A DNA stretch of 64,000 nucleotides from Polynucleobacter sp. AP-Kolm-20A-A1 (GTDB lineage Bacteria; Pseudomonadota; Gammaproteobacteria; Burkholderiales; Burkholderiaceae), in NCBI RefSeq assembly GCF_018688315.1, contig NZ_CP061315.1, forward strand, positions 1,240,001 through 1,304,000, in the 5' to 3' direction. The position numbers and the translations under genes were made by a program. Under the pieces are notes generated by a model that was given only the letters and a program-made list of their open reading frames with translations, ran no database searches and was not told where the DNA came from. This document shows, piece after piece, positions 1 to 64,000 of the stretch; the stretch's first letter is position 1; every line of letters begins with the position of its first letter.

Positions 1-70
1 TAAGCTCGGCCAGGTCTCGCTGAATTTGATCGGCGAGACGCTGGTTACGATGCGGGCTAGTTTTATGCAT
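1..70 (-). CDS. rbfA: 30S ribosome-binding factor RbfA, N-terminal fragment
   Basis: Only the first 23 codons are inside the window; the gene runs off the left edge. The reading frame starts at an ATG at 70 and encodes a basic N-terminus ([19 protein letters not shown]) that resembles betaproteobacterial RbfA. RbfA is a small KH-fold protein that binds the 30S subunit and helps mature the 5' end of 16S rRNA. It starts 14 bases after the infB stop codon on the same strand, the usual infB-rbfA order. The family call rests on this short piece plus the conserved neighbourhood. Confidence 0.8.
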
Positions 71-84
71 ATTGCCTAGAACGC

Positions 85-2850
85 TTAGAGTGAACGAGCA
101 ACTTCAGTAACTTCGAATGCCTCAAGCTGGTCGCCTTCTTTAATGTCGTTGTAGCCTTTTAATGACAGGCCGCACTCAACACCGGCGCGAACTTCTTTAG
201 CGTCATCCTTGAAGCGCTTTAGAGAATCCAATTCGCCTGTCCAAACAACCACGTTATCACGCAAGAGACGAACGCTTGAAGTACGTTTAACGATACCGTC
301 AACAACCAAGCAACCTGCAATTGCGCCAACTTTAGATACCAAGAAGACTTGACGGATCTCAACCAGACCAGTGATTTCTTCTTTCTTATCTGGAGTCAAC
401 ATGCCGCTCAGAGCCAGCTTCACTTCATCTACAGCGTCATAAATAATGTTGTGATATCGAATATCTACGCCATTGTTCTCAGCCAACTTACGCGCTGCTG
501 CATCTGCACGAGAGTTAAAGCCAATGATGACTGCCTTAGAAGCAACCGCTAAGTTCACGTCAGTTTCAGTGATTCCACCTACCGCAGCGTGAACGATTTG
601 AACCTTCACTTCTGGTGTAGATAACTTCATCAATGATTGAGCCAAAGCTTCTTGTGAGCCTTGAACGTCTGCCTTGATGATGAGTGGCAACAACTTCGCT
701 TCGATAGCGCCTTCTTCCATGTTTTCCATCATGGTTTCGAGCTTGAATGCCTGCTGTTTAGCGAGCTTCACGTCACGGAACTTACCTTGACGGAAAAGTG
801 CAATCTCACGAGCCTTGCGCTCATCAGGAACCACTTGTACAGCTTCACCAGCAGCTGGCACCTCTGCCAAACCTTGAATCTCTACCGGAATAGATGGGCC
901 AGCTTCGTTACATGGCTTGCCGTTCTCATCCATCATGGCGCGTACGCGACCAAATGTAGAGCCAGCTAGCAACATGTCTCCACGTTTGAGTGTGCCGGAC
1001 TGAACCAATACAGTTGCAACCGGTCCCTTACCTTTATCCAAACGTGCTTCAATCACCAAACCTTGAGCAGGAGCATCTTTCGGTGCTTTCAATTCCAAGA
1101 TTTCAGCTTGCAAGAGTACGTTTTCTAGCAAAGCATCAATGCCTTCGCCAGTTTTTGCGGACACTGGAATAAATGGCACATCGCCACCGTATTCCTCAGG
1201 AACCACTTGCTCTGCAACCAATTCAGTTTTAACGCGCTCAGAGTTAGCTTCTGGTTTATCAATCTTATTGATCGCAACAACCAATGGAACGCCACCAGCA
1301 ACCGCATGGTGAATCGCTTCTTTGGTTTGCGGCATCACGCCGTCATCAGCAGCCACCACCAAGATCACAATATCGGTTGCCTTCGCACCACGAGCACGCA
1401 TTGCCGTGAAGGCTTCGTGACCCGGGGTATCGAGGAACGTGATCATGCCACGTGGTGTTTCTACGTGATATGCACCAATGTGCTGAGTAATACCACCGGC
1501 TTCACCAGTAGCAACTCGTGCAGCACGAATCTTATCGAGCAAAGAAGTTTTACCGTGGTCAACGTGACCCATCACCGTAACAACCGGAGGACGTGGCAAC
1601 AATTCTGCATCATGACCATCTGTACCCAAATCTAAATCTGGATCATCCAATTTCGCAGCAAAGGCTTTGTGTCCCATTTCTTCTACGATGATCATCGCAG
1701 TATCTTGATCAAGCACTTGATTGATGGTGACCATCTGGCCCATACCCATCAACAACTTAATCACTTCTGCACTCTTCACCGCCATCGCATGAGCTAACTC
1801 AGCAACAGTAATGGTTTCTGGAACGTGAACATCACGCACCACTGGCTCTGTTGGAACTTGGAAATTCGTATCAACGTTCGCTTCAGCGATTTGACGCTGC
1901 TTCTTACGACCGCCGCCTGAACGCCAACCACCAACACCACCAGATGAATCACCACGAGTCTTCAGACCACCAGGCTTCTTGGCGCCTTCTTCTTGCCAAG
2001 TGGATGATGTTTCAGAAGACTTGATTGTTTTACCGCCAACTTTAGCAACGGCTTTTTTCTTGTCGTCTGCACCTTCAGCTTTAGCAGGCTTATGCAAAGT
2101 GCCTTTTTTCGCCTCTTCAGCAGCAATTTCACTTGGTGCCTTCAAAACACGAGCCGGAGCACTCATCATGTCGCGAATTGCTAAAGCCTCAGCTTCAGCA
2201 GCGGCACGGCGAGCACGAATATCAGCAAGTTCTTTTTCTTTGCTTGCGGCCAATTCTTTTGCAGCTTTATCAGCAACCGCTTTTTTCTCTGCAGCGGCAG
2301 CTGCAGCAGCTGGAGCTTCATCGGCAGGTGCCACTTCCTTTTCAACTGCAGGAGCGGCAACTTCTTTCTGACGAGCATCTTCAGCAGCCTTCATTTCGGC
2401 TTCTTGACGAGCTAACAACTCAGCTTGGCGAGTTGCCTCAGCTGCGCGCTTCTCTAACTCTTCTTCAGAAATGATTGGCTTGGCTGGTGCGGCTTTAGTT
2501 TCCGCTTTCGCTGGAGCAACTTCTGGGGCAGCTGCCTCAGGAGCTTTATCACCCGCCTTAACAAGCACACGCTTTTTACGAACTTCAACTTGCACGGTAC
2601 GTGTACGTCCAGCAGAGTCTGCTTGACGAATTTCTGAACTTTCGCGCTTGATCAAAGTAATCTTTTTGCGCGCGCCAGTGTCAGCGCTGCCATGTGCTTT
2701 TTGCAAATGCTCGAGCAGGACAGTTTTGTCCTTTTCGGTAATGCTATCGTCCTCAGAACCTTTTTCGATACCGGCCGCCTTCAACTGCTCCAAGAGGTCT
2801 GGCGCGGTACGTTTTAATTCTTTAGCGAGTACTTTTACTGTTGTTGCCAT
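85..2850 (-). CDS. infB: Translation initiation factor IF-2
   Basis: 921 residues, full length. IF-2 is the GTPase that places initiator fMet-tRNA on the 30S subunit and promotes 50S joining. Residues 1-55 are the small N-terminal IF2_N fold. A long Ala/Glu/Lys-rich low-complexity linker follows to about residue 290, then a second IF2_N-like segment near 345-395. The G domain begins at about residue 427 with GHVDHGKTS; the G3 motif DTPGHE and G4 motif NKID are visible. Beta-barrel domains and the fMet-tRNA-binding C2 domain follow. It lies 13 bases after nusA in the rimP-nusA-infB-rbfA operon. The identification is certain; the long linker is typical of proteobacterial IF-2. Confidence 0.99.
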
Positions 2851-2863
2851 GCACTACTTCCTC

Positions 2864-4345
2864 TCATGAAGTAAACCAATGTTCGCGCGCTTTCATGATG
2901 AGCGTTTTCGCAGTTTCTTCGTCAATTTGTGTCGCCTCAACCAGCTCATCAACAGCTAGTTCAGCAAGGTCGTCACGGGTATGAACTTGATTGTCAGCAA
3001 GCTTAGCAATCAGTTCTGTTGTCATTCCTTCTAAGGAGCGCAAGTCTTGTGAAACTTCACCAACGCGCTCTTCTTTTGCCAACTCCATAGTCAACAAAGA
3101 ATCGCGAGCACGCGTACGCAACTCGTTCACAGTGTCTTCGTCGAAAGAGTCGATCTCTAACATTTCAGACAATGGCACATAAGCCACTTCTTCCAATGTG
3201 TTGAAACCTTCTTCAATCAAGATGTCAGCCACTTCTTGGTCCACATCCAACTTGTCCATAAACAACTGGCGTACAGAGGATGCTTCTTTTTCAGTTTTCT
3301 CAGCAGACTCTTCTGGAGTCATGATGTTGATCTGCCAACCAGTCAAGTCGCTCGCCAAGCGAACGTTTTGTCCGCTACGGCCAATTGCGATTGCCAAGTT
3401 CTCTTCGTCCACTACTACGTCCATGGCATGACGCTCTTCGTCAACCACGATAGAAGAAACTTGAGCTGGAGCCAAAGCACCAATCACAAATTGAGCTGGA
3501 TCTTCAGACCACAATACGATATCCACTGCTTCACCAGCAACTTCATTACGTACTGCAGTAACGCGAGTGCCACGTACGCCAACACAAGTACCGATTGGGT
3601 CAATACGCTTGTCATAAGTAATCACAGCAATTTTTGCGCGGACACCAGGATCACGGGCTGCGCCCTTGATCTCTAGCAAGCCCTGCTCCATCTCTGGAAC
3701 TTCGTTCTCAAACAACTTGATCAAGAAATCTGGGCAAGTACGTGAGAGTTCAATTTGTGGGCCACGTGCTTCACGATCCACTTTGAGGATGTATGCACGT
3801 ACACGGTCACCAGAACGTAAGTTCTCTTTTGGAATCATTTGATCGCGACGGAGCAATGCTTCAACACGACCAGATTCAATGATGAGGCCATTCTTGTCGG
3901 CACGTTTGACGGTACCGGTCATGACTTTTTCGCCACGCTCAAGGTAGTCGTTCAAAATCTGCTCGCGCTCAGCATCACGAATGCGTTGCAAGATCACTTG
4001 CTTAGCAGCTTGTGCACCAATACGACCGAAAGCTAAAGATTCGATTTGCTCTTCGATGTAGTCGCCAACTTCCATGTCAGCGAGTTGCTCTTGAGCTTCA
4101 AATTGCAAAATCTCTTTATCAGGCTCTTGCAAACCGGCTTCGTTAGGAACAACCAACCAGCGACGGAAGGTTTCGTATTCACCAGTTTCGCGATCAATCG
4201 AAACGCGGATATCCACGTCTTCTGTTGCATAACGCTTCTTAGTTGCAGAGGCCAAAGCCATCTCCAACGCCTCGAATACGATAGCTTGATCAACGTTCTT
4301 TTCACGCGCTAACGCGTCTGCCAACATGAGAACTTCTCGGCTCAT
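2864..4345 (-). CDS. nusA: Transcription termination/antitermination factor NusA
   Basis: 493 residues, the usual length for betaproteobacteria. NusA binds RNA polymerase and nascent RNA and modulates pausing, termination and antitermination. In order: N-terminal polymerase-binding domain (1-130), S1 domain (about 135-200), two KH domains (about 230-370, with a typical [12 protein letters not shown] loop in the second), then two acidic helix-hairpin-helix repeats rich in Glu/Asp to the C-terminus. The ATG at 4345 overlaps the rimP stop as ATGA, so the two are translationally coupled. It sits in the rimP-nusA-infB-rbfA operon; a possible attenuator lies in the operon leader. Confidence 0.99.
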
Positions 4346-4833
4346 GACTTTCTTCCTTTGAAATCAATAACAGGGACCAACCGAGTCTTATCGACCTCGG
4401 CTAAAGAGAACTCCAATTGAGAGGGCTGACCATCAGCACCCTCAAATACCAAACCAAACTTTGCATCCGGTGAATTCAATTCACCACTCAGCAAACCTTG
4501 CAACTCACCACGAAAATTCTTGCGGTTACCAACGGCAACACGCAACTTCAAATCCACTTCCATTCCAGCGAAGCGCTCAAAATCAGCGGCACTTTTCACT
4601 GGACGATCCAACCCTGGAGACGAAATCTCTAAACGCTCATAAGGAATGTTTTCAACTGGCAAGGTGTAGCTCAACTGATGGCTCACCTTTTCGCAATCCA
4701 AAACAGTAATCATGCGTTCGTAATCTGGGTTTTCAATCGTGACGCGCAGCAATCCTCCGGCTTCACGCTCAATATCAACTAGCGTGTAACCCAAGTTTTC
4801 CAGCTCTGCAGAAATAACCTGCTGATCCTTCAC
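4342..4833 (-). CDS. rimP: Ribosome maturation factor RimP
   Basis: 163 residues, standard size. RimP binds the 30S subunit early in assembly. The N-terminal half carries the conserved SPGLDRP segment near residue 72, the family signature, and the C-terminal half is an Sm-like barrel. The start is a GTG at 4833, preceded by a strong AAGGGGAG ribosome-binding site; no in-frame ATG fits. The stop codon overlaps the nusA ATG. As the first gene of the rimP-nusA-infB-rbfA operon it sits directly behind a hairpin and a rho-independent-type terminator, so its transcription may depend on read-through. Confidence 0.97.
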
Positions 4834-4857
4834 GACTCCCCTTCATACCAAAATGGC

Positions 4858-4883
4858 AAAAAAAAATGGGCTTCAAAGCCCAT
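4858..4883 (-). terminator. Rho-independent-type terminator in the rimP leader
   Basis: On the minus strand a 7-bp perfect stem (ATGGGCT/AGCCCAT, 4-base loop) is followed by nine T residues. It ends only about 25 bases before the rimP GTG. The rluB-scpB transcript appears to have its own terminator upstream at 4943-4964. This one therefore lies where a premature terminator (attenuator) of the rimP-nusA-infB operon would be, although it could also be a second terminator for rluB. Confidence 0.8.
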
Positions 4884-4904
4884 ATTCTCGAAATTCAGAA
4901 CAGG

Positions 4905-4934
4905 CCGACTTACGTTGATCGCAACATCAGTCGG
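4905..4934 (-). promoter_or_regulatory. Imperfect leader hairpin upstream of rimP
   Basis: On the minus strand CCGACT and AGTCGG pair around an inner GTTG/CAAC stem, giving a hairpin of about 12 paired positions with one mismatch, one G-T wobble and a CGAT loop. It lies about 20 bases before the leader terminator at 4858-4883. Together they resemble an attenuator-like RNA leader of the nusA operon. Folding was judged by eye; no covariation evidence was available. Confidence 0.45.
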
Positions 4935-4942
4935 TAACAACT

Positions 4943-4964
4943 AAAAACAGCAGAATCCTGCTGT
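4943..4964 (-). terminator. Rho-independent terminator of scpB-rluB
   Basis: On the minus strand a 7-bp perfect stem (ACAGCAG/CTGCTGT with a 4-base loop) runs directly into five T residues. It begins 43 bases after the rluB stop codon, the expected place for the end of the scpB-rluB transcript. Confidence 0.7.
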
Positions 4965-5006
4965 AAGACCAAAATTATAGCCTATTTAGGAGAAAACCGA
5001 TACAAA

Positions 5007-6806
5007 TCAGAAGCTTTCGCCCGGATTTCGCGGTTTTCTAGGCCCTTTATTGAAGGGTTTTCGCCCTTTTGGTGCGCCTCTTTTAGGCCCGTTTCCAGGA
5101 GTTTGAGGGTTACCGGTCACAAAAGCAGACTGTCCATGGTGCACTTTGCCGCCTTTACTACGATTTTGACCCTGGCCACCTTGACCGCCCTGTCCACCCT
5201 GTCCGCCACGGCCACCCTGACCACCCTGGCCCGGTCTACCGCCTTGGGTACGACCCCGGAATGGTCCGCGCCCTTCGCCAGAGCCGCCTCCACCGCCAGG
5301 TTTGCCGCCTCTGCCCTGGTGCGTTAGGCCGTTGTGGCCACTAGCAAGGGTTAAGGCGTCGCGAGAGCCCCAGTAAGAAACCGAGGTTTGCATTGGATCG
5401 GGCTGAAAGTCTTCCCCCATAGGACGACGATCGCGATTATTGGCATTGGGGTTGCGGCCCTTATCTTGTGGTTGCGGCATTTTTAAGCCAGCAGACTTCA
5501 TCAAGTTGTAGATACCGCCAGCCTCAATCTCTTCCCATTTGCCACGCCTTAAGCGTGGAGGCAACAAGAAGATTCCGTAACGAGTTCGGATTAAGCGGGA
5601 TACCGTATGACCGACTGCTTCAAACATACGACGTACTTCGCGATTACGGCCTTCATTTAATGCAACGTGGTACCAACGGTTAGCGCCTTCGCCGCCACCC
5701 ATCGCTAAACGTAAGAATTTTGCTTGGCCATCATCAAGCGTAATACCGCTCTTTAATAGTGAAGTATTTTCTTGACTCAAGTCGCCCAAGATACGCACGG
5801 CATATTCACGTTCAACACCGTAACGTGGATGCATCAAACGATTTGCTAATTCACCTGAAGTTGTAAATAACAACAGACCTTCGGTATTAAAGTCCAAGCG
5901 ACCTACTGCAATCCAACGACCTTGGCGTGGTTTTGGCAAACGATCAAATACGGTGGGACGACCCTCTGGGTCTGACTGGCTCACGATTTCGCCGGCAGGC
6001 TTGTGATACATGATCACGCGCGGCGGCTTCGTCTGAATCTTGCGATGCACTGGCTTGCCATTAATGCGTACTTGATCTGTTGGTCCGATGCGTTGACCAA
6101 TATGAGCTGGTAATCCGTTAACCGATACACGTCCTTGAATAATCAAGTCTTCCATATCGCGACGTGATCCCATGCCAACGTCAGCTAATACTTTGTGCAA
6201 CTTAACAGTATCTTCGTCGTCAGCATCGTCATCTAAGCCGTCAAGGTCTGACCATACTTCATCACGCAAACTGAGAGGCAAATCATCGACGTTTGCAAAT
6301 TGCAAGCTACTCACTTCATCTTCTGTTGGCGCATCCGGATCTTCATCTTCACGTGAACGCTGTGCACGTTGTGCGCGACGCTCTGCACCCGTTTGATGAG
6401 AGATCTCATTCTCATTGACACCATCAGGATTTTTGACTTCTTCTACTTCAGGTGCATCCAATGCGGCATCGAATTCGCCGGACACCACTGAAGCAAATAA
6501 GGCTTCGCTCTCAGCTGGGTTTGGGGCTAGTTTTGAAGATTGGTTATTCCCTGGATTGTTGCCACCCTCGCGCGGCCCATTGGTATCGCCACCTTCGCGG
6601 CGTGGCCGATCTTTATTAAATGGGCGCTTCTTATTAAATGGATGCTTGCCACTACCTTGTCGGCGCGGACGACGCTCTCCACGCTCGCCACGTTCTCCAC
6701 CTTCAGTCTTTGGGCCATCAGAATGCGATGGCGCAGCGTCTGAATTAGAAGGGGTTGCCGATGGATTTACTACCGGGGATGAATCGTTTTCGTTGGAGCT
6801 TGTCAT
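5007..6806 (-). CDS. rluB: 23S rRNA pseudouridine(2605) synthase RluB
   Basis: 599 residues, about twice the catalytic core of the family. It isomerises a uridine in helix 93 of 23S rRNA. A charged, low-complexity N-terminal region (1-205) rich in Gly, Arg, Pro and Glu precedes an S4 RNA-binding domain (about 205-265) and the pseudouridine synthase domain (about 265-440). The catalytic Asp lies in [13 protein letters not shown] near residue 303. The C-terminal 150 residues are a Gly/Arg/Gln-rich RGG-like tail. It starts 6 bases after scpB, so the pair is an operon. The core identification is firm; the long disordered extensions probably bind RNA (inference). Confidence 0.95.
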
Positions 6807-6812
6807 TAATAA

Positions 6813-7541
6813 TTATTTTGTTTCGTCTGTTTTATCTTCAGACTCAGGGGTAGCTTCTTCAGCCACTTCGATAGTTGTTTCTTCTGCAATCATCTCGATT
6901 GCTTCTACTTCTACTGTTTCTTCAACAACAGCAACTTCTTGTGCGTCAGCATCAATGACTACTGTTTCTACTGTAGCTGATGGATCAAATTCCATTACAG
7001 CTTGACCTAATTGTTCTGCAGCAGCCATTGGCGCAGCATCTTCCAAAATTGGCAAGCTTTGTAAATTTGTCAGACTGAGATCATCTAAAAATTGCTTGGT
7101 GGTTGCATATAAGCCTGGGCGACCAATTGTTTCTTTATGGCCAATGACTTCAACCCAACCGCGATCTTCCAACTGCTTCATGACGTTGCTACTCACTGCA
7201 ACACCACGGATCTCTTCAATCTCACCACGTGTTACAGGCTGACGGTAAGCGATGATGGCTAAGGTTTCCATCACGGCGCGTGAATACTTTGGCGGCTTTT
7301 CTGGGGTTAGGCGATCAAGGTATTCGCGCATTGAAAGGCGGCTCTGAAAACGCCAACCCGTAGCGATATGCACTAACTCCATGCCCTTGTCATCCCAAGC
7401 GCGCTGCAACTCGACCAATGCTTCATCGATATCAGCCGTAGTGATGTCATCAACAAATAAGCGAGACAAATCAGCAACGGTGAGTGGCTCCTGCGCGCAC
7501 AGGAGGGCTGTTTCAATTACGCGCTTATTGTGATCGTCCAT
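6813..7541 (-). CDS. scpB: Segregation and condensation protein ScpB
   Basis: 242 residues. ScpB is the kleisin-associated winged-helix subunit of the SMC-ScpAB condensin that compacts chromosomes. The two winged-helix domains fill residues 1-165, with the family segment [26 protein letters not shown] near 88-113 read in part as AIIAYRQP. The last 65 residues are a very acidic, Glu/Val/Thr-rich tail. It is transcribed with rluB, a common pairing in proteobacteria. scpA is not in the window, so it must be elsewhere. Confidence 0.95.
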
Positions 7542-7728
7542 AAAATTCGGGCTACCAGGAGTAATCCTGATTAGGCTTTAAAAATGTATTCAGTAATGGG
7601 TTTTGGTGTTTTCTAGCGACTACGGACAATCCATCTCATCAGTTCTTATGGGAATATGCCCGCGCTCCAACGAAGTCCTTTTCGTTCACCTTGCACCCAT
7701 TATAAGGTAGGCTCAATACAATAGCCAC

Positions 7729-8652
7729 ATGCATAAGAATTCCACAAAACCCCCGTTATCAGCCCCTAGCGCACCAGATTCCATGGATCGCCGCAGACTT
7801 CTCGGTCTAGGTATTGGGGTGGGCGCCCTTGTTGGAGGTGCAAGTCTAAGCTCCTGCAGCCTCATTGGGAGCAAGAAACCAGTTGTGGGTTTAGTTCTAG
7901 GGGCTGGAGCAGCCAGAGGCTTTGCCCATGTGGGCGTGATTAAGGCGCTTGAAGCCCAGGGCATCAGGCCGGATATCGTAGTTGGCAGTAGCGCGGGCAG
8001 CGTCATCGCCGCCCTGCTAGCCTCGGGTGCCACTGGTAATGATCTCAATCGTCTTGCTTTGAACTTGGACGAGGCCACGATTGCTGACTGGGGGCTTCCC
8101 TTTGCTGGTCGCTTTGGGGGGCTGATTAAGGGAGATGCACTTCAAAACATGGTCAATCGGGAAGTGCAAAACAAATCCATTGAACAAATGCGCATTCCCC
8201 TAGGAATTGTTGCTACCGAATTACAGTCTGGCAAAGGTGTTTTATTCAGATCCGGAAATACAGGTCTTGCAGTGCGCGCATCTTGTAGCGTGCCTGGAGT
8301 ATTTCAGCCGGCCATCATCAGCGGCAAAGAATATGTCGACGGCGGTTTAGTTGCACCAGTACCAGTGAGCTATGCAAGGCAGATGGGCGCGACACTAGTC
8401 ATTGCAGTCAACATCTCTTCAGAACCCGTTCATCAAGATGCCAGCGGAACGTTTGGCATCCTCCAGCAAACTATCTCCATTATGCAAAGAAGCATTAATC
8501 AGTACGAACTGAAAAGCGCTGACATTGCGATTCAACCGCACTTAAAACAAATGAGTAGCGGTGATTTCAAATCCAGAAATGCTGCAATTCTTGCTGGCGA
8601 AGTTGCAACGCAAGAGCAAATGGGGTTGATTAAAGAAAAGCTGAGAGGCTAA
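7729..8652 (+). CDS. Patatin-like phospholipase, putative lipoprotein (RssA type)
   Basis: 307 residues. A patatin-type serine acyl hydrolase: the oxyanion region GAGAARGFAHVG (about residue 60), nucleophile motif GSSAG (about 86) and Asp of DGG (about 205) are all present, so the Ser-Asp dyad is intact. Before it, an arginine-pair and hydrophobic stretch (DRRRLLGLGIGVGAL) ends in a lipobox-like LSSC, suggesting a Tat- or Sec-exported lipoprotein. An internal ATG at 7783 places the signal directly at the N-terminus and is a plausible true start. It stands alone between divergent scpB and convergent NlpC-like genes. Substrate unknown. Confidence 0.88.
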   Translation: MHKNSTKPPLSAPSAPDSMDRRRLLGLGIGVGALVGGASLSSCSLIGSKKPVVGLVLGAGAARGFAHVGVIKALEAQGIRPDIVVGSSAGSVIAALLASGATGNDLNRLALNLDEATIADWGLPFAGRFGGLIKGDALQNMVNREVQNKSIEQMRIPLGIVATELQSGKGVLFRSGNTGLAVRASCSVPGVFQPAIISGKEYVDGGLVAPVPVSYARQMGATLVIAVNISSEPVHQDASGTFGILQQTISIMQRSINQYELKSADIAIQPHLKQMSSGDFKSRNAAILAGEVATQEQMGLIKEKLRG

Positions 8653-8662
8653 TAGCCATAAA

Positions 8663-8685
8663 CCTGAAGGGCCAAAGCCTTCAGG
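8663..8685. terminator. Hairpin between convergent genes
   Basis: An 8-bp perfect stem (CCTGAAGG/CCTTCAGG, 7-base loop) sits between the patatin stop at 8652 and the end of the NlpC-like gene at 8694. Neither side has a long T-run, so it is a weak or bidirectional terminator at best. Confidence 0.4.
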
Positions 8686-8693
8686 CGCCTTAG

Positions 8694-9341
8694 TTAAAGG
8701 CTGCGCGACTTACGCTTGAGGTTTTTAACTTCGTTAAGAAGCTCTTGACGCTCAGCGTCATCGAGATTGTCGCTGCCGTCTAAACGACGTGCGCCATCAA
8801 AACGTTTATCCCAATAAAGACTGCCGAGATCATCGACACGAACATTCGTACCTTTAGAAGGCGAATGAATGAACTTGTTATCACCCACGTAAATACCAAC
8901 GTGAGAAAAAGTTAAGCGCATGGTGTTGAAGAAAACCAAATCGCCGGGTTGCAACTCATCACGATTGATAGGTTTGCCAACACGACTCATTTGCGTAGAT
9001 TTGCGTGGCAATAAAAATCCGAGCTTGTCTTTAAAGACATAGCCAACAAAACTGCTACCGTCTAATCCCGACTGAGGCAACTCAGCATCCCAGCGATAGC
9101 GCACACCAACGACTTCCATGGCGCGATTAATAAGTTCTTCTGATTTACCGGTTACGGTATCTGCCAAGCGATCTGAAACGCGCGCGATATAAGACCTACC
9201 CGCCTGGAACATACTCTCCTTAGGCACCACAGCATCAGAGGATGCTTCGACCACAGGATCAGCAGCTTGGGCGGAGATGCAAATGAAAACGCCCAGACCT
9301 AAGCCTAGGAGTTTAGTAAGCAGCGCTTTTTTCAGTGACAT
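8694..9341 (-). CDS. NlpC/P60 (C40) family protein lacking the catalytic cysteine
   Basis: 215 residues with a signal peptide (1-26, ending AQA). The NlpC/P60 fold covers about 70-190 and normally cleaves peptidoglycan stem peptides in the periplasm. The nucleophile motif DCSG is here DGSS: codon 95 (9057-9059) is GGT, glycine, not cysteine. The catalytic His segment SHVGIYVG and the later FIHSPSKG are retained, as is the LPRKSTQM stretch typical of the family. It may be an inactive peptidoglycan-binding relative, a regulator, or a recently inactivated copy; the frame is otherwise intact. No operon partner; transcribed away from the Yej genes on the same strand after a gap of about 150 bases. 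Confidence 0.88.
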   Translation of the reverse strand: MSLKKALLTKLLGLGLGVFICISAQAADPVVEASSDAVVPKESMFQAGRSYIARVSDRLADTVTGKSEELINRAMEVVGVRYRWDAELPQSGLDGSSFVGYVFKDKLGFLLPRKSTQMSRVGKPINRDELQPGDLVFFNTMRLTFSHVGIYVGDNKFIHSPSKGTNVRVDDLGSLYWDKRFDGARRLDGSDNLDDAERQELLNEVKNLKRKSRSL

Positions 9342-9489
9342 CGAACCAGTTTAACAAAGAACCCTCAATTAACCAAGTACTGAGTCTAGAGATAAGTCTT
9401 TGTTTATAAAGATAAATTTGTCTTAAATAGGGGCAAATGCACCAATTTAGCCCATTTGAGAGGGGTTTTCGCCCTCCTCTAGCCCTGCC

Positions 9490-11127
9490 TTAAGTCAGCT
9501 CGGCGGCTGCAAAAAGCTCTTTGGTATAGACCTGACGAGGGTGCTTAATGAGGGTTTCGGTATCCCCGAACTCCACCACCTTGCCACCCTTGAGGACCAT
9601 CACCTCATGCGACATTGCTCTGATTACTGCCAAATCGTGACTAATCATCAAATAAGCCAGGTTGTATTTTTTCTGCAGCTCGGTCAGCAAGGCCAGCACC
9701 TGCTTCTGAATAGATACATCCAACGCAGAAGTGGGTTCGTCTAAAACTAATATTTGCGGCCGCAAAATGAGTGCGCGCGCAATCGCAATGCGTTGACGCT
9801 GACCACCAGAAAATTCATGGGGGTATCGCAGAAGTGCCGAGCGATCTAAACCTACCTCTTTGAGCATATCGACTACGCGAGACTCTCTTTCCGCAGCAGA
9901 CAAATTTGGAAAGTGCACATCCAAACCTTCGGAAACAATTTGCAACACATTCATGCGGGGCGATAGTGAGCCAAACGGATCCTGAAAAATAACCTGCAAG
10001 CTAGAGCGCATTGCACGTCGTTCAACAGGCTTGAGTTTTTGCCAATCACTACCCAGCACATCAACATCACCAGTCACTTCTGCTGCTGAATCCCCCAATA
10101 GACCGAGGACGGCCATACCTAAAGTGGTCTTGCCAGAGCCTGACTCACCGATCACGCCAATCGTTTGTCCTTGCTTTAGCGCAAAACTCACTTTTTTAAG
10201 GACCTTATGAGACGGAGCCTTTTTAAGCCAAGAGGTGGACTCAGAGCTTGGGTAAGCAACCGATAACTCTTCAGTTTTCAGCAGCACTGGGGCTAATGGC
10301 ATAAGCGGTGCCAAGTCACGAACGGGTTCACTATTGACTAAGGCGCGGGTGTACGGATCTTCTGGATGCTCAAAGACCTGTTTAGTAGGGCCGGTTTCCA
10401 TCAAGACGCCTTGATTGAGAACTGCCACTCGCTGCGCAAAATGTTTCACCATGTTCAGATCATGCGTAATTAACAGAATACCCATGCCGCCATCGCTTTT
10501 AGATTCTTCTTGCAGCTCTTTTAATAAATCCAAAATCTGCAAACGCAAACTCACATCCAATGCCGTAGTCGGCTCATCCGCAATGAGAAGTCTTGGCTTA
10601 CATGCCAGCGCCATTGCAATCATGGCGCGCTGTCTTTGACCACCGGAAAGCTGATGGGGATAGGAGTGAAAGCGACGTTCAGGCTCCGGGATGCCGGTCT
10701 TACGAAGCAAATCAATCGCAGCATCAATCGAATCCGCCTTAGAAATTAAAGGCTGATAGATTTGTACCGCTTCGATAATTTGATTGCCTACAGTAAACAA
10801 TGGGTTTAGCGCAGTCATGGGCTCCTGAAATACCATGGCGATTTCACGACCACGAATTTCCCGAATATCTTGTATCGACATTGAGAGCAAATCGACTGTG
10901 CCCTTCCCGTCTTTCTTGTTCCACAGAATCTTTCCGGAAACTTTGGCGCCTTCAGGCTCAAGTCTCAATGGCGCCAATGCAGTCAGCGTCTTGCCTGAAC
11001 CCGACTCCCCTACCAGTGCAACCCGCTCACCGATACCAACCTCTAAATCGAGATGGTTGACGGCAAACTTTTCACGGCGACCCGTCCCAAAAGAGATGCT
11101 AAGGTCCTCATAACGTAGCAGACTCAT
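9490..11127 (-). CDS. yejF: Peptide ABC transporter, double ATP-binding protein (YejF-like)
   Basis: 545 residues with two complete ABC ATPase modules in one chain, as in YejF. Module 1 (about 1-265): Walker A GESGSGKT near 41, signature LSGGQRQR near 158, Walker B LLIADEPTT. Module 2 (about 285-540): Walker A GESGSGKT, signature FSGGQRQR, Walker B LVLDEPTS. The two energise import of oligopeptides or microcin C-like peptides through the YejB/YejE channel. Its ATG overlaps the stop of the preceding permease gene as ATGA. Last gene of the yejA-B-E-F operon. Confidence 0.95.
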   Translation of the reverse strand: MSLLRYEDLSISFGTGRREKFAVNHLDLEVGIGERVALVGESGSGKTLTALAPLRLEPEGAKVSGKILWNKKDGKGTVDLLSMSIQDIREIRGREIAMVFQEPMTALNPLFTVGNQIIEAVQIYQPLISKADSIDAAIDLLRKTGIPEPERRFHSYPHQLSGGQRQRAMIAMALACKPRLLIADEPTTALDVSLRLQILDLLKELQEESKSDGGMGILLITHDLNMVKHFAQRVAVLNQGVLMETGPTKQVFEHPEDPYTRALVNSEPVRDLAPLMPLAPVLLKTEELSVAYPSSESTSWLKKAPSHKVLKKVSFALKQGQTIGVIGESGSGKTTLGMAVLGLLGDSAAEVTGDVDVLGSDWQKLKPVERRAMRSSLQVIFQDPFGSLSPRMNVLQIVSEGLDVHFPNLSAAERESRVVDMLKEVGLDRSALLRYPHEFSGGQRQRIAIARALILRPQILVLDEPTSALDVSIQKQVLALLTELQKKYNLAYLMISHDLAVIRAMSHEVMVLKGGKVVEFGDTETLIKHPRQVYTKELFAAAELT

Positions 11128-12149
11128 GAGCGACCTCCGTTCATTACGCCAGCTTTGCGTGAATCAAAAGCATTGCGTAATGCTTCGCCCATAAAGGTTA
11201 ATAGCAACAAGGTTGCCACCAAGACCACAAAAGTCGATAAGGAAATCCACCAAGCATCTAGATTGCTTTTTCCTTGAGAGAGCAGCTCCCCAAGACTTGG
11301 CGTGCCTGGGGGAACACCTAAGCCCAAGAAGTCCAGGCTTGTCAAAGACAAAATGGCGGCACTCATGCGGAAAGGTAAAAAAGTAATCACTGGCGTCAAG
11401 CTATTAGGCAAAATGTGACGCCACATGATTTGCACATTCGTCAGGCCCAACGCTCTTGCGGCCCTCACATACTCTAAAGCGCGATTGCGGAAAAATTCTG
11501 CTCGTACGTAATCCGATAAGCCCATCCATCCGAAGGCTGCTAACAAAATAATCAGCAAGGAAACGCTGGGATTAAAGATTGAGGCAAAAATAATCAACAG
11601 ATAAAGCTCGGGCATAGCCGACCAGATTTCGATAATGCGTTGCGAGACTAGGTCAAACTTGCCACCAAAAAATCCCATTAAAGATCCCGTGATGATGCCC
11701 ACACTCACCCCAACAATCGTGAGCGCCAAACCAAAGAGGATGGACAGACGGAAGCCATAAATTAAGCGCGCCAGAACATCACGCCCGCGATCATCAGTTC
11801 CTAACCAGTTCTCCCAAGAGGGTGGAGCTGGATTTGGCACTTGAGAAAAATAATTTAGCGTCTCGTAGCTATAGTGAACTGGCGGATAGATTGCCCAATT
11901 TCCATTGCTAGTAATGTTCTGACGAATATCCGGGTCCAAGAAATCTGTAGGCGTAGAGAAATCTCCACCAAAAACCGTTTCTGGCTGGCTCTTAATAATC
12001 GGGAAATAAAAATGGCCTTCATAACGCACCACTAAAGGTTTGTCATTTGCAATTAGCTCGGCGCACATTGATAAACCAAAGAGCACCATGAAGATCCATA
12101 GGCTCGCATAACCCATGCGACTATTTTTAAAGCGCTGCCAACGACTCAT
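11124..12149 (-). CDS. yejE: Peptide ABC transporter permease (YejE-like)
   Basis: 341 residues from the ATG at 12149, which overlaps the yejB stop as ATGA; a longer frame from 12200 would overlap yejB by 55 bases and is rejected. An inner-membrane permease of the DppC/OppC type: one N-terminal membrane helix (about 18-38), a periplasmic loop to about 130, then five helices. The cytoplasmic coupling loop has the EYVRAARALG segment followed by MWRHILPN, the binding-protein-dependent permease signature that contacts YejF. Together with YejB it forms the channel. Confidence 0.95.
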   Translation of the reverse strand: MSRWQRFKNSRMGYASLWIFMVLFGLSMCAELIANDKPLVVRYEGHFYFPIIKSQPETVFGGDFSTPTDFLDPDIRQNITSNGNWAIYPPVHYSYETLNYFSQVPNPAPPSWENWLGTDDRGRDVLARLIYGFRLSILFGLALTIVGVSVGIITGSLMGFFGGKFDLVSQRIIEIWSAMPELYLLIIFASIFNPSVSLLIILLAAFGWMGLSDYVRAEFFRNRALEYVRAARALGLTNVQIMWRHILPNSLTPVITFLPFRMSAAILSLTSLDFLGLGVPPGTPSLGELLSQGKSNLDAWWISLSTFVVLVATLLLLTFMGEALRNAFDSRKAGVMNGGRS

Positions 12150-13222
12150 GAGCCCCCTCCTGCACCAAACTGAATGCGTGGGTCTACATAAACGTAGCAA
12201 AGATCTGAAATTAATTTAGTGAACAGACCAATCAAGGTGAATAAATACAGAGTGCCAAAGACTACTGGGTAATCGCGACGCATCACGGACTCATAGGAGA
12301 GCAGACCAAGCCCATCAAGAGAAAACAGCGTCTCGATCAATAGTGACCCAGTGAAAAATGCCCCAATAAATGCTGCCGGGAAACCAGTTACCAACGGCAA
12401 GAGTGCATTACGAAATACATGCTTCCATAGAACCTGCTTCTCAGTAAGCCCTTTAGCTCTTGCGGTCAGAACGTATTGTTTGCGAATCTCTTCCAAGAAA
12501 GAATTTTTCGTAAGCATTGTCACTACCGCAAAGCTGCCGAGAACAGACGCAGTAATTGGCAGCACCAAATGCCATAAGTAATCCATGACTTTGCCAATCA
12601 AACTGAGATCGCTCCAGTTATCCGAAGTCAGTCCTCGCAGCGGAAATATCTGTAAGAAACTACCTCCGCCAAACACCACCAGCAATAAGACTCCAAGCAC
12701 AAACCCTGGAATGGCATAACCCACCAGAATCATGCTGCTCGTGATTGCATCAAAGCGTGAGCCATCGCGTACGGCCTTTGCAATACCCAAAGGAATGGAT
12801 ACCAAATAAGTAATAAAGAAGGTCCACAAGCCAATGCTGATGGACACCGGCAATTTAGAAACTACCAATCGCCATACGCTCTCATGCTGGTAATAGCTTT
12901 GACCCAAATCGAATCTAGCAAAACGCCCCAACATCATGAAATAACGCTCTAAGGGTGGCTTGTCAAAACCATACAGCGCTTTAACTTCTTCTAAGCGCTG
13001 CGCATCGACACCTTGTCGACCGCGATAAGTTGAACCAGAGCCGGAAGATTCAGAGCCACCAGTTGCGGCACTGCCTTTACCTTTTAACTCAAGCACCATT
13101 TGCTCTACGGGACCACCTGGAACAAATTGCACCACCGCAAAGGTGAGAGTTAGCACGCCCAAGATGGTAGGAATCATCAAGAGCAAACGTTTGAAAATAT
13201 AGGCGCGCATTTGACCTTGCAT
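12146..13222 (-). CDS. yejB: Peptide ABC transporter permease (YejB-like)
   Basis: 358 residues. DppB/OppB-type permease with an N-terminal helix (RLLLMIPTILGVLTLTF), a Gly/Ser-rich periplasmic loop around 45-65, and helices from about 105 on. The coupling loop YVLTARAKGLTEKQVLWKHV is the EAA-type contact for the ATPase. The first ATG at 13222 overlaps the yejA stop as TAATG; an internal ATG at 13210 has a good AAGG spacing and matches the usual family N-terminus, so either could be used. It lies between yejA and yejE in one operon. Confidence 0.94.
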   Translation of the reverse strand: MQGQMRAYIFKRLLLMIPTILGVLTLTFAVVQFVPGGPVEQMVLELKGKGSAATGGSESSGSGSTYRGRQGVDAQRLEEVKALYGFDKPPLERYFMMLGRFARFDLGQSYYQHESVWRLVVSKLPVSISIGLWTFFITYLVSIPLGIAKAVRDGSRFDAITSSMILVGYAIPGFVLGVLLLVVFGGGSFLQIFPLRGLTSDNWSDLSLIGKVMDYLWHLVLPITASVLGSFAVVTMLTKNSFLEEIRKQYVLTARAKGLTEKQVLWKHVFRNALLPLVTGFPAAFIGAFFTGSLLIETLFSLDGLGLLSYESVMRRDYPVVFGTLYLFTLIGLFTKLISDLCYVYVDPRIQFGAGGGS

Positions 13223-15090
13223 TATTTAGCCTCTTCTTTCCACCAATTTTGCATGATCCATGCTTCAGCTGAGTAATACAAAGGAGGCTCTGGATAGCGC
13301 ATCTCGTGACGGAAGGCAACGCGATGCGTCGGGTTGTACCACTGAGGAACAACGTAATAACTATTCCACAAGACTCTATCTAACGCCCTAGTCGCCGTTC
13401 TTAACTGATCACGATTTTGTGCCTTGGTGATTTCATCAATCAAGGCGTCCACTACCGGTGATTGCACACCAATCACATTGTCAGATCCTTTTTCTTTGGC
13501 GGCTTGACTGCCAAAGCGATCCCAAAGCTCATTGCCAGGGTTTTGGGAATCCTGGAAACGTACTGTGGTCATATCAAAGTCGTACTCATTCATGCGCTTC
13601 TGATGCAGGGCAAAGTCGCTTGTACGAATGTCAACCTGCACACCTAACTTTTCTAAATTGCGCACATAAGCAGAAATGACTCTCAAGAAAAATCCACCGT
13701 CTTCGACTATCTCAAAACGGAACGGTTCGCCCTTCTCATTACGCAATGCACCGTCGCGATATTGCCAACCAGCATGCATCAGTAATTCGCGCGCTTTCTT
13801 CAGGTTTTGACGCAAGCTGGCTGGTGACTTTGTAGATGGTGCAGCAGGCATAGGACCAAAGACAGCGTCAGGAACCCACTGAGGGTATTTCGCTTTTAAA
13901 GGCTTGAGTAACTTTAATTCTGCCTCAGTAGGTTTGCGTGGACCATCAAAATTGGCGCTTAAATCGCTGTTAGTGAAATAACTATTAATGCGACTGTATT
14001 GATCAAAAAATATTTGGCGATTGAGCCATTCAAAATCTAGCGCATAACCTAAAGCCTCACGCACACGTGCATCTTTAAAGATGGGGCGGCGTACGTTCAT
14101 GGCAAAGCCTTGCATGCCAGCGCCATTGTGATTTAAGAATGCTTTCTTTAGCAGAATGCCCTTATCGAACTTGGAGCCCACATAACCCTTGGCCCAGATC
14201 TTGGCGCGATACTCGACTAGAGCATCAAACTCCCCTGCCTTAAAGGCTTCCAACCTAACAGCATCATCGCTATAGAGCTTGTACAAAACGCGGTCAAAGT
14301 TATAGAAGCCAACACGGACATTGAGTGGCTTGCTCAGTTGATCAACCCAATAGTTTGGATTCTTTTTGTAGACGATCGACTTGCCAGCTTTAAAAGATTC
14401 AATTAAATACGGGCCGCTACCAATAGGAGGCTCAAAAGCCAGCTTCTCAAATGGGATGATGGTGCCATCAGCTTGCTTACCCCAGTTGCGAGAGAAGACT
14501 GGAAATGTTCCCGCCAAAATTGGCAGCTCGGCATTGTCATTCTTAAAATCAAATCGAATGGATCGATCAGACAAAACCACTGCGTCTTTGATATCAGCAA
14601 ACGTGGTTTTGTAACGCGGATGCGCTTTACCGCTCATCAAAGTATCAAAGCTGTGCTTAACGTCAGCAGCCAATACTGGACTGCCGTCTGAAAATTTTGC
14701 CTCTGAGCGAATATGAAAAGTAACTGACTTGCGGTCTTTGGCCACCTGAATATCGTCGGCCAACAATCCATAAATACTGGAGACCTCGTCCGCACTACCC
14801 TCGGCTAAGGACTCAAACATAAGCTCAATGCCTGGAGCAGTGATGCCCCTTAGCGTAAATGGATTGAACTTATCAAAACTGGTTCTCTGCCCAGGATTTG
14901 GCAAAACCAGAGTTCCGCCACGGGGCGCATTGGGATTGACGTAATCAAAATGGCTAAATCCCTCGGAATACTTAGGCTTTCCGTACTGCGCAATCCCCTG
15001 TCCCGCCTGAACTGTATTGGCTCCAAGCCCTACTAGCAGGGCTAGCAGCACGAAATGGGCGATTTGGCGAATGGGTTTTAGGGTAGGCAT
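13222..15090 (-). CDS. yejA: Periplasmic oligopeptide-binding protein (YejA-like)
   Basis: 622 residues with a cleavable signal peptide (1-29, ending VQA). Family 5 extracellular solute-binding protein (SBP_bac_5) that presents peptides to the YejBE permease. Typical features are the GTLVLPNPGQRTSFDKFNPF start of the mature domain (quoted in part as SFDKFNPF), the FSDGSPVLAADVKHSF segment near 135, and a long C-terminal domain. Length fits YejA rather than the shorter DppA/OppA (about 530-540). First gene of yejABEF; the 50 bases to divergent fabI hold both promoters. Confidence 0.94.
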   Translation of the reverse strand: MPTLKPIRQIAHFVLLALLVGLGANTVQAGQGIAQYGKPKYSEGFSHFDYVNPNAPRGGTLVLPNPGQRTSFDKFNPFTLRGITAPGIELMFESLAEGSADEVSSIYGLLADDIQVAKDRKSVTFHIRSEAKFSDGSPVLAADVKHSFDTLMSGKAHPRYKTTFADIKDAVVLSDRSIRFDFKNDNAELPILAGTFPVFSRNWGKQADGTIIPFEKLAFEPPIGSGPYLIESFKAGKSIVYKKNPNYWVDQLSKPLNVRVGFYNFDRVLYKLYSDDAVRLEAFKAGEFDALVEYRAKIWAKGYVGSKFDKGILLKKAFLNHNGAGMQGFAMNVRRPIFKDARVREALGYALDFEWLNRQIFFDQYSRINSYFTNSDLSANFDGPRKPTEAELKLLKPLKAKYPQWVPDAVFGPMPAAPSTKSPASLRQNLKKARELLMHAGWQYRDGALRNEKGEPFRFEIVEDGGFFLRVISAYVRNLEKLGVQVDIRTSDFALHQKRMNEYDFDMTTVRFQDSQNPGNELWDRFGSQAAKEKGSDNVIGVQSPVVDALIDEITKAQNRDQLRTATRALDRVLWNSYYVVPQWYNPTHRVAFRHEMRYPEPPLYYSAEAWIMQNWWKEEAK

Positions 15091-15140
15091 ATATGCAACA
15101 ATTGTAGATAGCTAATCATATTTGAAGCAAAGGACACAAC

Positions 15141-15926
15141 ATGGGCTTTCTCACCGGCAAAAAAATCCTCATTACCGGCCTCCTCTCTAACCGCTCTATC
15201 GCCTATGGCATCGCCAAGGCCTGCCACCGTGAAGGCGCTGAACTAGCCTTTACCTACGTAGGTGAGCGCTTTAAGGACCGTATTGTTGATTTTGCAAAAG
15301 AATTCAATACCGAACTGATTTTTGACTGTGACGTTGGCAGCGATGAGCAAATCAGCGCCCTTTTCAAGGATTTGGCTAAATCTTGGCCCCAGTTTGATGG
15401 TTTTGTTCATGCTATTGGCTTTGCACCACGCGAAGCCATTGCCGGTGATTTTCTGGAAGGTCTTTCACGCGAAGGCTTCAAGATTGCTCACGACATTTCT
15501 GCATATAGCTTTCCAGCAATGGCGAAAGAAGCATTGCCAATGTTGCGCGACAAATCTTCATTACTGACTTTGACGTATTTGGGATCAATGAAGAATGTTC
15601 CTAACTACAACACCATGGGCTTAGCAAAAGCATCGCTAGAGGCTTCTGTTCGCTACCTCGCCGGTTCAGTTGGCCCTAAAGGCATTCGTGCTAACGGCAT
15701 CTCTGCTGGCCCAATCAAAACTTTGGCAGCGTCTGGCATCAAAGGCTTTGGCAAAATTTTGGAAGCGGTTGAGCAAACTGCACCACTACGTCGCAACGTC
15801 ACTATTGATGATGTTGGCAACACGGCTGCATTCTTATTGTCTGACCTCGCCAATGGCATTACCGCTGAAATCATTTATGTCGATAACGGCTTTAGCCAAG
15901 TAGTTGGCGGAATGGACGAAGTTTGA
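15141..15926 (+). CDS. fabI: Enoyl-[acyl-carrier-protein] reductase (NADH) FabI
   Basis: 261 residues, full length. It reduces trans-2-enoyl-ACP with NADH, the last step of each fatty-acid elongation cycle. A divergent SDR fold: nucleotide-binding start LITGLLSNRSIAYGIA at residues 10-25, HAIGFAPR around 92-99, and the Y-x6-K active site as YNTMGLAK. Ribosome-binding site AAAGGA before the ATG. Its TGA overlaps the TTG start of the chromate transporter gene, so the two are co-translated. Identification is firm. Confidence 0.98.
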   Translation: MGFLTGKKILITGLLSNRSIAYGIAKACHREGAELAFTYVGERFKDRIVDFAKEFNTELIFDCDVGSDEQISALFKDLAKSWPQFDGFVHAIGFAPREAIAGDFLEGLSREGFKIAHDISAYSFPAMAKEALPMLRDKSSLLTLTYLGSMKNVPNYNTMGLAKASLEASVRYLAGSVGPKGIRANGISAGPIKTLAASGIKGFGKILEAVEQTAPLRRNVTIDDVGNTAAFLLSDLANGITAEIIYVDNGFSQVVGGMDEV

Positions 15927-17251
15927 GTGTTCCACTACGCGAAGCCCTAAAGTTCTGGGCTAAGCTTGGTTTTATAAGTTTTGGTGGGCCTGCAGGACAA
16001 ATCGCAGTTCTTCATCAAGAATTAGTTGAAAAGCGTCGCTGGGTTTCTGAGCGGCGCTTTTTACATGCGCTCAATTACTGCATGCTGTTGCCCGGGCCTG
16101 AAGCCCAACAGTTGGTAACTTACATTGGTTGGCTCATGCACCGCAGTTGGGGTGGCATTCTGGCGGGCATACTTTTTGTACTGCCTTCTCTATTTATATT
16201 AATTGGCTTGTCTTGGGTATATCTCACCTTTGGACAAGTTCCATGGATTGCGGCAATCTTTTTTGGCATTAAACCCGCAGTCACTGCGATCGTATTGCAT
16301 GCTGCAGTTCGTATTGGTAGGCGCACAATTCATAACCAAGCATTGCAATGGGTTGCGCTAGGATCTTTTCTGGCTATCTTTATTCTGAACTTAGCCTTTC
16401 CCATCATCGTTTTGATAGCTGCCGCTATCGGCTACTGGGGTGGCAAACGTTACCCAGAATATTTTCAACAAGGTGGCGGCCATGGCACAAAAGAACTGAA
16501 GCAATATGGCAGCGCCATCATTGATGATCACACACCAACGCCTGAGCACGCCAAATTTAGTTATTCAAAAACGATTCGCAATAGCTTGGTTGCATTTGCA
16601 TGCTGGTTACTTCCAATTGGCGCCCTAATTGGCATCTTTGGTTGGAAAACCTTATTCCCCAACATTGCATGGTTCTTTACAAAAGCAGCCTTACTGACCT
16701 TTGGTGGTGCTTATGCCGTGCTTCCTTATGTTTATCAAGGTGCAGTCGATCATTTCCACTGGCTAAGCGCCAATCAAATGATTGATGGATTAGCGCTTGG
16801 AGAAACTACACCAGGACCACTCATTATGGTGGTGGCTTTTGTTGGCTACCTCGCTGGCCATATTCAATACCTCATTGGAAATAGCAATCCATTTTGGTTT
16901 GGTGTAATTGGCGCCTGCGTTGCTACTTGGTTTACTTTCTTGCCCTCTTTCTTTTTTATCTTAGTGGGCGGACCCTTAATTGAGTCGACTCATGGCAAGC
17001 TTGGATTTACTGCACCACTTACCGCCATCACTGCTGCAGTAGTTGGCGTAATTGCCAACTTAGGGTTATTTTTTGCGTATCACGTGTTTTTACCAAGAGG
17101 CTTTGGCGGCTCAATCTCATGGATATCGATTCTGATCTGCGCTTTGGCTGGTTTAGCCTTATTTAAGTTTCAAAAAGGCGTTCTCTCGGTATTAGGTGGA
17201 TCAGCCTTGGCTGGATTGCTCTTTTATTGCATCTCTGTTTTGATGGGATGA
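15923..17251 (+). CDS. chrA: Chromate efflux transporter, ChrA type
   Basis: 442 residues. A CHR-family membrane protein of the long, two-domain type. Each half begins with the family motif: FWAKLGFISFGGPAGQ near residue 11 and FTKAALLTFGGAYAVLP near residue 245. MLLPGPEAQQ and GLALGETTPGPL are also diagnostic. About ten to twelve membrane helices. Known members export chromate by proton antiport. The start is unusual: a TTG at 15923 overlapping the fabI TGA, and no ATG upstream of the conserved N-terminus exists. Whether chromate is the true substrate here is unproven. Confidence 0.92.
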   Translation: MSVPLREALKFWAKLGFISFGGPAGQIAVLHQELVEKRRWVSERRFLHALNYCMLLPGPEAQQLVTYIGWLMHRSWGGILAGILFVLPSLFILIGLSWVYLTFGQVPWIAAIFFGIKPAVTAIVLHAAVRIGRRTIHNQALQWVALGSFLAIFILNLAFPIIVLIAAAIGYWGGKRYPEYFQQGGGHGTKELKQYGSAIIDDHTPTPEHAKFSYSKTIRNSLVAFACWLLPIGALIGIFGWKTLFPNIAWFFTKAALLTFGGAYAVLPYVYQGAVDHFHWLSANQMIDGLALGETTPGPLIMVVAFVGYLAGHIQYLIGNSNPFWFGVIGACVATWFTFLPSFFFILVGGPLIESTHGKLGFTAPLTAITAAVVGVIANLGLFFAYHVFLPRGFGGSISWISILICALAGLALFKFQKGVLSVLGGSALAGLLFYCISVLMG

Positions 17252-17273
17252 GTTTTCCTACAAGATTGGCATA

Positions 17274-18158
17274 ATGGAATGTATGCGAATCGAACCTCAA
17301 ACCATTACCCACCTACAAGAATGGCTTGGTAAAACCGAGTCTTTTCAAGACACCGTCACAGCCGCCCCAGTGCGCGCCCTGTCGGCAACCTTAGATCGTA
17401 ATGATCCCTCACCTCAGAAGGGTTCTTTCCTTCCTGAGTTATGGCATTGGCTGTATTTCTTGCCTCACGCTCGAGAATCTGAGATTGGTCCTGACGGCCA
17501 CCCAAAACGCGGTGGATTTCTGCCGCCAGTTCCACTCCCTCGTCGCATGTGGGCAGGCAGCCGTATTGAATGGTTACAACCACTCACCGTAGGTGACGAG
17601 ATTGAACGTGTCTCCACAATTAAATCAGTGACCCATAAAGCGGGCCGCACTGGTGATTTGATTTTTGTATTGGTCAATCATCAGATCTCCAACCAAAATG
17701 GTCTGGCCATTATTGAAGAGCATGACATTGTGTATCGCGATGCGCCAGGCCCTGACGACAAACCCGTAGCACCTACTCCAGCACCTACCGATGCCAAATG
17801 GAACAAAACAATTACCCCAGATGATGTGCTGCTGTTTCGCTATTCAGCGCTCACCTTTAATGGTCACCGCATTCATTACGATCGCAAATACGTTACTGAA
17901 GTTGAAGGCTATCCAGGCTTAATCGTACATGGCCCGCTGATTGCCACGATGCTAGTTGATCTGGTGCGTCAAAGCATTCCAGGCTGCAAGCTCAAAAGTT
18001 TTGAGTTCCGCGCTATTCGCCCTACTTTTGATATCAATATTTTCAAAGTCAATGCCAAACCTGATTTAGATAAGGATCCAAGCGGAAAAACTATCTCCAT
18101 TTGGGCGCAAGATCATGAAGGTTGGCTCACGATGCAAGCTACTGCAGTTTTGGCGTAA
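17274..18158 (+). CDS. FAS1-like/MaoC-type CoA-ester hydratase (itaconyl-/mesaconyl-CoA hydratase-like)
   Basis: 294 residues. A double hot-dog protein: N-terminal FAS1-like dehydratase domain (about 10-150) and C-terminal MaoC-like half, where FRYSALTFNGHRIHYD near residue 185-200 carries the hydratase Asn/His/Tyr cluster, followed by YPGLIVHGPLIATML. Homologues hydrate mesaconyl-C4-CoA or itaconyl-CoA to citramalyl-type CoA esters. It is followed at 16 bases by an MmgE/PrpD gene and then a CitE-like lyase, consistent with hydration followed by retro-aldol cleavage. An ATG at 17283 with a GGA before it is an alternative start. Exact substrate is inferred. Confidence 0.85.
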   Translation: MECMRIEPQTITHLQEWLGKTESFQDTVTAAPVRALSATLDRNDPSPQKGSFLPELWHWLYFLPHARESEIGPDGHPKRGGFLPPVPLPRRMWAGSRIEWLQPLTVGDEIERVSTIKSVTHKAGRTGDLIFVLVNHQISNQNGLAIIEEHDIVYRDAPGPDDKPVAPTPAPTDAKWNKTITPDDVLLFRYSALTFNGHRIHYDRKYVTEVEGYPGLIVHGPLIATMLVDLVRQSIPGCKLKSFEFRAIRPTFDINIFKVNAKPDLDKDPSGKTISIWAQDHEGWLTMQATAVLA

Positions 18159-18174
18159 TTCAGAAAAGATATTT

Positions 18175-19551
18175 ATGACTACTGAACACTTATCTCGTGA
18201 ATTAGCCAGCTTTGCAGCCAAGCTTCAGGCCAAAGATATTCCCAATGAGGTAATGAACCGCGCTGAAGATTTATTGGTTGATTGGTTTGGCTCGGCGATT
18301 GCTGGCAAAGGCTCTCGCCCTGTTGAACTCATTACCCAATTTGCACAAAACATGGGTGGCTTTGATGCAGTACATACTGGCCCATCAGAAGTATTGGTAA
18401 CACGCAAGACTTCTAGTCCGTTCTTGGCGGCAATGGCTAATGCAGCCGCATCGCATGTCGCAGAACAAGATGATGTTCATAACGGCTCAGTCTTCCATCC
18501 GGCAACAGTAGTGTTTCCACCTGTTCTAGCTTGCGCTCAAGCTGTTGGCGCTTCTGGTGAAGATGTATTGGTTGCTGCCATCGCCGGTTATGAAGTAGGT
18601 ATTCGGGTTGGCGAATTCTTAGGTCGCTCTCACTACAAGGTATTTCACACCACTGGCACTGCAGGCACAATAGCCGCTGCTGCAGCGGTTGGGAGACTTC
18701 TTAAGCTCACCCCAGAACAAATGCTCAACGCTTTTGGTTCTGCAGGCACTCAATCAGCTGGCCTTTGGGAATTCTTGCGTGATGCTGCGGACTCCAAGCA
18801 ACTGCATACCGCACATGCAGCCTCAACTGGATTGATGTCTGCCTATATTGCTCAAGCAGGCTTTACTGGTGCCCAACATATATTAGAGGGCAAGCAAGGT
18901 TTGGCAGCAGGCATGTCTAGCGATAGTGATCCAAGCAAATTGGTAGATCGCTTAGGCAGTCGCTGGGCTTTAGCAGAAACCAGTTTTAAGTATTACGCCT
19001 CATGCCGTCACACCCATCCCGCTGCTGATGCCTTATTGCAAGTGATGCTCACAAACAAACTTACCCCGAGTGATATTGCCAAGGTAGAAACCTTGGTTCA
19101 TCAAGGTGCTATTGACGTTTTGGGTCCAGTGACCGATCCAGCCACCGTACATCAATCAAAGTTCTCGATGGGTACCGTACTAGCCCTGGTGGCTCACTAC
19201 CAATTTGCTGGACTGCAAGAATTTGATCAGCACTTCCACGATGATGAGATCTGCAGTTTCCGCGAACGGGTATCCATGACACTAGACCCCGAAGTAGATG
19301 GCGCTTACCCACAGCGCTGGATCGGCAAAGTAAAGGTGCACTTAAACAATGGCCAGATTTTGGATGGTCGCGTTGATGAACCCAAAGGCGATCCTGGCAA
19401 TACCCTCTCTCGCGCAGAAATTACCGATAAGGCGATGCGTCTTGCCGCCTTTAGCAATGGTGCTACCCCAGCAGAAATGAGCAAAGCAATTGATCTCTTG
19501 TGGAATGTCCGCAAACAAGCCAAGATAGGCTTTTTACTCCCCTCTAACTAA
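18175..19551 (+). CDS. MmgE/PrpD family protein
   Basis: 458 residues from the ATG at 18175; a longer frame from 18115 would overlap the hydratase gene and is rejected. The MmgE/PrpD fold includes 2-methylcitrate dehydratase, cis-aconitate decarboxylase and iminodisuccinate epimerase. Visible family features are AEQDDVHNGSVFHPATVVFP near 95-115, HTTGTAGTIAAAAAVGRLL near 160, and SFKYYASCRHTHPAADAL near 280. It lies between the hydratase and the CitE-like lyase. The gene could isomerise, dehydrate or decarboxylate a tricarboxylic or C5 acid; sequence alone does not tell which. Confidence 0.88.
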   Translation: MTTEHLSRELASFAAKLQAKDIPNEVMNRAEDLLVDWFGSAIAGKGSRPVELITQFAQNMGGFDAVHTGPSEVLVTRKTSSPFLAAMANAAASHVAEQDDVHNGSVFHPATVVFPPVLACAQAVGASGEDVLVAAIAGYEVGIRVGEFLGRSHYKVFHTTGTAGTIAAAAAVGRLLKLTPEQMLNAFGSAGTQSAGLWEFLRDAADSKQLHTAHAASTGLMSAYIAQAGFTGAQHILEGKQGLAAGMSSDSDPSKLVDRLGSRWALAETSFKYYASCRHTHPAADALLQVMLTNKLTPSDIAKVETLVHQGAIDVLGPVTDPATVHQSKFSMGTVLALVAHYQFAGLQEFDQHFHDDEICSFRERVSMTLDPEVDGAYPQRWIGKVKVHLNNGQILDGRVDEPKGDPGNTLSRAEITDKAMRLAAFSNGATPAEMSKAIDLLWNVRKQAKIGFLLPSN

Positions 19552-19566
19552 GTCAGCGACTTTCAT

Positions 19567-20412
19567 ATGAATCCACTTGATACGCCATTGGGCTTTAGCA
19601 CCAATTTTCTGTTTGTACCTGGGACTCGCCCAGAGCGCTTTGCCAAGGCCTTAGATAGTGGCGCTAGTGGCGTCGTATTGGATCTAGAAGACGCAGTGGC
19701 AGAAGAAGATAAAGAATCTGCACGCAATGCTATTCGCGCTGCATGGCCAAGCTTTACTCCCGAACAAAAGAAACGCCTAGTCATTCGCACAAATTCTCCT
19801 GGTAGCAAGTTCTACTCAGCTGACTTAATCTTGGCGCAAGAACTGCAGGTTGGCTGCTTACTGATTCCCAAAAGTGAATCACGCGATCAAATTAATGGCG
19901 CCGCTTTGATATTGCCTGATACCGCCATCATTCCGATGATAGAAACAGCGATTGGCTTAGACCAACTGAAAGAAATTGCAAACTCCAACCAGGTGATTCG
20001 CCTTGCTATAGGAAATTTAGATTTACAAGCTGATCTTGGAATGGTGTGCGACCGCCAAGAAACAGAATTACAAACTGCGCGCTATCAAATTGTGCTGGCA
20101 TCTCGTCTTGCACAAATTGCCCCTCCTATTGATGGGGTTACACCATCTACCGATGATATTGAGCGCATTACTGATGATGCTGAGCGCGCCAAGCGCATGG
20201 GCTTTGGCGGCAAGTTATGCATCCACCCAAAGCAAGTCAGCATTGTTGTTAAAGCCTTTACCCCAACGGAGGAAGAGCTGGCGTGGGCTGCACGGGTTAT
20301 TGAGGCCGATAAGGCGTCCAAAGGGGGTGCAGTGAAGCTGGATGGCCGCATGATCGATCGACCAGTAGTCTTACTAGCCCAAAGAACCTTGGCAATTACT
20401 GGTAAACACTAG
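19567..20412 (+). CDS. HpcH/HpaI aldolase, CitE-like CoA-ester lyase
   Basis: 281 residues. TIM-barrel lyase of the citrate lyase beta / malyl-CoA / citramalyl-CoA lyase group. Visible: FVPGTRPERFAKAL near 18, the metal-binding VLDLEDAVAEEDK near 38-50, LVIRTNSP near 77, ETAIGL with the second metal-binding Glu near 124, and KLCIHPKQV near 215. Members split a 3-hydroxyacyl-CoA to acetyl-CoA plus pyruvate or glyoxylate. Follows the MmgE/PrpD gene by 15 bases. With the upstream hydratase this suggests cleavage of a citramalyl-type CoA ester (inference). Confidence 0.9.
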   Translation: MNPLDTPLGFSTNFLFVPGTRPERFAKALDSGASGVVLDLEDAVAEEDKESARNAIRAAWPSFTPEQKKRLVIRTNSPGSKFYSADLILAQELQVGCLLIPKSESRDQINGAALILPDTAIIPMIETAIGLDQLKEIANSNQVIRLAIGNLDLQADLGMVCDRQETELQTARYQIVLASRLAQIAPPIDGVTPSTDDIERITDDAERAKRMGFGGKLCIHPKQVSIVVKAFTPTEEELAWAARVIEADKASKGGAVKLDGRMIDRPVVLLAQRTLAITGKH

Positions 20413-20482
20413 GGTTTTTGCGAGACAAATAAGTAACAAAACTGGCAAAATTGGTCTACACAAAAACAAGATGGAGACCAAA

Positions 20483-21472
20483 GTGAAAATCAAGCAATTC
20501 TTATCTTCCGGAATAGTCGCAGCATTGACTGCCGGCGCACTTCTAAGTACTAGTGCGCTCGCACAAAAAGATTGGCCGACTAAATCAATCACACTGATTG
20601 TTCCTTTTGCAGCCGGCGGACCAACTGACTCTGTTGCACGCTTAATTGCAGTGCCAATGGGTCAAGCCCTTGGACAAACTGTTGTTGTTGAAAACGTGAA
20701 TGGTGCTGGCGGAACAATTGCTAGTACTAAAGTTGCACGTGCAGCACCAGATGGCTACACAATCTATTTGCATCATATGGGCATGGCAACTGCTAATGCA
20801 CTTTATGACAAGCTCCCATACGATCCATTGAGTAACTTTGAATACATTGGCCAAGTAGCTGATGTGCCAATGGTACTTTTGGGTAAAAAAGATTTGCCAG
20901 CAAATAACTTCAAAGAGCTCGAAGCCTATATCAAAGCAAATGGCTCTAAAGTAACAATGGCTAATGCTGGCCCTGGCGCTGTTTCACAACTTTGCGGCCT
21001 ACTCTTTCAGAGTCGCATGGGCGTCAAGCTAACCAACATCCCTTACAAAGGAACTGGCCCTGCTCTGACAGACTTATTGGGCGGTCAGGTTGATTTGCTG
21101 TGCGACCAAACCACTCAAACCATTCCCTATATTAAGGATGGTCGTGTGAAAGCCTTCGGTACAACTACTTTAAAACGCTTGCCAGCCATTCCAAATGTAC
21201 CTACTTTGGATGAGCAGGGCTTAAAAGGCTTTGAAGTCAAAGTTTGGCACGGCATGTACACACCAAAAGGCGTTCCAAAACCAATCTTGGATAAATTGAA
21301 TGCCGCTTTGAAAAAAGCACTCAATTCTCCTGATGTTAAAAAACGTTTAGAGGATGCCAATATCGATATCGTCTCTCAAGACAAAATGACTCCTACTGGC
21401 CTCAAGTCTCATCTTGAAGCTGAAATCAATAAATGGGGTCCAATTATCCGTAAGTCCAATATTCCGGACTAA
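20483..21472 (+). CDS. Bug-family periplasmic solute-binding receptor
   Basis: About 329 residues from a GTG at 20483 that has a GGAG site six bases upstream; an ATG at 20471 in frame has no such site. Signal peptide ends SALAQ. The mature start DWPTKSITLIVPFAAGGPTD is the Bug/TctC hallmark, followed by ANAGPGAVSQL and IPYKGTGPALTDLLGGQVD. These high-affinity receptors feed tripartite tricarboxylate transporters or act as sensors. No TctA/TctB membrane gene is nearby. Its position after the CoA-ester genes suggests it binds their substrate, perhaps a C5 dicarboxylate. A strong bidirectional terminator follows. Confidence 0.92.
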   Translation: MKIKQFLSSGIVAALTAGALLSTSALAQKDWPTKSITLIVPFAAGGPTDSVARLIAVPMGQALGQTVVVENVNGAGGTIASTKVARAAPDGYTIYLHHMGMATANALYDKLPYDPLSNFEYIGQVADVPMVLLGKKDLPANNFKELEAYIKANGSKVTMANAGPGAVSQLCGLLFQSRMGVKLTNIPYKGTGPALTDLLGGQVDLLCDQTTQTIPYIKDGRVKAFGTTTLKRLPAIPNVPTLDEQGLKGFEVKVWHGMYTPKGVPKPILDKLNAALKKALNSPDVKKRLEDANIDIVSQDKMTPTGLKSHLEAEINKWGPIIRKSNIPD

Positions 21473-21490
21473 GCGTAGTTTCTCCAAAGA

Positions 21491-21520
21491 AAAAGCCAGC
21501 TAACTTAGCTGGCTTTTTTG
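21491..21520. terminator. Bidirectional rho-independent terminator
   Basis: A perfect 9-bp stem (GCCAGCTAA/TTAGCTGGC) with A-rich sequence before and six T after. It lies between the Bug receptor gene (ends 21472) and the convergent Rap1a-like gene (ends 21534) and can serve both. Confidence 0.9.
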
Positions 21521-21533
21521 TTATTCAGTGCTG

Positions 21534-21902
21534 TTATTTACAAGGGTAATTAACCGTAAAAAAGCGCATTAAGGTTTTTGCTGCTTTCTCATTATTGAAC
21601 TGAGGATTAGTCTTGGACCACGCCAAAAACTTTTGCAAGATCTCATTGCGAGTCTCGCTTCTTTCTCCAAAGCAGATGGCTGGCTTCGCGTCTTGACGAC
21701 GGTTTGCTAAGTACCCCTGATACACACCCTCTCCAAAACCAAAACAGAAACTGCGGCCTTGTTCGTCATCAGGATTTTTGCAGAGCTCAACAAATGCAGT
21801 GGTGCTCGCATCGTCCGCCGGGAGATCCTTCTGCGCAAAAGCACTTGGCACAAAGGAAAGAATGGATGCCGTGAGTATGAATGCTGCTGTTAATGTTTTC
21901 AT
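21534..21902 (-). CDS. Rap1a/Tai-like small secreted protein
   Basis: 122 residues from the ATG at 21902 (an upstream frame overlaps the DUF3300 gene and is rejected). Signal peptide 1-23, ending AFA-Q. The mature part has four Cys-containing positions and the pattern C-x(10)-FCFGFGEGVYQGYL, a C-terminal helix and a final NYPC, which resembles the Rap1a/Tai domain first known from type VI secretion immunity proteins. Many members of this domain are not tied to secretion systems, and none is seen here. Begins 22 bases after the DUF3300 gene, so probably co-transcribed. Confidence 0.75.
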   Translation of the reverse strand: MKTLTAAFILTASILSFVPSAFAQKDLPADDASTTAFVELCKNPDDEQGRSFCFGFGEGVYQGYLANRRQDAKPAICFGERSETRNEILQKFLAWSKTNPQFNNEKAAKTLMRFFTVNYPCK

Positions 21903-21924
21903 GGTTCTCTTCTCTAAATAATAG

Positions 21925-23178
21925 TTAACGTCTAAAGCCACCCATATGACCCCCGCCAAATCCACCCATGCGGCCAGCGCCGCCGCCATTAAATCCACTC
22001 ATGCGACTGCTACCGCCACCATATCCACCGCCGCCAAAGCCGCCCATGTGACCGCCACCATAGCTGCTGGAGCGATCTTGATTTCCATCAAAGCGAGCTT
22101 GATCACGCAAAGCGTTTTCTTGAGCGGCCTCACGATAAGCATTGGGATCAGATCTATCCATCTGGGCGTCATTGCGGGCTTCTTGATTTAGTCGGTCCGC
22201 TTGATTCCGCTCTTGAGGGGTTGCGTCTTTCTGGAATGCATTATTGGCTCGTTGACCATCCATTCTGGCAGCCTGCCTCTCCCCTGGGGTGGCATTATTT
22301 TTCCAATCATTTAGCAAACGTTGCTGGTTAGCGATATTGGCTGGCCCAATAATTGGACGAGACGGTACGCGCCCAGAAGAGTTGATGGTCGTTGAGTTAA
22401 TCGTGCCGCTATTCCAATTTGGATAGGTCCAAAAACCATCACCAATCATGAAGCCCACACCAAAAGTCATTAGCCCCCAAGCAGGATCATAAATAGGGTA
22501 TGGCGGATAATCTGAATAAGGCCATGGTCCATAAACAACCGTAGGGTTATAGCTCGGGATGTAAACCACTTTTGTATTGGCCGGACTAATTAAGATGTTT
22601 CCGCTTGCGTCGGTAGTAACAGTAATTTGTTTATTCGATTTCAGGGTGCCGGCTTTAATGGCCATTTTTCTAAGATCCTGAACCGCCTTCATGGTATCTG
22701 CAGCTTGGAGCTTATAAGCGTTACCTAGATTCTGGGTCCACTGTAACTTGCTACCCATCATGTTGAATGCACTTGGAAATGACATTAGTGATTTCACACT
22801 GTCATTCCAGGATTGCGCCTTCAGTGCATTTTGCAGATCATCGCCCTTTAATGCAGCATTACTATTTCGCCAGTTATAGGCTTCAGCCACTTCTAGCGGA
22901 TAAGTAGAGGCTAGAAGCATTAGTGAGAGCAAAGAATCTGGATAGAGCGCTACTGGCGAAACCAATGACTGCAATTGCTGTGAAGAAATCGTTTGTGGGC
23001 CAGCGTTATAGCTTGGATCCTCGTTATAGCCTTGGGGGTAGTAGTCCCCGCTAGATTGATATGGACCAGGATTCATCACACAACCATTGAGCAGAGATCC
23101 AAAAGCAAGCGTTGCTAGCGCTAGCAACCCCAGCTTTTTACTCAATATAGGAATACTTGATTGGCTTGTCTGTTTCAT
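21925..23178 (-). CDS. DUF3300 domain lipoprotein with Gly-rich tail
   Basis: 417 residues. An N-terminal lipoprotein signal with lipobox LNGC (Cys about 32) predicts an outer-membrane or periplasmic anchor. The DUF3300 domain covers about 60-260, recognisable from SLVSPVALYPDSLLSLMLLASTYP (read in part as VALYPDSLL) and VVYIPSYNPTVVYGPW. A charged coiled region (270-350) follows and the last 60 residues are a Gly/Met/Arg repeat tail (GGHMGGFGGGG). Function unknown in the family. Upstream of and probably co-transcribed with the Rap1a-like gene. Confidence 0.88.
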   Translation of the reverse strand: MKQTSQSSIPILSKKLGLLALATLAFGSLLNGCVMNPGPYQSSGDYYPQGYNEDPSYNAGPQTISSQQLQSLVSPVALYPDSLLSLMLLASTYPLEVAEAYNWRNSNAALKGDDLQNALKAQSWNDSVKSLMSFPSAFNMMGSKLQWTQNLGNAYKLQAADTMKAVQDLRKMAIKAGTLKSNKQITVTTDASGNILISPANTKVVYIPSYNPTVVYGPWPYSDYPPYPIYDPAWGLMTFGVGFMIGDGFWTYPNWNSGTINSTTINSSGRVPSRPIIGPANIANQQRLLNDWKNNATPGERQAARMDGQRANNAFQKDATPQERNQADRLNQEARNDAQMDRSDPNAYREAAQENALRDQARFDGNQDRSSSYGGGHMGGFGGGGYGGGSSRMSGFNGGGAGRMGGFGGGHMGGFRR

Positions 23179-23266
23179 ATCTGCCTCAGTATGGATTTAT
23201 TCATAGCGATCTTTTGAAATAACTCACTAGATTCATCTCAATGTACTACTTTACGTTTAATTAGCA

Positions 23267-23887
23267 TTAACCCGGTCTAAATAGATAGCCAGAACGAGCC
23301 TTATCACGTCGCCTTCTATACATGGCGCCTATGAAAGCAACTAGCGCCCAAACTGCTAAAAATGGATCTAGTAAGTAGTCCCATAAATTTGCAGACTCAT
23401 GCCAATGAGCTGCCCAGGCAAGAATGGCTACAGAAATAATCCAAACACCCTTGCTCCATCCAGCAAACCCACAAACCACTGCCACCAAAATCACGGCAAT
23501 GAAGAAAGCAATAGAGCCGTAGCCCCATCCATATGGGTCAAACATACCAAGCCCTAAGGCTAAGGGATAAAAAATCAATGCAATCAGGGCGATGACAAAT
23601 TGAAAGCCAATTGGCGTTGGCTTATTTTTTGGCAATAAGGCACTCCAAAGTAAGAGCATGGTTACGACACTGAGATCTCCAACTACACCACGTACATATG
23701 CAGCAATAGGCAGCTCAACTGGAAGTCCAAGCGGCCAGAAAAAGAGATTTGTGAGGACCAACACCAAAATCACCTTGGCAATAAAAGGCCACCCCTTCGG
23801 AGAGAGCTTTTGCAAAAACCAAATAATCAACACAGCACTAGTGAGCGACATCTCTAACAAGGCAATGGTTTGCATGAGGCTATTCAT
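23267..23887 (-). CDS. Hypothetical multi-pass membrane protein
   Basis: 206 residues, not recognised. About five or six hydrophobic segments (near 5-25, 35-55, 68-86, 97-115, 125-150, 175-190) and a strongly basic C-terminus (YRRRRDKARSG) predict an inner-membrane protein with a cytoplasmic tail. Its start overlaps the stop of the sialidase-like gene by one base (TAATG), so it is translationally coupled to it and to the ArnT-like glycosyltransferase. This suggests it assists the same envelope glycan process, but no function can be assigned. Confidence 0.75.
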   Translation of the reverse strand: MNSLMQTIALLEMSLTSAVLIIWFLQKLSPKGWPFIAKVILVLVLTNLFFWPLGLPVELPIAAYVRGVVGDLSVVTMLLLWSALLPKNKPTPIGFQFVIALIALIFYPLALGLGMFDPYGWGYGSIAFFIAVILVAVVCGFAGWSKGVWIISVAILAWAAHWHESANLWDYLLDPFLAVWALVAFIGAMYRRRRDKARSGYLFRPG

Positions 23888-25131
23888 TAGTTAACCTCCT
23901 TAACAACGCTAGCATTGGCATCTGGTTCGCCCGCTGAAAATTGACTAAAAGCGCGTTTCAACCATGCGCCCGAAAAATAACGATGCCGAATCTTTTTGCG
24001 ATCCCAGGTATATACCAAATGTGCATCATTGCCATCGACAGTAATTAAATACGGATAGGAAAACTCTTTACGTTGCTCATCAGCCAAAGCACCATCATCC
24101 TCTAACACCTCAACAGTTTGCCAACGGTCAGATTTAGCATCGCTAATTAAAAGGACCAAGCGATAGCGGCCGGCTTCAATATTGTTTAATACCAGCAAGC
24201 GAGCGCCACTATTGAGTGTCAGCCCTGTCACCGCAGAATTTGGATTGGCAATTGGCAAATCCTCTGAAACTTGCCAGGATTGACCTGAGTTCTGGGTGTA
24301 GCTCACCGGAATCTGTTTGGGCTTTCCAGAACTGCGTGTTTGCCGAAATACTGCAATGGCATCTTGAGGATCATTCACAAAAAGTAATGGCTGAATCGCA
24401 CTGCGCCCGGAGCTCATGCGACGCTTATCTATCACTTGGCCAGCATCAATTCTCAAGAATTCCCCAAAGCGCCCTATCCACTCGTGATATGCAGGCAGAC
24501 CAAGGCGGCCATCAGAAAATTGCACTGCTGGTGATTTAACCAGCGTACTTAAATTAATTAATGGAGAGCTAATCAATCTTTGAGGATTGCTCCAAGTTAA
24601 CCCTTCATCATCAGAAACAATTGAGGAGATTGAACTTCCAGCCCATCCACCAATAGAGACAGTGACAAAGAAAAGTTGTAAGCGTCCATCAGCCAGTCTG
24701 GTCGGCACAGGATTGCCTAATTTAGCAATGTAGCGAGATAACCCTTTTTCAGCACTAATGCGATCCATCGCCACAGTGGGGGCGCTCCATTGATTGGCTT
24801 TTGGGTCAAAAACAGCGCTATAGATAGCCACATCAGCAGCACCCTCGCGACTGCCAGCAAACCAAAAAGCACGAATTGCGCCATCTTTCAGGGCGATCAG
24901 TGAGGCAGCATGAACAGATGCGGCGCCGGTATCTGGCAACCATGTTGCTATCGGATTGGCAATGCTAGGCTTGCTGGCTAGCTTTGCTTTTGGTGGCAAG
25001 ACTTGCTCAGCTTCTTCAACCGGATTGCCTGCAGTAACGGTAAACGGCGCCCAAACTGGACGACTATCGATATGCAAGAACCCAGTCACACTTGCAAGCA
25101 ATAAAAAACAAAAGGCTATGACACGACTCAT
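23887..25131 (-). CDS. Sialidase-like (BNR repeat) protein
   Basis: 414 residues with an N-terminal membrane or signal segment (1-18). A six-bladed propeller of the sialidase superfamily is suggested by Asp-box repeats SDDEGLTWSNP (about 168) and TQNSGQSWQVS (about 285) and by GSREGAADVAIY near 95. True sialidases use an Arg triad and a Tyr/Glu pair, which cannot be placed with certainty here. Its start overlaps the ArnT-like gene stop as ATGA. A glycan-binding or glycan-cleaving envelope protein is likely; sialic acid as substrate is unproven. Confidence 0.8.
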   Translation of the reverse strand: MSRVIAFCFLLLASVTGFLHIDSRPVWAPFTVTAGNPVEEAEQVLPPKAKLASKPSIANPIATWLPDTGAASVHAASLIALKDGAIRAFWFAGSREGAADVAIYSAVFDPKANQWSAPTVAMDRISAEKGLSRYIAKLGNPVPTRLADGRLQLFFVTVSIGGWAGSSISSIVSDDEGLTWSNPQRLISSPLINLSTLVKSPAVQFSDGRLGLPAYHEWIGRFGEFLRIDAGQVIDKRRMSSGRSAIQPLLFVNDPQDAIAVFRQTRSSGKPKQIPVSYTQNSGQSWQVSEDLPIANPNSAVTGLTLNSGARLLVLNNIEAGRYRLVLLISDAKSDRWQTVEVLEDDGALADEQRKEFSYPYLITVDGNDAHLVYTWDRKKIRHRYFSGAWLKRAFSQFSAGEPDANASVVKEVN

Positions 25132-26849
25132 CTACAAACATCCTTGATATTGGAAAGCTCTGGAATACTCGCTGGAGTAGAAACCAGATACTCAATCACA
25201 AATAGATGTTTCCCTATTTGCCCTTTAAACATTTCTACAATCTCTTCATTGGAGTGGCGAGCCCGCATCTCCATTCTTTGGCCGATGATTTGGCAAGATT
25301 CACATAATTCTGGCGCAACTCCCAAGGGGGTCTGCACTGCTACAAGAGGGTAAGCAGTTGTGAGTCCGTTGATATCGCCAGCATCTTTGGCTAGATACCC
25401 GTGCAACTTTGCTCCAGGCATCAGCAACCTGTACTCTTCGTCTTTAGCGCGATAGTCACAGGGAATCCAAACATCTTTACCTTGGAGCTGAGCAATGGAT
25501 GCTGAAGAAAAGTGTCCTAAGCGCCCCTCTAGAGGCGCCAAGCTACTGGTTAAAGCGCAATACACTACAAAACATCCCGCCAATGAGACAGTCTTAGTGA
25601 GGTTTGGTCTAACCAATCCCGCCAAGACAATCATCAATCCTGCGGCCATGAGGATCCAATGACAATATGAGTAGATCCAGGCTCCAGCCCCCTCAATGAA
25701 TGGCATGAGCTGTAGGTTGACGCCAATCCAAAGAAGTAGTGATAGCACTATCAATTGCAACGCCAAGGCAATCCGGAAACCCCATAAAGGTAACTTTTCC
25801 CAATACAAAGCAATCAATGCGGCGAGTGCTGGCATTACTGGCAATAAGTAACGACCAGAGCGTTGGCTTGGCAAACTAAAGACCAACAAGAATGCGCCAA
25901 CCAATAACAACAAGAGTACTTCTTCAAAAGATAAAAAGCGTCGGCCACGCCAGCATTGCACTAATGTTGATATCAATACAAAACTAAATAGACCTGCATT
26001 TGCAATCGTGGTGATGAGCAACAACCAGATGCTGTCACCACCGCGAATGAAATCCATTAAATAATTAGTCTGGCGTGCAGCAAACTTGCCGGCATTTTCG
26101 CCTAGAATGAATTCACTCCAAATCGCCTCTGGATAAGGGTCCAAGGCAAACCAAAGCGCAAAGACTCCTAAAGCTAAAACACATACAAGAATGACTTTAT
26201 AGAGATCTCGCACTAAAACTTTCGGGATACTCCACTCTTGCCAACGCCAGTAATACAGACCCAAGGCAAATGATGCGGGAACAATGTAAGCAAAAGACTT
26301 GGCTAATAAGGCTAATCCGAAACAGATGCCAGAAAAAATAGGAAAAAAGAGTTTTGATTCAAATGCACTTCTGCCCCAATATAAAAGTGCGAAGAATGGC
26401 AGAGTAATCCAAAAGACTTCAGGGGGGTCAGTTAAGAACGGGCGGCCATAACGATAGGTCGCAAAAAAAGATAACCAAATTAAACTAGCCAGAATTCCAG
26501 TTTGCGTCTTGCCGCTAAATCGACGCACAGCTAGGAATAAGAAAAATGCGGTGAGGCCGGTATAGAGAACGCTAGGCCAACGAAGATTTGCCAAGGTCCA
26601 TTCACTCGCCCAGCCAGTGCTCGCAATGCCCTGCCAAAAAATGAGTGGTGGCTTGGTATTTTTAATGCCGTCCATTTGAGACTGTAGGGGCAGCCAGTTG
26701 CCAGCATCCGCCGTCATCCGAACAATGTGCATATACGGATACTCATCGCCATTTTTAGGGGCAAATCGACTATCCAGGCCGTATAGGTAGGTAAATACAC
26801 CTAAAAGCAGTATGAATAAGGCGGAACGGTATGAAAATGAAGCTCGCAT
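25128..26849 (-). CDS. ArnT/PMT-like membrane glycosyltransferase
   Basis: 573 residues. An integral-membrane GT83-like protein with about eleven to twelve hydrophobic helices. The N-terminal periplasmic loop has the catalytic-type acidic motif DSRFAPKNGDEYPYMHI near residue 25-42 (read DEYPY), corresponding to the DE motif of ArnT/PMT enzymes that use polyprenyl-phosphate sugars. PPEVFWITLPFF and SQRSGRYLLPVMPAL are also typical. It probably transfers a sugar from undecaprenyl phosphate to lipid A or another envelope acceptor. First gene of a three-gene operon with the sialidase-like and membrane proteins. Confidence 0.87.
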   Translation of the reverse strand: MRASFSYRSALFILLLGVFTYLYGLDSRFAPKNGDEYPYMHIVRMTADAGNWLPLQSQMDGIKNTKPPLIFWQGIASTGWASEWTLANLRWPSVLYTGLTAFFLFLAVRRFSGKTQTGILASLIWLSFFATYRYGRPFLTDPPEVFWITLPFFALLYWGRSAFESKLFFPIFSGICFGLALLAKSFAYIVPASFALGLYYWRWQEWSIPKVLVRDLYKVILVCVLALGVFALWFALDPYPEAIWSEFILGENAGKFAARQTNYLMDFIRGGDSIWLLLITTIANAGLFSFVLISTLVQCWRGRRFLSFEEVLLLLLVGAFLLVFSLPSQRSGRYLLPVMPALAALIALYWEKLPLWGFRIALALQLIVLSLLLWIGVNLQLMPFIEGAGAWIYSYCHWILMAAGLMIVLAGLVRPNLTKTVSLAGCFVVYCALTSSLAPLEGRLGHFSSASIAQLQGKDVWIPCDYRAKDEEYRLLMPGAKLHGYLAKDAGDINGLTTAYPLVAVQTPLGVAPELCESCQIIGQRMEMRARHSNEEIVEMFKGQIGKHLFVIEYLVSTPASIPELSNIKDVCR

Positions 26850-27030
26850 ACCTATAGTTTATAGGCCTTACAAGAAGTTCCTGCAAAACTCAATACACCC
26901 TCATTTTCTAATGAGCTTATAAAAAATGAATCTGTAAGAAGCGTCACTTTTCAGGAAGATTTTGATTAAGATGCTGGTATAGAAGAATGTAGTCAATTAC
27001 CCAGAAATATTGCCAACGGAGATAGCCCTT

Positions 27031-27363
27031 ATGCGAGCAAAGTATTTAAAACCCGCAATCCTAGCGACGATTTATATCGGCTTAAGCCAGTGGAGCACAT
27101 TTGCCCTTGCGCAAAATGCGGACGCAAGTAACTTATACAAACGCGGTCTTGCTGCAACCTGTGCCAACTGCCATGGAACTGATGGCAAAGGCGTAGTAGA
27201 TGGGGGCATGCCCTTGATCAACGGTCTGACGAGCGAGCAAATGCTTACCCAGTTAAAAGCATTTAAATCTGGTGCACGCGAAGGCACCATCATGCCGCAG
27301 CTAGCCAAAGGCTACTCTGACGAGCAACTCGAAATCATCGCCAATCAACTTGGCAAAAAATAA
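27031..27363 (+). CDS. fccA: Monohaem cytochrome c, sulfide dehydrogenase cytochrome subunit
   Basis: 110 residues from the ATG at 27031, which has GGAG nine bases upstream; a longer frame from a TTG at 27010 is less likely. Signal peptide ends FALAQ. A single class I haem site, CANCH at residues 44-48 of this start, and an axial Met candidate in GTIMPQL near 88. It accepts electrons from the flavoprotein FccB, encoded 14 bases downstream, during sulfide oxidation in the periplasm. The pairing, more than the small cytochrome itself, supports the name. Confidence 0.88.
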   Translation: MRAKYLKPAILATIYIGLSQWSTFALAQNADASNLYKRGLAATCANCHGTDGKGVVDGGMPLINGLTSEQMLTQLKAFKSGAREGTIMPQLAKGYSDEQLEIIANQLGKK

Positions 27364-27377
27364 TAAAGGAGCACATC

Positions 27378-28652
27378 ATGGATCGTCGACACTTTATTGG
27401 TAATAGCGCGGCTGCGCTTGGCTTGCTGGCTGGCTTCTCAGGCCAAGCTCGTGCCAATTTACAGAAAGCAGAAATTCTTGTTATTGGCGGTGGTTACGGT
27501 GGCGCAACTGCCGCTAAGTACCTGCGCCTCTTCTCTAACAACACCGCCAAAGTCACGCTGATTGAGCCAAACGCATCGTTTGTGTCTTGCCCACTCTCGA
27601 ATTTAGTAGTTGGCGGCTCACGCACACTTTCAGAAATCACTACGCCTTACGACAATCTGAGCAAGCGACATGGCGTAAAGATTATTCAAGATAGCGTTGC
27701 CAGCATTGATACAGACAAAAAAACTGTCAAGCTTGCGTCTGGAAAAACTTTGCGTTACGACAAGGCTGTTGTTTCACCTGGTGTTACCTTGATGATGAAT
27801 AGCATTGAAGGTTTGGCGCAAGCAAATAAAGCAGGCGTTACTTTGCAAGCCTGGAAGGCAGGGCCTGAAACAGTAGCACTTCATAAGCAATTGGCGTCTA
27901 TGCGAGATGGCGGAACTTTTGCCATTAGCATCCCAGAAGCCCCGTATCGCTGCCCTCCTGGACCGTATGAGCGCGCTTGCCAGGTTGCCAACTACCTAAA
28001 GCAAAACAAGCCCAAATCTAAGGTGTTGATTTTGGACGCAAACCAGGATGTCACATCTAAGGGCGCTCTTTTCAAAAAAGTCTGGGCCGAGCAATACGCA
28101 GGAATGATTGAGTACTTACCTAAGTACAACGTCACTGCAGTTGATGCAAAGACCAAAACCGTTAAGTTTGAAGTACAAGATGACATCAAAGCAGACGTTT
28201 TAAATTTATTGCCTGCAATGAGCGCCGGAGAAATCGCCGTTAAAACCGGTTTAGCAAATGCTAATGGTCGCTGGGTCAATGTGAACTTCCTCAATTTTGA
28301 ATCCACAGCACAGAAAGATATTCACGTGCTCGGCGATTCCATTCAAATTGCACCTGCCATGCCCAAGTCTGGACACATGGCAAATCAACATGCAAAAGTA
28401 GCTGCCGCTGCTATTGTGGCGGAACTCAGTGGTTGGGAAATTAATCCAGCTCCAGTTCTCACCAATACCTGCTACAGCTTTGTGAATGAAAAGGAAGTGG
28501 TTCATGTGGCCAGCGTTCACCAATACAACGCTGCTGAGAAAACCTTTAAAACGGTTCCTGGATCTGGAGGTCTATCTCCGGCACCATCCACGCTAGAAGG
28601 GGTCTATGCATGGGGTTGGGCTCACAATATCTGGGCAGACAGCCTGGGTTGA
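27378..28652 (+). CDS. fccB: Flavocytochrome c sulfide dehydrogenase, flavoprotein subunit
   Basis: 424 residues. A Tat-type signal begins DRRHFIGNSAAALGL and ends ARA. The Rossmann FAD motif is VIGGGYGGATAAKYL at about 36-50. The Cys in FVSCPLSNLVVGG near residue 72 corresponds to the covalent flavin attachment site. RCPPGPYERAC near 193-203 matches a redox-active Cys region, and a C-terminal FCSD flavin-binding domain follows (HVASVHQYN on). The enzyme oxidises sulfide to sulfur or polysulfide and passes electrons to FccA. Ribosome-binding site AAGGAG. A weak hairpin with a T-run follows. Confidence 0.93.
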   Translation: MDRRHFIGNSAAALGLLAGFSGQARANLQKAEILVIGGGYGGATAAKYLRLFSNNTAKVTLIEPNASFVSCPLSNLVVGGSRTLSEITTPYDNLSKRHGVKIIQDSVASIDTDKKTVKLASGKTLRYDKAVVSPGVTLMMNSIEGLAQANKAGVTLQAWKAGPETVALHKQLASMRDGGTFAISIPEAPYRCPPGPYERACQVANYLKQNKPKSKVLILDANQDVTSKGALFKKVWAEQYAGMIEYLPKYNVTAVDAKTKTVKFEVQDDIKADVLNLLPAMSAGEIAVKTGLANANGRWVNVNFLNFESTAQKDIHVLGDSIQIAPAMPKSGHMANQHAKVAAAAIVAELSGWEINPAPVLTNTCYSFVNEKEVVHVASVHQYNAAEKTFKTVPGSGGLSPAPSTLEGVYAWGWAHNIWADSLG

Positions 28653-28679
28653 CCTAAGTCAATTCTTCCCAAAAAAAAC

Positions 28680-28700
28680 AGGCCATAGTGCCTCTTTTTT
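28680..28700 (+). terminator. Weak terminator after fccB
   Basis: A short stem (AGGC/GCCT, 6-base loop) followed by six T, 28 bases after the fccB stop. The stem is only four base pairs, so it is a tentative call. Confidence 0.4.
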
Positions 28701-28701
28701 G

Positions 28702-28729
28702 TTTACATGAGCAGATAGATACCTATACT
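28702..28729 (+). promoter_or_regulatory. Sigma70-type promoter of psiE
   Basis: TTTACA at 28702-28707 and TATACT at 28724-28729 are separated by 16 bases. Each hexamer matches the consensus at five of six positions. The psiE ATG lies 31 bases beyond. No PHO-box-like repeat was seen here. Confidence 0.55.
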
Positions 28730-28760
28730 GGGTAAAACACATCAGAAAACTGGAGACTTC

Positions 28761-29219
28761 ATGAATATGACCCCAACATCCCCCAAAGATGCATCCAAGT
28801 TAGAGGATGCCATTGAAAAATGGACGGTGCCTATTGGAAACCTATTTGTATCCCTCTTTCACCGCATTGCTCTTTTTGGAATTGGGGCAGCAACCGTATG
28901 GTCAGCTGCAGTTGCCTTCTTAGGAATGGTAAGCAAAGGTTCTGCATCTATTGAAGACTTACTCTTGCTATTTATCTACCTGGAGATTGGTGCGATGGTT
29001 GGCATCTACTTCAAAACCAACCATATGCCTGTGCGCTTTTTGATCTACGTTGCCATCACAGCAGTAACGCGGCTCATCATTGATCTTGTCAATACAAAAC
29101 ATGAAGCGGATATGGCTATCTTATTCATGGGCATTACCATTCTTGTGCTTGCTTTGGCAAATGCAGTGGTACGTTACGCCTCCTTCAAATACCCCAGCAG
29201 AACAGGCGACAACGAATAA
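28761..29219 (+). CDS. PsiE-family membrane protein
   Basis: 152 residues. Four hydrophobic segments (about 32-55, 70-90, 92-112, 117-140) with the family-like LLFIYLEIGAMVGIYFKTNHMPVRFLIYVAITAVTR region (read in part as FIYLEIGAMVGIYF and MPVRFLIY). The name comes from phosphate-starvation induction in Escherichia coli; the biochemical role is unknown. The ATG is well placed behind GGAG. It converges on the TAXI gene with 4 bases between the stops. Although the name suggests the Pho regulon, its promoter has no PHO-box-like repeat. Confidence 0.85.
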   Translation: MNMTPTSPKDASKLEDAIEKWTVPIGNLFVSLFHRIALFGIGAATVWSAAVAFLGMVSKGSASIEDLLLLFIYLEIGAMVGIYFKTNHMPVRFLIYVAITAVTRLIIDLVNTKHEADMAILFMGITILVLALANAVVRYASFKYPSRTGDNE

Positions 29220-29223
29220 AGCC

Positions 29224-30633
29224 CTAAAGATCCGGATCAACACCCTCGTCAAACTGATAAGGGTGTTGCCCCCTATTCAGGCAGTTACGGACATAGTCAA
29301 TGCTTGTTCGCAAAGCATAGTAATCGCTCGATAGGCGCTTAGAGACTTGTACATTCAGGGCTTTGTACTCCAGCAAATCTAATTTCTTTAGATATTCATT
29401 GCGCTGCTCTGGGTTGTAATTCAACAGCAATTCTTGCTCAAACTTTTTCAGCTCCCCATAAAGACGATTGAGCTTGTTTTGCATCCGCTTCGCTCGATAG
29501 CTTGGAAGCGCTTGCAAAATTGGGTAGGCAAGCACACAAAACGGCAACAACACAAATATCAAGCGACTAATTAATTCAGCAATCCAAAATGGGAAATAAG
29601 CAGCTAATAAAGGATAGTTATTCTTCTCGTAGTGAACGGCAACTGGGCTCTCAGTCGTGATCGAATCTTTGAAGGATGGGAACTCCCCACGCTCTGCAAA
29701 AAATGAGCCTTTACCGTTTATCGTTCTAGCGGCCTCCAAGAATAAAAACTGAATCGCTGGATGCATACGGTCATCAATCAATATATTGGTTGTGGTTGCA
29801 AGCAACTTCATATCCGCAGATGGAAAGTTTCTCGGCAAGCTAAATGCTCCTTGAGGAACATCCAAAAGATGCAGATAAGGGATGAGCTTGGCATAAGCCT
29901 CCGCCCGCTTAAAGGTTACGAGATGCATCATTGGATCGTTCAGTAGGGCCTGGACATTCGGGGCTTCATAGCTGTCCACAATGAATGCGCCATCGATCTC
30001 ACCAAGTTGCAGCGCCTTCACAGCATCTCCGCCTGGAAGATTGCGCAATTGCACCCCACCCACATAACCAGACTCTTTTAAGATCTTGGTCGCCTGAGCA
30101 TGCGTACCGCTACCCTCTACCCCAGTAGAAATTGTCTTGCCCAAGAAATACTTCAACATGCCATCTACCGCTTCAAGATCGGCAGACTTCATTTCTGGAC
30201 CGCGATAAAAGAACCAAACAGGGTCGTAACCGATTGCGCCCAAAGACTGGATGCCTTTTATATGCTTTGCATGGACCACACCAGCTTGGACAAAGGCGGC
30301 CTGCACCGGATCATTTCGATCAGCCAGGCGCTCGATGTTTTCTTGCGCACCTTTAGTTGGAACAATCTCTAGGGTGACACCTTTTTCTTTAAAGAATTCT
30401 GCGTATTTTTTTCCAAGGTCCTCATAGGATCCGCCAGGAGATCCTGTAGCGATCATCACATGCCTTGGAGGCGGAGGATCTGCATATAGCCAAATGCCAA
30501 CCAGAATAGCCAACAACAGCACTAAGAGCGGCCAAGCCTCTTGCATGAACTGAGTAAAGTCGCTCCACTTCTCCTCTGCAGTCTCTGCGAGGCCTAAATA
30601 GGTTTCTTTTAAGTCTTGTTTAAAGCTTCCCAT
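29224..30633 (-). CDS. TAXI-family TRAP solute-binding protein with two membrane anchors
   Basis: 469 residues. The TAXI domain (about 55-330) is shown by VMIATGSPGGSYEDLGKKYAEFF near 60-82 (IATGSPGGSY), the ENIERLADRNDPVQAAFVQ region and STGVEGSGTHAQA. Unlike a free periplasmic receptor it has an N-terminal membrane helix (about 34-52) without an obvious cleavage site, a second helix near 355-378, and a charged coiled-coil C-terminal tail of about 80 residues that should be cytoplasmic. No TRAP permease genes are nearby. It may be a membrane-tethered sensor rather than a transport receptor (inference). Confidence 0.88.
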   Translation of the reverse strand: MGSFKQDLKETYLGLAETAEEKWSDFTQFMQEAWPLLVLLLAILVGIWLYADPPPPRHVMIATGSPGGSYEDLGKKYAEFFKEKGVTLEIVPTKGAQENIERLADRNDPVQAAFVQAGVVHAKHIKGIQSLGAIGYDPVWFFYRGPEMKSADLEAVDGMLKYFLGKTISTGVEGSGTHAQATKILKESGYVGGVQLRNLPGGDAVKALQLGEIDGAFIVDSYEAPNVQALLNDPMMHLVTFKRAEAYAKLIPYLHLLDVPQGAFSLPRNFPSADMKLLATTTNILIDDRMHPAIQFLFLEAARTINGKGSFFAERGEFPSFKDSITTESPVAVHYEKNNYPLLAAYFPFWIAELISRLIFVLLPFCVLAYPILQALPSYRAKRMQNKLNRLYGELKKFEQELLLNYNPEQRNEYLKKLDLLEYKALNVQVSKRLSSDYYALRTSIDYVRNCLNRGQHPYQFDEGVDPDL

Positions 30634-30719
30634 GCATTACCGATCAGCAAATATGGCAAAAGCTAATGATAATGTGCTTATTGTCATTTTCTCAACTTGT
30701 ATTCGGATACCCCAAAACC

Positions 30720-31421
30720 ATGATGTTTCTTAGAAAATCCCAAGATCGCGGCTATGCAGACCATGGCTGGCTAAAAAGCTTCCACTCTTTCTCATTTGCC
30801 GGCTACCACGACCCTAAATTTATGGGCTGGGGAAACCTAAGGGTCATTAACGAGGATCGGGTTGCTGCTGGCATGGGCTTTGGAAAGCATGGTCACCGCA
30901 ATATGGAAATTATCAGTTACGTACTTTCGGGCGAGTTAGCGCATGAAGACAGTATGGGTAACGTTAAAGGCATTCCTCCGGGTGATGTCCAGCGCATGAG
31001 CGCTGGTACAGGCGTTACCCACAGTGAGTTTAATCACGCCAAAGATCAAACCACCCACTTCTTGCAAATCTGGATAGAGCCAAATTTACTGGAGATTGCA
31101 CCAAGCTATGAACAAATCAGCGTGCCCAGAATCGAAAAAGAAGGGAAGCTTCGACTCGTAGCATCCCCAAATGGCAAAGACAATTCCGTAAAAATTCATG
31201 CTAATGCCTACATGTACGCAGGATTATTTAATGGATCAGAATCGACCACCCTAAGCCTTAATCCACAGCGCAAGGCTTATGCGCACTTAATTCGAGGATC
31301 GCTCACCATCAACGGTCAGCAGCTTGAAGGAGGTGATGCCCTCTTGATAGCTGATGAGGGCTTATTAGAGATCACCAATGGAAAAGACGCTGAAGTCTTG
31401 ATATTTGACCTCAGCGCCTAA
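30720..31421 (+). CDS. Pirin family protein
   Basis: 233 residues from the ATG at 30720 (a second ATG follows at 30723); the longer frame from 30666 adds a non-homologous leader. Pirins are bicupin metal proteins; bacterial members include quercetin dioxygenases and regulators. The N-terminal cupin has the metal ligands in FGKHGHRNMEIISYV (two His and a Glu) and THSEFNH; the start DHGWLKSFHSFSFAGYHDP is the family hallmark. Length fits the YhhW type. Divergent from the TAXI gene; converges on the Bug receptor gene. Confidence 0.9.
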   Translation: MMFLRKSQDRGYADHGWLKSFHSFSFAGYHDPKFMGWGNLRVINEDRVAAGMGFGKHGHRNMEIISYVLSGELAHEDSMGNVKGIPPGDVQRMSAGTGVTHSEFNHAKDQTTHFLQIWIEPNLLEIAPSYEQISVPRIEKEGKLRLVASPNGKDNSVKIHANAYMYAGLFNGSESTTLSLNPQRKAYAHLIRGSLTINGQQLEGGDALLIADEGLLEITNGKDAEVLIFDLSA

Positions 31422-31435
31422 GTTGAATTCTAGAG

Positions 31436-32407
31436 TTAGTCCAGCTTAATCTTTGCTTTCTCAATCACCACTTTCCATCTAGCAATATCGGAGTTATACA
31501 AATCCGTAAATTGCTGGGTGTTCATTGGCGCAATTTGAACGCCCGCTTTTTGAAAACGCTCTTTCATTTCGGGGGTTTCTAAGATTTTTAATACCGCGCT
31601 ATTAAGCGCCTGAACAATACTAGTAGGCGTGCCAGCAGGAACAAACATTCCTTGCCATAGAGCCATTTCATAACCCTTTACACCAGCCTCCTGGATGGTC
31701 ACCAACTCAGGAGCGCCGCTAAAGCGAGCCTTGCTAGTAACAGCCAATGCCCTTACCTTTTCACCTTTATACAAAGGAAGACCTACTGGCATACCAGCAA
31801 AATAGAAATCGATTTGACCACCCACTAAATCAGTTGCTGCCGGTGATCCACCTTTATAAGGAATATGAATTGCCTGTAAGCCGGTAGTGGCGAGAAACAG
31901 TTCGCCCGCCATATGATCTGAATTTCCAATCCCTGAAGATCCAAAACTTAACTTGCCAGGTTCTGCTTTGAGCATCGCAATGAGATCAGCGACACTTTTA
32001 GCGTTGGAATTGTTATTCACAATCAAAATATGCGGTGTAGCAGCAACGCCTACTACTGGCAATAAATCCTTTTGGCCATTAAATGGCAATCTAGGATTTG
32101 CTGCCACATTGATTGCCAAGCCATTTTGTGCAAACAAAATGGTATAGCCATCCGGCGTACTTTTCGCTACCGCATCGGCAGCCAAACTACCCGCCGCACC
32201 ACCACGATTCTCCACCACAATCGGTTGCTTTAATGCAATGCTCAGGTCATTTGCAATCATCCGACCCACAATGTCGGTTGAGCTACCTGGCGCATAGCCA
32301 ATCATCATTTTGATTGGCTTATCTGGGTAAGCAGCAAAGGCCGCCCCCGCTATTACCGGAACTACTGCCACGCTTATTGCTATGTTTTTTATTAATTTTT
32401 TAAACAT
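31436..32407 (-). CDS. Bug-family periplasmic solute-binding receptor
   Basis: 323 residues. Signal peptide ends AFAA; mature start YPDKPIKMMIGYAPGSSTDIVGR is a Bug-type N-terminus. FGSSGIGNSDHMAGELF and IPYKGGSPAATDLVGGQID follow as in the family. Located 19 bases after the Ldh-type oxidoreductase gene, it is the last gene of the operon led by the SMP-30 lactonase gene. Likely binds a sugar acid or other carboxylate degraded by the cluster. No TctA/TctB partner in the window. Confidence 0.92.
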   Translation of the reverse strand: MFKKLIKNIAISVAVVPVIAGAAFAAYPDKPIKMMIGYAPGSSTDIVGRMIANDLSIALKQPIVVENRGGAAGSLAADAVAKSTPDGYTILFAQNGLAINVAANPRLPFNGQKDLLPVVGVAATPHILIVNNNSNAKSVADLIAMLKAEPGKLSFGSSGIGNSDHMAGELFLATTGLQAIHIPYKGGSPAATDLVGGQIDFYFAGMPVGLPLYKGEKVRALAVTSKARFSGAPELVTIQEAGVKGYEMALWQGMFVPAGTPTSIVQALNSAVLKILETPEMKERFQKAGVQIAPMNTQQFTDLYNSDIARWKVVIEKAKIKLD

Positions 32408-32426
32408 ATTGTCTCCTCCAGTATTT

Positions 32427-33485
32427 CTATAAATGTAAAGCTGCGATACCGCACTCCTTAGCGCAGGTATTCAAAGCCTGCAACAACTCAGGCGCTACCG
32501 GAATGCCTTTGCGCATTCTTTCCGCCATCACTTTTGCCGCACCTTCTCCAGGCACACGAATTTCTTTTACACCAGGCAGTGTTGATGAGTTCTTAAGATC
32601 CTCAACCAAGGTCATCACCCGTTGAACAAAATCTTCTCTATTTCCAAAGGCGCTTGGATCAACAGCAATAATGGTTTGTCCAGTGTTGGTAATCAAATCA
32701 TGATGTGCATTGAAATCAATAGTTCCCTTACCAACAGCCGCATTATTTAAAGCACCCGCAAGCAATCCAATCATTACGGCCAGACCGTAACCTTTATAGC
32801 CACCAATAGGCAACAAAGAGCCCTCAGAAGATTTTTGTGGATCAGTAATTGGATTTCCCTGACGGTCCATCATCCAACCTTCTGGAATAGGCTCGCCTTT
32901 TTGGGCGGCTACCTTAACCTTGCCATAAGCAGCAACTGTTGTTGCTATGTCTAATAGCACAATAGGTTCATTGCCAGCTGGCACAGCGATCGCTATAGGA
33001 TTTGTAGAAAGCAGTAAATCAATTCCGCCCCAAGGAGCCATGTGATTTGCGTTGCCGACTGCCATATAAATACCGATATAACCCTGCTCCGCTAATTTCC
33101 GTACGTACACCGAAGCCGCGCCAGAGTGATTTCCAAAGTGACTACCAATCCAGCACACGCTGTGTTGTTTCACTTTCTCAATTGCAAGCTCTACCGCTTT
33201 ATTCATCACCAGGTGACCTAATGCGTTATCACCATTAATCAAAGCCGTTGCACCTTGCTCGCGCTCAATATGAATATTGGGATTCAGGTTTACGCCCCCT
33301 GCACGAATTCTCTTTAAATAAGCAGGCAGGCGAAAGATGCCATGGCCATCAGCACCAACCAAGTCAGACTGGATCATTAACTCTGCAATGAGATTCGCAT
33401 CAGCCAACGGAACTTGCGCTGACTGCAATGCACTAGAGATAAATGCCTGTGCATCAGAGATGGGAAGATATTTTATGTTTGACAT
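32427..33485 (-). CDS. Ldh family NAD(P)-dependent oxidoreductase (malate/L-lactate/diketogulonate reductase family)
   Basis: 352 residues. The family is the Ldh_2 fold, unrelated to classic lactate dehydrogenase, and includes sulfolactate, malate and 2,3-diketo-L-gulonate reductases. The proton-donor region DLVGADGHGIFRLPAYL near 40-56 holds the catalytic His; FGNHSGAASVYVRKLAEQGYIGIYM and GGYKGYGLAVMIGLLAGAL (in part GYKGYGLA) bind cofactor and close the active site. It sits between the GntR regulator and a Bug receptor gene, so oxidation or reduction of a 2-oxo sugar acid is likely (inference). Confidence 0.9.
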   Translation of the reverse strand: MSNIKYLPISDAQAFISSALQSAQVPLADANLIAELMIQSDLVGADGHGIFRLPAYLKRIRAGGVNLNPNIHIEREQGATALINGDNALGHLVMNKAVELAIEKVKQHSVCWIGSHFGNHSGAASVYVRKLAEQGYIGIYMAVGNANHMAPWGGIDLLLSTNPIAIAVPAGNEPIVLLDIATTVAAYGKVKVAAQKGEPIPEGWMMDRQGNPITDPQKSSEGSLLPIGGYKGYGLAVMIGLLAGALNNAAVGKGTIDFNAHHDLITNTGQTIIAVDPSAFGNREDFVQRVMTLVEDLKNSSTLPGVKEIRVPGEGAAKVMAERMRKGIPVAPELLQALNTCAKECGIAALHL

Positions 33486-33491
33486 ACTGAT

Positions 33492-34259
33492 TTAGATTTC
33501 GGAGCTTGCCTTGAATTCCATACTGTAGATGTATTTATTTTCGGGGTGGTGAGTCACTGTAACCTCAAATAACTTATCTTGGTCATCAAAATAACGGCGA
33601 ATAATCACCAAACACGGATCATGTGGCTTGAGTATTAGCTTTTCCGCCATTTCGACCGAGGCTGGAGCTGCATAGACATCCACTTCCGCCCGCTCAATTC
33701 TGGCGCCATACTTTTTTTCAATCTGCTCGTACACCATCACCTGAGCATGCTCTGGGTCTGATGTTAAGGACGCGAATTGAGGGAGGATATAAATATCTGT
33801 ATACGCAATCACCTCTTCCGATTGCTGACGTTTGCGTATGCCGCCAATGTGATACCAAGAAGAGCCAATCGGCGCGCCCACAATTTGGCTGAGATTGCCA
33901 TCAAGCTCTACAAACTCTTCAACCAAGTTAACTCGATAGGTATTGCGCGAATAACTCAAGATATCGGTAGGCGAGTTATAGCTTTGACTAAAGCGACGCA
34001 ACCTTTGCCTTGAAACCACTTGAGTAGGTGCGCCCTGTCGGCGATAGATCAGCCCATTGGATTCCAGAATTTGGAGGGCATGCCGTAAGGTATGCCTGCT
34101 GGACTGAAAATCTCTACAGAGATCTGCCTCAGCAGGCAAGATAGAGCCAACAGGCCAATCCCCTTTGTATATATGTTGCTCTAGCGTATTCGCTAGAGCT
34201 TTATATAGGGGCAAACGTTCGGTCAATTTAGGAAAGTCCAAACATTTTCTTGCCAGCAA
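33492..34259 (-). CDS. GntR/HutC-family transcriptional regulator
   Basis: 255 residues. N-terminal winged helix (about 15-80) with PLYKALANTLEQHIYKGDW, GSILPAEADLCRDFQSSRHTLRHALQ (recognition helix SSRHTLRHAL) and a wing ending YRRQGAPTQV. A C-terminal UTRA ligand domain (about 95-250) marks the HutC subfamily. The 5' end overlaps the SMP-30 gene by 32 bases; a TTG at 34241 is another possible start, so the exact N-terminus is uncertain. It probably senses a pathway intermediate and represses the sugar-acid cluster from the 35161-35304 intergenic region. Confidence 0.9.
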   Translation of the reverse strand: MLARKCLDFPKLTERLPLYKALANTLEQHIYKGDWPVGSILPAEADLCRDFQSSRHTLRHALQILESNGLIYRRQGAPTQVVSRQRLRRFSQSYNSPTDILSYSRNTYRVNLVEEFVELDGNLSQIVGAPIGSSWYHIGGIRKRQQSEEVIAYTDIYILPQFASLTSDPEHAQVMVYEQIEKKYGARIERAEVDVYAAPASVEMAEKLILKPHDPCLVIIRRYFDDQDKLFEVTVTHHPENKYIYSMEFKASSEI

Positions 34260-35160
34260 CAGGCAAGCTAGCCTTCAAGATATCACCTGATAAAGATTCA
34301 GTAATGTACAAATCCTTATTCTCAGGTCCACCAAAACACATATTGGCCAAATGATGATGATGTGGGTTCTCAGAGTAGATTAAATGTGTTGGCAACATAT
34401 TGTTATCAAATCTCCAGATGCCAATACCAAGATGGCACACCAATAATCCATTTTCAGAATCCATTTCGATTCCATCAGGTCCCGCTACACCACCCGTCAA
34501 TTGAATGGCAACGCCGGTCTTTGATACAGAGCCATCGGCCATCAATGGCAATCTCCAGATTTGCTGTGATCTAGTTGCCGCTACAAAGACGTGCTTTTCT
34601 TGGGTATTCAAAGTGATACCGTTTGGACTTGGGACGTTTAATGCCAAACGATCCAATTGACCATTGGCGCGCAATCTAAACACTCGACCTGTAGGGTCTG
34701 CAATACCAGTTTGACCTTGGTCCGTGAAATACAGGTCCCCATTTGAAGCAAAGTGAAGATCGTTTAAACCTTTAAAGTTTTCGCTATACATAGAACCCAA
34801 AATGGTTTCAATCTTTCCAGTCTTGGTGTCTAAAGCAAGCAAACCTGCTTTGTAATCACAAATGAATGCGCGGCCATCTTTATGAAACTTCAACCCGTTT
34901 GGCCAACCATCGTATTGCGTTACCAAATCCCAATTACCTTTAGTGTCGATTCTAAAAACACGGCCGAAAGGAATATCCACAAACCATAAATTACCTTCAC
35001 GGTCGAATGATGGGCCCTCTAAAAAACACTCCACCTCAGCGCCCTGACGATTAGGGTCAGACCAGCCGGTGCGGGATTTTTTCCTGAATTTCTCAGGCAT
35101 CGTTGAAAACACTTCAGTTTTAATTTTTTCGACTGGCTGGAAAGGGTTATGCATAGTCAT
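34228..35160 (-). CDS. SMP-30/gluconolactonase family lactonase
   Basis: 310 residues. Six-bladed propeller hydrolase that opens sugar lactones with a divalent metal. Visible are the ligand-bearing FLEGPSFDREGNLWFVD (metal Glu) near 47-63, GLNDLHFASNGDLYFTD near 130, PNGITLNTQEKHVFV near 178 and GPDGIEMDSENGLLV near 230 (metal Asp). The ATG at 35160 has GGAG nine bases upstream. First gene of the minus-strand operon SMP-30, gntR, ldh, bug. Acts upstream of the dehydratases by producing the open sugar acid. Confidence 0.9.
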   Translation of the reverse strand: MTMHNPFQPVEKIKTEVFSTMPEKFRKKSRTGWSDPNRQGAEVECFLEGPSFDREGNLWFVDIPFGRVFRIDTKGNWDLVTQYDGWPNGLKFHKDGRAFICDYKAGLLALDTKTGKIETILGSMYSENFKGLNDLHFASNGDLYFTDQGQTGIADPTGRVFRLRANGQLDRLALNVPSPNGITLNTQEKHVFVAATRSQQIWRLPLMADGSVSKTGVAIQLTGGVAGPDGIEMDSENGLLVCHLGIGIWRFDNNMLPTHLIYSENPHHHHLANMCFGGPENKDLYITESLSGDILKASLPVAGKKMFGLS

Positions 35161-35176
35161 TTGGGCTGTCTCCTAA

Positions 35177-35287
35177 GCTAAGTTATGCGTATATGTTATG
35201 TTTTATCACCATACTATTAAACCATATTTAATGTTAGTCTTATATCTTTATTGAGCTGTATTGATAAAGCTCACTTCTTAACTTAGC
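35177..35287. promoter_or_regulatory. Divergent promoter region with 9-bp inverted repeat
   Basis: The AT-rich gap between the divergent SMP-30 and dehydrogenase genes carries GCTAAGTTA at 35177-35185 and its exact inverse TAACTTAGC at 35279-35287, 93 bases apart. GTTATG also occurs twice as a direct repeat just inside the left copy (35182-35200 region). These are candidate operators for the adjacent GntR/HutC regulator, but they do not match a known GntR consensus closely. Confidence 0.4.
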
Positions 35288-35304
35288 CGTATAGGTTGAA
35301 TAAT

Positions 35305-36240
35305 ATGAAATCTGTAGCCGTCATCGGAACTGGCATCATGGCAGCGGGCATTGCCGCTGGATTCATTGCCAGAAATATTCCTGTTGTCATTTTGGGTAGA
35401 AGCAAAGAAAAAGCGGATGCCTGTTTAGATAAGTCCATCACACTAGCTAAGAAAATTGGCATGACTGGCCCTAATGCACAAAAAGATCCAGCGCTAATTA
35501 AGACCGAGCAAAGCACCGATACCTTAGAGGGTTGGAGCGATTGGAACCAATTTCAGTGGGTTATTGAAACCGTTGCTGAGAACTTAGAAATAAAGCAGGC
35601 CGTATTTTCTTTTCTTGATAAGACTGTGCCGCCTCACATTCCTATCGGTAGCAATAGTTCTGGATTTCCAATTAGCAAAATTGCCGAAGGCCTCACTACT
35701 GCGAATCGCATGATGGGTGCCCATTACTTTATGCCTGCGGAAGTCGTGCCATTGGTAGAAATTGTGATGGGACAGAAAACAGATCTGGCAAGCGCGCAAC
35801 AAGCCTGTGAACTTTATAAGGCGATTGATAAGAAGCCAGTGCTCGTCAAAAAAGATATCCCCGGCTTTTTAGCCAACAGAATTCAACATGCTTTGATGAG
35901 GGAAGCCTTGTCCCTGGTTCAAGAGGGTATTGCAACACCCGAGGATATTGATGATGCCGTCAGATACAGCTTTGGATTTAGGTATGCCGCCGTTGGACCA
36001 ATGACCCAAAAGGAAATTTCCGGTTGGGATGGCATGGCCAATGCAGCCAAGGAAATCTATCCATCACTATCGAATATCACCACCCTACCTCCAAAAGTCG
36101 TTCAGCTCATGAGTGAGGGCAAGACCGGCATGAAGGCAGGCGAAGGATTTAGAAAATGGAGTCCAGAAGAAATTGCAAAAGTGTCTGACTCTTATTCAAG
36201 AAGACTTAAAGCAGCCTTTGATGTTCTCAATATTGAATAA
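35305..36240 (+). CDS. 3-hydroxyacyl-CoA dehydrogenase family protein (possible L-gulonate 3-dehydrogenase)
   Basis: 311 residues from the ATG at 35305 (a TTG at 35296 is also in frame). The Rossmann motif is VIGTGIMAAGIAAGF at residues 5-19. NSSGFPISKIAEGL (catalytic Ser/Asn region), the catalytic-type His in MMGAHYFMPAEVVPLVEIV near 138, and FLANRIQHALMREALSLV place it with 3-hydroxyacyl-CoA dehydrogenases and lambda-crystallin. The latter oxidise L-gulonate, which would fit the sugar-acid neighbourhood better than a CoA substrate. Its 3' end overlaps the convergent enolase-superfamily gene by 14 bases. Confidence 0.88.
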   Translation: MKSVAVIGTGIMAAGIAAGFIARNIPVVILGRSKEKADACLDKSITLAKKIGMTGPNAQKDPALIKTEQSTDTLEGWSDWNQFQWVIETVAENLEIKQAVFSFLDKTVPPHIPIGSNSSGFPISKIAEGLTTANRMMGAHYFMPAEVVPLVEIVMGQKTDLASAQQACELYKAIDKKPVLVKKDIPGFLANRIQHALMREALSLVQEGIATPEDIDDAVRYSFGFRYAAVGPMTQKEISGWDGMANAAKEIYPSLSNITTLPPKVVQLMSEGKTGMKAGEGFRKWSPEEIAKVSDSYSRRLKAAFDVLNIE

Positions 36241-37372
36241 CTGAGTAACCCTTGCAAACAGCCTCTTTTACCCTCTCAGCATTTGGAGTAATACCAATGC
36301 CGGTATCAGCTAACTGCGACACAGGGAAATGGCCTTGTTCCGCAGCCAATGGCTTCTCGCAAATATCAAACTGCAAATATTGATTTGACATGCTAAAGCC
36401 CCAAGGTACATCTCCTAATGCAAAGCCAATGGATGCTGTTGCTGCAGCCGATAAGGAGGTTTCTGCAACCTTGCAAGCCAAATTCAATTGCAATGCATTA
36501 GCAGCTAAAAATCTTGCGCATTTAAATGCCTTAGTTACACCACCTGTTTTGATTAACTTCAAACTTGCGCCGTCAAAGGCGCCCGCCTCCAGAAATTCAC
36601 TAATTTCTTCCAATCCGTGGATAGATTCATCCAAACCAATCGGAATGGCAGATTCTTTTTTGAGCAGCACAAAGTCTTCCATAGGTAAATCTGCTGCGAT
36701 GAGCTGCTCTGCGAATGCCAATTTTTTTGCTTCTGCAGATCGGCAAAATGTCATGGCGTTTTCTAAACTCATTGCACCGTTAGCATCCACGGAAATTACA
36801 TCATTGCCTAAAGCCTCAGAGAGCACCTGGACTCGATGCAAATCCTCGGCCAAGCTTAAAGAGCCAATCTTGATTTTCCAGTGCTTAAAGCCTAGCGCAC
36901 GATACGCTTTTGCATCTGCCAATTCTTTATCTAAGGTTCCGCCCAACATCCTGAGCAAAGGAATGCTGGCGGGTTTTGTGCGCAGATCCAAATTGGCACT
37001 CTTGCGCAAAAATTGCCACAAGGCAATGGATTCTTTTTGGGTGTACAAATCTAATAAAGCCATTTCAAGGCAAGACTTGGCAGAAGCGTTGCCGTACAAA
37101 ATACAATCAAGCTGCGCACAAAATTGGCTTGGGTCACTCCACTCCAACGAGCGGGCTTTATCAACAAGGTATTTCACATTTGCAAGCAAACTATCAAGCG
37201 TCTCACCAGTCATCAATGGTGCGACAGAGGCCTCACCCCAACCTTTTCGGCCCTCTGCGTCTTCAAGGCATACCAGCACTGTTTTGGCATCAACAATCAG
37301 CTCACGCGCCATCTTAATCGGCTCAATGAGCGGAATAGATAGCGGAAAGATGGTGGCTTGAGTGATTTTCAT
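36227..37372 (-). CDS. Enolase-superfamily enzyme (mandelate racemase/muconate lactonizing type)
   Basis: 381 residues. N-terminal capping domain (1-125) and TIM barrel. The catalytic Lys pair is in FKHWKIKIG near 168-176 (KxK). Metal ligands are Asp in SVDANGAMS near 198, Glu in FAEQLI near 224 and Asp in GLDESIHG near 249; KLIKTGG near 272 carries the opposite Lys. All are intact. The pattern fits the muconate-lactonizing subgroup (cycloisomerases, dipeptide epimerases, some dehydratases). Divergent from a Bug receptor gene and convergent with the dehydrogenase gene. Sugar-acid dehydratase or epimerase activity is inferred from context only. Confidence 0.87.
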   Translation of the reverse strand: MKITQATIFPLSIPLIEPIKMARELIVDAKTVLVCLEDAEGRKGWGEASVAPLMTGETLDSLLANVKYLVDKARSLEWSDPSQFCAQLDCILYGNASAKSCLEMALLDLYTQKESIALWQFLRKSANLDLRTKPASIPLLRMLGGTLDKELADAKAYRALGFKHWKIKIGSLSLAEDLHRVQVLSEALGNDVISVDANGAMSLENAMTFCRSAEAKKLAFAEQLIAADLPMEDFVLLKKESAIPIGLDESIHGLEEISEFLEAGAFDGASLKLIKTGGVTKAFKCARFLAANALQLNLACKVAETSLSAAATASIGFALGDVPWGFSMSNQYLQFDICEKPLAAEQGHFPVSQLADTGIGITPNAERVKEAVCKGYSVIQY

Positions 37373-37425
37373 TTTTACAGTGGTTTACAGTTTTAACTAA
37401 TAAGAATAATTCAGGAGAACCTTAC

Positions 37426-38382
37426 ATGAGAAAAATAATTTTGGCATTGTCGCTGGTCAGCGCTTCTTTAATGGCTTCGGCACAGACCTACCCTAACCAA
37501 CCGATTAAGCTCATTATTCCATTTGCAGCTGGGGGGCCCTCTGACGTACTAGCTAGAGGCTTTGCTCCAAAACTGGGGGATAACCTAGGTCAACCAATCA
37601 TTATTGAAAATAAGCCGGGGGCTGGAGCAAATTTAGCCGCTGAATACGTTGCCAATGCTAAACCAGATGGTTACACACTCTTTTTAATGATGGTGGGCAC
37701 ACAAGCGATCAATGAAACACTCTACAAGAAATTAAATTACAACTTAGTAAAAGACTTTGCACCAATCTCACTGGTTGGCTCATCTTCACTAATGTTTGTA
37801 GCAACCCCAAGCGCTCCATTCAAAACAATTCCTGAATTGATTGCCTATGCAAAAGCCAATCCTGGAAAAGTAAACTTTGGCTCCTCCGGGACTGGTACGC
37901 CATTACACCTTGGTGGAGAGCTCTTTAATACCCAAGCAGGCACCGATATTCTGCATGTCCCTTACAAAGGTGCTGCCCCAGCTCTAACTGATGTCTTAGG
38001 CGGTCAGATTCAGACTGCCATCGTTGGCACACCTGCAGCTCTCCCCTACGTGAAATCTGGCAAGCTAACTGCGTTAGGAGTAACCAGCCTCAAGCGCTCT
38101 CCAAATGCTCCTGAAATTCCTGCTGTTTCAGAAACGATTCCAAAGTTCGAAGTAGAGCTAGTTTATGCAATCGTTGCCCCAGCAGAAACTCCTAAAGCAA
38201 TTGTTGATAAATTGAATGCGCAATTAATCAGCGTATTAAATAATCCGGAGATCAAAAGCCAGTTGAACTCTAGAGGCTTTGAGGTGGTCACAAGTACCCC
38301 GAATCAATTAGGTGAATACATTAAATCTGAAGTGACTAAGTGGGGCCCTATCGTTAAAAAATCTGGCGCTAGCGCTGAATAA
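37426..38382 (+). CDS. Bug-family periplasmic solute-binding receptor
   Basis: 318 residues. Signal peptide ends ASAQ; mature start TYPNQPIKLIIPFAAGGPSD is a clear Bug motif, and VNFGSSGTGTPLHLGGELF and VPYKGAAPALTDVLGGQIQ follow. Good AGGAG ribosome-binding site before the ATG. It is 26 bases upstream of the UxaA-family dehydratase gene, so receptor and enzyme are probably co-transcribed. This is the second Bug receptor of the sugar-acid cluster; again no membrane partners are linked. Confidence 0.93.
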   Translation: MRKIILALSLVSASLMASAQTYPNQPIKLIIPFAAGGPSDVLARGFAPKLGDNLGQPIIIENKPGAGANLAAEYVANAKPDGYTLFLMMVGTQAINETLYKKLNYNLVKDFAPISLVGSSSLMFVATPSAPFKTIPELIAYAKANPGKVNFGSSGTGTPLHLGGELFNTQAGTDILHVPYKGAAPALTDVLGGQIQTAIVGTPAALPYVKSGKLTALGVTSLKRSPNAPEIPAVSETIPKFEVELVYAIVAPAETPKAIVDKLNAQLISVLNNPEIKSQLNSRGFEVVTSTPNQLGEYIKSEVTKWGPIVKKSGASAE

Positions 38383-38408
38383 CTGAATATTGAAAAAGAA
38401 AGAGCATC

Positions 38409-39956
38409 ATGATTGAAATATCCGAAAAACGTCTAGCGGGCCCTATTATTCGCCTGCATCCCAACGACAATATCGTTGTTGCACGAATTGATGTTGGTAT
38501 CGGCACAGAAGTGCCTAGTGAAAATTTCACGAGCCGCAGCCAGGTTCCAGCTGGATACAAGATTGCTGCCAAGAAAATCTCCAAGGGCGAACCAATCCTG
38601 AAGTACAACGTGACTGTCGGCTTTGCTAATACCGATATCGAAGCAGGCACGATGGTTCATAGCCACAACACGGAGTTTCGTGAATTTGATCGTGACTATG
38701 CTTATGCCAGCGAATTCAAGCCAACACAGATGTTGCCTGAATCAGAGCGCGCAACCTTTCAGGGTTATGTAAGGCCCAATGGCAAAGTAGGTACACGCAA
38801 CTTCATTGGCATCTTATCCACCGTCAATTGCTCTGCGACTGTCGTTAATAAAATTGCCGACTGGTTTACGCCCGAAAGATTAAAAGATTATCCAAATGTG
38901 GATGGCGTGGTTGCATTTAGTCACGATATTGGCTGCGGTATGGAGATGAGCGGTGAGCCCATGGAGCTGCTTCGTCGCACCATGGCTGGATATGCTCGCC
39001 ACCCTAACCTGGCTGCAGCGCTGATTGTTGGGTTGGGTTGTGAGCGCAATCAACTCAAGGGATTGATGGAGCAAGAAGATTTAACTGCTGGCACCAATCT
39101 ACATACTTTCATCATGCAAGAAACTGGTGGAACACGCAAAACGATTGAGGCTGGTATTGAGGCAGTTAAGGCCCTACTTCCTGAAGCAAACAAAGCCAAG
39201 AGAGAAACCGTTTCTGCAAGCCACCTTTGTGTAGGTTTGCAATGTGGTGGATCAGATGGTTTTTCATCCATCACCGCAAATCCTGCTTTAGGGGCAGCAA
39301 TAGATATCTTGTCCCGTCATGGTGGAACTGGCATTCTTTCTGAGACTCCAGAGATCTATGGCGTCGAACATACTCTTACCCGTCGTGCTGCAAGCCAAGC
39401 GGTTGGTGAAAAACTCATCAAGAGAATCCGCTGGTGGAAAGATGAATATTCCGTTGGTAGGGATGTACAAATCAATGGTCAAGTAAGTCCAGGTAATCAG
39501 ATTGGCGGACTTGCGAATATTTTTGAGAAGTCCCTAGGCTCATCCATGAAGGGTGGTACAGGCCCCCTCATGGAAGTTTATAAATATGCTGAACCGGTTA
39601 CTGCAAAGGGATTTGTATTTATGGATACGCCCGGCTTTGATCCAGTGTCAGCAACTGGTCAAATTGCTGGTGGTGCAAATCTCATCGCCTTTACAACAGG
39701 TCGAGGCTCAATGTTTGGCTCTAAACCAGCGCCTTGCATCAAGCTTGCCACCAATACCCCAATGTATCAACGACTTACTGAAGATATGGACATTAACTGC
39801 GGAGAAATCTTAGATGGCACCGTCTCTGTCCAAGAGATGGGTCAACGGATATTCGAGCTTTTCCTCAGAACTGCATCAGGAGAGGCCTCCAAGAGCGAAC
39901 TTTTGGGCTTGGGCGATTATGAGTTTGTGCCCTGGCAAATTGGCGTTATGAGCTAA
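38409..39956 (+). CDS. UxaA-family hydrolase (altronate/galactarate dehydratase type)
   Basis: 515 residues. An N-terminal SAF domain (about 10-95) with HPNDNIVVARIDV is followed by the D-galactarate dehydratase/altronate hydrolase catalytic domain. GYVRPNGKVGTRNFIGILSTVNCSATV near 118-145 (GTRNFIGILSTVNC), FSHDIGCGMEMSGEP near 175 and CVGLQCGGSDGFSSITANPALG near 275 contain the conserved Cys/His positions. These enzymes use iron to remove water from sugar acids, giving 2-keto-3-deoxy acids. It is the committed step expected for this cluster. The precise sugar acid is unknown. Confidence 0.92.
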   Translation: MIEISEKRLAGPIIRLHPNDNIVVARIDVGIGTEVPSENFTSRSQVPAGYKIAAKKISKGEPILKYNVTVGFANTDIEAGTMVHSHNTEFREFDRDYAYASEFKPTQMLPESERATFQGYVRPNGKVGTRNFIGILSTVNCSATVVNKIADWFTPERLKDYPNVDGVVAFSHDIGCGMEMSGEPMELLRRTMAGYARHPNLAAALIVGLGCERNQLKGLMEQEDLTAGTNLHTFIMQETGGTRKTIEAGIEAVKALLPEANKAKRETVSASHLCVGLQCGGSDGFSSITANPALGAAIDILSRHGGTGILSETPEIYGVEHTLTRRAASQAVGEKLIKRIRWWKDEYSVGRDVQINGQVSPGNQIGGLANIFEKSLGSSMKGGTGPLMEVYKYAEPVTAKGFVFMDTPGFDPVSATGQIAGGANLIAFTTGRGSMFGSKPAPCIKLATNTPMYQRLTEDMDINCGEILDGTVSVQEMGQRIFELFLRTASGEASKSELLGLGDYEFVPWQIGVMS

Positions 39957-40004
39957 GAGGACTGTAGAATTCATCATTAGCTCAATAAGGATTTAATTCA
40001 GCTT

Positions 40005-40985
40005 ATGAAATTTAAGGATTACTACGAGACTCTTGGGGTGGCACGCTCTGCCACCGAAGCAGAAATCAAGTCAGCGTATCGTAAGCTGGCGCGCAAATAT
40101 CATCCGGACGTTAATAAAGAGGCCGGAGCCGAAGAGCAGTTCAAGCAAATTGGCGAAGCTTATGCTGTTTTAAAAGATACCGAGAAGCGTGCAGCCTACG
40201 ATCGCTTTGGTGAAAACTGGAAAAATGGTCAGGACTTCACTCCCCCACCAAACTGGAATGAAGGCTTTGAGTATTCAGACGCTGGTTTTGGTGGTGGACA
40301 CCCAGGCTATAGCGGTGGATTCGAGGGAGATCAAAGCGAATTCTTTGAATCCCTTTTTGGCAGAGGCAAACATCGCCAAGGCGGCCGTGGAGGCCAATCA
40401 CGCCAGGGCATGAATTTCAAAGGCCAAGATCATCATGCCAAAGTATTTATCGATTTATCGGACGCCTATAACGGTGCTAAGCGGACGATTGCTTTGCACA
40501 TGCCAACGCAAGATGCGAGCGGCCATGTCATCACCCAAGAGCGCAAGCTCGATGTCAGCATTCCAAAAGGCATTAAGGCTGGACAAAATCTTCGCCTCTC
40601 AGGCCAAGGCGGCCCTGGTATGGGCGAAGGACCTGCAGGCGACCTCTATTTAGAAATTGATTTTCATCCGAGTGCAATTTACCGCATAGATGGTAAAGAT
40701 GTATTCATCGATATTCCACTAGCACCATGGGAAGCGGCATTAGGCACGACTGTTAAGGTTCCCACCCCAGCAGGTACAACTTTAGAGCTCAAGATTCCCG
40801 CAGGTACAGTAGCTGGACGTAAGATGCGCCTCAAAGGCAAAGGCATTCCAAGCGCAGAACCTGGCGATCTGTATGTTGTCCCCACGATCGCCTTGCCCCC
40901 TGCCGAAACCGATGCACACAAAGAGGCTTATCAAGCCTTTGAAAAAGCATTTGATTTCAACCCGAGAACTCACCTGAAGGGATGA
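40005..40985 (+). CDS. cbpA: DnaJ-like co-chaperone CbpA
   Basis: 326 residues. The J domain (1-70) contains the HPD motif in [12 protein letters not shown] near 32-43, needed to stimulate DnaK ATPase. A Gly/Phe-rich linker follows (about 75-140, with [13 protein letters not shown]). Two C-terminal substrate-binding beta domains (about 145-320) lack the Cys-rich zinc region of DnaJ, which makes this CbpA type. The stop overlaps the start of the cbpM-like gene as ATGA. A heat-shock or stationary-phase role is likely by family. Confidence 0.93.
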
Positions 40986-41302
40986 TGAACATGACGCAAA
41001 CGAATATCACCTGGATTGAAGGCGAAGTAGTTGAGAACGAAGTCCACATGACGATTATTGAGCTCTCACATGCTTCACGTACACCTGAAGAGCTCATCAT
41101 GACTTGGGTATCTGAAGGCGTTTTGAGTCCTAGTGGCTCATCACCAGAAGACTGGCGCTTTGGTGGCGACTCTTTAAGAAGAGCAAAAACAGCCGCTCAC
41201 CTAACCCACGATTTAGAACTGAATGTTCCTGGTGTTGCTCTAGCATTGGATTTGCTAGAAGAAATAGCCCAGCTTCGAGCTCGCTTACCGCGCGAGAGTT
41301 AA
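40982..41302 (+). CDS. cbpM: Chaperone modulator CbpM-like protein
   Basis: 106 residues. Small MerR-like protein: [32 protein letters not shown] holds the predicted helix-turn-helix with the conserved WVSEGVL turn. A dimerisation helix [16 protein letters not shown] closes the protein. CbpM binds the J domain of CbpA and blocks its co-chaperone activity. The ATG at 40982 overlaps the cbpA stop, so the regulator is made together with its target; ATG codons at 40985 and 40991 are alternatives. Converges on uup. Confidence 0.85.
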
Positions 41303-41309
41303 TCTAGCG

Positions 41310-43235
41310 CTAAGACTCTGAACGACTCAAGAGCTGCTCCCAACGTTGCAGCTTTTGATCCAAGTCAGCGGTGATCTCACTTAAGCGTGCTTGCATGCTG
41401 GCAGCTAACTCTGGCTCATTCTTATAAAGATCCGGATTACTCATGGCAATACCAATGTCAGCCTGCTCCGTTTCTAACTCTTCAATAAGTAAAGGCAGCG
41501 ACTCTAACTCTTGGCGCTCTTTACCGTTGAGTTTTGACACTCCGCTTTTAGCTGTCGGCTTAGACTCTACTTTTTCAGCTTTGACTTCGACTTTTGCCTC
41601 TGCTTTGTCGGAAGTTTTTGCGCTCGCATTGGATGCACGAATTTTGTCAGAGCGTGCTTTTTGGATCTTCCAGTCTTCGTAGCCGCCCTCATACTCACGC
41701 CAGAAGCCATCACCCTCATTCGCAATGATGCTAGTGACGACGTTATCCAAGAAGTAACGATCATGACTGACCAAGAAGACTGTACCTTTATAGTCTTGCA
41801 AAAGTTGCTCAAGCAAGTCCAGGGTATCAATATCCAAATCGTTGGTTGGCTCATCTAATACCAAGACGTTAGCTGGTCTTGCAAATAAACGAGCGAGCAG
41901 CAAGCGATTGCGCTCGCCGCCAGATAAAGTACTTACGGGCGAATTGGTTCGCTCTGGTGCGAATAAGAAATCGCTTAAATAACTCTTAACGTGCTTCTTA
42001 TTGCCATTGATTTCTATCCATTCACTACCAGGGCTGATGTAATCCTCAAGCGATGCATTGAGATCCAAGCCTTCACGCATTTGGTCAAAGTAAGCAACCT
42101 CAATACGGGTACCCATTGTTGCAGTGCCAGAGTCTGGCGCGATGGTTCCTAAAATTAATTTCAGCAGTGTTGTTTTGCCTGCGCCATTAGGACCCAACAA
42201 GCCAACCTTATCACCACGCAAAATTGTTGCTGTGAAATCTTTAACGATTGGACGGTCGTATGTCTTGCTGACGTTTTGTAGGTCAGCCACAATCTTGCCG
42301 CTTCGATCGCCAGCTGATACTGCCAGCTTTACTTGACCCATAGCATCTCTGCGCTCAGCCCGGCTGGTGCGAAGTTTTTCTAGTCGCGCAATACGGGCAA
42401 CACTTCGGGTGCGACGTGCCTCAACACCCTTGCGGATCCATACCTCTTCTTGCGCAAGCAGCTTGTCAGCCCTGGCATTAGCCAATGACTCTGCATTGAG
42501 TTCCTGCTCCTTAAGAACTTCATATTGCGTGAAGTTTCCAGGGTAGCTACGCAATATGCCGCGGTCTAATTCAACAATTTGTGTGCAGACGTTATCCAGG
42601 AATGCGCGGTCATGGGTAATCAGAATGACGGAGCCTTGATATTCTTTTAAGAGTTCTTCAAGCCATGCAATCGAATCTAAGTCCAAATGGTTGGTTGGCT
42701 CATCCAGCAAAAGCACATCAGGCATTTCAACTAAAGCACGCGCAAGTGCAACCCGTTTTTTTGTGCCTCCAGAAAGCGTGTTGATTTTGACATCCGCCTC
42801 TAGGTGCAAGCGATCCAAAGTTTCGTGAACGCGTTGCTCCCAATTCCAACCACTTAAAGCCTCGAGCTGAGACTGCACTTCATCTAAGCGATGATGTGAT
42901 GCATCATCCCATTCGCCTACGCTTAAGGCCTCATACTCTTCGCGCAAAGCCTTGGCTTGCGCAACGCCTTTTGAAACGGCATCAAATACCGTTTCTTCTG
43001 CCTCAAAAATAGGCTCTTGAGGCACATAGGCGATACGGAGTCCTTGCTGATACTGCAAGAGTCCATCATCCATTTTTTCAATGCCGGCCAAGATCTTCAG
43101 CAGAGAGGATTTGCCAGTGCCATTACGGCCAATTAAGCCAACACGCTCACCAGATTCCAGTGAAAAAGCGGTGTTTGCGAGGAGGTCAACGTGGCCGAAA
43201 GCCAGTTTTGCATCAGTAAGTACGATTAAAGCCAT
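41310..43235 (-). CDS. uup: ABC-F family ATPase Uup
   Basis: 641 residues. A soluble ABC-F protein with two ATPase modules and no membrane domain. Module 1: Walker A GRNGTGKSS near 37, signature LSGGTKKR, Walker B LLLDEPTNHLD. Module 2: Walker A GPNGAGKTT near 352, signature LSGGERNR, Walker B LVLDEPTNDLD. A Lys/Ala-rich linker from 545 leads to a C-terminal coiled coil (about 565-640) that binds DNA or branched structures in Uup. Family members act on ribosomes or in genome stability. The ATG lacks an unusual feature. Convergent with cbpM. Confidence 0.94.
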   Translation of the reverse strand: MALIVLTDAKLAFGHVDLLANTAFSLESGERVGLIGRNGTGKSSLLKILAGIEKMDDGLLQYQQGLRIAYVPQEPIFEAEETVFDAVSKGVAQAKALREEYEALSVGEWDDASHHRLDEVQSQLEALSGWNWEQRVHETLDRLHLEADVKINTLSGGTKKRVALARALVEMPDVLLLDEPTNHLDLDSIAWLEELLKEYQGSVILITHDRAFLDNVCTQIVELDRGILRSYPGNFTQYEVLKEQELNAESLANARADKLLAQEEVWIRKGVEARRTRSVARIARLEKLRTSRAERRDAMGQVKLAVSAGDRSGKIVADLQNVSKTYDRPIVKDFTATILRGDKVGLLGPNGAGKTTLLKLILGTIAPDSGTATMGTRIEVAYFDQMREGLDLNASLEDYISPGSEWIEINGNKKHVKSYLSDFLFAPERTNSPVSTLSGGERNRLLLARLFARPANVLVLDEPTNDLDIDTLDLLEQLLQDYKGTVFLVSHDRYFLDNVVTSIIANEGDGFWREYEGGYEDWKIQKARSDKIRASNASAKTSDKAEAKVEVKAEKVESKPTAKSGVSKLNGKERQELESLPLLIEELETEQADIGIAMSNPDLYKNEPELAASMQARLSEITADLDQKLQRWEQLLSRSES

Positions 43236-43302
43236 GGCGACATTATCGTCCCATACCCAAAATACGAGATATTTCTGCCAATTTCTGCGAGACTAAGCCC
43301 AT

Positions 43303-43899
43303 ATGGTCTGCAAACTCACCCCCTCTGCACCCCGCCTCATCCTCTTTGCCGGACATGCCGGCACTGGCAAGTCGACTTTAGCCAAAAAGGCCCTACCCCT
43401 TATTGTGGAGAGGACTAGCGAGGATTTCTTCTTTTTAGATAAAGATACTGTCTATGGAGCCTTTAGCGCCCACATGATGGAACTCACCACACAAAATCCC
43501 AATGATCGCGATAGCCCCTTCTATCTAGAAAATCTACGCGATTGGGAATACAACGGACTCATTGATATCGCCAGAGAGAATTTACTCTTGGGTGTTAATG
43601 TCATCTTGGTTGGCCCATTCTCTAAGGAAATTCAGAGCGGCAGAATGTTTGACCCGGTAGCATTAGGCATTCCACCTCAAACCAGCATTTCAGTTGCCTG
43701 GATTGACTTAGAAGAAAGTGTCGCCAAAAGTCGTATGGAGCAACGTGGCGACCCCAGAGACGAATGGAAGCTTGCCCACTGGGATCAATATGCCAAGCGC
43801 CGTACTGAGCCACCGACCCATCCCTTAGTGCATCGATTTAATAATTTAAGTTTTAATGAGTCCGCATTCGAAAAACTCATTGATGACTTACTTCAATAA
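43303..43899 (+). CDS. P-loop ATPase, predicted small-molecule kinase
   Basis: 198 residues. A P-loop motif GHAGTGKSTLAKKAL lies near residues 17-31, and a predicted lid region with Arg residues (SRMEQRGDPRDEWK) near 145. FFLDKDTVYGAF is typical of the AAA_33/zeta-toxin-like kinase group, where the Asp precedes the acceptor. No closer family can be named, and substrate is unknown. It stands alone, divergent from uup and convergent with ompW. A terminator for ompW lies between the stops. Confidence 0.8.
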   Translation: MVCKLTPSAPRLILFAGHAGTGKSTLAKKALPLIVERTSEDFFFLDKDTVYGAFSAHMMELTTQNPNDRDSPFYLENLRDWEYNGLIDIARENLLLGVNVILVGPFSKEIQSGRMFDPVALGIPPQTSISVAWIDLEESVAKSRMEQRGDPRDEWKLAHWDQYAKRRTEPPTHPLVHRFNNLSFNESAFEKLIDDLLQ

Positions 43900-43907
43900 A
43901 TTACAGA

Positions 43908-43936
43908 CAAAAAAATAGAGCCCCTTAGGGGCCCTA
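43908..43936 (-). terminator. Rho-independent terminator of ompW
   Basis: On the minus strand ATAGGGCCCC pairs with GGGGCTCTAT (10 bp, one G-T wobble, 3-base loop) and is followed by seven T. It begins about 25 bases after the ompW stop codon. The GC-rich stem and long T-run make it one of the strongest terminators in the window. Confidence 0.92.
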
Positions 43937-43960
43937 TCTCAAGATCCAAGAACTGAATTC

Positions 43961-44596
43961 TTAGAACTTGTAAGTTACACCAACCGCAGGCATCCAAGGA
44001 TTCAATGTCAACTTACCAAGGTTTGCGCCGCCAGCAACAGCCTGAACATTGGTAGCCATTGTTGCGTATTTAACGTCAACGTTAAGACCCCAGTTTTTAT
44101 CAAACATGTAGTCTGCACCAACTTGACCAACAGCACCAAAGCTTGATGGCTCAACTTGCAAACCTGCACCAGCGCCGTAGAAATTTTGACGGTTGCTGAA
44201 AACTGTGTAGTTCACACCTGCGCCAACGTAAGGCTTCAAAGCACCTAAATCGGTGAAGTGATATTGAAGCAATAGTGATGGAGGCAGCGCGCTAATCTTA
44301 CCTACGTTGGTGTTGGCACTAGTAGCAGTAATGTTTACTTGCTGTGGCCAGGTCAATACCAACTCAGTTGCGATATTTTTTGTAAAGAAATAAGTGATAT
44401 CAAATTCAGGGATTACTTGATCCTTTGCCTTGATATTGGCTGCCTGAGCAATACCAGATTGGCCATTTTGCCAAAGCAGGTCAACGGCACGTACACGAAC
44501 CATCCATGGATTCTCAGAAGAAGACTGTGCTTGTGAGGCGATTGGAGCTAAAGAAGCTACTGCAGCCATTACTGCTACTAGTGATTTAAGACGCAT
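43961..44596 (-). CDS. ompW: OmpW-family outer-membrane protein
   Basis: 211 residues. Signal peptide 1-24 (ends SQAQ). The mature chain is an eight-stranded beta-barrel with alternating polar and hydrophobic residues and a C-terminal Phe (GVTYKF), as needed for outer-membrane insertion. NPWMVRVRAVDL, FDITYFFTKNIATELVLTWP (read in part as FTKNIATELVL) and PSLLLQYHF are typical OmpW stretches. In Escherichia coli OmpW is linked to hydrophobic-solute passage and anaerobic adaptation. Good AAGGGG ribosome-binding site. Two FNR-type sites lie upstream, one perfect, implying oxygen control. Confidence 0.95.
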   Translation of the reverse strand: MRLKSLVAVMAAVASLAPIASQAQSSSENPWMVRVRAVDLLWQNGQSGIAQAANIKAKDQVIPEFDITYFFTKNIATELVLTWPQQVNITATSANTNVGKISALPPSLLLQYHFTDLGALKPYVGAGVNYTVFSNRQNFYGAGAGLQVEPSSFGAVGQVGADYMFDKNWGLNVDVKYATMATNVQAVAGGANLGKLTLNPWMPAVGVTYKF

Positions 44597-44660
44597 GTTG
44601 TTACCCCTTTTGTTATCAATTTCGATGTAATGATTTTCGAATTGATAGGGATGGTGCGAT

Positions 44661-44674
44661 TTGATTCAGATCAA
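44661..44674 (-). promoter_or_regulatory. FNR/Anr-type binding site upstream of ompW
   Basis: TTGAT-N4-ATCAA occurs with both half-sites perfect (spacer TCAG on the plus strand). The centre is about 71 bases before the ompW start codon, a position compatible with class II activation if the transcript starts about 30 bases before the ATG. FNR is known to activate ompW in Escherichia coli. Confidence 0.8.
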
Positions 44675-44732
44675 ATTGAAATAGGTTCTGATTTTTTTCT
44701 TGGTTTAAAAGCAACAGTGTTTTATTGCTTAT

Positions 44733-44746
44733 TTGATCTAGGTCAA
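44733..44746 (-). promoter_or_regulatory. Second, imperfect FNR/Anr-type site
   Basis: TTGAT-CTAG-GTCAA has one mismatch to TTGAT-N4-ATCAA. It lies 72 bases further upstream of ompW than the perfect site, near an integral number of helical turns, so it may be a second activator site. It follows the hemN stop, so it does not serve that gene. Confidence 0.55.
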
Positions 44747-44785
44747 ACGGATCCTGATTAACCCTAATGCAGATGCACGATGAAC

Positions 44786-46201
44786 CTACAAGACCTTGGA
44801 GTAGGTCCCTTTTGCTTGAGATTCTCGTAGGTGCCTGTCAAAAGTCATGGCTACCCTTCTTGCTAATAGGCGGCCCTTAATTGGAACCAGCATGCTCTGA
44901 CCCTGCCACTCCAATAAGCCAGCTTCTTCTAGGCTCTTGAGCTCTTCAATCTCTCGTCCAAAGTAAGCCGGAAAATCAATTCCATGGGACTGTGCAAACT
45001 GATCCGTATCTAATGCAAATTGACACATGAGTTCGCCAATGAGCTCGCGACGCAAGAGATCATCTTTATCCAACTGCAATCCTCTAAGAACTGGTAGATG
45101 GCCTTTATCTAAGGCTTCGTAATACTCATCTAGCGTACGTACGTTTTGAGAATAGCAATCATCCACTTTTCCAATCGACGAAATACCAAATGCGAGCAAG
45201 TCACACTCGGCTTGCGTTGAATAACCCTGGAAATTACGATGCAGTTTTCCTTCTTTTTGGGCAATCGCTAACTCATCGTCCGGCTTAGCAAAATGATCCA
45301 TGCCGATAAAGACATACCCCGCCTCACCTAGCCGACTAATGGTATTGGACAAAATATCCAGCTTATCTGCGGCAGGCGGAAGATCAGCCTCAGCAATACG
45401 ACGCTGTGGTTTAAAGATGTGAGGCAAGTGCGCATAGTTATAGACTGACAATCGATCTGGGTTCATGGCCAGCACCGCATCAACCGTTTCTTTAAAGGTT
45501 TCCGGGGTTTGTTTTGGCAGGCCGTAGATCAAATCAACGCTTCTGGATTTAAAACCATACTTTCTGGACCAATCCATCACCGCTTGAGTTTCTTCAATGG
45601 TTTGCACACGGTGCACCGCTTCTTGCACGGCCAGATTAAAGTCCTGAACACCCAGGCTAATACGATTAAAGCCCAGCTCAGCAAGTAGTGCAATATCTTG
45701 CTCTGTTACACGACGTGGATCAATCTCTATTGAATACTCGCCACCCGGCAGTAATTCAAAATGCTCGCGAGTGTGATGCATTAACTCTGTCATCTCTTCG
45801 TGAGATAAGAAGGTGGGTGTGCCACCACCCCAATGCAACTGCGTCACCGGTATTTTTTTCTGCGCACCCATGGCGGAGCAGACCATCGCCATTTCTTTCG
45901 CTAGATACTTAATGTATTTAGCACTGCGGCCATGATCTTTGGTGATGATTTTGTTGCATCCGCAGTAGTAACAAATATTAGGACAGAACGGTAAGTGGAA
46001 ATAGAGCGATAAAGGCTCGTTAGCTTTGGCCACTCTCTTGAGAGCGCCTAGATAGTCGCTCTCACAAAATTCATTATGAAAGCGATCTGCACTTGGATAA
46101 GATGTGTAACGAGGGCCGTTGATATCAAACTTTTGCAATAACTCCGGATGAAATAAAACTTCTTTTTCATCCGCAATCTGATTGTTTGCCACTGAGCTCA
46201 T
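44786..46201 (-). CDS. hemN: Oxygen-independent coproporphyrinogen III oxidase HemN
   Basis: 471 residues from the ATG at 46201; a longer frame would overlap the upstream oxidoreductase gene. HemN is a radical SAM enzyme that oxidatively decarboxylates coproporphyrinogen III to protoporphyrinogen IX without oxygen. The 4Fe-4S site is the CxxxCxxC of FCPNICYYCGCNK near 67-79. HWGGGTPTFL binds SAM, and RSVDLIYGLPKQT and the C-terminal HemN domain follow. The N-terminal YTSYPSADRF is typical of true HemN rather than HemW. It fits with the oxygen-linked ompW next door. Confidence 0.96.
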   Translation of the reverse strand: MSSVANNQIADEKEVLFHPELLQKFDINGPRYTSYPSADRFHNEFCESDYLGALKRVAKANEPLSLYFHLPFCPNICYYCGCNKIITKDHGRSAKYIKYLAKEMAMVCSAMGAQKKIPVTQLHWGGGTPTFLSHEEMTELMHHTREHFELLPGGEYSIEIDPRRVTEQDIALLAELGFNRISLGVQDFNLAVQEAVHRVQTIEETQAVMDWSRKYGFKSRSVDLIYGLPKQTPETFKETVDAVLAMNPDRLSVYNYAHLPHIFKPQRRIAEADLPPAADKLDILSNTISRLGEAGYVFIGMDHFAKPDDELAIAQKEGKLHRNFQGYSTQAECDLLAFGISSIGKVDDCYSQNVRTLDEYYEALDKGHLPVLRGLQLDKDDLLRRELIGELMCQFALDTDQFAQSHGIDFPAYFGREIEELKSLEEAGLLEWQGQSMLVPIKGRLLARRVAMTFDRHLRESQAKGTYSKVL

Positions 46202-46223
46202 AGGGCAATTGTAATCCGGGGTA

Positions 46224-47837
46224 TTAGCTCGCCAGATAATCCAAGGCAACTGCCTCAGCTACCTTAATACCATCCACTCCCGCAGAGAGAATGCCGCCAG
46301 CATAGCCAGCACCCTCGCCTGCTGGGTAGAGCCCTTTGATATTCAGGCTTTGGAAGTTGGGTCCACGCGTGATGCGTAGAGGTGATGAAGTGCGTGTCTC
46401 AACTCCAGTTAAAACAGCATCCTTCATTGAGAAACCTTTGATTTGCTTCTCAAATGCAGGTAGCGCTTCCCGGATTGCCTCAATGGCGTATGCCGGCAAA
46501 CTTTCGGCTAAGTCAGTTAAATGTACGCCAGGTTTATAAGAAGGTATTACGCTTCCAAATTGTGTAGATGCCTTACCTTCCAAGAAATCACCGACCAATT
46601 GGCCTGGAGCTTCGTATGTTCGGCCACCCAATTCAAATGCTTTGGATTCAATTGCGCGCTGAAACTCAATGCCTGCAAGTGGTCCGCCTGGGTAATCTTC
46701 TGGGGTGATACCAACAACGATGCCTGCATTGGCATTGCGCTCATTCCGTGAGTACTGACTCATTCCATTGGTAACCACACGATTTGGCTCAGAGGCTGCA
46801 GCCACCACAGTACCGCCAGGACACATACAAAAACTGTATACAGCGCGGCCATTCTTGGCGTGATGCACTAATTTATAGTCGGCGGCGCCGATAAGCTCAT
46901 TACCTGCATGAGGGCCCAGGCGTGCTTTATCAATTAATGACTGTGGATGCTCAATTCGAAAGCCTACTGAGAAGGGTTTGGCTTCCATAAATACGCCTGC
47001 ATGATGAAGTGCTTCAAAGGTGTCGCGTGCGCTATGACCTAAGGCAAGCACCACGTGATTTGCAGGCAGATCGTCGTGCCCCTCGATTTTTACTCCAGTA
47101 ATTTGCTGATCTTGAATATCAAAACCAATCACTTTTTGAGAAAAACGAATTTCCCCGCCCAGATCAATAATCTCTTGGCGAATTTTCTCGACCATACCTA
47201 CCAAACGGAAGGTGCCTATGTGGGGTTTTGCTACATACTGAATTTCTTCTGGGGCACCGGCTTTCACAAACTCATTGATCACCTTGCGTCCATAAAATTT
47301 AGGGTCCTTGATTTGGCTATAAAGCTTGCCATCTGAAAAGGTGCCTGCCCCACCCTCACCAAACTGCACGTTGGATTCTGGGTTGAGCACATTCTTGCGC
47401 CATAAGCCCCAAGTATCTTGAGTCCGCTCGCGAACTTTTTTCCCGCGCTCCAAAACAATAGGCTTAAAGCCCATCTGCGCCAACACTAAGGCAGCAAATA
47501 TTCCACAAGGGCCAAATCCGATGACTACAGGACGCAATGCTGTTCCACTAGCTATAGATTCTGGAGCCTTGGCAACAAAGTGATAACTGGTATCTGGCGA
47601 TGGTCTTACATGAACATCGCCTGAGAATTTCTGAAGAATACTTTCTTCATCTTTCAACGAGAGATCAACGGTATAGATAAACGAAAGCGCGACATTTTTA
47701 CGAGCGTCATAACTACGCTTAAAGACCTCAAATTGAATTAAGTCTTTTGGGGATAAATTGAGGCGCTTCAGAATCGCTGACTCCAGGGCTTCTGGGGCAT
47801 GGTCGATTGGCAAACGCAGTTCAGTAATACGGATCAT
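46224..47837 (-). CDS. FAD-dependent dehydrogenase (COG2509 type)
   Basis: 537 residues from the ATG at 47837 (MIRITELRLP); a longer frame from 47918 adds an unrelated leader. After an N-terminal ferredoxin-fold-like domain (1-95) the FAD motif VIGFGPCGIFAALVLAQMG lies near 106-124, followed by QFGEGGAGTFSDGKL and a conserved HIGT/FRIEHPQ region. The C-terminal YPAGEGAGYAGGILSAGVDG is characteristic. This uncharacterised flavoprotein family is common in proteobacteria; substrate unknown. It is 22 bases upstream of hemN on the same strand, so they may be co-transcribed. Confidence 0.85.
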   Translation of the reverse strand: MIRITELRLPIDHAPEALESAILKRLNLSPKDLIQFEVFKRSYDARKNVALSFIYTVDLSLKDEESILQKFSGDVHVRPSPDTSYHFVAKAPESIASGTALRPVVIGFGPCGIFAALVLAQMGFKPIVLERGKKVRERTQDTWGLWRKNVLNPESNVQFGEGGAGTFSDGKLYSQIKDPKFYGRKVINEFVKAGAPEEIQYVAKPHIGTFRLVGMVEKIRQEIIDLGGEIRFSQKVIGFDIQDQQITGVKIEGHDDLPANHVVLALGHSARDTFEALHHAGVFMEAKPFSVGFRIEHPQSLIDKARLGPHAGNELIGAADYKLVHHAKNGRAVYSFCMCPGGTVVAAASEPNRVVTNGMSQYSRNERNANAGIVVGITPEDYPGGPLAGIEFQRAIESKAFELGGRTYEAPGQLVGDFLEGKASTQFGSVIPSYKPGVHLTDLAESLPAYAIEAIREALPAFEKQIKGFSMKDAVLTGVETRTSSPLRITRGPNFQSLNIKGLYPAGEGAGYAGGILSAGVDGIKVAEAVALDYLAS

Positions 47838-47948
47838 GGAGCTCAACAATACACAGTAATTTGAGGGTTTTTGCGCCTCTTTATGTAAATAATACTGGTT
47901 ATAGAACCCTTCAACCAAAGTGCTAGCACATAAAGGCGATAATGCGGC

Positions 47949-48497
47949 ATGGCCCTACGCGCAACAATCCACAAAGCCGACCTCCACGTCGCAGACTCTG
48001 ACCGCCACTATTACGGCAGTCACTCCCTTACGATCGCCAAGCACCCCTCAGAAACTGAGGAAAGGATGATGATCAGAATCATCGCCTTCGCCCTACAGGC
48101 AAGTGAAGACTTGGTCTTTACCAAGGGCTTGAGCGACACCGACGAGCCTGATCTTTGGATTAAAGACCTCACCGATGCCATTCAGCTGTGGATTGAAGTT
48201 GGGCAGCCAGATGAACGCAGAATTCTGAAAGCTTGCGGCCGGTCAGATCAAGTGATTGTTTATTGCTATGGCGGACATACCAGCAAAATCTGGTGGGATG
48301 GCATCGCTAATAAGCTCACTAGAGCACGTAATCTACAAGTCGTATCCATTCCAGCAGAACAGGCAAATGAATTAAATAAGCTGGTCGAGCGCAGCATGGT
48401 GATTCACGTCAATATGCAAGATGGTGAAGTCTACATTTCTTCCGATAAGGGCCAAGTCACTATTACCCCAGAGAACTGGCGCAAAAATCAAGACTAA
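47949..48497 (+). CDS. yaeQ: YaeQ family protein
   Basis: 182 residues, the usual length. The YaeQ fold belongs to the PD-(D/E)xK nuclease superfamily, but its activity is not settled. Family marks include MALRATIHKADLHVADSDRHYY (read ADLHVADSDR), HPSETEERMMIRIIAFAL, DEPDLWIKDLTDAIQLWIEVGQPDE (in part DLWIKD and WIEVGQPDE) and the C-terminal TPENW. Divergent from the FAD dehydrogenase gene. It precedes a PIN-domain gene by 41 bases. Promoter details cannot be picked out in the short gap. Confidence 0.93.
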   Translation: MALRATIHKADLHVADSDRHYYGSHSLTIAKHPSETEERMMIRIIAFALQASEDLVFTKGLSDTDEPDLWIKDLTDAIQLWIEVGQPDERRILKACGRSDQVIVYCYGGHTSKIWWDGIANKLTRARNLQVVSIPAEQANELNKLVERSMVIHVNMQDGEVYISSDKGQVTITPENWRKNQD

Positions 48498-48538
48498 CCC
48501 CCCAAGATAAACAACCAAGATAAAAGTGGATTGCTGAT

Positions 48539-48952
48539 ATGCGTGTCGTCATTCTCGATACCAATGTTTTGCTCGATCTCTTTGTCTTTAATGACTTTAG
48601 AGCGCTTCATTTAAAGGAAGCTTTGCTTGCCCGCCACATTAGCGCTCTTGCCACCCCCAAAACACTAGAAGAATTTGCTGATGTGATTTCTCGCCCGCTG
48701 TTTTCTTTAGATCAAACAGCTCAAGAGAAAATCTTCACGCAGTGGAGTTCTTTAGCCAAGATCATTGGCGATGAAGATCTCCAAAATTCTCCCTGGCAAT
48801 GCCAAGACCCAGACGATCAAGTCTTCTTGGATTTAGCTTACACGCATAAACCCTGCACTTTGGTGAGCAAAGACAATGAAGTCTTAAAGTTTGCAAGCAA
48901 AGCTGCTAAAGAGCAGATTCTGATTACGGCCGATTACACGCAAGCCTTATAA
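48539..48952 (+). CDS. PIN-domain ribonuclease-like protein (putative toxin)
   Basis: 137 residues. PIN-domain metal site: Asp of [10 protein letters not shown] near residue 7, Glu in [11 protein letters not shown] near 45, and Asp residues in [11 protein letters not shown] near 100 are all present. The group (COG1569 type) is annotated as the toxin of toxin-antitoxin pairs and cuts RNA. No antitoxin-like small gene precedes it; the nearest upstream gene is yaeQ. Its stop overlaps the end of the convergent LLM-oxidoreductase gene by 6 bases. It may be a solitary housekeeping nuclease rather than a toxin. Confidence 0.82.
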
Positions 48953-49945
48953 GCCTTGGGCAGCCTGCGCCGCTATCTCGAAGGATTTGAGTCTGGCTTG
49001 ATGATCAAAGATCTGACCAGTAAATATCAATTCATTAGCGCCAGTTTTATCCAGCCACTGGCGCATTCCCTTTTTAACAGTCTCCAAAGAGCCGACCACA
49101 GAGCATTGCAGGGCGTGAGCGGCGGTAGCTTGCTCGTGAGGCTCGCAAAAGTCATCCAGATTCTCAATCGGAGGTGGCAGTTGTCCGCGCGTATTGCGCC
49201 GCATTCTGACAACATTCTGCTGCAAGGTGGTAAAGAGATGTTGCGCCTCTTCATCCGTATCTGCAGCTACGACATTCATAACAAATGCTGAGTAAGGTGA
49301 TGCAAGTTGCGCAGACGGCTTAAATAATTCACGATAAATCTTCATTGCTTCCAATAGTTGTTCTGGGGCAAAGTGCGAGGCAAATGCATATGGCAAACCA
49401 AAGTGTGCAGCCAACTGCGCACCATACAAGCTAGAGCCCAAGATCCAAATCGGTACGTTGGTATTGGCTCCCGGGATTGCTTTAACAGACTGCCCTTCCT
49501 GAATGGGACCAAAGTAATGTTGAAGCTCGCGTACATCTTGCGGAAAGCGATCATCACTTCCCAATAAATCACGGCGTAGCGCTCTTGCCGTCATTTGGTC
49601 AGTTCCAGGTGCGCGTCCTAAGCCCAGCTCAATACGACCTGGATAGATAGATTCCAAAGTGCCAAATTGTTCTGCGATGACAAGTGGCGCATGGTTTGGC
49701 AACATGACCCCGCCAGAACCTACCCGGATATGTGATGTGCCTGCGGCGATATAACCCACTAGCACTGCAGTTGCGGAACTGGCATTTCCAGTCATATTGT
49801 GATGCTCTGCCACCCAGTAGCGGGTGTAGCCCCATTTTTCTGCATGTTGCGCCACATCCAATGAATTACGAAGCGCATCGCCCGCTGTAAATCCCTGAGG
49901 AATGGGAGATATATCTAGAATGGAGTATGGAATGGGATTGGCCAT
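48947..49945 (-). CDS. LLM-class flavin-dependent oxidoreductase
   Basis: 332 residues. Luciferase-like monooxygenase barrel of the MsnO8 subgroup. Visible are [21 protein letters not shown] near 8-28, [28 protein letters not shown] near 40-66 (the conserved WVAEHHNM) and [22 protein letters not shown] near 103-124. It binds FMN and uses reduced flavin from a partner reductase; substrate unknown. Single gene between convergent PIN-domain and divergent DUF1653 genes. Confidence 0.9.
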
Positions 49946-49978
49946 TACCAGATCATACTGAGAAAGTACGTTATTGAC

Positions 49979-50200
49979 ATGAGCAAACCAAAAATGGCAG
50001 CCCCTGATGAAGGGCTCTTTAAGCCTGGCAGTAAATTACGGCACGTTAAAACAGGCGGCTTCTATAAAGTAGTGTTACTAGCCAACCAAGAGGCCACACT
50101 GGAGCCAGCTTACGTTTATGAATCCATGCAATCTCACGACTTTTGGATCAGGCCCCAAGCGGAGATGGAAGATGGTCGCTTTGAACTCGTTGCGCAATAA
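49979..50200 (+). CDS. DUF1653 family small protein
   Basis: 73 residues. A small SH3-like protein of the DUF1653 family, with F-K-x-G-S-x-L-R-H near residue 14-24 ([19 protein letters not shown]), [27 protein letters not shown] as the closing half (in part FWIRPQAEM). The family is often described as a short regulatory or binding protein with no fixed role. It begins 33 bases from the divergent LLM gene and 12 bases before slyX on the same strand, so they are probably one transcript. Confidence 0.8.
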
Positions 50201-50212
50201 GAAAGATATCAA

Positions 50213-50410
50213 ATGACTGAAGATCGAATCACGAATCTAGAAATCAAGCTCAGCTTTACTGAGGACTTGATTGAGAAACTCAATGAGACCGTCTATAAGC
50301 AACAGCAGCAGATTGAATTTCTTTATCGGGAACTGAAGGCCATTAAAGAGCAAGCTAGCAGTGGCGGTGGAGGCGGCAGCCTCAAAGATGAAATCCCTCC
50401 ACACTATTAA
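50213..50410 (+). CDS. slyX: SlyX-like coiled-coil protein
   Basis: 65 residues. A single amphipathic helix (about 5-46) with heptad leucines and isoleucines, ITNLEIKLSFTEDLIEKLNETVYKQQQQIEFL (in part LEIKLSFTEDLIEKLN), is the SlyX family pattern. It ends in a Gly-rich linker and DEIPPHY, the conserved C-terminal tail (PPHY). Function is unknown. It shares an operon with the upstream DUF1653 gene. Good AAGAAAGA ribosome-binding site. Confidence 0.9.
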   Translation: MTEDRITNLEIKLSFTEDLIEKLNETVYKQQQQIEFLYRELKAIKEQASSGGGGGSLKDEIPPHY

Positions 50411-50469
50411 CTTACTGCTAATATCTTCATAAGTATTAATAAGACTAACTACTCCATAGGAGCAAAACC

Positions 50470-50817
50470 ATGAGCAACTTAACGCTATTTATAGTCCAGT
50501 GGGGCTTAACTTCTTTATCCCTATGGGTGGCTAGCTATATTTTTAGCGGCTTACGCTTTGCTGATGGCGGTTCGTTATTGATTGCCGCTCTCTTGCTTGG
50601 CTTTGCCAATGCTATTGTGAAGCCGCTATTGATTTTATTCACACTTCCACTAACAGTAGTGACCATGGGGCTATTTTTGCTGGTGATCAATGCGCTGGTA
50701 TTGATGCTGGTGTCTGCAGTAGTGAGCGGCTTTACGATCTCTAGCTTCTGGACAGCATTCTTCGCCAGTATCTTTATTTCTTTGTTCAGTCTCTTTGTGA
50801 GTGGACTCGTATTTTAA
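50470..50817 (+). CDS. Four-helix membrane protein of the phage holin 4/Mlr4354 family
   Basis: 115 residues. Four hydrophobic segments (about 8-24, 34-52, 57-80, 92-113) and the family motif GFANAIVKPLLILFTLPLTVVTMGLFLLVINALVLML (in part GFANAIVKPLL and LPLTVVTMGLF). The database name refers to phage holins, but this member is chromosomal and no phage genes are near. It has a strong AGGAG site and may follow slyX in the same transcript. Function unknown; possibly an envelope or cell-shape protein. Confidence 0.85.
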   Translation: MSNLTLFIVQWGLTSLSLWVASYIFSGLRFADGGSLLIAALLLGFANAIVKPLLILFTLPLTVVTMGLFLLVINALVLMLVSAVVSGFTISSFWTAFFASIFISLFSLFVSGLVF

Positions 50818-50834
50818 GAGTGCATTACCTGGGT

Positions 50835-52640
50835 CTATTTAGACCCAGGATAAATGTCTGACCAAGGTCGCAGCGCTGTTTTGCAAGAATAGGATTTCGT
50901 AACCAGCGATTTAGCATTTTCAGCGGCAATACTGATTCCGCCCGTGATGATGCCTAAACCAATAGTGACAGCACTATTAACTACCCCCTCCTTATTAATC
51001 CCTGCGCTGGGATTTTGCAATGTACCTTGCAGCATCACCAAACTGCCAAGATCGAGGCCAGTTGTTAGGCCAGACTTTTCATTGGGATTAATTTTGATAT
51101 TGATAGCTTCGGTATTGAGGTTGACCGTACCAGCCAACAGAATATCCAAGCGATCGGTAACTGCGCCAACAGAATCCTTCGCAGTGATAATGCCATTAGC
51201 AATTGGTAGATAGGCTACTGCGCACTCTAGAATAGTTTTTTTGGTTTTCTTGCGCATTGGATTGACTGCATCCAATACCGTGATGACAAAATCACCGCCC
51301 TTATTCATTAAAGCGGAGTCCAACACTGCATTGCCAATATAGACCTGGACCGTACCGTTTGCCGAAGCAGCTATCTGGTGCAAGCTTTTCCCTCGACTGC
51401 TGATGTTAAAGGCCAGTTCAGTGTTGCCGCCGCTTACCCGCGCATTGGGATCTGCGGTCACTACAATTTGCTCCAATGAGAAATCCTTGGCGATACCTTT
51501 TGCCACTAGCACAGGGCTTGGACCATGAAATTGAGAGAGCTTAATTTGCGCCTGCGCCTCACCCTTGCCTACGGCAAAGTTCAAATCGTTGATTTCTAGA
51601 TCCTGACCTTTAAATAAGAGATTGGCCTTTACATTAGTAAATGGGGCTTGATCGGGAACGCCCAGCTTATCAATATTGAGAGCAATCTTGCCGGTAGCCT
51701 CTGGGATTAAATCAAATGGAAGCATGTCAGCACTAAAGAAATATTTTTCTCGAGCCTTGGGGGGAGCGCTTACAGAATTTACCTTTGCGCCATTCGCAGC
51801 AATGACTGCTGAACCTGCAAGCGGAACCAAATCAAACGATTTGGAATTTAGTGAAATATCGAACTTAGGCAATACTTTTGGCGTCTTATTGATCTCGCCC
51901 TGAATGTCGAGAGTCTTGCCATTTAAGGTGAGCACCAAATCAATATCCATCTTTACGGGAGACTGATCCCAATCCATTATCGCCGTGCGTAACGAGCTCA
52001 CTTTTCCTTTTAGACCTAGCGTGTAGTTAGCGTGCTGGGCATCCACAATAACGGACGTTTTTGACCCGCTCTTATCCAAAGCAAATTTAGGGAGTGAAAA
52101 AATCTTGGTCGAGCCATTTGCCTCTTGATAACTTATTTGCGCATCAGAAATATTGACAGCTTCAATCGCCACAAATGCACTGTCATCAGACGTTGATTGG
52201 GTAGCAGAATTGCCTGAAGAAGCATCGGGAGTGCTTGCTGAAGAAGTCATATCCCAGTTACCTACCCCAGCCTTATTGGTTTGTAGGCGAGCATCAAGCC
52301 CCTTCAAATTCATACTGCTAATTTCAACATTACCAGTCAGCAAAGGCAGTAATTTGATATTCATCTCAATGTATTTCAAGGTCAGCATTTGCGCATCACT
52401 AGCCCAAGATGCATTACTTAATGAGACCTGCTCTGCAGTAACCCCAATAGAGGGGAATATCTTCAAGCTAACAGGCCCTGAGATTTTAAGATCTCGGCCA
52501 GTAGCATCTTTTACTGAGCTACTTAGTAATTTGGTTAATTGCGCTGGATTGACCAATGAAGATCCGTACCATAAGTCCACCCCTAATAAAGTAAGGGCTA
52601 CAGCAGATATAGCCAAAATGAGCTTGATCGTTTTATTCAT
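50835..52640 (-). CDS. AsmA family protein
   Basis: 601 residues. An N-terminal membrane anchor (residues 5-25) followed by a long periplasmic beta-rich chain typical of AsmA proteins, which bridge inner and outer membranes in lipid transport. The LKISGPVSLKIFPSIGVTAEQVSLSNA segment near 50-76 (in part ISGPVSLKIFPSIG) is the family start. A Ser/Thr-rich stretch (about 135-155) and the C-terminal AsmA_2-like region (about 400-570) follow. Divergent from the zinc-ribbon gene, convergent with the holin-like gene. Confidence 0.9.
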   Translation of the reverse strand: MNKTIKLILAISAVALTLLGVDLWYGSSLVNPAQLTKLLSSSVKDATGRDLKISGPVSLKIFPSIGVTAEQVSLSNASWASDAQMLTLKYIEMNIKLLPLLTGNVEISSMNLKGLDARLQTNKAGVGNWDMTSSASTPDASSGNSATQSTSDDSAFVAIEAVNISDAQISYQEANGSTKIFSLPKFALDKSGSKTSVIVDAQHANYTLGLKGKVSSLRTAIMDWDQSPVKMDIDLVLTLNGKTLDIQGEINKTPKVLPKFDISLNSKSFDLVPLAGSAVIAANGAKVNSVSAPPKAREKYFFSADMLPFDLIPEATGKIALNIDKLGVPDQAPFTNVKANLLFKGQDLEINDLNFAVGKGEAQAQIKLSQFHGPSPVLVAKGIAKDFSLEQIVVTADPNARVSGGNTELAFNISSRGKSLHQIAASANGTVQVYIGNAVLDSALMNKGGDFVITVLDAVNPMRKKTKKTILECAVAYLPIANGIITAKDSVGAVTDRLDILLAGTVNLNTEAINIKINPNEKSGLTTGLDLGSLVMLQGTLQNPSAGINKEGVVNSAVTIGLGIITGGISIAAENAKSLVTKSYSCKTALRPWSDIYPGSK

Positions 52641-52678
52641 GATTTAAGCATTCTATATGGCTAGACTAAAATACTCAC

Positions 52679-53023
52679 ATGAGCACAGATAACCTACCAA
52701 AATGCCCTGCTTGTCAGGAAGATATGACTTACCCAGATGGCGAAAACTATGTTTGCGCCCAATGTGGGCATGAATGGCCTATGGCTGGACCCGCCGAAGA
52801 AATTGAAGCCGGTTTAATTGTCAAAGATGCCAATGGCAATCTCCTGGCTGACGGCGATACGGTGACTTTGATTAAAGATCTAAAGGTTAAGGGCTCGTCT
52901 ACCACTTTAAAGGTGGGCACCAAGATTAAGGGAATTCGCCTGGTCTCTGGAGACCATGAGGTGGATTGCAAAACAGAAGCAGGCAATATGTTGCTTAAAG
53001 CCTGCTTCCTGAAAAAAGCTTAA
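52679..53023 (+). CDS. yjdM: Zinc-ribbon PhnA/YjdM family protein
   Basis: 114 residues. An N-terminal zinc ribbon (CPACQ...CAQCG, Cys at 10, 13, 27 and 30 approximately) precedes the PhnA domain with [31 protein letters not shown] (in part [15 protein letters not shown]) and the family end LKACFLKKA. Although the PhnA name recalls phosphonates, the protein is not a phosphonoacetate hydrolase. Role is unknown. A terminator follows immediately and overlaps the end of the ydcH gene. Confidence 0.92.
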
Positions 53024-53030
53024 GTAGCTT

Positions 53031-53057
53031 GCGAGCGTTTTAGGTGCTCGCCTTTTT
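53031..53057 (+). terminator. Rho-independent terminator of the yjdM gene
   Basis: GCGAGC pairs with GCTCGC (6 bp, 9-base loop) and five T follow. It begins 8 bases after the stop codon and overlaps the 3' end of the convergent DUF465 gene. Confidence 0.65.
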
Positions 53058-53255
53058 CAGTACTGCGTAGAGCTGGTCTTTTAAAAGTAATTTCTCTTTT
53101 TTCAAAGTTTCAATTTCTTCCGGAGTAGATGGCTCGGTGTGGGCCTCCATCCGTTGAATCTTCTGATCCAAATTATTGTGTTTATCAAATATATGCGAGA
53201 AGTGACGATCTGAAGTTTTGAGCTTAGTGATTAATTCGCGATATTCAGGGAACAT
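53040..53255 (-). CDS. ydcH: DUF465/YdcH family protein
   Basis: 71 residues. Small, charged, helical-hairpin protein of the YdcH family: FPEYRELITKLKTSDRHFSHIFDKHNNLDQKI (in part DRHFSHIFDKHNNLDQKI) and EIETLKKEKLLLKDQLYAVLKK are conserved. Its function is not known. Its 3' end overlaps the terminator of the yjdM gene. A 12-bp palindrome CTTTATATAAAG at 53263-53274, just before the gene, may be part of its promoter. Confidence 0.88.
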   Translation of the reverse strand: MFPEYRELITKLKTSDRHFSHIFDKHNNLDQKIQRMEAHTEPSTPEEIETLKKEKLLLKDQLYAVLKKAST

Positions 53256-53472
53256 AGATTCTCTTTATATAAAGGTTATTCAAAACTACTCGATTCCAGT
53301 GTAGCAAGGACGCGACCCCAGAACAATGGTCGGCCAAACAAATATATCTCCCCCACAGCCCTTGAAATGAGCAGGACAAACCCCATATGAGAATGGTTAT
53401 TTCCCTATGGAAATTGCAGTAATATCATCAAGTGCAGTAAGCACAATAACTACCAAAGAAGGGTAATAAACC

Positions 53473-54336
53473 ATGGCTACAAAGAAGTCTCCAGCAAAAA
53501 AGAAAGTAGCTACCAAGGTGGTAACAAAAGCCCCTGTTAAGAAAGCTGTTAAAAAGCCTGCTGCTAAGAAAGTGGTAAGCAAGAAGACGGCAAAGAAGGT
53601 AGTGAAAAAACCAGCGGCAAAGAAAGTTGTCGCAAAAAAACCAGCAGCAAAAAAAGTAATAGCCAAGAAACCAGCAGCGAAGAAGCCTGCCGCTAAGAAA
53701 GTGGCGAAAAAGGCTGTTAAAAATGCTGCAGCCAAATCTCCTAAGGTAGATCAATACGGTCTAGAGCAGGATGATGAGTTCTATGGTCTGTACTTTGCTA
53801 AGTCCACCAAAAAAGGCTTGGTAGAAGTAAAGCCTTGCACCTTCTCTCTCATGTACTGGTGGAAAGGTTTGCTCGGCTACCCTGACATGATCGAAATCTC
53901 CAAAGGAAGCAATACTGCAATGTTGCAGTTTGAATCTACTTTTGGTGGCGGCGACTCTGGCGAAACAGAATTGACCGAAAAAGATGTCTTAGATATTGAT
54001 CACATCATTGAAGTTGATGAAGAAGAGATGCTGGTATCGCTCTACTCTTATGTACCGATCCCCGTCCCAGAGAAATTGATTGGCGCATTGGGCTTGGCGA
54101 TTCTGAATATCAACCCAGAAACCCGCTATGGCAGCCTTGAGCTATGCACTACCGATAACGAAGAAGGTGAAATTGAGCATTTCTTACGCTATCGTGCTGC
54201 AACCTACCTGCGCGGCATCAAGGCTGGCAAAGTCGAAGCTATTGAAAGCATGGTCACAAATGGCTCTGAATTATTTGGTCTTGCTTTAGATGCAATGTGT
54301 GTCAATAAGTCTATTAAGAAGTGGTTGCTAAGCTAA
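53473..54336 (+). CDS. Lys/Ala-rich histone-H1-like tail fused to an unrecognised domain
   Basis: 287 residues. Residues 1-95 are almost only Lys, Ala, Val, Pro and Thr in AAKKVVAKK-like repeats, as in bacterial H1-like proteins and AlgP tails that bind DNA or polyanions. Residues about 96-287 form an acidic, folded-looking domain not recognised with certainty; LGLAILNINPETRYGSLEL and the following helix are faintly YbjN-like. Such a basic tail on an acidic domain is unusual. Good GAAGGG ribosome-binding site. No PHO-box-like repeat in the 216-base gap before it, which otherwise holds nothing recognised except the small palindrome near ydcH. Neighbours concern polyphosphate and lipids. Confidence 0.8.
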   Translation: MATKKSPAKKKVATKVVTKAPVKKAVKKPAAKKVVSKKTAKKVVKKPAAKKVVAKKPAAKKVIAKKPAAKKPAAKKVAKKAVKNAAAKSPKVDQYGLEQDDEFYGLYFAKSTKKGLVEVKPCTFSLMYWWKGLLGYPDMIEISKGSNTAMLQFESTFGGGDSGETELTEKDVLDIDHIIEVDEEEMLVSLYSYVPIPVPEKLIGALGLAILNINPETRYGSLELCTTDNEEGEIEHFLRYRAATYLRGIKAGKVEAIESMVTNGSELFGLALDAMCVNKSIKKWLLS

Positions 54337-54360
54337 TTAGCCAATCAAACCTATAGAGAT

Positions 54361-54624
54361 TTATCTACAAACATAGATGTAAGTCATCGGAAAACGGTCA
54401 TTGGCCGTTTTCCGAGCCTCCACAATAGTGACGGCTCGTTTCCCAAGCTTTTGACATTCGGCAAGAGCCACATCCCTAGCCTCCTGCTCTTTTGCATCCT
54501 TTGGTGAATGCACTCCAATCGTGCCGTCTGATTGCTGATAGACACCAAACTTACTTGGCGGCGTTGAGCAGGCTATGCATATAAATCCAAGACATAGAAG
54601 CGAGCTAAAGCGGATGATTTTCAT
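54361..54624 (-). CDS. Small hypothetical lipoprotein
   Basis: 87 residues from the ATG at 54624; an in-frame TTG at 54636 is less likely. The N-terminus MKIIRFSSLLCLGFICIACST is a lipoprotein signal with Cys at the end of the IAC lipobox. The mature 70 residues have a GVYQQSDGTIGVHSPK segment and one more pair of Cys (AECQ and the C-terminal VCR). No family was recognised. Its promoter side faces the PHO box of the polyphosphate operon, but the box points the other way. Envelope location is the only firm prediction. Confidence 0.78.
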   Translation of the reverse strand: MKIIRFSSLLCLGFICIACSTPPSKFGVYQQSDGTIGVHSPKDAKEQEARDVALAECQKLGKRAVTIVEARKTANDRFPMTYIYVCR

Positions 54625-54683
54625 ATAGTCGGTCAATTAGCGTGATTGACTCATTCTAGTACAGGGCAATTTAATCCTCAAAA

Positions 54684-54705
54684 CTGTCACACAACTGTCA
54701 TATAT
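54684..54705 (+). promoter_or_regulatory. PHO box upstream of the histone-like/ppk2 operon
   Basis: CTGTCA at 54684-54689 and CTGTCA at 54695-54700 form an exact 11-base-period direct repeat, the PhoB recognition pattern (CTGTCAT-N4-CTGTCA type). A TATAGA at 54722-54727 could be the -10 element. The target gene starts at 54790. Both half-sites are perfect. Confidence 0.85.
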
Positions 54706-54789
54706 CCTTGAAAAGTGTCGTTATAGAACGTAGGATCGGGGTGAGGACACATATATCCACAAAATTCGTCAATTAATAGAGGAACAATC

Positions 54790-55086
54790 ATGAGTCAAAA
54801 GAAATTAGTTAAACAGTTATTAAAAAAGCTTGATAAATTAGAGTCCGACAGAGAAAAGCTAATTGATAAGCTTGCAAAAGCCCTGGATAAACTCGATAAA
54901 AAAGTAGCCGATAAGAAGGCGCCGGCTAAAAAAGCCGCGGCAGCAAAAAAACCCGCCGCCAAGAAAGTCGCAACCAAGAAGACCTCGGTAAAGAAGGTTG
55001 CCGCCAAAAAGGCACCAGCTAAAAAGGCAGCCGCCAAAAAGACTGTTGCCGCAACTAAAACGGCAACCCTAAACGAAGCCAATTAA
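54790..55086 (+). CDS. Lys/Ala-rich histone-H1-like protein coupled to PPK2
   Basis: 98 residues. Residues 1-42 are a Lys/Leu/Asp heptad-like helix (MSQKKLVKQLLKKLDKLE..., shown in part) predicted to be a coiled coil. Residues 43-90 are AAKKPAAKK-type repeats as in histone H1-like and AlgP tails. A GAGGA site precedes the ATG. The TAA overlaps the ppk2 ATG as TAATG, so the two are translationally coupled. A PHO box lies 85-106 bases upstream. Known relatives bind DNA; with a polyphosphate kinase partner, binding of polyphosphate or condensing granules is an inference. A related tail occurs in the 53473 gene. Confidence 0.83.
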   Translation: MSQKKLVKQLLKKLDKLESDREKLIDKLAKALDKLDKKVADKKAPAKKAAAAKKPAAKKVATKKTSVKKVAAKKAPAKKAAAKKTVAATKTATLNEAN

Positions 55087-55859
55087 TGAGCAAAAAGAGT
55101 AAAGATGCTCCGGTGCAGGCTAGCTATGAAGACCAACTGCGTTTACTTCAAATACAGTTAGTAAAACTGCAAAATAGCCTGATCAGTAATGGTGATCAGA
55201 TATTAGTGATACTAGAAGGTCGTGATACAGCTGGCAAAGATGGAACAATTAAAGCAATCACCCAACATTTAAGCCCGAGGGAAACTCGGGTGGTTGCACT
55301 CGGCAAACCCTCCGATAGCGAGTCTGCTCAATGGTACTTCCAGCGTTATGTAGCTCAACTCCCCATGAAGGGCGAGTTCGTATTATTTAACCGCAGTTGG
55401 TACAACCGTGCCGGGGTTGAACGTGTAATGAATTTTTGCACCAAAGACCAATACACCAATTTTATTGAGACGGTGAATGACTTTGAATCAATACTGGCAA
55501 GCTCCGGCATCACCCTACTGAAGTACTACTTAGATATTTCCAAGAAGGAGCAAGCGGCGCGACTTAAATCCCGAGAGGATGACCCCCTTAAGCAATGGAA
55601 GATTAGCCCAATTGATCAGCAGGCACAGAAAAATTGGAATGCCTACAGCAAGTGTAGAAATGAAATGCTGCAAAGTACCAGCCCTAAAGATGCTCCCTGG
55701 ACAATCGTAAGGGCCAACGATAAAAAACTAGCTCACTTGAATTTAATCAGGGATCTACTTTCCAGAGTTTCTTACCCAGGCAAAGACAAAACTTTGCTCA
55801 AGGCAGATAAAGAGATTGTCTTTAAATGGGATGGAAAGCTGTCTAAGCTCGAGAAATAA
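55086..55859 (+). CDS. ppk2: Polyphosphate kinase 2 (PPK2 family)
   Basis: 257 residues, the size of single-domain PPK2. Walker A EGRDTAGKDGTIKAI near 44-58, then HLSPRETRVVAL, and Walker B-like FNRSWYNRAGVERVM near 102-116 with the lid SREDDPLKQWKISPID near 166-181. The enzyme transfers phosphate between polyphosphate and nucleoside diphosphates or monophosphates; class cannot be fixed by eye. It is translationally coupled to the Lys-rich gene and sits behind its PHO box. Five bases separate its stop from the convergent second ppk2 gene. Confidence 0.95.
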   Translation: MSKKSKDAPVQASYEDQLRLLQIQLVKLQNSLISNGDQILVILEGRDTAGKDGTIKAITQHLSPRETRVVALGKPSDSESAQWYFQRYVAQLPMKGEFVLFNRSWYNRAGVERVMNFCTKDQYTNFIETVNDFESILASSGITLLKYYLDISKKEQAARLKSREDDPLKQWKISPIDQQAQKNWNAYSKCRNEMLQSTSPKDAPWTIVRANDKKLAHLNLIRDLLSRVSYPGKDKTLLKADKEIVFKWDGKLSKLEK

Positions 55860-55864
55860 GCTGC

Positions 55865-56770
55865 CTAGAATACTTCAGGCACATACATTTCTGGGGGAAC
55901 TGGTCCACGCAGATAATCGGGGTTATGCACCCGTTTTGGCAATGTAATTACCGGATGATCAATTTCCTGATATGGAATTTGACTCAACAAATGCGTGATG
56001 CAATTGAGGCGTGCTTTTTTCTTGTCATTAGCCGCCACCACCCACCAAGGAGCCTCAGGTATATGCGTACGTTCAAGCATTGTTTCTTTTGCTTTGGTAT
56101 ACGCCTCCCACAGCCTTCTTGCTTCTAAATCCATTGGACTTAATTTCCATTGCTTTAATGGATCATGGATGCGCATCATGAAGCGATTGTATTGCTCATC
56201 ATCGGAAATGGAGAACCAATACTTAATCAAGATGACTCCAGAGCTAATCATCATTCGCTCTAAATCCGGCACTGTTCTTAAGAACTCTTCATACTCGTCA
56301 TCAGTACAAAAACCCATTACCCTCTCAACGCCCGCGCGGTTGTACCAACTTCTATCGAATAGTGCGATTTCTCCACCAGCAGGCAAATGAGAGATATACC
56401 TTTGAAAATACCACTGCGTCTTCTCTCGCTCGTTGGGTGCAGGCAAAGCAACCACCTTACAAACACGCGGATTGAGTCGCTGCGTAATACGCTTAATTGC
56501 ACCACCTTTACCCGCAGAATCACGGCCTTCAAATAAGACAGCTACCTTAAGCTTGTTAGCTACCACCCAGTCTTGCAACTTGACTAATTCGCCCTGAAGC
56601 CTAAAAAGCTCACGGAAGTAAACATTACGCGGGATTTGTGATTGACTGTCGCCGTCAGGAGATAGGCGATCGTCATCGAGCTCCATCTCAAGTTCTTCAT
56701 CCATGCTATCAAGAATCTCTTCTTGCGCACGGCGATACCACTCAGCCATCTCTTTATGTTTTGATGTCAT
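55865..56770 (-). CDS. ppk2: Polyphosphate kinase 2 (second copy, PPK2 family)
   Basis: 301 residues from the ATG at 56770, with GGGAG six bases before it; a GTG at 56776 in frame is less likely. Walker A FEGRDSAGKGGAIKRITQRL near 78-97, Walker B-like FDRSWYNRAGVERVMGF near 138-154 with Asp where the first copy has Asn, and HDPLKQWKLSPMDLEAR near 204-220. An acidic N-terminal extension of about 60 residues distinguishes it from its neighbour. Transcribed 46 bases after the acyltransferase gene, so probably co-transcribed. The two copies appear to be paralogous subfamilies, not a recent duplication. Confidence 0.95.
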   Translation of the reverse strand: MTSKHKEMAEWYRRAQEEILDSMDEELEMELDDDRLSPDGDSQSQIPRNVYFRELFRLQGELVKLQDWVVANKLKVAVLFEGRDSAGKGGAIKRITQRLNPRVCKVVALPAPNEREKTQWYFQRYISHLPAGGEIALFDRSWYNRAGVERVMGFCTDDEYEEFLRTVPDLERMMISSGVILIKYWFSISDDEQYNRFMMRIHDPLKQWKLSPMDLEARRLWEAYTKAKETMLERTHIPEAPWWVVAANDKKKARLNCITHLLSQIPYQEIDHPVITLPKRVHNPDYLRGPVPPEMYVPEVF

Positions 56771-56816
56771 ATCCACTCCCTAACAATACTTATAACGAGG
56801 GAAGATGACACTTTTA

Positions 56817-57611
56817 TTACATCAAGCGTTGATCGCCCTTTAAATAGGCAGAAATGGCATCCTGACTATGTAATGCAAGCCATTTTCGATCCTTTGGTGC
56901 ATCAGGACTTGCACCCGATGGAGGCAGAAAGCTTAATTCCACCATGATGTTGCGGTCATTTAGGATATTAGACATAGACTCAAGCAAACCCATATCTCCG
57001 ACAAAGGCTGGCGATTCAGACCTCTCTCCAGTAAGCGTGGACCTATACGAAATAGCAAGGGAGTAAACGGGTGCCTGCGCAAGAGCTGCTGATTCAAATA
57101 AGTTCGGCTTAAAGGGAAGGACTCCCTCACCCACGGTCGAAGTTCCCTCGGGGAATATGCAGACTGACTGAGTTTCCAGCACTTCACTAACAACGCCAGC
57201 AATTTGCTTTCCGTGGCGAGCGCTATCCCTTTTGATAAATAAAGTACCCAATTGCTTAGCCATCCAACCAAAAACAGGCCACCCCTCTACATCTGATTTA
57301 GCTACGAATCGTATGGGCTTAAAAGCATTGATGGCATGAATATCCATCCAAGAAATATGATTGGCTGCAAGCAGATATGGCACAGAAGGAAGTATTCCAC
57401 TGTTATTGACCCGCAGTTGAACTCCAAAGATATTGAGTAACTTAATTGACCATTGCTGAATATGTGTACTTTTAGATTCCTGGGTGGCAAATGGAAAGCG
57501 CAAAGCCAGGGTTGCAAGGCCCACAATCACATGTCCCCATACCCGAACCCATGACCACAATGTGGTGCATGCATGCAATAGCGTCTTTTTGGGTAGCTGG
57601 TTCTGACTCAT
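56817..57611 (-). CDS. 1-acyl-glycerol-3-phosphate/lyso-ornithine-lipid acyltransferase (PlsC/OlsA type)
   Basis: 264 residues. An N-terminal membrane helix (about 20-38) is followed by acyltransferase motifs: block 1 NHISWMDI (H-x4-D) near 83-90, FIKRDSARHGK near 125, block 3 FPEGTSTVGEGVLPFKPNLF near 152-171. PlsC enzymes acylate lysophosphatidate; OlsA relatives finish ornithine lipids. An OlsB-like N-acyltransferase lies at 60006, so OlsA function is plausible. It shares the 104-base gap at 57612-57715 with divergent plcP, where a PHO box lies. The second ppk2 gene follows. Confidence 0.88.
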   Translation of the reverse strand: MSQNQLPKKTLLHACTTLWSWVRVWGHVIVGLATLALRFPFATQESKSTHIQQWSIKLLNIFGVQLRVNNSGILPSVPYLLAANHISWMDIHAINAFKPIRFVAKSDVEGWPVFGWMAKQLGTLFIKRDSARHGKQIAGVVSEVLETQSVCIFPEGTSTVGEGVLPFKPNLFESAALAQAPVYSLAISYRSTLTGERSESPAFVGDMGLLESMSNILNDRNIMVELSFLPPSGASPDAPKDRKWLALHSQDAISAYLKGDQRLM

Positions 57612-57651
57612 ATGACCTAGAAATATAAATCAAATTTGAAAAATCTTTGCC

Positions 57652-57684
57652 TCGTCACAAAACTGTCTTAGAACCGTCATGCTA
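57652..57684 (+). promoter_or_regulatory. Three-repeat PHO box upstream of plcP
   Basis: TCGTCA at 57652, CTGTCT at 57663 and CCGTCA at 57674 are spaced at exactly 11 bases, with a weaker GTTTCA at 57685. Each of the first three matches CTGTCA at five of six positions or better. CATACT at 57689 could serve as the -10. The plcP start is at 57716 or 57719. It lies in the plcP/acyltransferase divergent gap. Confidence 0.78.
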
Positions 57685-57715
57685 GTTTCATACTCGGTTG
57701 GCTTAATACTGTTTC

Positions 57716-58525
57716 ATGATGCATTACAAAGCTATCTGGATTTCAGACGTGCACCTAGGCACATCAGGGTGTCAAGCTAGCTACCTTCTGGATTTCCTTA
57801 AACATAATGAAGCTGATAAGTTTTATCTTGTGGGCGACATTATTGACGGCTGGAGACTAAAAAAGTCTTTCTATTGGCCGCAATCACACAACGACGTAGT
57901 TCAAAAGCTCTTGCGCAAGGCGCGCAAAGGTAGCGAGGTGATCTACGTCCCAGGCAATCACGATGAAAGTGCAAGACAGTTTTTTGGCCTTTCATTTGGT
58001 GATGTCAAGATTGCAGAAGAAGTAATTCATACGACCGTTGATGGAAAACGTTTATGGGTTACTCATGGCGATCAATTTGATGCAGTGATGCAATACGCTA
58101 AGTGGCTTGCCTATGTTGGAGACACACTCTACTCCTTCATTCTGTACGTGAACCGCTATTTCAACATGCTGCGGGTCAAGATGGGATTGCAATATTGGTC
58201 TCTATCTCAATATCTAAAGAACCAAGTGAAGAATGCTGTTAGCTACATTGCAGATTTTGAGCACATGATGGCCAGAGAAGCCCGTCTGCGCGGTTGCGAT
58301 GGGGTTGTATGCGGCCATATTCATAAAGCAGAAATTCGGGAGATCGATGGTCTGCTGTATTGCAATGATGGTGATTGGGTTGAAAGCCTAACAGCCCTGG
58401 TTGAAACACAAACCGGCGAACTCAAAATTATTCATTGGACTCACATTAAGGGCGAGCCTGTTGAGATTGCTCAACCTTCTCTTCCACCCGCTATCGAATC
58501 ACTCATCAAAGAGGCTGTTTTATGA
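57716..58525 (+). CDS. Metallophosphoesterase, PlcP-like phospholipase C / LpxH family
   Basis: 269 residues. Calcineurin-like phosphoesterase with all metal-site motifs: DVHLGTSG near 9-17, GDIIDGW near 41, GNHDES near 80, THGDQFD near 114, CGHIHKAEI near 201-209. The fold is annotated as UDP-2,3-diacylglucosamine diphosphatase, but linkage to an Agt-like glycosyltransferase and a PHO box matches PlcP, which releases diacylglycerol from phospholipids in phosphate-starved bacteria. No strong ribosome-binding site precedes the first ATG codons (57716, 57719). The stop overlaps the glycosyltransferase start as ATGA. Confidence 0.9.
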   Translation: MMHYKAIWISDVHLGTSGCQASYLLDFLKHNEADKFYLVGDIIDGWRLKKSFYWPQSHNDVVQKLLRKARKGSEVIYVPGNHDESARQFFGLSFGDVKIAEEVIHTTVDGKRLWVTHGDQFDAVMQYAKWLAYVGDTLYSFILYVNRYFNMLRVKMGLQYWSLSQYLKNQVKNAVSYIADFEHMMAREARLRGCDGVVCGHIHKAEIREIDGLLYCNDGDWVESLTALVETQTGELKIIHWTHIKGEPVEIAQPSLPPAIESLIKEAVL

Positions 58526-59550
58526 AAATTATGATCATCACCGATGCTTGGGATCCTCAGGTAAATGGCGTTGTCCGGACCTTAAAGCAAACTAGAGCTG
58601 AGCTAATGGCTATGGGGCATGAAGTAGAGATGATTACCCCAACAGGCTTTAAATCCATTCCATGTCCCACATATCCTGACATTGCTCTTTCACTATTTCC
58701 GGGCAAAGAGGTAGCGCGACGAATTAAAGAATTTGCGCCAGATGCAATGCATATCGCTACCGAAGGTCCGCTGGGCCTATCTGCTCGTGCATATGCCGTA
58801 AAGAATAGTCTGCCCTTCTCTACCGCCTACCACACACGCTTTCCAGAGTATGTAAAAGCCAGAACTGGCATTCCACTGGCAATTACTTACGCATTCATTC
58901 GCTGGTTTCATGGGCCTTCCATGGCAGTCATGGCACCAACCATAGTCGTGAAGGATGATCTCGAGAAGTTTGGACTGAAAAATGTTGTGCTTTGGTCCAG
59001 GGGAGTAGATCTCGATATTTTTAAGATGCAGGACTCAAAAGCCTTAAACACTGCTCACCCGATCTTCTTGTATGTGGGCCGAGTTGCTGTTGAGAAAAAT
59101 ATCAATGCATTCTTAGAAATTGATTTACCAGGCTCTAAGTGGGTGGTAGGAGACGGTCCAGCGATGGCTGGCATTAAAGAAAAATACCCAGATATTAACT
59201 ATCTAGGAGTATTGCAGCAGCACGAATTAGCAAAAGTTTATGCCGCGGCAGATGTATTTGTCTTTCCAAGCAAAACCGATACCTTTGGCCTGGTCTTACT
59301 TGAGGCAATGGCATGCGGCACACCAGTGGCTGCCTATCCAGTTACCGGCCCGATAGATGTCCTGGGCAATTCCAATGCTGGCGCCATGAATGAAGACCTA
59401 CGCGAGGCTTGTATGCGGGCCCTAAGAATTCCTCGCGAAACTGCCCGTGCACATGCAGAGAAATTCTCTTGGAGAGCCGCTTCCGAGCAATTTGCTCAAC
59501 ATTTAAAGCCTGTTCCAACGCCAGAAGTTCATGTAACGGCATTAGCCTAA
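58522..59550 (+). CDS. GT4-family glycosyltransferase, Agt-like glycolipid synthase
   Basis: 342 residues. GT-B fold: N-terminal IITDAWDPQVNGVVRTL near 5-21, EGPLGLSARAYA near 76, the acceptor region TRFPEYVKAR near 105, C-terminal nucleotide-sugar region FVFPSKTDTFGLVLLEAMACGTPVAAYP near 250-277 (in part FPSKTDTFGLVLLEAMACG) with the E-x7-E retaining motif. Coupled by ATGA to plcP. In marine alpha- and other proteobacteria the same pair makes mono- or glucuronosyl-diacylglycerol from phospholipid-derived diacylglycerol. The sugar used here is unknown. Confidence 0.9.
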   Translation: MKIMIITDAWDPQVNGVVRTLKQTRAELMAMGHEVEMITPTGFKSIPCPTYPDIALSLFPGKEVARRIKEFAPDAMHIATEGPLGLSARAYAVKNSLPFSTAYHTRFPEYVKARTGIPLAITYAFIRWFHGPSMAVMAPTIVVKDDLEKFGLKNVVLWSRGVDLDIFKMQDSKALNTAHPIFLYVGRVAVEKNINAFLEIDLPGSKWVVGDGPAMAGIKEKYPDINYLGVLQQHELAKVYAAADVFVFPSKTDTFGLVLLEAMACGTPVAAYPVTGPIDVLGNSNAGAMNEDLREACMRALRIPRETARAHAEKFSWRAASEQFAQHLKPVPTPEVHVTALA

Positions 59551-59553
59551 TAA

Positions 59554-59961
59554 ATGCCCAATATGAACTCCCCGTATCACATTGACCAAAATCCTCATAA
59601 AGGAAATAGAGGTCTTACTAGAGCATGGCATGCGGCGAAAAATTCGTGGTGCGGCTTGGTCTATGCATTCTTAGAAGAAAGTGCTTTTAGGCAAGAGCTC
59701 ACATTATTTGTGTTGCTCACACCAATCGCTGCTGTACTGCCAATCACACTACTCGAGAAGTCTCTTTTAATTTCCTCGCTAATGATGGTTTTAGTTATTG
59801 AACTTCTAAATTCGAGCGTAGAGGCGGCAATCGATCGAATCTCGTTCGAACACCACGACCTTTCCAAGAGGGCAAAAGATTTCGGCAGTGCTGCAGTGAT
59901 GATTGCCTTGTTTATTGCATCCCTCATTTGGGCTGCAGTCTGCATTCCTTTGATCCCTTAA
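59554..59961 (+). CDS. dgkA: Diacylglycerol kinase DgkA
   Basis: 135 residues. Three membrane helices (about 45-65, 68-88, 110-130) with the family motif VIELLNSSVEAAIDRIS near 82-98 that carries the catalytic Glu and Asn. The amphipathic N-terminus RGLTRAWHAAKNSWCGLVYA resembles the E. coli enzyme. It phosphorylates diacylglycerol to phosphatidate. Placed 3 bases after the Agt-like gene, it probably returns surplus diacylglycerol made by PlcP to phospholipid synthesis, opposing or balancing the glycolipid branch. Confidence 0.93.
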   Translation: MPNMNSPYHIDQNPHKGNRGLTRAWHAAKNSWCGLVYAFLEESAFRQELTLFVLLTPIAAVLPITLLEKSLLISSLMMVLVIELLNSSVEAAIDRISFEHHDLSKRAKDFGSAAVMIALFIASLIWAAVCIPLIP

Positions 59962-60005
59962 TACCCCATTAACTTTTTCTAAATTAATAATCTCTAAGGC
60001 TAGCT

Positions 60006-60929
60006 ATGTCTGATATACCGAATCCTATTGGCTCATTTGAAATTTTCCCAACCAAGAAAGTAAAAGCGCTGAAAAAAAGCGGGCCAAATCCATTTCAAAA
60101 ACTCTCTAAGAAAATAGCCAAAAAGCTGTTTGGGAAAAAATTTGTTACTAAATCAAGAGCTCAATTACGAGAAGCAGATACGAGCCCAGTCGCCGAGGTA
60201 ACAAAAGCCAAAAAGCCTACCTTTAAAATCGTCTGGGCAAGTACTCCTGGTGAGATTAAAGAGGCACAAAGGTTGCGCTATAAGGTCTTTGCTGAAGAGA
60301 TGGGTGCAAACCTAGCAAGCAACTCAGATAACTTGGATATTGATGAATTTGATGCCTATTGCGATCATTTGTTGATTCGCGACCAAGACAGCCTGAAAGT
60401 AGTTGGAACTTACCGTGTCCTTCCCCCTCATAAAGCAAAAGAAATTGGACGCCTCTATTCTGATTCTGAGTTTGACCTTTCACGCATCGACCATCTTCGC
60501 CCTCAATTGGTTGAACTAGGCAGATCATGTGTGCATCAAGACTATCGTTCTGGCGCGGTGATTATGGCTCTATGGAGTGGCTTGGCCCAATACATGCAAA
60601 AGAACAACTACGAAATCATGCTTGGATGCGCAAGCATACCTATGGCAGATGGCGGCCACTTTGCTGCAAGTCTCTATAACTCTCTAGGCAACGATCAAAT
60701 GGCGCCAACAGAATTCCACGCCTTCCCGCGCCTTCCGCTACCATTAGATAGACTAAACGGCGGCTTAGAAGTGCAGCCTCCCCCGCTGATTAAGGGCTAC
60801 CTTAAGTTGGGTGCAAAAATTTGTAGCGCACCCGCCTGGGACCCAGACTTTAATACTGCCGACCTATTAACCATGTTGCGACTATCAGATATTAATCCGC
60901 GTTATGCAAAACATTTCCTGGGCCTATAA
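60006..60929 (+). CDS. olsB: GNAT-type N-acyltransferase, OlsB-like (ornithine lipid synthesis)
   Basis: 307 residues. A basic N-terminal region (residues 15-75, Lys-rich) precedes the OlsB-type acyltransferase domain: EAQRLRYKVFAEEMGANL near 86-103, VGTYRVLPPHKA near 136, LVELGRSCVHQDYRSGAVIMALWSGLAQYM near 170-199 (in part ELGRSCVHQDYRSG), and LLPGCASIPMADG-like LGCASIPMADG near 209. Members transfer a 3-hydroxyacyl chain from ACP to ornithine or a similar amine to give a phosphorus-free lipid. Separate from the dgkA gene by 44 bases. The terminal LSDINPRYAKHFL fits the family. Confidence 0.88.
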   Translation: MSDIPNPIGSFEIFPTKKVKALKKSGPNPFQKLSKKIAKKLFGKKFVTKSRAQLREADTSPVAEVTKAKKPTFKIVWASTPGEIKEAQRLRYKVFAEEMGANLASNSDNLDIDEFDAYCDHLLIRDQDSLKVVGTYRVLPPHKAKEIGRLYSDSEFDLSRIDHLRPQLVELGRSCVHQDYRSGAVIMALWSGLAQYMQKNNYEIMLGCASIPMADGGHFAASLYNSLGNDQMAPTEFHAFPRLPLPLDRLNGGLEVQPPPLIKGYLKLGAKICSAPAWDPDFNTADLLTMLRLSDINPRYAKHFLGL

Positions 60930-60952
60930 AGTTCAAACGGAATTTAATTAAT

Positions 60953-60983
60953 AAAAAGCCACTTCAGAACGAAGTGGCTTTTG
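60953..60983. terminator. Bidirectional rho-independent terminator
   Basis: GCCACTTC pairs with GAAGTGGC (8 bp, 5-base loop; extendable with A/T pairs to 12) and is flanked by five A and four T. It lies between the convergent olsB-like gene (ends 60929) and the exopolyphosphatase gene (ends 61009). Confidence 0.88.
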
Positions 60984-61008
60984 TATTTATATTTAACTGT
61001 AATTTTGC

Positions 61009-62583
61009 CTACTTAAAGCTTACTTGATAAGAGCGACCTACCCTCTCCCACTCTGCAGCCTCTTTGAGAAGACTAAATTCTGTTAGGGGATGCTCTGTAG
61101 CCCACTCCTTCGAAAGGCTTACCAAGTAGGAGCCATCGCGCTCAGAAACCTTTACCTTAGGAAAGCTGGTGTCATTGCGTCCGCGACAAAGAACTTGAGC
61201 TAATCTCAAGCAAAAGAGCATGCGCCAGTCTTCAAAACTAGAGTTGTTGGCCAACTTACCTAATTTGCCGGTATGGCCAATGAGAAGCGCGGCAAGTCTG
61301 GCTTGATCATTCTTCGAGAAGCCAGGCATATCTGCATTGCCTGCGATATATGCAGAGTGTTTGTGATACCCGTTATGGGAAATCGACAATCCGATCTCAT
61401 GCAAATTTGCTGCCCACTGTAATAAGGCAACATTGTCAGCCCTACTTTCTGATTCAGGCTTAGGAAGTTGCTGCAAAAAATCTGCCGCTAATTTACCGAC
61501 TCTAGCGGCCTGCTCTCGATCAACTGCATATCGCTGCATAAACTGCTCTACAGTCACATAGCGCATATCATGATGTTGTGATCTACCTAGCAGGTCATAT
61601 AAGACGCCGCTACGTAACGCAGCATCTGTAACTTCCATTTCTTCGATACCCAACTCATCAAACGCCGCTAACATAATAGCTAGACCCCCTGGCCACACTG
61701 CCCGCCTGTCATCCTTTAAGCCAATAAGCTCTACTTGGTTGACATGCTCATACTTGAGGAGGTGTTTTTTGAGATTTTTTAAGCCTTCGCGAGTGATCAG
61801 CCCACTAGCGCCGTTTACGCGACCCATGGTTAGGCCATCGCCCTGTCCATTGAAGTTGTTATTAGCAATTAGCTCAGCCAATGCCCTGGCTGTTCCTGAT
61901 GATCCAATAACTTGATTCCAGCCGCTCTTTAGATAGGCGCCTGAAATCACTTGAATTTCTCGACGAGCGGCTAACTCCGCTTCTTTAAATGCGTGGGCAT
62001 CAATATTTCCCTTGGGGAAAAAGCGCAAGCTGTGTGAGACACATCCAATATAAAGACTCTCCATCAGCTTTGGCTCGTAACCTTTGCCAATAATGAATTC
62101 AGTCGAGCCACCACCAATATCCACAACTAATCTATTGCCCTGCACAGCAGGCACTTCATGTGCCGCCCCAATATAGATAAGTCGAGCTTCCTCCACGCCA
62201 GCAATCACTTCAATTGGGAACCCTAATGCTTCTTGTGCGTCCTCCACAAATTGCTGAGCATTTTTAGCAACTCGCAATGTGTTGGTGGCAACTGCCCGAA
62301 CATTGGCAGGGTCAAATCCACGAATGCGCTCACCAAAGCGTCTGATTGCTATGAGCCCGCGTTGGTATGCATCATTGCCTAATAGCTTATTTTCAGTGAG
62401 GCCCGCTGCTAAGCGCACCGTTTCGCGCAAAGTATCAATGGGGCGTAGCTGGGTACCAGAGGGAGTATTGACAGCTTGAGCAACAAGCATGCGAAAACTA
62501 TTCGATCCTAAATCTACCGCAGCTACAAGCTCTGCAGGATTTGCTAAAGGATCTACGGGATTGCTGGCCAAAATATTCCCCAA
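61009..62583 (-). CDS. ppx: Exopolyphosphatase / guanosine pentaphosphatase (Ppx/GppA)
   Basis: 524 residues. ASKHA fold: nucleotide-phosphate loop VDLGSNSFRMLVAQ near 24-37, RAVATNTLRVAKN near 99, VDIGGGSTEFIIG near 149-161, IGSSGTARAL near 226. A C-terminal HD-like domain from about 330 with HEIGLSISHNGYHKHSAYI completes the Ppx2-type protein. It degrades polyphosphate from chain ends or pppGpp. The start is a TTG at 62583, with no better ATG nearby; an upstream GDCCVxC-type gene is 108 bases away. It opposes the two PPK2 enzymes. Confidence 0.93.
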   Translation of the reverse strand: MGNILASNPVDPLANPAELVAAVDLGSNSFRMLVAQAVNTPSGTQLRPIDTLRETVRLAAGLTENKLLGNDAYQRGLIAIRRFGERIRGFDPANVRAVATNTLRVAKNAQQFVEDAQEALGFPIEVIAGVEEARLIYIGAAHEVPAVQGNRLVVDIGGGSTEFIIGKGYEPKLMESLYIGCVSHSLRFFPKGNIDAHAFKEAELAARREIQVISGAYLKSGWNQVIGSSGTARALAELIANNNFNGQGDGLTMGRVNGASGLITREGLKNLKKHLLKYEHVNQVELIGLKDDRRAVWPGGLAIMLAAFDELGIEEMEVTDAALRSGVLYDLLGRSQHHDMRYVTVEQFMQRYAVDREQAARVGKLAADFLQQLPKPESESRADNVALLQWAANLHEIGLSISHNGYHKHSAYIAGNADMPGFSKNDQARLAALLIGHTGKLGKLANNSSFEDWRMLFCLRLAQVLCRGRNDTSFPKVKVSERDGSYLVSLSKEWATEHPLTEFSLLKEAAEWERVGRSYQVSFK

Positions 62584-62691
62584 TAATGGAATGCTGTATC
62601 AATTATGTCTATTTTATGTAAAAACCATGACACATTGATGAAATCCAATACCAGCCTATCTGGCTGGGATATGCGGAATAGAGAGCCCTGG

Positions 62692-62904
62692 TTAGGCTGC
62701 TAGATTTTGCTCTGAGCTTGAGCAATCACGATTACCAAAGCTACATAAAATGCAGCAATCGCCTGACTTTGGCTTCAGAATCGCACTGCAAGATTGGCAG
62801 CGAAATAGATGTTGAGAGCTGCCATGCTCGATGTCGATAACTTCTGCTGCTTGGCAATGGGGGCAGGTAACAATAGACTGCGGATAGTTGATGGTCTTAT
62901 TCAC
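62692..62904 (-). CDS. Small GDCCxxC Cys-rich zinc-ribbon-like protein
   Basis: 70 residues from a GTG at 62904, since no ATG is in frame. Cys pattern: CPHC near 14-17, CQSC near 35-38, then GDCCILCSFGNRDC near 48-61. The last matches the conserved GDCCVxCSYG signature of small proteins sometimes labelled mercury transporters because some lie in mer regions; here there are no mer genes. Metal binding is likely by Cys spacing. It precedes ppx on the same strand. Function unknown. Confidence 0.75.
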   Translation of the reverse strand: MNKTINYPQSIVTCPHCQAAEVIDIEHGSSQHLFRCQSCSAILKPKSGDCCILCSFGNRDCSSSEQNLAA

Positions 62905-62926
62905 AATGCAATACTGAATCAGAATT

Positions 62927-62948
62927 GTGTCAAGAATATGTCAACTAG
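62927..62948 (+). promoter_or_regulatory. Candidate PHO-box-like repeat
   Basis: GTGTCA at 62927-62932 and ATGTCA at 62938-62943 are an 11-base-spaced direct repeat (TGTCA-N6-TGTCA), oriented toward the small Lys-tailed gene at 63063 about 115 bases away. Each half matches CTGTCA at five of six. No clear -10 could be chosen. Weaker evidence than the two other PHO boxes. Confidence 0.45.
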
Positions 62949-63062
62949 GGTATCCCTATCGGCCCACCAGTACCGCCATCCAGATTGTTTAAACCAAAGA
63001 AGTCAGCGCTGTCATATTTCTTTGCTAGGATTATTACTACTTAATCCATGGGCTTGATAAGC

Positions 63063-63263
63063 ATGAGCAAATATCAATACGAAGATGCCGTAAAACAACT
63101 ACAAGAGTCGGGTAGCATTGGTTTAGTGGACTTAAAAAGTCTCCCCCATGACGATCTCGTGGAACTGCTGGAGGAAATTAAGGTTTGGTGTCTTTATGCC
63201 AATGGCAAAGCTGATAAGCTGCCAAAAGAATCCAAGAAAAAGAAAAAGAAGAAAAAGGACTGA
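63063..63263 (+). CDS. Small hypothetical protein with poly-Lys tail
   Basis: 66 residues from the ATG at 63063 (an in-frame ATG at 63048 adds five residues; neither has a strong ribosome-binding site). Residues 1-50 contain an acidic helix LKSLPHDDLVELLEEIKVWCLYANGKADKL (in part LPHDDLVELLEEIK). The last 13 residues are almost all Lys (ESKKKKKKKKD). No family was recognised. It lies between the ppx-linked Cys-rich gene and the convergent phoR-like gene, and a PHO-box-like repeat is upstream. The Lys tail resembles polyanion-binding sequences, but that is inference. Confidence 0.65.
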   Translation: MSKYQYEDAVKQLQESGSIGLVDLKSLPHDDLVELLEEIKVWCLYANGKADKLPKESKKKKKKKKD

Positions 63264-63267
63264 GTGA

Positions 63268-64000
63268 TTAAACAGCAATCCTATCTTTTGGGAAGCGCAA
63301 GGTAAATTTACTACCCCTACCTGGCGTGCTTTCGATAACTAGCTGTGCTTGATGTCTATTGGCAATATGTTTAACAATAGCAAGACCGAGGCCAGTTCCA
63401 CCCGTATCCCTTGAGCGACTTCTATCCACTCGATAAAAGCGCTCTGTGAGTCGCGATAAATGCTCTGATGCTATGCCTGGACCAGTATCCGTTACTGAGA
63501 ACTCACCCTGCCCTTGGTCATTCACATTCCACTCAACACCAATTGACCCAACATCAGGGGTGTAACGAATTGCATTGGAAACCAAATTACTAAATGCGGA
63601 AAGAATCTCCCTTTCATCGCCTAACAAGTTCTGCCTTGAATTGACATCGAAGTTAAATGAATGCTTTCCTTGAGAAAGCGCTTCAGCATCATTCTTCAGC
63701 AAGGCCATTAAGGTTTCAACCTTAACCACAGTATTAGTAGCGGGCAATGCATTGGATTCCAAATTGGCGAGTGTTAACAGATCCTCAACCAAGCTCTTCA
63801 TCCTCTGAGCCTGAGACATCATCATGTCAAAGTATTGATCCTGCTGCTCCTTCTTTAGATCTAGAGATTGAACGGTTTCCAAGAAACCCATCAGCACTGT
63901 AATTGGAGTTCGCATCTCATGGGAAACGTTAGCGACGAAGTCACGGCGCATCGCATCTGCTTTTTGCAAATCGGTGACGTCCTGCACCAATAAAAGATGA
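63268..64000 (-). CDS. phoR: Phosphate-regulon sensor histidine kinase PhoR, C-terminal part
   Basis: The last 244 codons; the gene runs off the right edge (full PhoR is about 430). The incoming frame reads LLLVQDVTDLQKADAMRRDF, the end of a PAS domain joined to the dimerisation helix. The phospho-acceptor H is in VSHEMRTPITVLMGFLET. N box NLVSNAIRYT, G1 DTGPGI, F box ERFYRVDRSRSRDTGGTGLGLAIVKH (in part GTGLGLAIVKH) are intact. The DVT-MRRDFVANVSHEMRTP region strongly resembles PhoR. PhoR phosphorylates PhoB when phosphate is low. phoB is presumably just beyond the window. Confidence 0.9.
   Translation of the reverse strand, partial: HLLLVQDVTDLQKADAMRRDFVANVSHEMRTPITVLMGFLETVQSLDLKKEQQDQYFDMMMSQAQRMKSLVEDLLTLANLESNALPATNTVVKVETLMALLKNDAEALSQGKHSFNFDVNSRQNLLGDEREILSAFSNLVSNAIRYTPDVGSIGVEWNVNDQGQGEFSVTDTGPGIASEHLSRLTERFYRVDRSRSRDTGGTGLGLAIVKHIANRHQAQLVIESTPGRGSKFTLRFPKDRIAV

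Follow-up and report, generated by a model that had tools for sequence, protein, structure and literature searches.

Why should the gene of a small lysine- and alanine-rich protein directly precede a polyphosphate kinase gene, behind an apparent PHO box? This question is raised by a locus of Polynucleobacter, a genus of freshwater bacteria with small genomes. In the window (the whole 64,000-nucleotide stretch of Polynucleobacter sp. AP-Kolm-20A-A1 analysed here), two genes on the + strand form the unit, an ORF of 98 aa (54790-55086) followed by a PPK2 gene (55086-55859), with the TAA stop of the first overlapping the ATG of the second as TAATG. Both coordinates and sequence agree with the preliminary description, which had reported this 98-residue ORF with its overlap and also a perfect repeat with 11-base spacing upstream, of which an exact copy occurs at 54684-54700. 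The elements of the unit are:

54684..54702, + strand: predicted PHO box with two half-sites of 7 bases, spaced 11 bases apart (exact repeat; top match of a pstS matrix in the window, 20.5 bits)
54708..54736, + strand: core promoter TTGAAA-N17-TAGGAT, just 3′ of the PHO box and absent from the preliminary description (from the sequence; aligned in 22 of 22 upstream regions of the window type)
54790..55086, + strand: H1-like gene, 98 aa, Lys/Ala-rich, with a helix at residues 3-42 and a disordered tail of KK repeats (ORF, domain searches, alignment, AlphaFold2)
55086..55859, + strand: Asn-type class I PPK2 (FNRSWYNR), its start overlapping the H1-like stop (TAATG) (TIGR03707, motif, structure alignment)

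The protein encoded by the first gene is modelled by AlphaFold2 as one helix, residues 3-42, followed by a tail of low confidence. It carries a net charge of +23, with a lysine pair about every 5 residues. An alignment of 30 relatives shows nine invariant columns, all of them in the first 30 residues, and a tail of variable length in which mostly the lysines are conserved; overall, the protein spans 63-123 aa across 83 loci (88 minus five that are broken, cut, or show a gene gap of more than 60 bases). Although the tail is similar in composition to those of HC2 and the Burkholderiales H1-like proteins, the scores against HC2 (PF07382; 35.8 bits, gathering score 40) and the histone H1-like DNA-binding protein model NF038053 (35.5 bits, curated cut-off 80) both lie under the cut-offs, so the protein is termed H1-like by composition and not as a family member. 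Neither CHAD (PF05235) nor the phasin models of Pfam and NCBIfam gave a match up to E 0.1. Just 5′ of the unit, another Lys/Ala-rich protein is encoded (53473-54336, + strand), wherein an N-terminal 85-residue AAKK tail is fused to a 202-residue part without Pfam match; this latter part recurs with 93-95% identity in 6 of the nine named loci, which are the named records with a near PPK2 relative (eight Polynucleobacter and one Burkholderiaceae MAG).

The second gene encodes an enzyme with the family and fold of PPK2 (TIGR03707, 342.6 bits, cut-off 301.8). Residue N107 of its WYNR motif aligns with position 153 of 6dzg_A (N153 of S. meliloti), and an Asn after Walker B is described as the class I PPK2 signature (PMC8776046). 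However, where class I enzymes such as those of F. tularensis and S. meliloti carry the Walker B Asp of the DRS motif, all 110 loci that could be read have Asn, so that the linked type reads FNRSWYNR and not FDRSWYNR, whether or not the H1-like gene is present. The same letters are those of the deposited mutant 5llf D117N, and the PPK2 of M. ruber seems to be naturally Asn at the DRS position, a positional match inferred from entries named N121D. Among the papers searched, none mentions both polyphosphate kinase 2 and D117N. We considered the Asn as the mark of a dead kinase and make no such claim, because it is found throughout the type, also in other genera (L160-L170) and seemingly in M. 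ruber. Since class I PPK2s vary in direction, often favouring the consumption of polyphosphate while some of them synthesise it (PMC8776046), the Asn-type kinase may work in either net direction.

How stable is this pairing? A survey of 151 genomes of the genus, the window genome included and with completeness down to 56%, matched a PPK2 of any kind in 122. The linked type, classed by reading the match list, was present in 102 genomes, and all 102 loci were fetched: 88 have an H1-like ORF directly upstream of the Asn-type ppk2 (97 of 111 loci in a wider set that includes the nine named loci, at least some of them from the same genomes). The remaining 14 comprise 12 PPK1-bearing genomes, one decayed pair (G107) and one contig edge (G140), in a genome whose H1-like gene lies on another contig. 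The paired unit occupies different positions among the genomes and is found at most 60 kb from pstS in 31 of a hand-picked set of 34. The spacing of both genes in the 83 loci is an overlap in 28, 0-10 bases in 16 and 11-60 bases in 39, and therefore the exact TAATG overlap, as described for the window, is not genus-wide. The H1-like family as a whole is present in 96 of the 151 genomes (E 1e-6), six of which show no Asn-type ppk2 in the match list: in one the kinase gene is present with an unread stretch (G134), two are contig ends (G136, G094), one is decayed (G102), and two have orphan H1-like genes with no ppk2 within the 5 kb read (G087, G137). There is also a second H1-like copy without ppk2 nearby in G117. 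The G087 orphan (L292, 2394-2654) lies about 210 bases from pstS, in divergent orientation. Broken kinase genes occur in L019 (G105), L113 (G116), L101 (G107) and L294 (G102), and in three of these (L019, L101, L294) the H1-like gene, too, is broken or short.

Outside the genus the picture differs. Among 200 genomes of the family, 42 gave H1-like matches at E 1e-5 or better, and the strong ones (57-122 bits) belong to 15 genomes, all of this genus, whereas the other 27 show weak matches of 27-37 bits, mostly to the tail only. Thus, the linkage, for which the preliminary description had proposed a search among Burkholderiaceae, is conserved within the genus but, in this sample, does not extend across the family. 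Moreover, the 11 Asn-type loci of other genera (L160-L170) show no Lys-rich ORF of at least 50 aa in the roughly 1.5 kb upstream; in seven of them (L161-L167) an ORF that looks FtsH-like by eye lies close to ppk2. For the loci of the window type (L003-L023 versus L024-L032), a PPK2 tree of 58 chosen rows and the ppx tree disagree, a hint that the unit, or parts of it, may have been exchanged.

Upstream of the pair the order is CTGTCACACAACTGTCAT at 54684, then TTGAAA-N17-TAGGAT, then the 98-aa gene. The stretch CTGTCACACAACTGTCA (54684-54700) is the sole exact copy in the 1.92-Mb genome (1,921,418 bases). The bare repeat pattern is not enriched, with 5 window matches against 5.15 expected at up to 2 mismatches and 2 genome matches against 4 for the reversed control at up to 1 mismatch, so that the significance of the box rests on position and conservation. 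We rejected the idea of a chance motif on another ground: a matrix built on 26 pstS promoters taken from other genomes, the window genome's own pstS being excluded, ranks the site first in the window. Two cores 11 bases apart occur in 27 of 30 pstS promoters, and the window site likewise has two pstS-like half-sites with this spacing near a promoter, as expected of a predicted PhoB site of the Pho regulon. With the same matrix, all 21 window-type loci exceed the 95% level of shuffled sequences and 19 of them the 99% level, compared with 15 and 6 of the 65 other loci (L033, L035-L040, L008, L019, L048, L113 and upstream pieces shorter than 150 bases were omitted). The preliminary description was therefore right about a PHO box ahead of the unit in the window, where it is pstS-like, yet outside the window-type loci a full box is not typical.

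Most of the other loci keep just one half-site, in a constant position relative to the core promoter. The footprint GTCA-N7-TTG-N20-TA[GC][GC]AT is present in 21 of 21 window-type and 59 of 65 other loci (80 of 86), and in 0 of 4300 shuffles; the alignment of the core promoter covers 22 window-type upstream regions, L008, L019 and L035-L040 not being included. One may then ask whether the unit answers to a regulator other than PhoB that recognises one TGTCA half-site at constant spacing to the -35 element, the extra half-sites of the window type being secondary. The 59 of 65 other loci with one half-site fixed to TTG, mostly without a second, speak for such a regulator, but the 11-base-spaced half-sites of the window type match the pstS sites of other genomes, and we regard this explanation as rather improbable. 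For the window and the loci most like it, these sites give good support to the predicted control by the Pho system, which may or may not apply to the others.

The unit also borders on what may be called a phosphate island (55865-64000), with PHO-like sites ahead of three units (the second ppk2, a plcP/agt-like pair and ppx), and with genes for an acyltransferase, DagK, an Acetyltransf_5 protein and a sensor kinase besides these. The five best matrix sites of the window lie ahead of the H1-ppk2 unit, the plcP-like gene (in two registers), the second ppk2 and ppx, and pstS is located about 14 kb beyond ppk2. The names PlcP, Agt, OlsA, OlsB and PhoR are our assumptions, suggested by domains and place. 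The features of the island are:

55865..56776, - strand: second PPK2 (FDRSWYNR), convergent (profile match); present in 9 of 9 named loci with 95-98% identity
56804..56822, - strand: PHO-like site upstream of the second ppk2 (14.6 bits, ranking third in the window)
57652..57681, + strand: PHO-like array ahead of 57716-58525 (16.7 and 10.8 bits, two registers)
57716..59550, + strand: metallophosphoesterase and family 4 glycosyltransferase (Pfam domains), which we take to be a PlcP/Agt-like lipid remodelling pair
61009..62583, - strand: Ppx/GppA-family exopolyphosphatase (Pfam 242.4 bits; TIGR03706 310.4 bits, cut-off 307)
62626..62644, - strand: weak PHO-like site ahead of ppx (8.1 bits; the next unrelated site of the window scores 7.9)
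63268..64000, - strand: part of a sensor histidine kinase (HisKA and HATPase_c), presumably PhoR-like by its place

The strongest clue to the role of the H1-like gene comes from the slot that it occupies. In three PPK1-bearing genomes (G001, G049, G061) the order is ppk1, CYTH-CHAD, Asn-type ppk2, so that a CYTH-CHAD gene fills the place of the H1-like gene; in G123 an extra ORF lies between CHAD and ppk2. CHAD domains bind polyphosphate, and a basic polyphosphate-binding role has been proposed for them (PMC6537752). The H1-like protein has no sequence relation to CHAD, and a slot shared with a known polyphosphate binder is a hint, albeit one that strengthens the polyphosphate link suggested at the outset. 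Of the 151 genomes, 26 have CHAD; 17 of these belong to the 46 that carry PPK1 and 9 to the 105 that lack it, and no CHAD was detected in the window genome.

The window genome also gave no match to PPK1 (TIGR03705), which is present in 46 of the 151 genomes (45 above the cut-off). The H1-like gene occurs in 6 of 46 genomes with PPK1 versus 90 of 105 without (Fisher p 8e-18), and in 4 of 35 versus 71 of 80 once poor genomes are removed. Published genome announcements fit this picture, with ppk2 in the PnecC strains KF022 and KF023 but not in KF032 (PMC10019162), and both ppk and ppk2 in two PnecA strains (PMC10112219). Despite this p value, a repeated replacement of PPK1 was rejected, because a quick tree of ppx, drawn for 80 of the 137 genomes that have this gene, reduces the PPK1 difference to one change, against six for the H1-like gene, and offers only one independent pair. 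On the same tree the unit has been lost repeatedly. An H1-bearing group still has PPK1, which suggests that the H1-like/ppk2 pair came before the PPK1 loss, but this order is not sure, since the unit may have been exchanged. It is a bolder, though rather unlikely, proposal that the pair forms a self-contained make-and-pack cassette replacing PPK1 and CHAD, in which the Asn-type PPK2 would act as a synthase on a tail scaffold and so allow the loss of PPK1.

The closest published precedent is AlgP of Pseudomonas aeruginosa, an H1-like protein that localises to polyphosphate granules, and to the nucleoid when polyphosphate is absent; either Ppk1 or Ppk2A alone suffices for granules (PMC9239181). 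Both proteins share a Lys/Ala-rich H1-like tail after a helical N-terminus, a polyphosphate link and a starvation context. However, the KPAA tail of AlgP alone measures 154 aa, against 63-123 aa for the whole protein here, whose tail is short and carries, in place of KPAA repeats, a lysine pair roughly every 5 residues. Unlike AlgP, moreover, the H1-like gene adjoins a kinase gene, behind a PHO box; the parts covered of the AlgP paper mention no kinase gene beside algP. The initial view of an undescribed system must be narrowed accordingly, as an H1-like polyphosphate-granule protein was already published. In the literature seen, AlgP was the single such example, and no paper was found naming an H1-like/ppk2 gene pair.

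A different precedent would be offered by PhaM and PhaF, granule proteins with histone-like DNA-binding tails (PMC13052382), and the H1-like protein could similarly tie PHB granules to the nucleoid and merely share an operon with ppk2. A PHA synthase is indeed encoded in 145 of the 151 genomes, although with phaC so nearly universal a PHB link by co-occurrence cannot be discriminated and was set aside. Since the H1-like gene adjoins ppk2 and not phaC, and the window protein matches no phasin model, we consider a PHB role very unlikely. Somewhat less remote, but still doubtful, is a general nucleoid protein that stands before ppk2 only because both are needed in starvation: its low-complexity Lys/Ala tail resembles those of DNA-binding H1-like proteins, and orphan copies occur. 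Against this, 88 of 102 genomes keep the gene adjacent to ppk2 although the place of the pair differs among them, and a polyphosphate-binding CHAD protein occupies the same slot in three relatives.

We slightly favour, over these possibilities, an AlgP-like role in a Pho-controlled two-gene unit, wherein the H1-like tail would bind polyphosphate and DNA and keep PPK2 and polymer together. Under phosphate starvation, PhoB bound to the 54684 box would act together with the TTGAAA/TAGGAT promoter to drive both genes, and the TAATG overlap would keep the translation of the two proteins together. PPK2 would transfer phosphate between nucleotides and polyphosphate, the 40-residue helix could let the H1-like protein self-associate or dock, and the disordered lysine-pair tail would bind polyphosphate and probably DNA. 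Kinase, polymer and nucleoid would thereby stay together, with the H1-like protein acting like AlgP and the CHAD proteins. This AlgP-like reading draws on the 88 of 102 adjacencies, the conserved helix, the pstS-like PHO box, the CHAD slot, the AlgP precedent and the proximity to pstS. Against it count the PHO box in only 15 of 65 other loci, the orphan H1-like genes, the partnerless Asn-type ppk2 and the repeated loss of the unit, and also the possibility that genomes without PPK1 may not make polyphosphate at all.

The conserved pairing suggests that the H1-like protein holds or organises the polyphosphate of its kinase. With so short an H1-like gene next to a kinase gene across a whole genus, the unit would offer a minimal system to ask whether a Lys/Ala tail organises polyphosphate, and also whether PPK2 can substitute for PPK1. 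More generally, the pairing bears on the question of what links polyphosphate granules and the nucleoid.
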